Positions 1-36,495 of a stretch of DNA of 36,495 nucleotides are shown in pieces; the stretch's first letter is position 1, and each line of letters opens with the position of its first letter. Source of the stretch: Bacteroidota bacterium (GTDB lineage Bacteria > Bacteroidota > Bacteroidia > Palsa-965); the NCBI GenBank assembly GCA_006218065.1, contig VBWE01000027.1, positions 1-36,495 on the forward strand, in the 5' to 3' direction. The position numbers and the translations under genes are program-made. The notes under the pieces are model-generated. The model saw only the letters and a list, made by a program, of their open reading frames with translations, was not told the DNA's origin and made no database searches.

Positions 1-19
1 TACTTACTCAAAAAGCGCC

Positions 20-53
20 CCTGCCTCCGCCGTAGCGGCTACGCGCAGGCAGG
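20..53. repeat. Intergenic GC-rich inverted repeat
   Basis: Outer arms CCTGCC (20-25) and GGCAGG (48-53) enclose inner arms CGTAGC (31-36) and GCTACG (38-43), with a few mismatches between them. It lies downstream of the minus-strand gene ending at 231. It resembles short palindromic repeats scattered between genes in many Bacteroidota genomes; that family assignment is from memory. No gene is seen in 1-230. Confidence 0.6.
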
Positions 54-126
54 TCGATTAAGCAAAAAATCCATCTTAAAAACCTCGAAAAACAAATTCC
101 TAACAGCCTCTTAGATTTGAGAATCC

Positions 127-145
127 TCCGAAGGAGTCCTTCGGA
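127..145. repeat. Short perfect hairpin downstream of GWxTD gene
   Basis: TCCGAAGG (127-134) and CCTTCGGA (138-145) are perfect inverted arms with a 3-nt loop. It could help end transcription of the minus-strand gene that stops at 231, but no T-run follows on that strand. The same TCCGAAGGA core recurs in the long hairpin at 27286-27416, which suggests a shared repeat family. Confidence 0.5.
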
Positions 146-230
146 CCGAAAGCATCAGACCAAAACGGGCTGATTTCGCCTGATGCGTAATCCGGGGCAA
201 ACAAATTTGCGCCTGCGCGACTGCCAGGAT

Positions 231-1718
231 TTAATGGGGATCCTTGTACAAATCATTCGACTGTTTGCCGAAATGATCCGTGCCTTTGGTCTGGTCGAAG
301 CTGCGCGACTGGTTATCGCGGCTGTTCAGTTTGAGCTGCCAGCGGTCGTCGCGGATTTCGCCGCGGGCGTCGGAATGGATCAGTTCGTACTTGTTGGTAA
401 CCAGGTCCGGGTTATAGAAAATGAATTTCTTGTTGGTTTGCGTCGTGTTGTTGGGCTGGTTCCCGCTGGCGCGCAGGGTATAATACTGCCATATCTCGTA
501 AGGATACGAACTGGGTTCGCTGGGAACGACCGTACGCTGGTCGGGTGCGCCGTACTGCAGGTACACGCGGCCGCGGTCGGTCTGGTATCCTTTCAGCGTT
601 TGCGTACCGAATTCTTTCTGCGCTTTTTTCACTTCCACCAGGTAAAGCGACCAGGATGCTTCGGGATGCGCTTCGTTCCGCTTCAGCCAGAAATTATAAA
701 GATACTGCTGCATGGTTTTTACTTCGCCGGATTTGATGCGGTTCTCGGCGTATTGTTTTTCGGATTCGGAACTGATGGGGCGAAGGCTGCGGATAAACTC
801 GGCCAGCGAATCGGCGTTCGTGTAGCGGGCGGTGAACGTATTTTCAACATTCAGCGCGCTGATATCGTCGAGGTTGTGGTGTATTCCCGGGTTCAGCCGT
901 TCGAAAGGTTCTTTGCGGGAAGCCAGCAGGCGGTTCACGGCGTTGCGGACCTCGACCACGAGGTAATATTTTCCGTTCGGCAGCGTGGCGATCGGGTATT
1001 CCGAAAGCAGTACGTTTACTTTTTGGGGCGACTGTTTGGAATAACTGCTGAACTGGCTCATCCGCGCGCCTGTTTCCGCCGATTCGATATAGCTGAGGAT
1101 AAGGAACTTTTCTTCGGCGGCGATCATCTTCTGCGCATTGTACACTTCCGCGTAAAAAGTAAGCTTCTGCATGTTGGGCGGGTAGAAATTCGAAACGTAG
1201 GGGATCATTTCGTAACCGCTTTTCGCCAGGACGTTTTCACCTTCCGCTTTTTTGAAGGATTCGAGGAATTCGATATGCGAAACATGCACGGAATCTTTCG
1301 GGAAGTCGATGCTGAAATTATGCTTGTTGGTAACCACTTTGGCCTTTTCCTGGTTCGGGTCGCTGATGGTGAGCTGGATGTTGTAATTACCGGCGGGCAA
1401 AGGAAAACGCTGGAGGTCGAGAAAGTTGACCGGTTTGGCAGTATCGGAAATTTCGGGACTGTTGAGCGTGTATTTTTTTACACCTTTCAGCGAATCGTTT
1501 TGTGTAATGGAAATAAAAACGTTTACCGTTCCGCGGAATTTCCCGTTGGGCTGCTTCGTATAAACGATCGAATTGCCGATAACCGAAAGATACGTTTCGA
1601 TATACGGTTTGTTTTCGGGCGTATTGAAAGCGGAAAGGGTAAGGTTGGCGCTGATCTCTTGTGCCGCCAGTGATCCGGCCGTTAAAAGCAGGGCAGGCAG
1701 GAGAAGTCTGATTTTCAT
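231..1718 (-). CDS. GWxTD domain-containing exported protein
   Basis: Encodes 495 aa. The start at 1718 is chosen because it gives a clean signal peptide (MKIRLLLPALLLTAGSLAAQ); an in-frame start at 1808 would add 30 residues that look like leader. The C-terminal third carries the GWxTD signature as GYQTDRGR (residues 377-384) followed by VYLQYGAPDQ, with Tyr in place of the usual Trp. Upstream of it is the typical helical stretch with FWLKRNEAHPE. The middle part looks beta-rich. GWxTD proteins are common in Bacteroidota and their biochemical role is unknown. The product is probably periplasmic or cell-surface. It stands alone, divergent from the TonB receptor across a 513-nt gap. A weak -7-like TACCTTAG lies at 1811-1818 on its strand. 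Confidence 0.88.
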   Translation of the reverse strand: MKIRLLLPALLLTAGSLAAQEISANLTLSAFNTPENKPYIETYLSVIGNSIVYTKQPNGKFRGTVNVFISITQNDSLKGVKKYTLNSPEISDTAKPVNFLDLQRFPLPAGNYNIQLTISDPNQEKAKVVTNKHNFSIDFPKDSVHVSHIEFLESFKKAEGENVLAKSGYEMIPYVSNFYPPNMQKLTFYAEVYNAQKMIAAEEKFLILSYIESAETGARMSQFSSYSKQSPQKVNVLLSEYPIATLPNGKYYLVVEVRNAVNRLLASRKEPFERLNPGIHHNLDDISALNVENTFTARYTNADSLAEFIRSLRPISSESEKQYAENRIKSGEVKTMQQYLYNFWLKRNEAHPEASWSLYLVEVKKAQKEFGTQTLKGYQTDRGRVYLQYGAPDQRTVVPSEPSSYPYEIWQYYTLRASGNQPNNTTQTNKKFIFYNPDLVTNKYELIHSDARGEIRDDRWQLKLNSRDNQSRSFDQTKGTDHFGKQSNDLYKDPH

Positions 1719-1881
1719 CGCAGTAAAATTTAATGTTTGCAAAATCCGGGCAGTGCCGTTTCTTTTTTTAGTTGCGCCGGGGATGTCAGGCTGCGCTGTA
1801 AATATCAATGCTAAGGTACGAAATTATCGGTTATGGTTTGTCATTTTGTTCCGTTTCCTTCGGGCTGCTTTATGGAAAATC

Positions 1882-1980
1882 AGCCGCAGATTACGCAGAT
1901 TAGCGCAGACTATTCAAACAGTACCTTACTATCCGAAGCTGCCAGCTTCGGATAGTAAGTAATCTGTGTAATCTGCGGCT
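1882..1980. repeat. Nested long hairpin in the 1719-2231 gap
   Basis: Outer arms 1882-1902 and 1960-1980 (21 nt each) pair with one mismatch and contain the phrase CCGCAGATTACGCAGATTA. An inner pair, 1926-1941 and 1943-1958 (TTACTATCCGAAGCTG and its exact complement), is perfect over 16 nt around one central base. Two unrelated palindromes are therefore nested. The outer phrase belongs to a type of dispersed repeat I recall from many environmental bacteria. The rest of the 513-nt gap between the divergent genes shows no convincing gene; only short minus-strand open frames without recognisable content cross it. Confidence 0.85.
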
Positions 1981-2089
1981 AAAGAGCCGGCATAAAAACG
2001 CAGGTAAAAAATACCATTCATCCAACAGCGTATCAACATCGTGTGTGTAACTTTATGACCTGCCATGAAAACAATTTTTTTAATACCCG

Positions 2090-2097
2090 TACGTTTG
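2090..2097 (+). promoter_or_regulatory. Putative -7 promoter element of receptor/cyclase operon
   Basis: TACGTTTG matches the Bacteroidota -7 consensus TAnnTTTG exactly. It implies a leader of about 125 nt before the receptor start at 2232. I found no clear TTG -33 box at the usual 17-23 nt spacing, so this is tentative. Confidence 0.4.
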
Positions 2098-2231
2098 ATT
2101 CTTGTAAATTGCACCTGCGAAAAGCAGGATTATTTGCTGCGATGCCCAGGAGAGAGGGTTTCGCATCCGCAAAAAAGGATTGAAACGCAAAACAATCCAT
2201 TATTTTACAGTTCTTTATCATACTCTGACGT

Positions 2232-4484
2232 ATGAACCAGGATCGCCGTCTCTCCGCCATCTCCGTACTTGCATTTGCCTGCATGACCGTATTCCACCAG
2301 CCCGTTTCCGGGCAGGACGATACGCTTTTCCGTATCCGCACGCTGGATGCCAAAGAGATCAAACCCTACGAGCCGGCCAAGGAGAAAATGGTTTCCGCGG
2401 CCAATCGCATCGAAGAAAACCCCGACGAGCTTTCCGTGCGCACGTATATTATAACGCAGGAAGAAATCATCCGTAACGGGTACACTTCACTGAACGATAT
2501 TCTCCGCACGCTGCCGGGATTCCGGACTTCGGAACCTGCGCATGCCTATCTCGGCGAGTCGTTCCTGATGCGCGGGCTGATGGGCAATATGTACACCAAA
2601 CTGCTTATCAACGGTATTCCCATATTGCCTTCGGCTGCGCCCGGTTTCCCGCTCGGGTCGGCCTTGCCGGTGCGGCAGGCGGAACGGATCGAAATTATTC
2701 TCGGCCCGGCATCCACCATTTACGGCAGCGACGCACTTTCGGGCGTGATCAACTTCGTGATACCGGAAGTGGAACGGCCGGTAGAAGCGCTGGCCGGTAT
2801 TTCTGTAGGGAATTCGGGCCGGAATGAATTTAACCTGATGATCGGGGGAAAAGCCGGCGGAAGAAAACACGTAGTCCAGTACCAGCTTTTCGGAACAAGC
2901 GTGCTGATCGGCGACCGCAATTTAAATCTGCCGGATACGCTTATTCGGGTCGACACGAATAAGGTTGGGAACAATATGAATTACGCCGGCGATGCTGCCG
3001 ACAAATCGATCCCGCGCATCGCGAAAATGGCGCACGAAAGCAGGCAGCTCGGCGCTTCGCTGACGTACCGGAATTTCAGGTTCATGGCCATCCAGATGCA
3101 CCGGGAAGATCACAGCGCTTTCGGATCGCATCCGCAGGAAATCGCTTACCATGATCCGAATACGTTTATAGCGGATAATATCGGCAGTTTCCAACTGCAG
3201 TACGATAAACAATTCAAGAAACTCTGGCTGCACACCAACCTCAGCGCTTTACGTTATTTCGTCGATATCAATTCCGGTTATATCGGCATCGATCATCCGC
3301 TGGCCAACGGGCGCAATTTTTCATATGCCTGGTCGAAAGATTACAATGCAGAACAACTGGCCGGTTATAAATGGGAAAAATTCTCGCTGCTCGGCGGAGT
3401 GAATTTTACATATCGTTCGGGCATCGGTTACCAGGGTTATATCATCCGCCCGTATGATGAAGGCCTGCTTTCAACAAACCCGGAAGGCAACTGGGTAGTC
3501 CAGAACTCAGAAGATACCAGCAGTTCGATCGCACCGTACTCTTTATATAACAGTTATAAACTGAAAGATTATTCGGCGTTCCTGCAGGGCAATTACAAAA
3601 ACAAACGGATGAATATCACGGCAGGCGTGCGCATGGATAAGCCGGCCGGGCAGGATATCGTTTTCAGTCCGCGCATCGGCGCTTTTGTAAAAATCAACGA
3701 AGTGATCCGCCTGCGCGGCATGTATGCGCAGGGATTCCGCATGCCGGGCGGATTTTATACGTACAACAATTACCGCTACCGGAAATTTCCGCAGGAACCC
3801 CAGGGAAGTTACAAACGTGAAGAAGCCGATCTTCAGCCCGAGCAACTGAGCAATATCGAAGGCGGTTTTATTTTCATGATCAACCGGCACCTGAAGATCG
3901 ACCTGCATTATTTTTCGCACCGGATGAGCAATACGATCACACCTACGCAGGAATACCCGGAAGGGCCGGCTCCTCCCGGGCAGGATCCGAATTTTTTCAT
4001 GGGCTATTCGAATTTCAATACGCTTTCGAAACTGCAGGGCCTTGAAGCATACGTACATTTCGAGAGCAGGTATTTCAAAGCGGATATTGCCGGCCAGTAC
4101 AATATCGGTTCCGAAGAAATTGCGGGAATCGATACGCTGGATTTTTACCGTTCGGTTCCGCAGTTCCAGTTTCATTCGGCCCTGCACGGGGATATCAAAA
4201 CATTCCGCGTATCGCTTTACGGAAATTATTTCGACGATTTCAACGGGGCGCTCGTGAAGCTCAACGATTCGATCCTGACCAAATCGGCCGAAGGTTTTTT
4301 TGCGCTGGATATCGTGCTCGGCAACCAGTTCAGCCGCCGGCTTTTCGGGTATATCCGCGTGAAAAACCTGCTCGACGCGGAAGCCAAAGGCATCAGCGCA
4401 CCTTTCGTTACGAAGCATCCGCTCGAATATATTCCGCAGGAAAAACGCGTGATCAGCTTAGGTATAACGTTTTCGCTGAACTGA
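2232..4484 (+). CDS. TonB-dependent outer-membrane receptor
   Basis: Encodes 750 aa: signal peptide (about residues 1-27), a short N-terminal region, a plug domain (about 67-185, with NGYTSLNDILRTLPGFR, LLINGIPI and the typical IEIILGPASTIYGSDALSGVINF) and a C-terminal 22-strand-type beta-barrel ending in GITFSLN. Family members sit in the outer membrane and import siderophores, cobalamin, sugars or peptides using TonB energy. There is no N-terminal carboxypeptidase-regulatory-like domain as in SusC, and no SusD gene is adjacent, so glycan uptake is not suggested. The substrate cannot be read from the sequence. Stop codons TGA and TAA follow in tandem, and the adenylate cyclase gene starts 7 nt downstream, implying co-transcription. 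Confidence 0.92.
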   Translation: MNQDRRLSAISVLAFACMTVFHQPVSGQDDTLFRIRTLDAKEIKPYEPAKEKMVSAANRIEENPDELSVRTYIITQEEIIRNGYTSLNDILRTLPGFRTSEPAHAYLGESFLMRGLMGNMYTKLLINGIPILPSAAPGFPLGSALPVRQAERIEIILGPASTIYGSDALSGVINFVIPEVERPVEALAGISVGNSGRNEFNLMIGGKAGGRKHVVQYQLFGTSVLIGDRNLNLPDTLIRVDTNKVGNNMNYAGDAADKSIPRIAKMAHESRQLGASLTYRNFRFMAIQMHREDHSAFGSHPQEIAYHDPNTFIADNIGSFQLQYDKQFKKLWLHTNLSALRYFVDINSGYIGIDHPLANGRNFSYAWSKDYNAEQLAGYKWEKFSLLGGVNFTYRSGIGYQGYIIRPYDEGLLSTNPEGNWVVQNSEDTSSSIAPYSLYNSYKLKDYSAFLQGNYKNKRMNITAGVRMDKPAGQDIVFSPRIGAFVKINEVIRLRGMYAQGFRMPGGFYTYNNYRYRKFPQEPQGSYKREEADLQPEQLSNIEGGFIFMINRHLKIDLHYFSHRMSNTITPTQEYPEGPAPPGQDPNFFMGYSNFNTLSKLQGLEAYVHFESRYFKADIAGQYNIGSEEIAGIDTLDFYRSVPQFQFHSALHGDIKTFRVSLYGNYFDDFNGALVKLNDSILTKSAEGFFALDIVLGNQFSRRLFGYIRVKNLLDAEAKGISAPFVTKHPLEYIPQEKRVISLGITFSLN

Positions 4485-4491
4485 TAAACGT

Positions 4492-6849
4492 ATGCGGCAT
4501 TTTTCCCTCTTCGTTTTGCTCCTGGTTTGCAGCCTGCTTCATGCGCAGGGCGGCGATAATTCGCGTAACGATTCAACCGTCGTCAAATATCTTATTGCAC
4601 AGGCCGCCCCGCTGGATGCCGACCAGGCTGCCGAAATGCTGGAAAAAGCGATCATCATTTCCAGGCAGATCAATTACGATCGCGGAACCGAAGCGGCATT
4701 CCGCAGCCTGATCACCAAGTACAAGAACAAAGGCTGGGTAGCTTCCGAATTGCGCACGCGGATCCAGTTCGGGAATTACCTGGAAGGAAAAAAACGGTAC
4801 CGCGATCTTGCGAAGCATACGCTGGAAACCGGTAACCTCTATTTCACGAGCCGCTTGTACAGCAAAGCCGAAGATGCCTACAAAGAAGCGCAGGCGCTTG
4901 CGGCAAAATACGATCCTGCCCTGGGTTATGAAATTATGCGCCAGCTCGGCGTTACTTCCCGCCGGCTGAAAAAATGGAAACAGGCCGGAGATTGTTTTCA
5001 GAGCGCAGCCGCAACGGCCTTCGCGGATAAAAAATACGCCGACCTGTTCTGGATCTACCAGCAGCAGGCCGAGCTTGCGCATGAGCAGGGACAGTATCTC
5101 CAGGCATTCGACATCAACGAACGTATTTACAAACTGGCCGACAGCTTAGGTTTTAAAGAAGAAAAACTGGTCGCGCTGAACAACCTCGGTTATTCGGCCC
5201 GGTATGCCGATAAGCTGGAAGAAGCGGAAAATTTTTTCCGCGAATCGCTCGACCTTAGTTCTGCGTCGAAAGACCCTGTGCTGCGCGCACAGTTGCTGCA
5301 AAGCCTCGGCATCCTGCGCCAGAACCGGCAGGACTATAAATCGGCGGTAAGTTATCTTTCCGAAGCGTCCGCGCTGTACGAATCGGCATCGCGTTTTGAA
5401 GAAGAAGCGCGGGTGAATAATTTCCTCGCACTTGTCTATTACCAGGCCGGCGACAATTACCGTGCGATGAATTCCTGCGAAAAAGCGATCGGGCAGGCAT
5501 CGAAAAATAAATATACCGCCGTGCTGGTCGACAGTTATGAAATTCTTTCGCTCATTCACCAGTCGCTGCACGATTATGAGGATGCGCTGACTGCGTTTAA
5601 ACGTCACCTCGGCCTGAAGGATTCGGTGGACAGGGCCGAGCAGGAGCGGATGAATGAAGTTTTGCAACAGCAGTTCCTGCTCGAACGTCTCGAAAAAGAA
5701 ATGCGCCTGCTGCACGTGGCCGAAGAAATGAAAGACCTGGAGATCGCCAAGCTGACCACGGAGAAAAACCTGGAAACCGAACGTGTGAATGTGCTCCAGA
5801 AAGAAAGTATGCTGAAAACCTCGGAACTGCGTAACCAGGAACTGCTGGCCCGCGAAACCAAGGCGCAGCTCGCTTTGCTGCAGAAGTCGAGCCAGCTTGA
5901 AAAACAGAATTCGGAAATCGCGCTGCTCAACCGCGAGAAACAAATCCAGCAACTGCAGCTTGAAAAAGAAAAACTGAATGCGCAGGAAGCGGAACGTTTG
6001 AAAAATCTTTCGGAGAAAGAACGCAAGATCGGTGAGCTGGAACTCGCGCAGGAAAAAAGCCGCACGCGCAACCTGTTTATCCTGATCGGCGGACTGGGTT
6101 TGCTCATCCTGTTCATCATTGTTGTCGTGTTGCAGCTGCGCAAGAAGAACAGCCGCATCGCCCGGCAGAACCAGGTTATCCTGGAAGACCAGAAGATCAT
6201 CCACGCGGAGAAAGAGAAATCGGAACGGCTGCTGCTCAATATCCTGCCAACTACGGTCGCGGCCGAACTGAAAGAAACAGGGACGTCGAAACCGCGGTTG
6301 TTCAATGAAGTGAGCATTGTGTTCACCGACTTCGCGAAGTTTACGACCATCGCCGAAACCATGTCGCCGGGCGAGATCGTGGAAACGCTGGATAAAATTT
6401 TCCTCGGTTTCGATAATATCTGCGAACAATACGGCCTGAGCCGGATCAAAACCATCGGTGATGCGTACATGTGCGCGGCCGGTTTGCCGGAAGAAGATGC
6501 GCAACACGCGCAGCACGCTGTAGAGGCCGCGCTGGAAATGCGCAATTTCATCCGTGAATTCAACCGGAAGAAAAAACTGGCGAACGAAGTGGAATGGGAT
6601 ATCCGCATCGGGATCAATTCCGGGCCGGTAGTGGCGGGCGTGGTCGGCATTAAAAAATTCGCTTACGATATCTGGGGCGATTCCGTGAACACCGCTGCGC
6701 GGATGGAATCGAGCGGGGAGATCGACCGCGTCAATATTTCAGGCTCTACTTACGAGCTGGTGAAAAACAAATTCCGCTGCGATTACCGCGGGAAAGTGAG
6801 TGCGAAGAATAAGGGGAATATTGATATGTATTTTGTGGAGGAAGTGTAA
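4492..6849 (+). CDS. TPR-containing membrane adenylate cyclase (class III)
   Basis: Encodes 785 aa: signal peptide (about 1-19, ending LLHAQ), tetratricopeptide-type helical repeats (about 35-375), a long coiled coil (about 380-525), one transmembrane segment (about 527-550) and a C-terminal class III cyclase domain (about 575-785). Metal-binding aspartates are D613 (VFTDFAKFT) and D657 (IGDAYM). Base-selecting residues K653 and D726 are those of adenylate rather than guanylate cyclases. Transition-state residues N733 and R737 are present in DSVNTAARM. The predicted topology puts the TPRs in the periplasm and the cyclase in the cytoplasm, so a periplasmic signal may control cAMP production. 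The gene lies 7 nt after the TonB receptor gene. Confidence 0.93.
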   Translation: MRHFSLFVLLLVCSLLHAQGGDNSRNDSTVVKYLIAQAAPLDADQAAEMLEKAIIISRQINYDRGTEAAFRSLITKYKNKGWVASELRTRIQFGNYLEGKKRYRDLAKHTLETGNLYFTSRLYSKAEDAYKEAQALAAKYDPALGYEIMRQLGVTSRRLKKWKQAGDCFQSAAATAFADKKYADLFWIYQQQAELAHEQGQYLQAFDINERIYKLADSLGFKEEKLVALNNLGYSARYADKLEEAENFFRESLDLSSASKDPVLRAQLLQSLGILRQNRQDYKSAVSYLSEASALYESASRFEEEARVNNFLALVYYQAGDNYRAMNSCEKAIGQASKNKYTAVLVDSYEILSLIHQSLHDYEDALTAFKRHLGLKDSVDRAEQERMNEVLQQQFLLERLEKEMRLLHVAEEMKDLEIAKLTTEKNLETERVNVLQKESMLKTSELRNQELLARETKAQLALLQKSSQLEKQNSEIALLNREKQIQQLQLEKEKLNAQEAERLKNLSEKERKIGELELAQEKSRTRNLFILIGGLGLLILFIIVVVLQLRKKNSRIARQNQVILEDQKIIHAEKEKSERLLLNILPTTVAAELKETGTSKPRLFNEVSIVFTDFAKFTTIAETMSPGEIVETLDKIFLGFDNICEQYGLSRIKTIGDAYMCAAGLPEEDAQHAQHAVEAALEMRNFIREFNRKKKLANEVEWDIRIGINSGPVVAGVVGIKKFAYDIWGDSVNTAARMESSGEIDRVNISGSTYELVKNKFRCDYRGKVSAKNKGNIDMYFVEEV

Positions 6850-6879
6850 ACTCCGCAGGGAAGAGGTATGGAGTTCATC

Positions 6880-6902
6880 GGGGCGATTCACTGAATCGCC
6901 CC
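6880..6902. terminator. Perfect hairpin between convergent genes
   Basis: GGGGCGATTCA (6880-6890) and TGAATCGCCCC (6892-6902) are perfect 11-nt arms around one base. It lies between the cyclase stop (6849) and the stop of the convergent lipoprotein gene (6933), so it is well placed as a bidirectional terminator. It has no strong U-tract. The same palindrome type recurs, from memory, between genes in other Bacteroidota, so it may be a dispersed repeat. Confidence 0.6.
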
Positions 6903-6932
6903 TGCAAAGTATCGGTTAGCTTCGAAGTTTAA

Positions 6933-7541
6933 TTACTTGTTCTTCAACGCCACTCGCTTCATCCCCAAATACTCATACAAGCTCGGGTCAACCGCAATAT
7001 CGTTTCCGCCCCGGAGGTTTTTGATCACGTTGAAATCGTGGTCTTTGAAAAACGGGTCGTTCTTGAACAGCGCGTTCAGGTTGGTGCCGTCAAAATAAAT
7101 TTTCCCGACATAATGTTTGCAGACGTATTGCTTCTGCCAGCCTTTTTGTTCGACCAGGTAATTCATCAGCATATTGAAAAAATCAGCGTAACCGACACAG
7201 TTCTCGTTGAACTGCAAAGGCCGGCCCGGAATTTCTCCCGTGGCACCGAAACTGAAATTCAAGTGCTCTTTGGTAAGATCGAGCATGCTGTTGACGGCTT
7301 CATCGATCTGCATATCGCCGGATTCCCGGATACAGGAATCGACTTCCTTTTTCAGCGTGAGATTGCCCAGCGGCTTGCTTTTTCTTTCTTTGATGATCGC
7401 GTACGTGAGGCTGGAATCGGGAGTTTCCGTTTCTTTTTCTTCGGTTTTTGAAATGGAATCCGTGGTTTTCTTTTCCTCTGAAGGTGAAGAGCAGGAAACG
7501 AGAGAAAGCAGGAACAGGAATATAAAAATGAGGGGTTTCAT
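6933..7541 (-). CDS. Lipoprotein, possibly transglutaminase/protease-like
   Basis: Encodes 202 aa from 7541; a longer frame exists from 7739, but only the 7541 start gives a lipoprotein signal (MKPLIFIFLFLLSLVSC, lipid cysteine C17). A charged linker rich in Lys/Glu/Thr/Ser follows. The C-terminal half holds NENCVGYADFF (C115), KDHDF (H168) and IAVDPSLYEY (D185). The order and spacing resemble the Cys-His-Asp triad of transglutaminase-like folds, but I do not recognise a named family and the match is by eye only. The protein is probably anchored to a membrane facing the periplasm or outside. It is a single gene, convergent with the cyclase gene. Confidence 0.75.
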   Translation of the reverse strand: MKPLIFIFLFLLSLVSCSSPSEEKKTTDSISKTEEKETETPDSSLTYAIIKERKSKPLGNLTLKKEVDSCIRESGDMQIDEAVNSMLDLTKEHLNFSFGATGEIPGRPLQFNENCVGYADFFNMLMNYLVEQKGWQKQYVCKHYVGKIYFDGTNLNALFKNDPFFKDHDFNVIKNLRGGNDIAVDPSLYEYLGMKRVALKNK

Positions 7542-7710
7542 TTCCTGCAATTTACGGCAAAGTGATTTTGCGCGGCTGTTAAATTTTGTAAAACCTGCTC
7601 CGCCGGATAACCCGCACAGGCGTAGTTGCAATCCTGCCGGAAGAATTTTGAACTCCCAATACCCACTATTGATTTGCAGACCAGGAAGAACAGCTGTATT
7701 CCACAAACTC

Positions 7711-7768
7711 GTCAGTTCGAGCGCCTGCCCGCCGTACAACTTTGGGAGGCGGGGCAGCCGAGAACGAC
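7711..7768. repeat. Imperfect inverted repeat downstream of parC
   Basis: CCTGCCCGCC (7724-7733) and GGCGGGGCAG (7748-7757) pair with one bulge. They are flanked by GTCAGTTCGAGCG on the left and CCGAGAACGACG on the right. It sits immediately after the parC stop (7771 on the minus strand) and could act as its terminator. The remainder of the gap 7542-7770 shows nothing recognisable. Confidence 0.45.
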
Positions 7769-7770
7769 GT

Positions 7771-10410
7771 TTAAAAAATCTTCAACTGCTCTTCCGTCCC
7801 CGGGTACCTTGGCGGACCCTTCTTCTCCTGTTCTTTCCTGAGCTTATCCATGGGCGACAACCCGCTCTCTTCCTCAGCCAGCTCTTCCTGAGGAATCTCG
7901 GCGAAAGGGTCGATAAGGTCGGCCTCCTTCACCTTGCTGGGCGAAAGTTTATTGCCTTTCGCGTTCAGGTTACGTATCTCGATAAAACTTTCAACGTCTA
8001 TTTTTTCCGGGGGAAGTTCCTTGCCTTTTTCCTTGCCGAACTTCACATGCGCCACCGGGCTTCTCGATGTGCTTACCGCTTCCAGTTTCGAACCTTCCGC
8101 TTCCGTGATGAAGAGCCGTTTTTTCTCGCTCGGTTCTACGATGAACCGTTTGATGAAATACGTTTTGCTTTCACCGTCCCAGTAAATGGCCGAGACCGGT
8201 TTTTTCGGATCGAATTTTTCGATCAGGATCATGTCCTCGTCGAAATGCGTGGTCAGGTCGATGCCGGTGAGCCGGTAATGTCCGCTCTGCGTGATGGTCA
8301 GTATTTTATCTTCCGGGCCGAAATCGCCGAGGAAGGTTCCTTTTACATCGTAGGTCAGGCGGCGGACGGAATCGTCGAACCATACTTTGCGTGCGCCGAA
8401 GGTGGATTTGCCTTTCTCTTTCAGCGTTACTTTCTGCACCTGGTAGCGGGTCAGGATATTGCCCTGCGAATCACGTCCCTTGATGGCGAGCTGCGTGAGG
8501 TCGACGTCGAATTCGAGCTTGCGCGCACCGGAATTCGGGTGCAGGTAAACGTTCAGGATTTCGGATTCCCCGTTCGGGTTGATCGACAGGTAGAATACTT
8601 TCGAGTCTTTCGTTCCGCGCGTCAGGCTGTAATCTTTATCGCGCGTGATGCCGGTTACCGAAAAACGTTTCATCATCACGTTTCCTTTCAGGCCGTCACG
8701 GTACACCATATTATACACAGTGCGGTCGTCGTTACGTTTGAAAATCTGGATGTGCATGATGTCTTTCCCGACGTACGTTTTTTCGCTCACCTTGGTCACC
8801 ATCATGCCGCCGTCGCGGCGGAAAACGATCACTTCGTCGAGATCGGAACAGTCGAAAACGAAATCGTCTTTCTTCAGCCCGGAACCGATGAAGCCCTCTT
8901 TCCAGTTGGCGTACAGTTTCACGTTGGCTGCGGCCACCTGGCGTGTATCGATTTCTTCGAACGGACGAATTTCCGTTTTCCGTTCGCGGCCGGCGCCGTA
9001 TTTTTTCTTCAGTTCGCGGAAATAATTCACCGCGTAATCCACCAGGTTGTCCAGGTTGTTTTGTACGCGGGCGATATTTTCGTTCAGGTTTTTGATCTGC
9101 TCGTCGGCCTTGAACGCGTCGAATTTCGAAATGCGCTTGATGCGGATCTCCGTCAGGCGGATGATGTCTTCGCGGGTAACTTCGCGCACGAATTTTTTCT
9201 TGTACGGCTTCAGCCCGAGGTCGATCGCTTCGAGAACGGCTTCCCAGGTGCGGGCTTCTTCAATGTCGCGGTAAATGCGTTTCTCGATGAATATTTTTTC
9301 GAGCGAAGCAAAGTGCAACTGTTCCCGTAACTCGTGCATTTCGATTTCGAGTTCCAGTTTCAGCAGGTCGAGCGTACGTTTGGTCGAAATGCGGAGCATC
9401 TCGTTCACGCCCACGAAGCGCGGCTTTTCGTTCTCGATGATGCAGGCGTTCGGGGAAATGCTCACTTCGCAGCCCGTGAAGGCATAAAGTGCATCGATGG
9501 TTTTATCCGGCGAAGCTTCCGGGTGCAGGTGGATCAAAATTTCTACGTTCTCCGCCGTATTGTCTTCGATCTTCCGGACTTTAATTTTTCCTTTTTCGTT
9601 GGCCGCGATAATCGTTTCGATCAGTCCGCCCGTAGTTGTGCCGAACGGGATCTCCGTTACCGCGAGCGTCTTTTTATCCAGTTGCTTGATCCGGGCGCGC
9701 ACGCGTATTTTTCCGCCGCGCAGGCCGTCGTTGTACTGGCTGAAATCGGCCATCCCGCCGGTGATGAAATCAGGAACGATATCCGTTTTCCTGCCGCGCA
9801 GCGAAGCGATGGACGCGTCGATCAATTCGTTGAAATTGTGCGGGAGGATTTTGCAGGCGAGACCTACGGCAATACCTTCCACACCCTGCGCCAGTAGTAA
9901 CGGGAATTTCACCGGCAGGGTGATCGGCTCTTTGTTTCGTCCGTCGTAACTGCTCTGCCACTGCGTGGTTTTCGGGTTGAATACGATTTCCTGTCCGAGT
10001 TTCGAAAGACGCGCTTCGATATAACGCGGGGCGGCTGCGCTGTCGCCGGTGTAAATATTTCCCCAGTTTCCCTGGCAGTCGATCAGCAGGTCTTTTTGCC
10101 CGAGCTGCACCAGCGCGTCGCCGATCGAAGCGTCGCCGTGCGGGTGGTATTTCATCGTGTGGCCGATGATGTTCGCCACTTTATTGTAACGGCCGTCTTC
10201 CAGTTCCCACATGGAGTGCAGGATGCGGCGCTGAACGGGCTTCAGCCCGTCTTCCACGTACGGAACGGCGCGCTCGAGGATAACGTACGAAGCATATTCG
10301 AGAAACCAGTTCTCGTACATGCCTTTGATATGCGTCACTTTGTCAAGCTCTTCGTGATGCTGCGCTTCTCCTTCGCCCTGTTGGTCGAAAATATCGTTGT
10401 CGTTGCTCAT
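7771..10410 (-). CDS. parC: DNA topoisomerase IV subunit A
   Basis: Encodes 879 aa. The N-terminal breakage-reunion domain contains DGLKPVQRRIL, YHPHGDASIGDAL and the active-site arginine-tyrosine of AAAPRYIEARL (Y130 attacks DNA). A C-terminal domain with weaker, beta-pinwheel-like content follows and ends in a charged tail. With ParE it forms the type II topoisomerase that decatenates daughter chromosomes. Assignment to ParC rather than GyrA rests on the Bacteroidota-type AAAPRYIE motif and linkage to parE. The residue equivalent to E. coli GyrA Ser83 appears to be A94, and Asp87 is kept as D98. It is the last gene of the minus-strand block, starting 7 nt after the SGNH hydrolase gene. Confidence 0.93.
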   Translation of the reverse strand: MSNDNDIFDQQGEGEAQHHEELDKVTHIKGMYENWFLEYASYVILERAVPYVEDGLKPVQRRILHSMWELEDGRYNKVANIIGHTMKYHPHGDASIGDALVQLGQKDLLIDCQGNWGNIYTGDSAAAPRYIEARLSKLGQEIVFNPKTTQWQSSYDGRNKEPITLPVKFPLLLAQGVEGIAVGLACKILPHNFNELIDASIASLRGRKTDIVPDFITGGMADFSQYNDGLRGGKIRVRARIKQLDKKTLAVTEIPFGTTTGGLIETIIAANEKGKIKVRKIEDNTAENVEILIHLHPEASPDKTIDALYAFTGCEVSISPNACIIENEKPRFVGVNEMLRISTKRTLDLLKLELEIEMHELREQLHFASLEKIFIEKRIYRDIEEARTWEAVLEAIDLGLKPYKKKFVREVTREDIIRLTEIRIKRISKFDAFKADEQIKNLNENIARVQNNLDNLVDYAVNYFRELKKKYGAGRERKTEIRPFEEIDTRQVAAANVKLYANWKEGFIGSGLKKDDFVFDCSDLDEVIVFRRDGGMMVTKVSEKTYVGKDIMHIQIFKRNDDRTVYNMVYRDGLKGNVMMKRFSVTGITRDKDYSLTRGTKDSKVFYLSINPNGESEILNVYLHPNSGARKLEFDVDLTQLAIKGRDSQGNILTRYQVQKVTLKEKGKSTFGARKVWFDDSVRRLTYDVKGTFLGDFGPEDKILTITQSGHYRLTGIDLTTHFDEDMILIEKFDPKKPVSAIYWDGESKTYFIKRFIVEPSEKKRLFITEAEGSKLEAVSTSRSPVAHVKFGKEKGKELPPEKIDVESFIEIRNLNAKGNKLSPSKVKEADLIDPFAEIPQEELAEEESGLSPMDKLRKEQEKKGPPRYPGTEEQLKIF

Positions 10411-10417
10411 GATTCGT

Positions 10418-11122
10418 TTATTCTTCCATAAATGGTTCGAGTACTTTTACCCAAACCGAGTAACCGGCGCGTGTAAAATGAACGCCGTCTTCCGAATATT
10501 CTTTTTTCAGTTTCCCGTCCTCCTCCAGCGCGCTGTGCATGTCGATGTACGTTACGCCGTTCTCTTTGCAGATACTTTTCAGTTCTTCGTTCAGGCCGTT
10601 CACCGTATTGTTCACCGAATTCGCCCAGCGCAGAACGGTAGAAGGCAGATCGACGGGCATCAGGCTCAGGAAATAAATTTTCGTTTCCGGGCTTTCGTTT
10701 TTGATGCGGCTGATGATCGTACGCCAGTTCTCCGTGATTTCCTCATTACTCACACGCTCCACCACGTCGTTGATGCCGATCTCGACGAAAATTTTTCCCG
10801 GTTTCAGTTTGGTGGCAAGCGAAAGCCGGTCGAGCAGGGCGGAAGTCATGTCGCCGCTGATGCCCATATTCACCAATCCGTCCACGCCTAAAGCCGAATC
10901 GTTAAACCAGTCCGTGAGGCTGTTCCCGATCATGATCACCGGCGGTGAGGGCGCTATGGTTTCAAATGCTTTCATCTTTTCATTCCGGTATGCTGACGAC
11001 CGTATTCCGTTCAATGCTTTGTTTGCCACCGACCGGTTGTATTGCCGGTAAGCGATCGGTGCAGCGATGGCAGCTACCAGGAGCAGGATCAGCGCGATGC
11101 GGATGATCCGTTTCCGTTTCAT
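10418..11122 (-). CDS. Membrane-anchored SGNH/GDSL-family hydrolase
   Basis: Encodes 234 aa with an N-terminal basic stretch and transmembrane anchor or signal (about residues 5-25). SGNH blocks are complete: block [11 protein letters not shown] with nucleophile S68, block II NMGISGD with G90, block III EIGINDV with N118, and block V EDGVHF with D212 and H215. The family hydrolyses esters of acylated lipids, sugars or glycans; the closest feel is the PAF-acetylhydrolase/GDSL lipase type. It is probably periplasmic or membrane-bound. Its ATG overlaps the parE stop (ATGA), and parC begins 7 nt after its stop, so it is translationally coupled inside the topoisomerase IV operon. The substrate is unknown. 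Confidence 0.88.
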
Positions 11123-12999
11123 GCTTCTTCTTCCACGATTTCTTTTTCCTGGGCAGCTTCCACCAGGTCTTTTTCCACGCGCAGGTTTTCGATAATGTGT
11201 TTCTGGCGCTGTTCGGTGTTCTTGCCCATATAATAGGAAAGAATTTCTACGATGTTCGCGCCCTGGCCGATGATGACCGGTTCGAGGCGGATATCTTTCC
11301 CGATGAAGTGTTTGAACTCGTCGGGCGAAATTTCACCGAGCCCTTTGAAGCGCGTGATCTCCGGTTTGGCGCCGAGCCTGGCCATGGCCTGCCGCTTTTC
11401 GTCTTCCGAATAGCAGTAGATCGTTTCTTTTTTATTCCGTACGCGGAACAGCGGCGTCTGCAGGATATAAATATGCCCGTTGCGCACAAGTTCCGGGAAA
11501 AACTGGAGGAAAAACGTAAGCAGCAGCAGGCGGATATGCATGCCGTCCACGTCCGCATCGGTGGCGATCACTACGTTATTGTAACGCAGGTTTTCCAGTC
11601 CTTCCTCAATATCGAGCGCCGCCTGGATCAGGTTGAATTCTTCGTTTTCGTAAACTACTTTTTTCGTCAGGCCGTATGCGTTCAGCGGTTTGCCTTTCAG
11701 GCTGAACACGCCCTGTGTATTCACGTCGCGGGCCTTGGTGATCGATCCGCTGGCCGAATCTCCTTCGGTGATGAACAGCGTGCTGGCTAAACGGCGTTCG
11801 TGTTTCAGGTCGGTGAGGTGCACGCGGCAGTCGCGCAGTTTCCGGTTGTGCAGGTTGGCTTTCTTCGCGCGTTCACGGGCCAGTTTCTGGATTCCCGAAA
11901 GTTCCTTGCGCTCGCGTTCGCTGGCCAGTATTTTCCGGTGAAGCGCGTCGGCTGTTTCCGGGTTTTTGTGCAGGAAATTATCGAGTTCCGTTTTCAGGAA
12001 ATCGAGCACGAAGGATTTCATGGAAGGACCTTTCGGGCCGACATCCTGCGAACCGAGTTTCGTTTTCGTCTGTGATTCGAAAACGGGTTCCTGCACTTTT
12101 ACACTGATCGCCGCTATGATGGATGTGCGGATATCGGCCGCTTCGTAATCCTTCTTGTAAAAATCGCGGATCACTTTGACGATCGCTTCGCGGAAAGCCG
12201 CCTGGTGCGTGCCGCCCTGCGTGGTATGCTGGCCGTTCACGAAGGAATAATATTCTTCGCCGTACTGCATATCGCTGTGCGTCATGGCCAGTTCGATATC
12301 TTTTCCGCGCAGGTGAGTCACCGGGTAAACGACCGGGCCGCCGAGATTTTTCTGCAGCAGGTCGCGCAGCCCGTTCTCCGAGCGGATCTTCGTACCGTTA
12401 TAAGTAATCGTCAGGCCCGTGTTCAGGTATGCGTAATTCCACAAAAGCCGTTCAACGTATTCATTGATGTAGTGATAATTCATGAACACTTTATCGTCGG
12501 GAATGAAGGACATGATCGTGCCTTCGTCTTCATCGCAGGGTTTTATACGGGCGTCGTTGATGAGTTCGCCGCGTTTGAATTCGGCGATTTTCGTTTTTCC
12601 TTCGCGGATGGATTGCACGCGGAACCAACTGCTGAGCGCGTTTACGGCTTTTGTTCCCACGCCGTTCAAACCTACGGAAAACTTAAACGCTTCCGAATCG
12701 TATTTCGCACCGGTATTGATTTTCGAAACGCAGTCCACCACTTTACCGAGCGGAATGCCGCGGCCATAATCGCGCACCGTAACCACGCCTTCCTTGATGG
12801 TAACATCGATATTGCGCCCGTTGCCCATCACGAATTCATCCACGGAATTGTCGAGGACTTCTTTCGCGAGAATATAAATTCCGTCGTCCGGCGAAGCGCC
12901 GTCGCCCAACTTTCCAATATACATGCCCGGCCGCAAGCGGATATGCTCTTTCCAGTCGAGCGATTTGATATTGTCTTCCGAGTAATTTGTTTTTGCCAT
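11119..12999 (-). CDS. parE: DNA topoisomerase IV subunit B
   Basis: Encodes 626 aa from 12999 ([16 protein letters not shown]); an in-frame start at 13032 would overlap the preceding gene by 29 nt and add 11 non-conserved residues. The GHKL ATPase domain shows E47/D50/N51 ([10 protein letters not shown]), DYGRGIP and [14 protein letters not shown]. The TOPRIM metal site shows E412 ([11 protein letters not shown]) and D481/D483 (DADVDGMHI). It supplies ATP-driven strand passage for topoisomerase IV together with ParC, encoded two genes downstream. Length fits ParE better than GyrB. The HEPN-like gene ends 4 nt before its start. Confidence 0.93.
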
Positions 13000-13003
13000 A
13001 ACT

Positions 13004-13627
13004 TCAGTGACTTGTTTGGTTTTGATAACCAACTTTAAGTACTAATGATATTCCTGCAAGGAATCCGCTAATAATCCAATTGCTTTCAAGCTTAATCCCA
13101 ACTTCATGGAATTTTTTGTTTCGAATTTCTCTCAATCCGTTTGCAAAATGAGCTTCTTGCTTTGTAATGAGTTTAGAATGATGCGCATATTCAATAACAT
13201 CGGCAAAATCGATATTCTTCTTCTTAGAAGTTTTTTCTTTAAACCAACTTCGGAAACCAGAATCACTTTGATATTTTTCTTTCAATAAGCACTCGATCAC
13301 TTTTGCTAATGTTGCTAATGCCTGTTCTTTCTCTCCAACTTCCGCCATGTTTAATAATGAAAGTATTTCATCAGAAACATTCTTATTAATATACCTGTAA
13401 TCATTGACAAGTTTCAATAATTGTTCCTTGACTTCCTCAGGCAATGATTTTGAAGAGCTAATTTTTTGCCTGATAGAAAGCAATCTATCTTTCTCAAGAT
13501 TGTCAACGCGAGCTTTGAGCTTAACGGATAGAACAACCAAATATGCTATTGTTCCGACAATAAGAATCACAATAACAGCGATCAGTATATTTCTATTCGC
13601 TCGAGATTTTTGTATACTATTCGCCAT
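13004..13627 (-). CDS. AT-rich membrane-anchored HEPN-like protein
   Basis: Encodes 207 aa: one N-terminal transmembrane segment (about 13-34), a short coiled coil (about 36-60), then helices through about residue 180. Near the end [13 protein letters not shown] contains R169-x4-H174, the R-x4-6-H signature of HEPN-fold RNases with Asn directly after Arg. The preceding helical layout ([12 protein letters not shown]) is reminiscent of the DUF4145/HEPN clan. A second hydrophobic stretch lies near 184-198. Two sampled 60-nt lines of the gene have about 32-35% GC, against about 57% in a sampled parE line, suggesting recent acquisition. It sits 11 nt after the ychF stop and 4 nt before parE. No partner nucleotidyltransferase antitoxin is adjacent. 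Nuclease activity is inferred, not shown. Confidence 0.75.
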
Positions 13628-13638
13628 AAGAGAAATAT

Positions 13639-14736
13639 TTACACATTAAACCTGAAATGCATCACATCTCCATCCTGCACAATATATTCTTTTCCCTCGA
13701 TGCCTAATTTTCCTGCTTCGCGGCAGGCGGCTTCGGAACCGAGTTCGACAAAATCGTGGAGTTTGATCACTTCCGCTTTGATGAATCCTTTTTCAAAATC
13801 GCTGTGGATGACGCCGGCGGCCTGCGGGGCGGTCATGCCTTTCTCAATGGTCCAGGCCCGGACTTCTTTTACCCCGGCGGTGAAATACGTCTGGAGGTTG
13901 AGCAGGCGGTAGGCGGCGTGGATCAATTTGTTCACGCCCGGTTCGTCCAGCCCGATCTCGGACAGGAAGGCTTTCCGGTCTTCGTAATTCTCCAGCGCGG
14001 CGATTTCCGCTTCCATGGCTGCAGTAATGATCAGTACTTCGGCCTGTTCGTTTTTCACTAAGTCCATCACGGCCTGGGTATGGGTGTTGCCGGTTTTCAC
14101 CGAAGCTTCATCCACGTTGCATACGTACAGGATCGGTTTGATGGTGAGCAACTGCAGGTCGGCGATGTATTTAAAATCTTCCGGTGAAATTTTCATCGTT
14201 CGCGCCGATTCGCCGCGTTCGAGGGTGGCTTTCATTTCCGTGAGCAGTTCGGTTATTTTTTTCGCGTCCTTATCGCCGGCTTTGGCCTGGTTCACGACTT
14301 TTTTCAGGCGGGCTTCAACGGATTCCAGGTCTTTGAGCTGGAGTTCCATATCGATTACTTCCTTGTCGCGGACGGGATTTACTGATCCGTCCACATGCAC
14401 CACGTTCGGGTCGTCGAAGCAGCGGAGTACGTGGATAATGGCGTCACATTCCCGGATATTGCCCAGGAACTTGTTGCCGAGGCCTTCGCCTTTGCTGGCG
14501 CCTTTAACCAGCCCGGCAATATCGACGATCTCTACCGTAGTCGGTAAAATACGCTCCGGGTGTACCAGTTCGGCCAGTTTATTCAGGCGTTCATCCGGCA
14601 CGGTAATTACGCCCACATTCGGCTCGATGGTACAGAAAGGGAAATTGGCCGCCTGTGCCTTGGCGTTTGAAAGGCAATTGAATAAGGTCGACTTGCCCAC
14701 ATTAGGCAGGCCTACGATTCCACATTTTAAGGACAT
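13639..14736 (-). CDS. ychF: Redox-regulated ATPase/GTPase YchF (Obg family)
   Basis: Encodes 365 aa, the normal family length, from 14736 (MSLKCGIVGLPNVGKST); a frame from 14793 only adds leader. Walker A is GLPNVGKST (9-17), G3 is DIAGLVKGASKGEGLGN, and the degenerate G4 CNVDE is typical of YchF, which prefers ATP. A C-terminal TGS domain ends in the usual YIVQDGDVMHFRFNV. YchF (OLA1 in eukaryotes) binds ribosomes and affects stress responses and translation initiation. It is the first gene of the compact minus-strand block and has its own putative promoter at 14791-14798. Confidence 0.95.
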   Translation of the reverse strand: MSLKCGIVGLPNVGKSTLFNCLSNAKAQAANFPFCTIEPNVGVITVPDERLNKLAELVHPERILPTTVEIVDIAGLVKGASKGEGLGNKFLGNIRECDAIIHVLRCFDDPNVVHVDGSVNPVRDKEVIDMELQLKDLESVEARLKKVVNQAKAGDKDAKKITELLTEMKATLERGESARTMKISPEDFKYIADLQLLTIKPILYVCNVDEASVKTGNTHTQAVMDLVKNEQAEVLIITAAMEAEIAALENYEDRKAFLSEIGLDEPGVNKLIHAAYRLLNLQTYFTAGVKEVRAWTIEKGMTAPQAAGVIHSDFEKGFIKAEVIKLHDFVELGSEAACREAGKLGIEGKEYIVQDGDVMHFRFNV

Positions 14737-14790
14737 AGTCTTCTTTTGTAAAGCATGCCGGGCACGGTTCCTGCCCGGAATTTCAGTGGG

Positions 14791-14798
14791 CAAAGATA
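14791..14798 (-). promoter_or_regulatory. Putative -7 element of ychF promoter
   Basis: Read on the minus strand this is TATCTTTG, an exact TAnnTTTG match, about 55 nt upstream of the ychF start at 14736. No clear -33 TTG was found at standard spacing. It shares a 209-nt divergent spacer with the transketolase promoter. Confidence 0.5.
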
Positions 14799-14862
14799 AG
14801 GTCTTTCCGATGTCGCAGGAACCGCTAAAACCCTTGCAAAGATTGGAGTTTTCAACAAGTTT

Positions 14863-14881
14863 GGAATGTTTTCAACATTCC
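14863..14881. promoter_or_regulatory. Inverted repeat in ychF/transketolase spacer
   Basis: GGAATGTT (14863-14870) and AACATTCC (14874-14881) are perfect arms with a 3-nt spacer, located 22 nt upstream of the transketolase -7 element. Position and symmetry fit a dimeric regulator site, but a repeat or chance palindrome is equally possible. Confidence 0.35.
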
Positions 14882-14903
14882 GGCCAGCCCCCTTTAAAAC
14901 CGT

Positions 14904-14911
14904 TACTTTTG
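14904..14911 (+). promoter_or_regulatory. Putative -7 element of transketolase promoter
   Basis: TACTTTTG matches TAnnTTTG exactly, and the start codon lies at 14946, giving a leader of roughly 30 nt. No TTG is seen at ideal spacing upstream. Confidence 0.5.
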
Positions 14912-14945
14912 GCAGCGAAAATCACTTTTTTCCTTATAACGCATT

Positions 14946-15797
14946 ATGACTGAAATAACTAAACTGGAAAAGCGCTGTTCCCAGGTACGCCGGGATATTG
15001 TCCGCATGGTTCACGCCGTTAACTCGGGACACCCGGGCGGATCGCTGGGCTGCACGGAATATTTTGTGGCGCTTTATAACGCGGTCATGAACCATGATCC
15101 GAAAAAATTCGTCATGGATGGAAAAGGGGAAGACGTGTTTTTCCTTTCCAACGGGCATATTTCTCCGGTGTTTTACAGTGTGCTGGCCCGTTCGGGATAT
15201 TTCCCGGTGGAGGAATTAAAAACCTTCCGCAAACTGAACTCGCGCCTGCAGGGCCATCCCACCACGCACGAAGGCCTGCCCGGTGTGCGTATCGCTTCGG
15301 GCTCGCTCGGGCAGGGGATGTCCGTTGCCATCGGTGCGGCTTTCGCCAAGAAGCTGAACAAGGAAAACAATATCGTTTACAGCCTGCACGGCGACGGCGA
15401 ACTGCAGGAAGGACAGATCTGGGAAGCGGCTATGGCCGCAAGCGCCCATAAGGTGGATAATTACATCGCTACGGTGGACGTGAACGGCCAGCAGATCGAC
15501 GGTCCGACCGATAAAGTACTGCCCATGGGCGATCTCGCGGCCAAATTCAGCGCTTTCGGCTGGGATGTGCTGCATCTCGAACAGGGAAATAACCTTTCCG
15601 CCGTGATTGATATGCTGAAAAAAGCGAAGGCCGAACATACCGGGAAAGGCAAACCGGTCGTTATCCTTATGAAAACCGAAATGGGATACGGCGTCGATTT
15701 CATGATGGGATCGCATAAATGGCACGGCGTGGCGCCAAACGACGAACAATTGGCACAAGCTTTGGGACAGTTGGAGGAGACAGAGGGAGACTATTAG
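14946..15797 (+). CDS. Transketolase, N-terminal (TPP-binding) subunit
   Basis: Encodes 283 aa, matching the split-transketolase alpha half. Motifs: SGHPGGSLG (H29), LSNGHISPVFY (H71), ASGSLGQGMS and the thiamine-diphosphate/Mg2+ motif beginning GDGELQEGQIWEA (149-161) and ending at about N180. With the C-terminal half encoded at 17453-18415 it transfers two-carbon ketol units between sugar phosphates in the non-oxidative pentose phosphate pathway. Split transketolases are usual in many bacteria, but their halves are normally adjacent; here a VWA gene and two repeats intervene. Confidence 0.94.
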   Translation: MTEITKLEKRCSQVRRDIVRMVHAVNSGHPGGSLGCTEYFVALYNAVMNHDPKKFVMDGKGEDVFFLSNGHISPVFYSVLARSGYFPVEELKTFRKLNSRLQGHPTTHEGLPGVRIASGSLGQGMSVAIGAAFAKKLNKENNIVYSLHGDGELQEGQIWEAAMAASAHKVDNYIATVDVNGQQIDGPTDKVLPMGDLAAKFSAFGWDVLHLEQGNNLSAVIDMLKKAKAEHTGKGKPVVILMKTEMGYGVDFMMGSHKWHGVAPNDEQLAQALGQLEETEGDY

Positions 15798-15842
15798 TCT
15801 TCCGATGCTTCGCGCGTCTGCAATTACGAATTTCGAATGCCG

Positions 15843-15860
15843 TCCCGATAGCTATCGGGA
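15843..15860. repeat. 18-bp perfect palindrome
   Basis: TCCCGATAGCTATCGGGA is a perfect palindrome in the 119-nt gap after the first transketolase half. It is flanked by GAATTTCGAATGCC and TGCGAATGACGAA, forming a looser outer symmetry. I recall this palindrome as a frequent intergenic repeat of Bacteroidota. It may also weaken transcription into the VWA gene. Confidence 0.65.
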
Positions 15861-15916
15861 TGCGAATGACGAAGTGAATGCGCATATCTAAAACATGACC
15901 GATGAGATTAACTGGG

Positions 15917-17314
15917 ATGATGAAGCGTTTGCGTATTGTGTTGTTTGCGGCGATGTTTTTATTCTCCGGTCTTTCTGCACGTGCCCAGGGCAGCTACTCT
16001 AAAAGCTTTAATAATATTCCGCCTACGCGTATCCTTTTTGTTTTCGATGCTTCGTTCAGCATGTTCGGGCAGTGGCAGAGCGGGCGTAAAATGGATATCG
16101 CCAAGCAGATGCTCAGCGGTTTCCTCGACAGCCTGAAAGGCATTCCGAACCTCGAAGTCGGTTTCCGCTGCTACGGTCACCAGTTCGGGCTCGAGCCGCA
16201 GCGCAACTGCCAGGACACGAAACTCGAAGTGCCGATCGGTAAAAGCAATACAACTATTCCGCAGATCAAACTCAAGTTGCGCGACATCGTTCCCCGCGGC
16301 ACCACGCCGATTGCTTATACCCTCGAACAATGCGGCGGCGATTTCCCGGATACGCGCACGCGCAACATCATTATCCTGATCACCGACGGTATCGAAGAAT
16401 GCGACGGCGATCCCTGCGCGGTTTCGCTGGCTCTGCAATCCAAAGGCATCGTGCTTAAACCGTTCGTGATCGGTGTCGGTCTCGGCGCCAATATCCAGTC
16501 GCTGGGCTGCATCGGCAAATATTTCGACGTATCGAACGAAGCAAATTTCGTCAGCGTGCTGAACATCGTCGTTTCACAGGCGCTGAACAATACTACCGTG
16601 CAGGTCAACCTCATCGACCAGTCGGGACGGCCCGTGGAAACGGATGTGGAAATGACTTTTTACGATGAGACCTCCGGCGCGGTTCGTTATAATTACATGC
16701 ACACGATCAACGACCGCGGCGTGCCGGACACGGTTATTCTCGATCCGATCAGCACGTATCACCTTGTTGTGCATACGATTCCGCCGGTAGAAAAACACAA
16801 TATCACCATTACGCCCGGCAGGCATAACGTGATTGCCGTTGACGCCCCGCAGGGTTTCCTGAGCCTGAACATGCCCGGCGGAAATAATTACATGCCCGTA
16901 CAAACCATCATCCGCAAAAGCGGTGATATGAAAACGCTGAACGTGCAGCAGTTCGGGCAAACCACGAAATACATCACGGGCAAATACGATCTCGAGATAC
17001 TTACGCTGCCGCGGATTTATATGAGTAGTATCGACATCAGCCAGAGCAAAACCACCACCATTTCCATTCCTACGGCGGGCCAGGCGCTGATCTATAAACC
17101 GTCCGAAGGTCCCGCGCAAGTGCTGCTCGAAGAAAAAAACAAATTAGTGTGGGTGTGTAACCTGAACGAAAAAACATTGCAGGATAACGTGATGCTGCAG
17201 CCCGGGAATTACCGCGTGGTTTTCCGTTCGAACATGGCGCACCAGACGATCTATTCCATCGAGAAAAAATTCAAAGTGGAACCGGGGGGAACCGTGAGAG
17301 TAATGTTGTACTAA
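15917..17314 (+). CDS. Exported von Willebrand factor A domain protein
   Basis: Encodes 465 aa from 15917 (MMKRLRIVLF); ATGs at 15902 and 15920 are also possible, and 15917 gives a compact signal peptide ending near ARAQ (residue 24). The VWA domain (about 36-220) has the metal-ion-dependent adhesion site D44-x-S46-x-S48, the RGTTPIAY threonine (about T129/T130) and D157 in ITDGIEECDGD. Its cysteines (YGH...NC, CGG, EEC, DPC, GCIG) suggest disulphides in the periplasm. A beta-rich C-terminal region of unknown type follows. VWA domains mediate Mg2+-dependent protein contacts. It lies between the transketolase halves with no obvious metabolic link. Confidence 0.88.
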   Translation: MMKRLRIVLFAAMFLFSGLSARAQGSYSKSFNNIPPTRILFVFDASFSMFGQWQSGRKMDIAKQMLSGFLDSLKGIPNLEVGFRCYGHQFGLEPQRNCQDTKLEVPIGKSNTTIPQIKLKLRDIVPRGTTPIAYTLEQCGGDFPDTRTRNIIILITDGIEECDGDPCAVSLALQSKGIVLKPFVIGVGLGANIQSLGCIGKYFDVSNEANFVSVLNIVVSQALNNTTVQVNLIDQSGRPVETDVEMTFYDETSGAVRYNYMHTINDRGVPDTVILDPISTYHLVVHTIPPVEKHNITITPGRHNVIAVDAPQGFLSLNMPGGNNYMPVQTIIRKSGDMKTLNVQQFGQTTKYITGKYDLEILTLPRIYMSSIDISQSKTTTISIPTAGQALIYKPSEGPAQVLLEEKNKLVWVCNLNEKTLQDNVMLQPGNYRVVFRSNMAHQTIYSIEKKFKVEPGGTVRVMLY

Positions 17315-17330
17315 AAAAGTCAAGAGTACT

Positions 17331-17426
17331 ATTGCCGATTCTGGATTGCCGATTTGCGATTGCGCGCTTGCCAACCGTACCGGGCAAAACAATCGCCAAT
17401 CGAAAATCGGCAACCGAAAATCGAAT
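17331..17426. repeat. GATTGCCGATT-type inverted repeat, copy C
   Basis: The left half (17331-17362) repeats the words ATTGCCGATT, TGGATTGCCG and TTGCGATTG. The right half (17390-17426) carries their complements, AATCGCCAATCG, AAAATCGGCAACC and GAAAATCG, so the two form a long imperfect hairpin. It lies between the VWA gene and the second transketolase half. Related elements occur at 22503-22652, 23764-23919 and 25283-25334. Confidence 0.75.
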
Positions 17427-17452
17427 AAGGAACTTAACATTTAAACAGTCCT

Positions 17453-18415
17453 ATGACACAAAAATACGCTACGACAGAAAAAAAAGACACGCGCTCCGGT
17501 TTCGGGGTGGGATTGCTGGAACTCGGGCGACAGAACCCGGAAGTGGTGGCGCTTTGTGCCGATCTCACGGGCTCGCTGAAAATGGACGCTTTCCAGAAAG
17601 AATTCCCGGATCGTTTTATCCAGTGCGGCATTTCTGAAGCCAATATGATGGGCGTTGCGGCCGGGCTGACCATTGGCGGAAAAATTCCGTTTACCGGGAC
17701 CTTCGCCAACTTTTCCACCGGCCGCGTATACGACCAGATCCGCCAGTCGATCGCCTACTCGCATAAAAACGTGAAGATATGCGCGTCGCATGCGGGCCTT
17801 ACTTTGGGTGAGGACGGGGCGACGCACCAGATCCTGGAAGATATCGGCCTGATGAAAATGCTCCCGGGAATGACAGTCATCAATCCCTGCGATTTCAACC
17901 AGACCAAAGCGGCCACGATCGCTATCGCAGCGCACCACGGACCGGTTTACCTGCGTTTCGGGCGTCCCTCGGTTCCCAATTTCACGCCTGCCGATCAGAA
18001 ATTCGAGATCGGGAAAGCGATCACGTTATACGAAGGCGCGCACGTTTCCATTTTCGCCACCGGGCATCTCGTGTGGAAAGCCATCCAGGCCTGGGAGATA
18101 CTTAACAACCTGGGAATCAGTGCAGAAGTAATAAATATCCACACGATTAAACCTTTGGACGAAAAAACCGTCATACAATCGGTCATGAAGACCCGCTGCG
18201 CCGTTACGGCAGAAGAACACCAGCGGAACGGGGGATTGGGAGACAGTATCGCGCAATTGCTTTCGCGCTCGCTTCCCACCCCGGTCGAGATGGTTGCCGT
18301 TAACGACAGCTTCGGCGAAAGCGGAACGCCCGACGAACTGATGAAAAAGTACGGGCTCGAAGCTTCGAATATCGTGGAAGCTGTGAAAAAGGTTATTGCA
18401 CGGAAAACAGTCTGA
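17453..18415 (+). CDS. Transketolase, C-terminal subunit
   Basis: Encodes 320 aa, the pyrimidine-binding plus C-terminal domain half of a split transketolase. E62 in CGISEANMMG is the glutamate expected to activate the thiamine aminopyrimidine. Other family segments are PFTGTFANF, HAGLTLGEDGATHQ, YLRFGRPSVP and the C-terminal NDSFGESGTPDELM. It pairs with the product of 14946-15797. The 138-nt upstream gap contains an inverted repeat (17331-17426) but no clear promoter, so it may depend on read-through from upstream. Confidence 0.94.
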   Translation: MTQKYATTEKKDTRSGFGVGLLELGRQNPEVVALCADLTGSLKMDAFQKEFPDRFIQCGISEANMMGVAAGLTIGGKIPFTGTFANFSTGRVYDQIRQSIAYSHKNVKICASHAGLTLGEDGATHQILEDIGLMKMLPGMTVINPCDFNQTKAATIAIAAHHGPVYLRFGRPSVPNFTPADQKFEIGKAITLYEGAHVSIFATGHLVWKAIQAWEILNNLGISAEVINIHTIKPLDEKTVIQSVMKTRCAVTAEEHQRNGGLGDSIAQLLSRSLPTPVEMVAVNDSFGESGTPDELMKKYGLEASNIVEAVKKVIARKTV

Positions 18416-18434
18416 TCTGTTTAACGGAAAATAA

Positions 18435-18442
18435 TACCTTGG
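18435..18442 (+). promoter_or_regulatory. Possible -7 element of sigma-factor operon
   Basis: TACCTTGG differs from TAnnTTTG at one position and lies about 37 nt before the sigma-factor start. It is a weak candidate only. Confidence 0.25.
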
Positions 18443-18478
18443 CTGCGCTGCTGAAAATGTAGTGCAGCTTTTATTATT

Positions 18479-19048
18479 ATGGAAGAACCGACTGATAAAG
18501 CGCTTCTCGAGCAGTTCCGTGATGAACGGACGCGCAACGCTGCGTTTACCAAGATCATCCAGCGGTACCAGCGCAAGTTGTACTGGCATATCCGCCGCAT
18601 GCTGATCGACCACGACGATACGGACGACGTGCTGCAGAATGTGTTCATCAAGATGTGGAAGGGACTCGATAATTTTAAAGAGGACGCGCAGCTTTATACC
18701 TGGCTGTATCGCGTGGCTACCAACGAAACGCTCACCTTCATCAAGCAGCGCAAGGCCGACATGTTTACCCGCTACGGCGATGTGGAATACAGTATCGAAA
18801 GCAAACTGCAGGACGATAATTATTTCCGTGGCGACGAGATCCAGAAAAAACTGCAGATGGCCATCGCCACGCTTCCCGAAAAGCAGCGCCTGGTTTTCAA
18901 TATGAAGTATTTCGAGGAAATCAAATACGAAGACATGTCGAAAATGCTGGACACTTCGGTGGGCGCGCTGAAAGCATCGTACCATCATGCGGTGAAAAAG
19001 ATCGAGGAATACATCCGGAATTCGGATGATGTAAATATGAAAAGCTGA
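18479..19048 (+). CDS. ECF-type RNA polymerase sigma factor
   Basis: Encodes 189 aa. Region 2 (about 24-92) includes DDTDDVLQNVFIKMW and LYTWLYRVATNETL; region 4 (about 128-178) includes the helix-turn-helix LPEKQRLVFNMKYFEEIKYEDMS... and GALKASYHHAVKKI. This two-domain layout defines extracytoplasmic-function sigma factors, which redirect RNA polymerase in response to envelope signals. Its start is fixed by the only nearby ATG in a short leader. It heads a co-directional four-gene cassette whose next member is a single-pass membrane protein, the usual position of an anti-sigma factor. Confidence 0.93.
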   Translation: MEEPTDKALLEQFRDERTRNAAFTKIIQRYQRKLYWHIRRMLIDHDDTDDVLQNVFIKMWKGLDNFKEDAQLYTWLYRVATNETLTFIKQRKADMFTRYGDVEYSIESKLQDDNYFRGDEIQKKLQMAIATLPEKQRLVFNMKYFEEIKYEDMSKMLDTSVGALKASYHHAVKKIEEYIRNSDDVNMKS

Positions 19049-19095
19049 CAAAGCCTGATTAAACCTAATCGATTTAGAAGCATCATACTGTTGTA

Positions 19096-20226
19096 ATGAG
19101 CGAGTTCGATAACATAACGCCCGAAGATTTGGATAACCTGGAAAAGTATGCGCCCACGCTGGCTAAGCTGGGAAGGCAGAATCCTTTCCTGGTTCCCGAC
19201 GGTTATTTCGATGCTTTGCCTGCGCATATTCACGCGCTGCTGAGTATCGGTGAATCGGCGCGTGACAGGTTTCTCGGTTTTCAATTACCCGACCGTTATT
19301 TCGAAGATATGCCCGCCATGCTTCACGCGATGGTCCTGCTGGCAGACGCTTCGAAGAACCGTGATGCCGGGCTGGTGGTTCCCGAAGGTTATTTTGAAAA
19401 CCTGACCGGCCAGATCGAACAGCTTTCCGCGCTTTCGGCGATGCTGGATAAAGAAGAAAACAGGGACGTACCGGAAGGGTATTTCGAGCAACTGAATTCG
19501 GAACTGGCTACGCACCTTGCGCTGGACAACCTGAAGCAGGATAAAGAAAATATGTTCGTTGTTCCTGCCGGGTATTTCGACTCGCTGGCTTCGAAAGTCC
19601 GGGCCCGCCTGGCTATGGAGCAGGTGAACCAGGGCAGCGATGCCGATGTTCCCGAAGGTTATTTCGACAATTTCGCCGCCCGCCTCCAGGCCCGCATCCG
19701 CGAAGAGGAAAAGCAGCAGCCGGAAGAAAAGCAGGAAGCCAAAGTGATTTCGCTCTTCGTGCACATCCGTAAAAATGTGCGCACGTACGCCGCCGCCGCT
19801 TCGCTCGTACTGGTGCTCGGCATCGGCTGGGTGATTTACAAAACAAGCGGTTCGGATAAGATCGGCGGTGATCCCGGGATTGTAAAAAACGATGACGGAA
19901 AATCCGGGAACAATAAGCAGCCGGTGATCCGCGACAGTTCCGATAAAAAGAATCAGCCGGATAATATCGCAGGCAATCCCGGTAAAAATCCCGGAACAAA
20001 TACGCCGCTGGTGAACGATACCGCGAACAAACAACCGGGACCGGATAACGTGGTGAACAACGTGAAAAAAGACAGCGCGAACAATATTCCTGATCCGCAG
20101 TACACGGTTGTGGCCGAAATGCCGGCGACGTTTGACGCCGACATGAAAGCGGCAGCTATCGAATATCTCGCGGCGAATGAAGACGACCTCGGCGATCTCT
20201 GGGATGAGATCGGCGGAACAAAATAG
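19096..20226 (+). CDS. Putative anti-sigma protein with six VPxGYF repeats
   Basis: Encodes 376 aa. The N-terminal cytoplasmic half holds six copies of a VPxGYF-type motif beginning at residues 33, 64, 95, 125, 156 and 185, i.e. a tandem repeat of about 31 aa (second copy LPDRYF). Between motifs are amphipathic helices. A transmembrane segment follows (about 230-248), then a low-complexity Asn/Pro/Asp/Lys linker (about 252-335) and a short acidic helical C-terminus. Single VPxGYF motifs are common in Bacteroidota proteins encoded next to ECF sigma factors. Six in a row is unusual. Its role in holding the sigma factor at the membrane is inferred from position and topology. Confidence 0.8.
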   Translation: MSEFDNITPEDLDNLEKYAPTLAKLGRQNPFLVPDGYFDALPAHIHALLSIGESARDRFLGFQLPDRYFEDMPAMLHAMVLLADASKNRDAGLVVPEGYFENLTGQIEQLSALSAMLDKEENRDVPEGYFEQLNSELATHLALDNLKQDKENMFVVPAGYFDSLASKVRARLAMEQVNQGSDADVPEGYFDNFAARLQARIREEEKQQPEEKQEAKVISLFVHIRKNVRTYAAAASLVLVLGIGWVIYKTSGSDKIGGDPGIVKNDDGKSGNNKQPVIRDSSDKKNQPDNIAGNPGKNPGTNTPLVNDTANKQPGPDNVVNNVKKDSANNIPDPQYTVVAEMPATFDADMKAAAIEYLAANEDDLGDLWDEIGGTK

Positions 20227-20236
20227 TACCTGTAAA

Positions 20237-20701
20237 ATGAAAACGCTCAAACATATCCTGCTTTCGGTGCTGCTGGTGATCCTGGCGACGGGTATGTTTG
20301 CGCAACCCAAACCCGCTTCCGACCGGATCGATGCGATTAAAGTAGCATTCATCACCAGGAAGCTCGAACTCACCGCTGCGGAGTCGGAAAAATTCTGGCC
20401 CGTGTACAACGACTACCAGGATAAACGCGACGCGTTGCGCAAACCGGTGATGGAAGCGAAACGGAAAATTAAAAACACCGATCCGTCCAAACTCACCGAC
20501 GCCGATTACGACGCATACGTGGATGCTGAACTCACTTACCAGGAAAAAGATGCACAGTTGCTGAAAGAATATACGGCGCGTTTGCGCAAGGTACTGTCGA
20601 GAAAAAAAGTAGCGATGCTTTTCCTGGCCGAAGAAGAATTCAAGAAAGAACTGCTGAAACGGGTTGTGGATAAACCCGCGGATAAAAAAGGAAACAATTA
20701 A
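20237..20701 (+). CDS. Small periplasmic LTxxQ/Spy-like protein
   Basis: Encodes 154 aa from 20237, which gives the signal peptide MKTLKHILLSVLLVILATGMFAQ; an upstream in-frame ATG at 20177 lies inside the previous gene. The mature part is almost wholly helical and charged. The stretch AFITRKLELTAAESEKFWPV (37-56) resembles the LTxxQ-type motif of Spy/CpxP-like proteins and of Bacteroidota proteins annotated as sensors of ECF sigma factors. It lies 10 nt after the putative anti-sigma gene. A role as envelope-stress sensor or chaperone is inferred. Confidence 0.75.
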   Translation: MKTLKHILLSVLLVILATGMFAQPKPASDRIDAIKVAFITRKLELTAAESEKFWPVYNDYQDKRDALRKPVMEAKRKIKNTDPSKLTDADYDAYVDAELTYQEKDAQLLKEYTARLRKVLSRKKVAMLFLAEEEFKKELLKRVVDKPADKKGNN

Positions 20702-20711
20702 ATTGCCGACT

Positions 20712-21935
20712 ATGTCGCCGCTCATCCGTGTCGTAATCTGCCTGCTGCTTTTGTTCCCGGGCGGCGTTTCTGCTTATGGCGGAGATACGCTGAAGACGGA
20801 AGCGGGTGAACAAGCGGATTATCTTTCACGCAGGGCGAATAAGCCGCCGAAACATTATATCAAATCGTGTATTTACTTTTCGCGTTACGGTACATCCCCG
20901 CGCGACATGAACGGTACGGTGCCCACACTGAACAAGCGGCTGGGTTTTTACAACTTCACGCATTACAATCTCGGTTTTTATGCGCCGCTTGTAACCAAGG
21001 CCTGGTACCGGAAAGACAGTGTTTCGCTGGCTAATTTCCACCTGCTGTTTACGGTGAATGCCAATTCATCGCTCCCGCATTTTTCCGGGCAAACCGAGCA
21101 GCACCGGCTGTATAAATTCGGGCTCGGGCTTCGCGCTATTTATAACAGCGGCAAAAAATCGATCTGGTTTTTCGACGCTTCGCCGCATTCGGTTGGCGAT
21201 AAACTGGACAAAACAGGAACCCGGCTTCCGCTGTATTCGTCCATCCTGGTTTGGGACTATGTGCACAGTGCGGATTTCAGTTTTCGTTTGGGTTTTACGC
21301 GGACATTTCTTTTCGGGAACAGGCTTCACCTGCCGATGGTGGGCATGCGGTTCGGGCGATTGGATAAAAGGTATTTGTCCATACAGTTCCCGCGCAGCGT
21401 AACGGCGGCCTGGGTAGCGAGTAAAAATGTAACGCTTTCGGTTTACACCAAACCGTTCGGCGGCCTGTACCGTTTCAGCAACAAGGACTCGATTTACATC
21501 GACCCGGATGTAAAAGTGATCACTTTCGGACGCTGGGAACTCACCAACGGCGCGCGTATCGACCTGAATGCCGGATCGAATTTCAGTATGTTCTTTGCGG
21601 GCGGCATTTCGATGAACAGCAGGCTTACGTTCGCTTCGCCGGATTTCGATCAGAACAGTTCCGTTTTCGGGATCATCAAACCGTTTTACCGGGCCAGTAT
21701 GAAACCGTCGCCTTTCCTGCATGTGGGCCTGAGCCTGCGCTTCGGGAAAACCAAAAAACTGGCGGGCGATCACCGGTTGTACGAAGTGATCGATATGAAT
21801 AATATGTACGATGCGGGCGATAATAACGACGGCCCGGGCAACGGCCAGATTCCTGCCACTGCAAAACAACGGGAACTTGAGCGCATGAAATACCACGATG
21901 TTTCGGATCTCTTCGACGTGGGCGATTTGTACTGA
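20712..21935 (+). CDS. Putative outer-membrane beta-barrel protein
   Basis: Encodes 407 aa from 20712 (MSPLIRVVICLLLLFPGGVSAYGG signal); an earlier ATG at 20664 lies within the preceding gene. The mature sequence has alternating polar/aromatic strands (for example LGFYNFTHYNLGFYAPL, FSFRLGFTRTFLFGNRLHLP, FLHVGLSLRFGKTKKL) typical of an outer-membrane barrel. I recognise no named family. A C-terminal soluble acidic tail (DVSDLFDVGDLY) follows. It begins 10 nt after the LTxxQ-like gene and closes the sigma cassette, so it is a candidate target or partner of that system. Confidence 0.7.
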   Translation: MSPLIRVVICLLLLFPGGVSAYGGDTLKTEAGEQADYLSRRANKPPKHYIKSCIYFSRYGTSPRDMNGTVPTLNKRLGFYNFTHYNLGFYAPLVTKAWYRKDSVSLANFHLLFTVNANSSLPHFSGQTEQHRLYKFGLGLRAIYNSGKKSIWFFDASPHSVGDKLDKTGTRLPLYSSILVWDYVHSADFSFRLGFTRTFLFGNRLHLPMVGMRFGRLDKRYLSIQFPRSVTAAWVASKNVTLSVYTKPFGGLYRFSNKDSIYIDPDVKVITFGRWELTNGARIDLNAGSNFSMFFAGGISMNSRLTFASPDFDQNSSVFGIIKPFYRASMKPSPFLHVGLSLRFGKTKKLAGDHRLYEVIDMNNMYDAGDNNDGPGNGQIPATAKQRELERMKYHDVSDLFDVGDLY

Positions 21936-21994
21936 AATCCGCGATTTAAAAAGGATGAGATATCTGCAGTAAAAGAGTTTTATCTTTACTGCCG

Positions 21995-22465
21995 ATGCAA
22001 CCGCAACCCGAAGTTTACCTGCACGATCTTTCTGAAACGGAAAAGCAAAAGCTTATTTCCATCGCCCGGCGAAATGTGAAACGCATGGGAATTGTCCTGC
22101 TTCCCCCGGCTTTGATAGCCGCTGTAGCCCTGGTGTACATCAACATGAACAAATACCAGCTCAAACTCGATGAGCAGGAAAACCTGCACGCCGTGCTGAA
22201 TGTTTCGCTGGTGATCATCTTCGCTTTTCTCGTGCGCATGTTCATATCGCATGTCATCAGCCTGCGGAAAGAATCGAAAAACTGGCAGAAGCGCGTGGTG
22301 CATGGTAAAATCCACGGCAAAAAAGGAAATACCGTTTATATCGGTCGCCAAACCGTGAAACTGGACTCTGCCAGTGCGTCAAAAGCCAATATCGGCGACG
22401 ATGTGGAGATCAGTATCAGTGTCCACGCCGGGTTCATTATAGATATCGTAAAACGCGGTTCCTGA
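21995..22465 (+). CDS. Small two-helix membrane protein, unknown function
   Basis: Encodes 156 aa with two transmembrane segments (about 31-50 and 68-90) joined by a short polar loop. A C-terminal soluble domain (about 100-156) has alternating hydrophobic residues (GNTVYIGRQTVKL, DDVEISISVHAGFIIDIV) suggesting a small beta-barrel fold. I do not recognise a family. A near-match to a -7 element (TATCTTTA, 21981-21988) is so close to the ATG that the transcript would be almost leaderless; it is not counted as a promoter. Confidence 0.65.
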   Translation: MQPQPEVYLHDLSETEKQKLISIARRNVKRMGIVLLPPALIAAVALVYINMNKYQLKLDEQENLHAVLNVSLVIIFAFLVRMFISHVISLRKESKNWQKRVVHGKIHGKKGNTVYIGRQTVKLDSASASKANIGDDVEISISVHAGFIIDIVKRGS

Positions 22466-22502
22466 AACCCTTTTAGAGCCTTTTCCAGCATAGCCCGTAC
22501 TT

Positions 22503-22652
22503 CATTTTCGATTGCCGATTTCCGATTGGCGATTGAATAAACCCGTTAGCGTCTTCGCGCCTTGGCGGTGAAACAGTTTCCAGGAATTTTTCACCGGAAA
22601 GCGCAGACGCTGAGTTTCCGCAGAGGCCAATCCAAAACCGGCAATCGAAAAT
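22503..22652. repeat. Composite nested inverted repeat, copy A
   Basis: Outer arms carry GATTGCCGATT words: CATTTTCGATTGCCG at the left end (22503-22517) against CGGCAATCGAAAATG at the right end. Inside is a second hairpin with AGCGTCTTCGCGCC and GGCGGTGAA on the left and TTCACCGG and AGCGCAGACGCTGAG on the right. Its interior aligns with the reverse complement of the element at 23764-23919. It occupies most of the 268-nt gap before the DUF4349 gene. Confidence 0.75.
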
Positions 22653-22733
22653 GGTCCCGGGCTAAGTTTTCCGAAAACAGGTGTGGAAAAAGGTCTGACT
22701 TCTCATCCTGATAGCGGATAAACCCAAAACGCT

Positions 22734-23759
22734 ATGTCAAGACGTCCCTTTCTCCACACGCTCATCATACTGGCGGTGCTGGTATTGTTGAGTTTCGTTT
22801 CCTGCCAGTCGGGTGATTCAAAGGCTGAATACGCGAAAATGCCCGATTCAACGGCCGTTAATTTTACGGATGGCAGCATCGCTTCCCCGGGCTATACGTA
22901 TAACTGGACCAGCAATGGCCCGAGCGCGGGGCTTGGCAACGGAACTTATACTGTTTCTGTAACGAATGCCAGCGGCGCCAACAGCAGCGAGGAAACGAAA
23001 GTACCTGAGGGCGGAGGAAAGGATGGTCAGGATGTGCCGCCGCCGGTTCCTCCGCCGCTGCAGGCCAAACCGCAGGTAAAAACGCCCGATAAGATCATCA
23101 AAACCGGGAACCTGAATATCGAGGTGGATGATTACGATAAATCGCGCGCAGCGGTGGAAGCGCTCGTGAAGAAAAGCGAAGGGTATATTTCGCACGAGGA
23201 CGAATCGGGCAACAGCTATTCCAAACAGTCTACCATGACGATCCGCGTTCCCGCCGCGGCATTCGACAAAACGATGAGCGGGCTGAGCGGCATTGCCAAA
23301 ACAGTGCGCAGCCGTTCGGTGAATGTGGCTGATGTTTCGGAAGAATATTACGACGTGGAAGCCCGCAAAAATGCCCAGAAAGCTGCCGAACAGCGGTATA
23401 TCGAACTGCTGAAGCAGGCGAAAACGGTGGGCGAGATCATGGAAGTGCAGTCGAAAATCGACCAGATACAGGAAGAAGTGGAATCCAAAGAAGGCCGCCT
23501 GCGCGTGATCAACGACCAGGTAGGATACAGCACGATCATGTTATCCCTTACCAAAAATTTCGAATACGTACAGGAAGACCGTCCCGGTTTCTGGGGCCGC
23601 ATCGGTAATGCTTTCGGAAACGGCTGGCAGGGACTGCAGTGGTTCTTTATCGGTTTCGCAAGCCTCTGGCCGCTCTGGCTGGTGCTCGGTTTCGTATTCT
23701 GGATCGTGCGCCGCGCTATTCGCCGCTACCTGGCTAAGAGTAAAGCTCCGCAGTCGTAA
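22734..23759 (+). CDS. DUF4349 lipoprotein with SprB-like segment
   Basis: Encodes 341 aa. A lipoprotein signal ends at LLSFVSC (C24). Residues about 47-82 (PGYTYNW...GLGNGTYTVSVTNASG) resemble one SprB-type repeat of Bacteroidota adhesins. A proline-rich linker (about 100-110) follows, then the DUF4349 domain (about 118-285) with KTGNLNIEVDDYDKSRAAV, an antiparallel coiled coil (AEQRYIELLKQAKTVGEIM...) and VGYSTIMLSL. A transmembrane segment (about 300-325) and basic tail end it. DUF4349 proteins are usually inner-membrane or lipid-anchored and of unknown function. The SprB-like segment is unexpected here and is inferred from pattern only. Confidence 0.85.
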   Translation: MSRRPFLHTLIILAVLVLLSFVSCQSGDSKAEYAKMPDSTAVNFTDGSIASPGYTYNWTSNGPSAGLGNGTYTVSVTNASGANSSEETKVPEGGGKDGQDVPPPVPPPLQAKPQVKTPDKIIKTGNLNIEVDDYDKSRAAVEALVKKSEGYISHEDESGNSYSKQSTMTIRVPAAAFDKTMSGLSGIAKTVRSRSVNVADVSEEYYDVEARKNAQKAAEQRYIELLKQAKTVGEIMEVQSKIDQIQEEVESKEGRLRVINDQVGYSTIMLSLTKNFEYVQEDRPGFWGRIGNAFGNGWQGLQWFFIGFASLWPLWLVLGFVFWIVRRAIRRYLAKSKAPQS

Positions 23760-23763
23760 AACG

Positions 23764-23919
23764 GATTTCCGATTGCCGATTTTGGATTTGCGATTTATCT
23801 CTGCGTAAACTCAGCGCCCCTGCTTTGCGGTGAAAGCGGAATACAAACTTCACCGCGAAGGCGCAAAGACGCTAACTGAGACTTTCAATCGCAAATCGAC
23901 AATCCAAAATCGGAAATTC
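23764..23919. repeat. Composite nested inverted repeat, copy B
   Basis: The left arm holds GATTGCCGATTTTGGATTTG and the right arm its imperfect complement CAAATCGACAATCCAAAATC. Inside are CTGCGTAAACTCAGCG and TTTGCGGTGAA facing TTCACCGCGAAGGCGCAAAG and ACGCTAACTGAG. It fills the gap between the convergent DUF4349 and acyltransferase genes, touching the latter's stop. The TTCACCGCnAAGnCGC phrase is, from memory, a widely dispersed bacterial repeat. It may serve as a two-way terminator. Confidence 0.75.
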
Positions 23920-25267
23920 ACTCTGTTTTCCGGAATTCCTCCGCGGCGATTTCAAATTCTTTGATCAGGTTTTCACGCTGCACAATAAAATCGGCGACAA
24001 GCGCAGTGCGTTTATGAAACAGCGAAGCGAAGAACCAGCGTCGCCGGATATGTTTCAGCACGGTGTAATAATAAAACGCCCAGATGCCCGCCGGGATGAG
24101 GTTCGCCGTGAAAACCAGCGCCAGCCAGTGATGGAAGATATACTTCCACGAGAAAACCGCGATCAGCGTGTACCAGGTAAGATATAAAAACATACCGCCG
24201 GCCATCGCGATGGAACCCTGGAATTCACGCTGCTTCACTTTGGCAGAAACGAATCCTTTGACCAGCCAGTAAGGAATGCCGTTGCAGATGGTTCCGAAAA
24301 GGAAAAACGGGAAACCGAAAATGATAAACGCCAGTTCAGCCCCGTTTTTCACAACTCGCGATCCTCTTCTGCGGCTGGTATCGAGTTGCCGGTCGCTGAG
24401 CCCCGTGCGATCCACATCACGCAGGTACCGGTCGATGTCTTTACTGATACGGGCCACGCGTTCGGGATCCTTTTCCGAGAAATAGCGAACGGTTTCCGCG
24501 ATGCGCCTGGTGAGCTCGAAACTTTTTTCGGTTTCTTCTTTGCTGATCCCGCGCTCGCGCATCAGGCGCTGCTTGTAGAGTTTTTCTATCCGCGCAACGA
24601 GTTCGTCGTTATGCGCATCTTCGATGGAAATGATATGTGTTTCGAGGCGCTTGCGGATTTCATCTGTCAGTTCCTGCGCAGCGGCGAATTCATCCGTTTT
24701 ATGCTGTTCGAAAAATGCGGAAACCGATAGCGCTTTTTCCGCGTTGATGAAAACCTCGTCGCGGAAACGGTGCGGGTTATTATAATTCAGTCCGACGGTA
24801 ACGATATGCACGTCGAGTTTGTAATCGTATTTTTTCGCTGCGCCGAGTGCGATGCGTGCCGCGCCGGTTTTCAGTTCACGCAGTTTCCGTTCGGTGATGC
24901 TGATGCCTTCCGGGAAGATCAGGATCGCGCCGCCTTTGCCGAGATGTTCGAAACACTTTTCGAAAGTCTCCTGGTTTTTATGCATCTGCGCAGGATCGTC
25001 CTGCTTCCGGTAAATGGGAATGATATTCAGTTTCGGCAGCATCCACTGCGCGAATTTCGTTTTAAAAATGGCCGCTTTCGCCAGGAAATGCACGGGCCTG
25101 CCGAGCAGCGCCGCCACCATGATCGGGTCCATGAACGCGCTCGGGTGATTGGCGCAAACCAGCAGCGGTCCTGTGCGCGGCACCTGGTCCAGGTTGCGGA
25201 TATGCACCTTCCGGAAAAATACCCGGATGGTGATGCGCATCAGCACTTTCAGGATGGCGTAAAGCAT
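23918..25267 (-). CDS. Glycerolipid acyltransferase (PlsC domain) with C-terminal TM helices
   Basis: Encodes 449 aa. The acyltransferase domain (about 15-250) has NHPSAFMDP, with H41 and D47 separated by five residues rather than the four of classic PlsC, and FPEG at 118-121. H-x5-D is, as I recall, also seen in yeast Sct1/Gpt2-type glycerol-3-phosphate acyltransferases, so G3P rather than lyso-PA may be the acceptor. A helical insert follows, then three hydrophobic segments (about 305-330, 350-370, 378-400) anchoring it in the inner membrane. It would act in phospholipid synthesis. It is convergent with DUF4349 and divergent from the aminotransferase. Confidence 0.88.
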   Translation of the reverse strand: MLYAILKVLMRITIRVFFRKVHIRNLDQVPRTGPLLVCANHPSAFMDPIMVAALLGRPVHFLAKAAIFKTKFAQWMLPKLNIIPIYRKQDDPAQMHKNQETFEKCFEHLGKGGAILIFPEGISITERKLRELKTGAARIALGAAKKYDYKLDVHIVTVGLNYNNPHRFRDEVFINAEKALSVSAFFEQHKTDEFAAAQELTDEIRKRLETHIISIEDAHNDELVARIEKLYKQRLMRERGISKEETEKSFELTRRIAETVRYFSEKDPERVARISKDIDRYLRDVDRTGLSDRQLDTSRRRGSRVVKNGAELAFIIFGFPFFLFGTICNGIPYWLVKGFVSAKVKQREFQGSIAMAGGMFLYLTWYTLIAVFSWKYIFHHWLALVFTANLIPAGIWAFYYYTVLKHIRRRWFFASLFHKRTALVADFIVQRENLIKEFEIAAEEFRKTE

Positions 25268-25282
25268 GTGCGAATGTAATGA

Positions 25283-25334
25283 ATTGCCGATTTGCGATTG
25301 CCGATTTGCAATCGCAAATCCAAAATCGGCATTC
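25283..25334. repeat. GATTGCCGATT-type inverted repeat, copy D (short form)
   Basis: ATTGCCGATTTGCGATTGCC on the left faces GCAAATCCAAAATCGGCATT on the right, centred on GATTTGCAATCGCAAATC. It lacks the inner hairpin of copies A and B. It lies in the 147-nt spacer between the divergent acyltransferase and aminotransferase genes, so it may overlap their promoters. Confidence 0.7.
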
Positions 25335-25414
25335 GGAAATAGTTCCTGGCATATCCGAAGGACTAACAGGCTTCAATTTATTCATTCGCTGCCGATTTTT
25401 ACGGACATTTGCCC

Positions 25415-26623
25415 ATGCTTACGCACCGGCAGCTTTTCCAGCAACACCTCGCACAAACCAGTCCTGCACCGCTCGCGCTCGAAATCGTGAAGGCGGAAGG
25501 GTCGTTCCTTTTTGATGCGGACGGAAAAAAGTACACCGACCTGATTTCCGGTATTGCCGTGAGCAATGTCGGGCACCGGCATCCGCGCGTACTCGCCGCT
25601 ATTCATAAACAGCTCGACCAGTACATGCACCTGATGGTGTACGGCGAATACGTGCAGGCGCCGCAGGTGAAACTTGCGCATAAGCTGGCGCAACTGCTTC
25701 CCGCGCATATCGACAGCGCCTATTTCGTGAACAGCGGCGCCGAAGCCATCGAAGGCGCCATGAAACTCGCCAAGCGTTACACGGGCCGCCCGGAAATCGT
25801 TTCGTTTAAAAAAGCCTACCACGGCAGTACGCAGGGCGCGCTCAGCCTGATGGGCGATGAATTTTTCAAAGACGCGTTTCGTCCTTTGCTGCCGGGTATC
25901 CGCCAGCTCACGTTTAACGATCCGGCGGAGCTTGCGCAGATTTCAGAAAACACGGCCGCCGTTTTTGTAGAACCCGTGCAGGGCGAAGCCGGTGCCGTTG
26001 CCGCCGATCCCGCTTTTATGCAGGCCCTGCGCAAACGCTGCGATGAAACAGGTACGCTGCTCGTTTTTGACGAAATACAAACCGGTTTCGGACGCACAGG
26101 AAAGTTGTTCGCGCTGGAGCATTACGGTATTATTCCCGACATGGTGGTGCTGGCGAAAGGGATGGGAGGCGGTATGCCGCTGGGCGCATTCGCCGCACCG
26201 AAAAAAATCATGCAGGCGCTTACGGAAAATCCCGTGCTCGGTCACATCACCACGTTCGGCGGACATCCCGTTTGCTGCGCCGCCGCGCTCGCCACGATTG
26301 AAGCGATCATCGACGAAAAACTGATCGATGGAGTAGAAGAGCGCGAACAAATCATCCGCGGCACATTAAAACACGAAGCGATCAGCGAAGTCCGCGGAAA
26401 AGGCCTGATGCTCGCCGTGCTTCTGCCGGATAATGCTTTTGTATTGAATGTAATTCAGCGCTGCGTTGCCCGCGGCGTGATTACCGACTGGTTTTTGTTT
26501 TGCGATCGCGCGCTGCGTATTGCTCCGCCGCTGAATATTGCGGTGGAGGATTTGCGGGAGGCGTGTACGGTTATCGTGGAATCTATTGAAGAGGTTTATA
26601 AGGAAGGTGTGCTGGGGAATTAA
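25415..26623 (+). CDS. Class-III PLP-dependent aminotransferase
   Basis: Encodes 402 aa from the ATG at 25415; an in-frame TTG at 25409 is less likely. Cofactor residues are D219 in VFDEIQTGFGRTGKLFA and the Schiff-base lysine K248 in VLAKGMGGGMPLGAF. NSGAEAIEGAMKLAKRYTG and THFGGHPVCC-like TTFGGHPVCCAAAL are standard for the acetylornithine/ornithine/GABA aminotransferase group. It moves an amino group from an omega-amino acid to 2-oxoglutarate or pyruvate. Neighbours are not arginine genes, so naming it argD is not justified. Catalytic residues are intact. Confidence 0.92.
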   Translation: MLTHRQLFQQHLAQTSPAPLALEIVKAEGSFLFDADGKKYTDLISGIAVSNVGHRHPRVLAAIHKQLDQYMHLMVYGEYVQAPQVKLAHKLAQLLPAHIDSAYFVNSGAEAIEGAMKLAKRYTGRPEIVSFKKAYHGSTQGALSLMGDEFFKDAFRPLLPGIRQLTFNDPAELAQISENTAAVFVEPVQGEAGAVAADPAFMQALRKRCDETGTLLVFDEIQTGFGRTGKLFALEHYGIIPDMVVLAKGMGGGMPLGAFAAPKKIMQALTENPVLGHITTFGGHPVCCAAALATIEAIIDEKLIDGVEEREQIIRGTLKHEAISEVRGKGLMLAVLLPDNAFVLNVIQRCVARGVITDWFLFCDRALRIAPPLNIAVEDLREACTVIVESIEEVYKEGVLGN

Positions 26624-26669
26624 AGCTTTCTCCGTGTATCCATTTTATTTTCTAACCTGGATAAATTGA

Positions 26670-26677
26670 TACATTTG
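26670..26677 (+). promoter_or_regulatory. Putative -7 element of phnA promoter
   Basis: TACATTTG is an exact TAnnTTTG match 16 nt upstream of the ATG at 26694, implying a very short leader. No -33 TTG was seen at ideal distance; the upstream stretch is AT-rich. Confidence 0.5.
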
Positions 26678-26693
26678 CTGCAAAATTGAAAAG

Positions 26694-27275
26694 ATGTCAG
26701 TTGAGAAAGAATTAATGGAACGAAGCCAGGGACAATGTGAGCTCTGCAAATCATCAAATGGTTTAACGGTTTACCCGGTTCCGCCGCATTCGCAGGAAAA
26801 TGCGGATGACAGTATTTTAGTCTGCGAAAAATGCCTCGCGCAGCTCAATAAAAAAGAAGAACCCGATCCCGGCCACTGGTCATCCTGTCTTTCCGAAAGC
26901 ATGTGGAGCGAAGTGCCCGCGGTGCAGGTCGTGTCCTGGCGCATGCTGGGCCGGTTCAGGAACGAAACCTGGGCTTCCGATAACCTGGATATTTTATACT
27001 TAAGTGATGAACTGCTGGACTGGGCCAAAAAAACCGGCGATCATGAAAGCAGCGGCGAGATTGAATTGCACCGGGATTGCAATGGCGCGCAATTGTTCGA
27101 TGGTGATACGATTACGTTGATGAAATCCCTCGATGTGAAAGGTTCCACGCTCAACGCGAAAATGGGAACGGTGGTAAAGAATATTCGCCTGGTTGCGGAC
27201 AATACCGAACAGGTCGAAGGTAAAATCGACGGGATGGCGGTGATTATTCTGACGAAATTCGTACGCAAGAAGTAA
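26694..27275 (+). CDS. phnA: PhnA/YjdM domain zinc-ribbon protein
   Basis: Encodes 193 aa. An N-terminal zinc ribbon has two CxxC pairs (C15/C18 and C44/C47). The C-terminal PhnA domain (about 125-193) shows DCNGAQLFDGDTITLMKSL, VKGSTLNAKMGTVVKNIRLV and VEGKIDGMAVIILTKFVRKK, close to E. coli YjdM/PhnA. The middle (about 60-115, Trp-rich) is an insert present in longer Bacteroidota versions. Despite the name it is not established as a phosphonate-breaking enzyme and its role is unclear. It is a single gene with its own probable promoter, ending at a large hairpin. Confidence 0.9.
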   Translation: MSVEKELMERSQGQCELCKSSNGLTVYPVPPHSQENADDSILVCEKCLAQLNKKEEPDPGHWSSCLSESMWSEVPAVQVVSWRMLGRFRNETWASDNLDILYLSDELLDWAKKTGDHESSGEIELHRDCNGAQLFDGDTITLMKSLDVKGSTLNAKMGTVVKNIRLVADNTEQVEGKIDGMAVIILTKFVRKK

Positions 27276-27285
27276 CGTGGTCAGA

Positions 27286-27416
27286 CCACACCTCTTTCCT
27301 CTCCGAAGGAGAGGATGCCGGTTCAAGCGAAGCGGACGTTTCTTTTTGTTTTACAAAAAGAAACGTCCGCTTAAGGTGTAATGCCATCCTCTCCTTCGGA
27401 GAGGAAAGAGGTGTGG
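27286..27416. terminator. 131-bp double hairpin between convergent genes
   Basis: Outer arms 27286-27317 and 27385-27416 are perfect over 32 nt (CCACACCTCTTTCCTCTCCG and onward). A second, separate perfect hairpin of 20-nt arms (27330-27349 and 27353-27372) with a TTT loop is nested inside. The left end is 10 nt after the phnA stop and the right end 2 nt from the macroglobulin stop, so it is ideally placed as a bidirectional terminator. The structure also looks like a dispersed palindromic element into which another has been placed. Confidence 0.85.
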
Positions 27417-27418
27417 CG

Positions 27419-30400
27419 TTACTGCGACTCCCCTCCGCCGCGTGTCACCGTTACCCATTGCCCGGGTTTCAGCGCGCTGATGGAATTATCATACATCGCT
27501 TCACAGTAAACGGAAGGCTGGTAGAATTTACCCACGTACGCTGCGTTCAACTGGATGCGGAATGTTTTCGTTTCTTTCGCATACAGGTAGAAGTATGTAT
27601 ACACGCGGTCGTCGCGGATATCCTGGTAGGCAGGGCGCGCCGATTTGATGTCGGGATTCGCTACGTCATCCATGCGCGTGTTGTGTATTTCCCAGCCGCT
27701 CGGGAAAATCTGGTTTAGCGCGAGTTCATCGTAACGGCCGCGCAGTCCCGGGTTCGTTACGGTTACTTCCGCGATGAAATCAGTACCCTGTTCCATATTC
27801 GTTACATCGATTTCCGTTCCGGTCATCGAGGTGTAACGGATATCCATGCCGAGGTCGTTTTCCGCTTCGCTCTGGTCGCCGGTTTCGGGCGTACCGGTGA
27901 GGATGATCCGCGCATACAGCACGCCGCTTCCTTTGTTCTGGATCGTGGCGCTTCCGCCGGCGGCATTCGCGATATTCATATCCACCTGCGAGATCGGAAC
28001 GGCGCCGGTGTAATTCGTGGCTTTGCTGTTCACGGTGCATACGTAGTTCATCTGCTTATCGCCTTTGTTGGCGCCCATGAACTTGCCGATAGCGAGCAGG
28101 CAGTACGCCGTTTCCTGCGTACTCATCCAGTAACTGTTCCGGCTCAGCGCTTTTGCTACTTTCTGCATCAGCGAAGCGGCGCGCGTGCGGTCGCCCAGCA
28201 CGACAGAAGTTTCCAGGATCATCGCGATGTCGCGGTCGCTCGAACCGTAGGTGTACGAAAGCTCGCGGTATTCTTTGATGTCCGTCGGCAAACCCGTGAT
28301 GAGTTGCTTCGCTGTTTCGGCCTGTCCTGCCAGCTGGTATGCTGCCGCAAGCCGCCATTTCGCCGCCGTGCTCAGCGATTTCACTTCACGCAGCCTGTTC
28401 ATCGCGCCGAGTTCAGCGGCGTTGGCAAGCGCGAGCGTGTACAGGCGATAGGCCTGCATCAGGTCGTCGTTGTAATAATAATAACGGTCATATCGCGGTG
28501 TCCAGGCCTGTGCGCGCTGTTTCTGGAAACGTTTCCAGTTTTCGAGCATGCCCGAGGGAAGTGTGTAACCTTTCTTCTCCGCTTCGAGCAGGAAGTGACC
28601 GGCATAGTTGCTTCCCCATTCGCTGGGTGAATCGTCGCCGGGCCAGTAACCGAGCCCGCCGGAAGATGTCTGGAAACTGCGCAGCCTGTTCACACCGGCT
28701 TTGATATTTTCCGTAATGCGTTTCGACATTTTATCGTCGAGGTTCAGCAGGTCGGTCAGGTAAAGCTGCGGGAAAACGCTCGACGTAGTTTGCTCCACGC
28801 AGCCGTGCGGATATTGCACAAGGTAGTTCAGGCGGTCGCCGAGATTGAGCGGCGGGATGCTCGAAATTTCCACGGTGCCTTTATTCGTTCCGGCAATGCC
28901 CACGGGGATATACGCGGAGCTCCACGATTTACCCGGATCGATCACGGCTTCGATGATTTTGGTAACGGGCGGATTCGGGTTGCGCACATCCAGCTCGATC
29001 GAGTATTTTGCCGTTTCGCCGGCGCCGGTTGCGACAATTTCCACTTTGCCTACGCCGATCGCGCTTTTCACTTTCAGTTTGAAACTGACTACCTCATCGC
29101 CGACCTGTTTGAAACTGATCGCTTTTGTTTTTTCATCCACCACGTCGAAAAGCCCGTTCGTTTTGATGCTCACCGAAACGTTCTTCACTTTTTTCTCCAT
29201 CGCAAAAACAGAAACGGGCAGGTCCACTTCTTCACCGGGACCGACCACGCGCGGCAGCGTACCGAGAATCATGAGCGGCTTGCGCACGAATACCGATTTA
29301 TCCGTATGGCCGTAAGCGGCGTTCATGCCCGAGATCACCATCACACGCACAGCGCCGACGTATTGCGGCATCATGAATTTCTTTGTGTGCTTTTCTCCTT
29401 TTTTCAAATGGAAAGGTCCCATGAATTTCACCATCGGTTTGAAACGGTTGGCTTTATTTCCGCCTTTGCCGTCGCCTTCACCGTCGCCGCCGATGGCGAG
29501 TACGCGTTCGAGTTCGGCACCGTAAGCGCCCATCACGAGATCGTACATATCCCAGGTGCGAACGCCGAGCGCTTCACGCGCATAGAAACTGTTCCAGGGA
29601 TCGGGTGTTTTGAAACGCGTGAGATCGAGCAAACCTTCGTCGACTACCGCGAGTGTGTACGTCATTTCTTTTCCGCTTTCTTCCGAAACGGTTACCGATG
29701 CTTCTTCTTCAGGTTTCCACACATCGGCGCAGGCGATGAGCGGGCGCAGGTGCGTATTGGGATCATCGACGGAAATCGGGATCACGCCGTAGAGACGGAT
29801 CGGCGCATCGTTGATTGTTTGCGCGTGAGGCTGCACGAGCGTTACATGCACGTACACATTCGGCGCCATATCGGAAGTAACCGGGATGGAGTAGGTGATA
29901 TTTCCTTTTTTCAGCGACTCGACCCAGAATGCCTGGAGAATTTTCGAACCGGTTTCCACGCTGATCAGTGCGCGGCCTTGTCCCGGCGAAGGAATGGTGA
30001 GGTTGATTTTATCGCCCACCACGTAGCTCTGCTTGTCGGCATTGAACTGGAGCAGGGTAGCGGCTTCGCTGTTTTTCATCGCGCTGCCCATCCATTCCGG
30101 CCAGTCGAAATACACCACGCTGCCGGTGGAGTGACCGCTTTCCACATCGGTAACACGAATGAGGTAACGTCCCCAGTCATCATTGCCCACGTTGAGCTTG
30201 AACGAAGCGCGTCCGCCGGCTGCCGATGTAATTTCCTGTTCTTTATAAGGCTGGTGATACGTGCTGTTTACATATTGCGCGAGGTAATCTTCGCTGCTGC
30301 TCCACCACCAGCGCCACTGCAGTTTGTACACCTTGACGAGCAGTTTGCGCCCGGGTACCGGTTTGCCGTTCTGGTCAACCGAGGCGAGCATCATGTCCTG

Positions 30401-33040
30401 CGCTTTTCCTGTTTCCAGTGTTCCCCAGTAGCGGCTCGATTGCGGCGTAAGCAGTCCCACGTAATGTGAATACGGCGAGAACGGGATCGTAAAGCGGTCG
30501 GTACTGAACGCGCCGCCCTGTTCGAATACGCGTGTCTGGAAACTGGCTTTGAGCATGCCCGGCGCGTCTTTCGCATCGATATTGGGCGTGAACGTGGCGA
30601 TACCTTCTTCATTCAGGCTGCCGTCGAAAGCGCTCTGGCTTTCCGAAGAAAACCGGGTGGCCGGATCATCGAAATCGTATTTCTCGAAACTCTTGAACTG
30701 CGTGGGAACCTGCCACAACGTAACATCCACTTTCGCGCCGAGGTTACGGGCGATGGCGCCGTGCAGCCACTTCACTTCGAGTTTGGCCTGTTTGTTATTG
30801 TCCGTGGTGAACATGTTGATACTGCCGAAGTCGAGATTCATTTTCAGGCGGTTCGGCATGATCGTTTCCACTTTGATGTCTTTCGTGAAAATCGCTCCGC
30901 CCACTTTGATGCGCGCGGTCCATGTGCCGGTGGGCGCATTCATATCCGTCGGCGTGGTGAAATCATAAAAACCGTTTACGGAAGACGAGCGCACGGTTTT
31001 CTTCACCGTTTGCCCGCGCGGGTTCACCAGTTCAAAACTCACCGGGTGTGTAGCCGGGAGCAGTTTCTGTTTGTCTTCGAGAATGAAGCTCAGGAAAAGC
31101 GTATCACCCGGGCGCCATACGCCGCGTTCGCCGTAGATAAATCCTTTCAGCCCTTTCTGAACCTGTTCGCCGCTCACATCGAATGCGCTGAGCGAAAGGG
31201 AAGAACCGTCGTCGAGTTTCAGGTAACCGCGCTGCGTGCCGTTTTTCGCGATGAGCAGGAACGGACGTTTCTTCAGGTTTACCGAAGCGAGACCGTTACG
31301 GTCCGTGGTTACGGTGGAAAGCAGTTGCTGCGTGAAATCGTACACTTCGAGCGTGGTATTCGCTATCGGTTGCGTGCTGCGGATATCGGCTACGGCGAAA
31401 GTCATACTGCCGTCGTTTCCGCGCTTGGCGATCAGGCCGAGATCAGAAGCAAGGACGTTGCGGCTGACCGACTTGTTGCGGTAATATGCGCTGTTGCAGG
31501 GATTCTCGCGTTCGCTGTAATCGTAATCTTCATCGTATTCGGAATCATAATACGAGTAGCTGTCGTAATAGTAGTCGCTGTAATAACCTACGCTTCCGTC
31601 TTCTTCCTCTTCTTCTTCGGTAGCTACTTCCGCCATATTCCGGTCGTCGGGCGATTCACTGTCGCAATGATAGGCCGAGTACGATTTTTTGAAACCGAGA
31701 ATCACTTTATAAATCGCGCCGGGTTCCGCTTTCACCAGCGTGCTCATATCAATGGAGTAGGTATTCCAGCGACCGTAATCTGCGGCGCTCTTGACGGTGA
31801 GATCGATTTTTTTCTTGACGACTACTTTACCCACACGGCGTAGTTCGCGTTCGCCTTCCAGGTTATTCACCTGCAGGAACTGGGGAATATTGCTTTCGTA
31901 AATCTTCAGCACTTTCACGTCCACGGCTTTCAGGCTCACCGCCTGGAAGGGAAGTAAAAGCCCCTTGTCCGAATTCGGCAGCACGACGCCGTTGCCGAGC
32001 AGTTTGATTTCCGGTTTCAGTTCTTCGAATTCCACCTGTTCCGAAAAAGCGTGGGGCAGGGGATAACCGAGTATGTTTTTCACGCCCTGGTTTACGGTAA
32101 ACTGGTGCGTGCCGCTGAGCCGCGAAACCGGGTACACTTTTACGTCGTTGTCTTCCACGCTGAAGCGGAGCCCGCTGGTGCCGGCAATCGTAATCATACC
32201 GTCGAGGTTTTGCTTCTCCGCGATCGGGTCCGAAAACTGGATCGTCACCATCTGTTCGGGCGCCTGGTCCACTTTTATTCCCATCACTTTGAAATCGCCG
32301 AGCGCGGGAATAACGATGTCCTGTGATTTTTTGATATCCACATCGAGCGGCTTTCCGTCCCAGGACAGTATGATTTTACCGGCTTTGTCGGCCCGCACGA
32401 TACTGTCGACCGAAAAACGGTGCGTGATATTGTCGCCTTCGTGTTCCCAGCGGATAAAAAGGTTTTTCCCGTTCTGTGAAACGGTCAGCATTTTTTCAAT
32501 GATTTCCTTGTCCGCTGCATCGGCCGTGGTCAGTGTGCCCACCATGCGCTGGCGGCGCAGTGTTTTTTTGTCGGTGGTTTTCATGCCGTCCACAACTACG
32601 TCGAAACTCTGCTTCATGGTGCGGAAGCCGAATTCCATCGTGCCGAGTTCTTTCGGAACTTCGGGAACGAGTTTCGAAAGAAAGAATTCCGCTTCGTAGG
32701 CCTTGTCGGAAGGCAGGCGTTTGTCCGGCCTGAATTCCAGCGTGCGGCTGTCGATCCAGTACGTTTTTCCTTCGATGGAAGGATCGAATGAAAAATAAGT
32801 TTCTTCTACCGGCTTGTCGTAGGTGATCGTACCGGTGTAATCGTTGGCGAGCCGCACACGAACGGTGGACTCGTTGGAGATAATGCCCGAAGTATACGCG
32901 GAGATGTAGGCGCTGAAAGCCGGATCCACTTTACTGTCGGAAACACTGTCGCTGGAAATCCCTTTTTTGGAGAAGAACGTCAGGGAAAACGTAGCCAGTG
33001 CAACGAATGCTGCTATGGCCAGGAGAAGTCGGTTTGACAT
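27419..33040 (-). CDS. Alpha-2-macroglobulin family protein with thioester
   Basis: Encodes 1873 aa. An N-terminal hydrophobic signal/anchor (about 4-23) lacks a lipobox cysteine, unlike E. coli YfhM. MG-type beta domains follow, with YGERGVWRPGDTLFLSF near 637 and AVVDEGLLDLTRFKTPDPW near 1133. The thioester motif GCVEQ is intact (C1414, Q1417), then an alpha-helical thioester domain and a C-terminal receptor-like domain. Such proteins trap proteases that cleave a bait region and guard the periplasm. Residues about 470-513 form a Glu run plus Tyr/Asp/Ser-rich stretch between C459 and C515. No pbpC-like penicillin-binding gene is adjacent, although that is the common pairing. It is transcribed from a putative -7 element at 33066-33073. 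Confidence 0.92.
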   Translation of the reverse strand: MSNRLLLAIAAFVALATFSLTFFSKKGISSDSVSDSKVDPAFSAYISAYTSGIISNESTVRVRLANDYTGTITYDKPVEETYFSFDPSIEGKTYWIDSRTLEFRPDKRLPSDKAYEAEFFLSKLVPEVPKELGTMEFGFRTMKQSFDVVVDGMKTTDKKTLRRQRMVGTLTTADAADKEIIEKMLTVSQNGKNLFIRWEHEGDNITHRFSVDSIVRADKAGKIILSWDGKPLDVDIKKSQDIVIPALGDFKVMGIKVDQAPEQMVTIQFSDPIAEKQNLDGMITIAGTSGLRFSVEDNDVKVYPVSRLSGTHQFTVNQGVKNILGYPLPHAFSEQVEFEELKPEIKLLGNGVVLPNSDKGLLLPFQAVSLKAVDVKVLKIYESNIPQFLQVNNLEGERELRRVGKVVVKKKIDLTVKSAADYGRWNTYSIDMSTLVKAEPGAIYKVILGFKKSYSAYHCDSESPDDRNMAEVATEEEEEEDGSVGYYSDYYYDSYSYYDSEYDEDYDYSERENPCNSAYYRNKSVSRNVLASDLGLIAKRGNDGSMTFAVADIRSTQPIANTTLEVYDFTQQLLSTVTTDRNGLASVNLKKRPFLLIAKNGTQRGYLKLDDGSSLSLSAFDVSGEQVQKGLKGFIYGERGVWRPGDTLFLSFILEDKQKLLPATHPVSFELVNPRGQTVKKTVRSSSVNGFYDFTTPTDMNAPTGTWTARIKVGGAIFTKDIKVETIMPNRLKMNLDFGSINMFTTDNNKQAKLEVKWLHGAIARNLGAKVDVTLWQVPTQFKSFEKYDFDDPATRFSSESQSAFDGSLNEEGIATFTPNIDAKDAPGMLKASFQTRVFEQGGAFSTDRFTIPFSPYSHYVGLLTPQSSRYWGTLETGKAQDMMLASVDQNGKPVPGRKLLVKVYKLQWRWWWSSSEDYLAQYVNSTYHQPYKEQEITSAAGGRASFKLNVGNDDWGRYLIRVTDVESGHSTGSVVYFDWPEWMGSAMKNSEAATLLQFNADKQSYVVGDKINLTIPSPGQGRALISVETGSKILQAFWVESLKKGNITYSIPVTSDMAPNVYVHVTLVQPHAQTINDAPIRLYGVIPISVDDPNTHLRPLIACADVWKPEEEASVTVSEESGKEMTYTLAVVDEGLLDLTRFKTPDPWNSFYAREALGVRTWDMYDLVMGAYGAELERVLAIGGDGEGDGKGGNKANRFKPMVKFMGPFHLKKGEKHTKKFMMPQYVGAVRVMVISGMNAAYGHTDKSVFVRKPLMILGTLPRVVGPGEEVDLPVSVFAMEKKVKNVSVSIKTNGLFDVVDEKTKAISFKQVGDEVVSFKLKVKSAIGVGKVEIVATGAGETAKYSIELDVRNPNPPVTKIIEAVIDPGKSWSSAYIPVGIAGTNKGTVEISSIPPLNLGDRLNYLVQYPHGCVEQTTSSVFPQLYLTDLLNLDDKMSKRITENIKAGVNRLRSFQTSSGGLGYWPGDDSPSEWGSNYAGHFLLEAEKKGYTLPSGMLENWKRFQKQRAQAWTPRYDRYYYYNDDLMQAYRLYTLALANAAELGAMNRLREVKSLSTAAKWRLAAAYQLAGQAETAKQLITGLPTDIKEYRELSYTYGSSDRDIAMILETSVVLGDRTRAASLMQKVAKALSRNSYWMSTQETAYCLLAIGKFMGANKGDKQMNYVCTVNSKATNYTGAVPISQVDMNIANAAGGSATIQNKGSGVLYARIILTGTPETGDQSEAENDLGMDIRYTSMTGTEIDVTNMEQGTDFIAEVTVTNPGLRGRYDELALNQIFPSGWEIHNTRMDDVANPDIKSARPAYQDIRDDRVYTYFYLYAKETKTFRIQLNAAYVGKFYQPSVYCEAMYDNSISALKPGQWVTVTRGGGESQ

Positions 33041-33065
33041 TTAGGAGTGCGTAGTTTGTGTAAAA

Positions 33066-33073
33066 CAAAGGTA
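33066..33073 (-). promoter_or_regulatory. Putative -7 element of macroglobulin promoter
   Basis: On the minus strand this reads TACCTTTG, an exact TAnnTTTG match, 26 nt upstream of the ATG at 33040. The rest of the 241-nt divergent spacer (33041-33281) shows only a weak candidate, TATCTTTTTG at 33201-33210, for the plus-strand gene. Confidence 0.5.
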
Positions 33074-33281
33074 TAGTAAAAAGGTCCGGACTTCCTTGCT
33101 TTGGTCGGGTGAAAAACCGGTTTTGTCTTCTATTTGACACAACTGTCGAAAAACCGTCAAGAAATGCTGCAACTGCCTTAGCAAGTGTAGAAAATCGTTG
33201 TATCTTTTTGCTCAAGAAGAGCTGTGGAAAACCTGTTTCCCGCAGGCTTTTCGCTAAGTAAAATCAATTCTCACCAGGACT

Positions 33282-34622
33282 ATGAGCATTCGCGCATCAG
33301 CGCAGACGGGCCTTTGGCGATGCCTGTTTGTTGTTGTCATGTGTTTGACCCATCGTGTTGCAGATGCGCAGGTTCCGAGCATTGCAAACTATGCTGCCGT
33401 TCGTTCCACGGCTGTGCCGTACGTCTCCATTTTCCCCGGGGGCCTTGCCTGTACGGCCTGGCGCAACAATACCGGTTTCCTGGAGCAGGACGATAACCGG
33501 AGTGATGCGCAGGATATCGGTTTTGATTTCTGGTACAACGGTACCCGGTACACGCAGTTCAGTGTTTCCACTAATGGTTTTATCGATTTCTCTACCGCGG
33601 CTAATATCGGAACAGGTACGGGTGCTTATGGATATGTGAATGCCCCGTTTTCAGCGGCAAACAATACGACAGCCCTGGCTCTTGCCCCGATGTACGATGA
33701 CCTGACCACGCTCGGAGTTACCGATCCGCTGGGTAACAGTATCCGTTACCAGCTTACCGGAACGGCCCCGAACCGCGTGCTGACGGTAGAGTGGAAGGAT
33801 ATGTCGATTTACGGACAACCAACGGTGGCGCTGAATTTCCAGGCGAAGATTTATGAGACCAGCGGGATTATCGACTTCCTGTATGGATCGATGAACCCGT
33901 CTTCGGGGCAGAATTATTATTCGTACACCTGCGGCATCAACGCGGCAGATATTCTTGGCAATCCTCCGCTGGCGACGGAACTGAAATGCCAGGTCTCATC
34001 AAACAACAGTACGTTCGATCGTTTCCGGCACGATACGCTGCGTGTTCCGCCAACGGCCAATTGCCGCGTACGGTTAACCCCGCCGGTTCCGGCCAACCCG
34101 GGAAGCGCACTTTCATTTACGGCGGTTACGCAGAATTCGATGACGCTGAACTGGACCAACTGGGCGGCAAATGAAGCGGGGTATGTGATTTACAATTCGA
34201 CGGACGGTGTGAATTATTTTTTTGTAACGCAGGCCGCACAGAATGCCACCAGCGCCAATATTACAGGACTCGCTTCGGGAACAACGTATCAATGGCGTTT
34301 ATACGCGGTAACGGAAGGTTGCCTGAGTAACGCGGTTACAGGCACGCAGGCTACGCTTTCGTCGGGAACGTTTATTTCCGCACAAACCGGATTCTGGGAC
34401 CAGGGCGCTACCTGGGTCGGCGGTGTGGTTCCTGCGGTGAATTCCGACGTAACTATAACGGGTACGCATTCGGTAACGATCCGGAGTACTACGGTCAACC
34501 CGGTACTCAGCAACCTCACGGTGGGGCAGGGTGGTGCGGCTCGTCTTTATATTGGTTCGAATAATACCGCCAAAACACTGCCTCACTATTACCGGCAGTA
34601 TTGTGAACAATGGAACACTTGA
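33282..34622 (+). CDS. Large surface protein, N-terminal part (before frameshift)
   Basis: Encodes 446 aa before an early stop. A signal peptide ends near HRVADAQ (residue 30). An N-terminal beta-rich domain (about 31-265) with FSVSTNGFIDFST, LAPMYDDLTT and RVLTVEWKDMSIYG is common in Bacteroidota cell-surface proteins. A fibronectin type III domain (about 268-360; MTLNWTNWAANEAGYVIY, LASGTTYQWRLYAV) follows, then the beginning of a parallel-beta-like repeat region. The reading frame ends at 34622 in out-of-context residues after NNTAKTL. The true continuation is in the next frame from about 34582, so this is the 5' piece of a longer gene. Confidence 0.85.
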   Translation: MSIRASAQTGLWRCLFVVVMCLTHRVADAQVPSIANYAAVRSTAVPYVSIFPGGLACTAWRNNTGFLEQDDNRSDAQDIGFDFWYNGTRYTQFSVSTNGFIDFSTAANIGTGTGAYGYVNAPFSAANNTTALALAPMYDDLTTLGVTDPLGNSIRYQLTGTAPNRVLTVEWKDMSIYGQPTVALNFQAKIYETSGIIDFLYGSMNPSSGQNYYSYTCGINAADILGNPPLATELKCQVSSNNSTFDRFRHDTLRVPPTANCRVRLTPPVPANPGSALSFTAVTQNSMTLNWTNWAANEAGYVIYNSTDGVNYFFVTQAAQNATSANITGLASGTTYQWRLYAVTEGCLSNAVTGTQATLSSGTFISAQTGFWDQGATWVGGVVPAVNSDVTITGTHSVTIRSTTVNPVLSNLTVGQGGAARLYIGSNNTAKTLPHYYRQYCEQWNT

Positions 34623-36495
34623 TCTGCAGTCCGACAATAACAGTATCTGCAATGCGACTTTCAGTAAATCGTTCGGAAATCAAACGGTAAGCGGCACTGG
34701 TGCAACCACCCGTTTTGCAGGGATCACCGTGAATATCGGGAACCTGCAAAGCAATACGCTCGAGATTACGACACCGTCGTTTTCCACGTTCAACCCCGCG
34801 GCGGCGTTTCTTACGCTGACCAACGGTACGTTCAAACTCTCTGCGCCGGGAACGGTGACCGCTTTCGGAGCTACAACGACATTATCATCTTTTACAAAGC
34901 TGTGGATCAATCATGCCGGGGCAACCGTATCAACTACGGGCGGGAATATCGATTTTGCAGGAAACATCACCGTCAGCGCCGGTACGCTGAATATCGGCAA
35001 TGCCGCGAATAACAGCCTGCTTTCGCGCGGAGGAACGCTTTTCGTAAACGGCGGAACGCTGAACATTGCCGGGATGTACGACCGTGCAACGACTACTTCA
35101 ACTTCCCGTTTTAATATTACAGCGGGAACGCTGAACGTTCCGACCGTGGGATCGACCAACACCACGCGGGCTCCGTTCATGATATCGGTACCGGGTTCTT
35201 CTTTCGTACAAAACGGGGGAACGATCGTCATTCTCCGCGAAGGCGGCACGGGTGCGCAGAATCTCGGTTTCAATTGTGCGGGAGGCAATATTTATTCCGT
35301 AACCGGCGGCACGCTGCAGATCGGGAATGCGACCACGCCGGTGGCGCAAACGATGCTCATCAATTCTGTTGCGCCGGTTGGCTCGCTGGTGGTGTTCAAT
35401 ACGAATGCGCCGGTTGCCAGCCTGAGTACGAATGCGCTGACCGTGATCAATGATGTAACCATCATGGGAGGTACGCTGCTGGCGAATAACCTGAATATCA
35501 CCGTCGGCCGTAACTGGAGCAATACCGGCGGAACCTATACGCCCGGAACAAATACGACGAATTTTACCGGGACAGTTGCGCAGCTCATTTCCAAAACCAC
35601 GCCGCCGGAAACATTCAACAACCTTTTCTTTGCCAGCGTCGGCGTGAAATCCCTCGGCAGCAATATCAATTGCCGGAATGTCACCATCGGCAGCGGGGCT
35701 ACGCTGAGTGCAGGCGCCGGAAGTTTTACCATCAACACGATCGGTAACTGGTCCAACGCCGGAACCTACAACGGCCAGGCAAACGGGCTGGTGAATTGTA
35801 ACGGAACTGTGGCGCAAACGATCGGCGGAGCAGCCGTGACCAATTTCCGTCACCTGACCATCGCCAACGCTGCCGGTGCGAGCATCACTTCCGCGCAAAA
35901 CCTGCTGGGCACACTGACGCTCACCAATGGCATGTTTACCACAACCGGGCAAACATTTACGCTGGTTTCGGACGCCGCCGGTACTGCGCGGATCGCAACG
36001 ATCACCGGCGGAGACATTACAGGAAATATCACCATGCAGCGTTATCTCGGCGGCAGCATGACCGGCTGGCGCCTGCTCGGTTCGGCAATCGCGAGCGGGA
36101 CGACGCTTGCAGACTGGAGCGACGATTTTGTGATGAGCGGTTTCCCCGGGTCGCAGTACCCGTCATTCCCGTTTATTTCCGTGTACACTTACGATGAAAC
36201 GGTAGCCGGTGTAAAAGAAAACGGGTATGTGGCCGCAACCAATATTTCCAACCCGCTCACCACGCGCACCGGGTTTTTCTGTTATGTCGGTCCTACGCCG
36301 ATTACTGTTGACGTGAGCGGACCTCCCGGCAAGTTCAACCAGAATTATACACTCGCGTACACGTCTACTGCGGGACCCAATGAGGACGGATGGAACCTCG
36401 TCGCAAATCCCTACCCATCCACGATCGACTGGGATGCGGGCGGCTGGTCGCGGACAAATCTCGCCGGTTACGTGCAGGTATGGAATCCCGGGAAC
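34582..36495 (+). CDS. Large surface protein, continuation in shifted frame (partial)
   Basis: Open without stop from 34582 to the window end (about 638 codons) in the frame whose codons begin at 34621. It continues the sense of the upstream piece: LTITGSIVNNGTLDLQS directly extends NNTAKTL. Repeated Gly-Thr-Leu turns (SAGTLNIGN, GGTLFVNGGTLNIAG, TAGTLNVP, GGTLQIGN) indicate a beta-helix or passenger-like repeat region. The last stretch, DGWNLVANPYPSTIDW, is typical of proteins exported by the Bacteroidota type IX secretion system. The sorting domain would lie beyond the right edge. It lacks its own start and is best read as the same gene as 33282-34622, interrupted by one frameshift. Confidence 0.8.

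Follow-up and report, generated by a model that had tools for sequence, protein, structure and literature searches.

Membrane HEPN proteins, HEPN proteins linked to restriction-modification (R-M) and HEPN-TM defence are known already. Group 1 of Anantharaman 2013 (PMC3710099, section 15) comprises DUF4145-like HEPN proteins with one N-terminal transmembrane (TM) helix and a strictly conserved WP. The same paper describes the acidic Ex3[KR] motif of HEPN domains and R-M linkage in at least 16 HEPN clades. It also covers PrrC, a HEPN anticodon nuclease found with the type I R-M system PrrI. HEPN-TM is a defence system of phage satellites (PICI) from Fillol-Salom et al. 2022, as cited in PMC11087260 and PMC12948488. 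Tha is a 301 aa, tail-activated protein of S. aureus prophages. According to PMC11087260, it is a HEPN RNase with the motif RNSIMH that stops phage and needs H270.

The window, a 36,495-nucleotide stretch of Bacteroidota DNA (contig VBWE01000027.1 of assembly GCA_006218065.1), encodes a protein arranged as TM helix, long helix and HEPN domain. The gene (13004..13627, minus strand) starts with ATG, specifies 207 aa and is defined by its ORF, GC3, HEPN fold and homologues. It lies between two housekeeping genes that share its direction: ychF upstream (13639..14736, minus strand) and parE downstream (11119..12999, minus strand). The ychF stop at 13639 leaves an 11-nt gap to the 207-aa ORF, and 4 nt separate the ORF from the parE ATG at 12999. 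These coordinates reproduce the original prediction, made from the sequence alone, which had also noted that no antitoxin gene is adjacent. Indeed, ychF and parE are the only immediate neighbours, with no MNT or other antitoxin ORF adjoining. No insertion-type repeats flank the gene, and promoter and terminator scans at this position gave chance-level results.

No other gene of the window is as AT-rich as this one: its GC content is 0.337 and its GC3 0.284. For the 23 other window ORFs the mean GC3 is 0.622 (sd 0.044, minimum 0.523), placing the HEPN gene 7.7 sd below them. All other 500-bp segments have a GC content of at least 0.454. Hence, the low GC that had been noted was borne out, and the suggested check of codon composition agreed. 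The parE value of about 57% set against it came from one sampled line; overall, GC is 0.522 for parE and 0.525 for ychF. The source assembly of 5.26 Mb has a completeness of 99.98% and contamination of 0.64%. Given this quality, and the host-like genes tightly flanking the HEPN gene, a chimeric contig is unlikely. The gene is compositionally foreign and was most likely acquired horizontally, and recently.

The protein has a single predicted TM helix, as had been proposed. This comprises residues 14-32 (13532..13588, minus strand), with a Kyte-Doolittle 19-mer mean of 3.19. It is the only segment above 1.6, and no second hydrophobic segment was found on this scale. A linker follows (residues 33-77; 13397..13531, minus strand). 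AlphaFold places a long N-terminal helix at residues 3-58, which continues past the TM segment into this linker, and another helix at 64-75. The remainder, residues 78-207 (13007..13396, minus strand), is the range that VIA-align matches to HEPN chains, with Z up to 10.2, and it contains the DUF4145 match (E=0.004).

Structure prediction returned the HEPN bundle that the original prediction anticipated. From a single sequence the AlphaFold model was poor (pLDDT 68), yet it already retrieved HEPN structures. With 12 family sequences, pLDDT rose to 83.6 with pTM 0.72. The best VIA-align match was 2hsb (Z 10.2, rmsd 2.8, 115 residues), a score to be read knowing that helical bundles may reach Z ~13 through common arrangement alone. 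MntA-HepT, di-AMPylated HEPN toxins, Csm6 and MtlR came after it, matching about residues 78-207, and AF_0298 was also among the top rows. Almost all of the top 26 rows were HEPN-superfamily chains and the Foldseek lists were likewise HEPN-dominated. We accept the HEPN assignment because nearly every leading row belongs to a single superfamily and the active-site residues fit as well.

Relationship to DUF4145 (PF13643) was assessed separately. Residues 102-187 score 17.6 bits (E=0.004), under the gathering cut-off of 23.1 bits. Sub-cut-off matches also occur in 6 of 10 homologues (E 8.5e-5 to 0.018), the best reaching 23.0 bits. Using hhalign, the RN..H columns fall in register with local DUF4145 domains, but the match is weak (P=0.003, probability 10). 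On the modelled fold, the protein is HEPN and DUF4145-like, yet outside DUF4145 by Pfam's own rule. Among other candidates, an NCBIfam SecE match (E=0.0016, residues 6-37) was a TM-helix match far under cut-off, a PADLOC 2.0.0 PbeC match was marginal (E=0.014) and PHROG matches mostly reflected N-terminal TM or helix similarity. No convincing model match was found in PADLOC, NCBIfam or PHROG, and the viral fold library gave nothing convincing.

The predicted Rx4H motif is present as R169-NKKF-H174 (codons 13106..13123, minus strand). With N170 as the polar residue after R, it follows the HEPN pattern Rx4-6H. The acidic residue of the Ex3[KR] motif is E112 (codon 13292..13294, minus strand), in E112-x3-K116. 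In alignment A4, residues E112, R169, N170 and H174 are invariant; E112 is also invariant in alignment A1. Since the search pattern for the named-scan rows in A4 itself included IRN..H, these rows necessarily retain the motif, while E112 lies outside that pattern. Among homologues found without the motif, R169, N170 and H174 are kept in five of six informative cases and lost in L058. Hence, the expected conservation of R and H was seen in this unbiased set.

Beyond the window's genome, profile and C-terminal searches of the class sample (395 genomes) identified 7 clear loci spread over 6 genomes. The 11 loci from a named scan are all from Bacteroidota, and several coincide with class-sample loci (e.g. 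Crocinitomix algicola). The phylum-wide sample, searched with A4, returned the window's genome only. Since the class sample also yielded few loci, we consider the family sparse. The full-length protein matched nothing among plasmids, phages and viral contigs, and a single-protein scan of genome contigs was likewise without a match. Phylum-wide full-length matches with E 0.001-0.009 were sensor kinases, other membrane proteins and short unrelated proteins, and were rejected. Of the 14 members whose N-terminal region could be read, 12 have a TM segment that passes the usual hydropathy threshold; it is weak in L094 and missing from L097 (Polaribacter). Our tree contains an R-M-linked clade of five rows (support 100/99), which L096 joins with support 82/85. 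One of the five sits on a short contig with no hsd genes visible. The window protein falls in a loosely resolved group of remaining members.

We examined 14 distinct homologous loci in Bacteroidia. Type I R-M loci hold five of them. Three adjoin other conflict genes, three are solo genes, as in the window, and the last three sit at the end of a contig or on a very short one. In the R-M loci (L101, L103, L104, L096/L087 and L089), hsdM and/or hsdR are Pfam-confirmed. The homologue lies between an hsdS-position ORF and hsdR in L101, L103 and L104, with hsdS Pfam-confirmed in L101 and a GIY-YIG gene also present in L104. In L096/L087 it directly follows hsdR and AbiEii is also present, and in L089 it lies between a DUF4145-fused hsdR and hsdM. 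Because arrangements within the R-M loci differ, a single inherited cluster is argued against. Four of the five R-M members form one clade, so these associations are not fully independent. Except for R-M genes, no conserved partner recurs across the homologous loci. Two further observations concern the R-M loci. Within that of L103 (L103:8522-10197), a DarT toxin and a macro-domain gene come directly after the TM-HEPN homologue. The TM-HEPN gene of L089 (L089:9406-9969) carries a frameshift close to its 3' end as assembled.

Elsewhere, the homologue of L088/L098 is beside multiubiquitin and E1 genes. Pedobacter (L100:2690-13547) has what may be a composite defence locus, where an Avs2-like gene, a metallo-beta-lactamase, TM-HEPN, an unknown gene of 588 aa and an ABC-3C/SMC-like gene follow one another. 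In L058/L091 (L091:9070-10167), TM-HEPN is fused to DUF488 and has lost Rx4H; a second DUF488 gene follows and an M78 peptidase is near. The solo homologues are L094, L097 and L099. The L097 copy has a HemD-like and a RadA-like housekeeping gene on its two sides. A second HEPN protein, Swt1-like with a SEC-C motif (L094:375-1661), is found some 5 kb from the homologue in L094.

The HSDR_N profile test detected no canonical type I hsdR in the genome of the window. Its sole match there is weak (E=7.5e-6) and inside a 979-987 aa ORF that lies elsewhere than the HEPN gene. This ORF belongs to an apparent integrative element (L108, G000:C35:52000-70000) that follows an MnmE-like gene and carries integrase-like ORFs with the 979-987 aa restriction-type protein, its neighbours being judged by eye.

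The family resembles each described system in part. Like group 1 of PMC3710099, it has one N-terminal TM helix and a C-terminal DUF4145-like HEPN domain with Rx4H. Unlike group 1, no family member checked has a WP within its first 60 residues, the DUF4145 score is sub-cut-off, the helical linker is long and members are from Bacteroidota only among those found. As with PrrC, a HEPN RNase is predicted inside hsdMSR loci, in homologues L089, L096, L101, L103 and L104. However, TM-HEPN carries a membrane anchor in place of an ABC-ATPase domain. The window copy is not embedded in hsd genes, so the PrrC-like arrangement is that of the five homologous loci. HEPN-TM, compared by its description in the citing papers, shares a HEPN domain, a transmembrane region and a reported anti-phage role, but has a phage-satellite setting and a different host. 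Tha likewise works as one effector protein, with HEPN at its C-terminus and the RNxxxH motif (R265-NSIM-H270), and acts as a non-specific RNase (PMC11087260). In contrast, Tha is encoded by prophages, has no recognised N-terminal domain and is not reported to have a membrane anchor.

The ychF-parE interval was compared across the 11 other genomes of the family, which is the only one of its order in the collection. In 11 of 11 relatives parE follows ychF on the same strand; including the window's genome, ychF is present, with parE after it in the same order and strand, in 12 of 12. None of the 11 carries the HEPN gene; neither universal presence nor matching composition was observed. In the seven genus g2 genomes this slot encodes a small protein, hydrophobic and about 70-75 aa long (that of G004 is similar but diverged, judged by eye). 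A different small membrane protein, of about 140 aa, occupies it in three of four genus g3 genomes. In G010 the slot is an empty 46-bp gap, while the other ten relatives have it filled. Searches of the g2 and g3 proteins against Pfam gave no convincing family match, and the 73-aa slot protein of sister genomes was not found elsewhere in the window's genome (E=0.26). The slot accepts varied small membrane-protein genes and looks replacement-tolerant; the present state would reflect a gain here or a replacement. Since unrelated small membrane-protein genes fill the slot in relatives, the link with topoisomerase IV is positional. A meaningful pairing with topoisomerase IV is unsupported: other genera have unrelated slot genes, and homologues are in R-M loci or elsewhere.

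We conclude that the gene probably, though far from certainly, encodes a horizontally acquired, stand-alone, membrane-tethered HEPN RNase that serves as a dormancy or suicide effector in phage defence. This is supported by the fold, active-site conservation, the TM segment, foreign composition, sporadic distribution and the defence-locus setting of relatives. Against a defence role, the window gene itself has no neighbouring defence gene. Briefly, the N-terminal helix would anchor the protein in the inner membrane and the long helix that follows probably pairs two chains. Two HEPN domains, which we place in the cytoplasm while the charges flanking the TM segment leave their side of the membrane undecided, would together bring R169, N170, H174 and E112 into an endoribonuclease site that needs no metal. 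The RNase would probably be silent during growth. A phage- or damage-induced event may then activate, release or assemble it, so that cellular RNA is cut and growth stops before phage maturation. Experimental precedents for such a mechanism are PrrC, a HEPN with type I R-M, and Tha, a lone HEPN (PMC3710099; PMC11087260). In relatives, the protein may be coupled to type I R-M in a PrrC-like manner, as a second line of defence. The window copy would occupy the tolerated ychF-parE slot and is probably transcribed with both neighbours.

Other readings accommodate some of the same data. The protein might be a non-catalytic membrane HEPN that binds RNA or a partner protein, as an anchor or regulator of the kind proposed for MtlR, with a motif that is structural only. 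MtlR structures are among the fold matches and some motif-less HEPN domains are thought to be RNA binders (PMC3710099). Furthermore, L058/L091 keeps the TM segment and HEPN domain, has lost Rx4H and gained DUF488, which shows that the fold can persist without catalysis. However, R, N, H and E112 are kept in the window protein and in five of six motif-independent homologues, as expected under selection for catalysis, and we consider this reading unlikely. Distinctly improbable is a toxin of a classical toxin-antitoxin pair with its antitoxin unlinked or lost. The gene is short, foreign and AT-rich, and the strongest fold matches include toxins of HEPN-MNT pairs. These toxins have Rx4HxY (R102, H107 and Y109 in the titles of 7ae2 and 7ae8) whereas here the sequence is H174-E-V, with no Y family-wide. 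Because this Y is missing and an MNT gene is absent, a HEPN-MNT pair is disfavoured. Only 11 and 4 nt separate the gene from ychF and parE, no antitoxin-like ORF adjoins it and, R-M genes aside, no partner recurs across homologous loci.

The tight, same-strand spacing within a housekeeping gene row would also suit a domesticated, Ire1-like factor for RNA decay in envelope stress, co-regulated with parE and ychF and with no defence role. Stimulus-dependent RNA decay has been proposed for membrane HEPN domains (PMC3710099, section 15), and the solo L097 homologue is likewise between housekeeping genes. We regard such a factor as quite improbable: the gene has foreign composition and is absent from all family relatives, unrelated genes take the same slot elsewhere, and relatives are tied to R-M or other conflict loci. 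Returning to the preferred phage-defence RNase, the Bacteroidia family may possibly exist in two forms, a proposal that we make only tentatively. One would be a back-up suicide effector built into type I R-M loci, with the membrane anchor replacing the ABC-ATPase control of PrrC. The other would be free-standing cargo in housekeeping gaps, with the ychF-parE gap as a landing site for small membrane-protein genes.

A membrane-tethered HEPN ribonuclease co-transcribed with topoisomerase IV had been put forward as novel, but tethering as such was described before (PMC3710099, section 15; HEPN-TM, via PMC11087260 and PMC12948488). What is new is a Bacteroidota clade under every family cut-off tested; no description of this Bacteroidia clade was found in the open-access literature searched (one collection). 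If our interpretation is correct, a membrane-anchored clade would be added to the phage-defence HEPN RNases. It would be a small, testable family in which one effector is found within type I R-M loci as well as elsewhere. A comparison of the R-M-linked and solo forms would reveal which of the two, R-M complex or membrane, controls the RNase. Our interpretation would also mean that defence genes of Bacteroidia can sit singly in rows of housekeeping genes, where island-based searches miss them.
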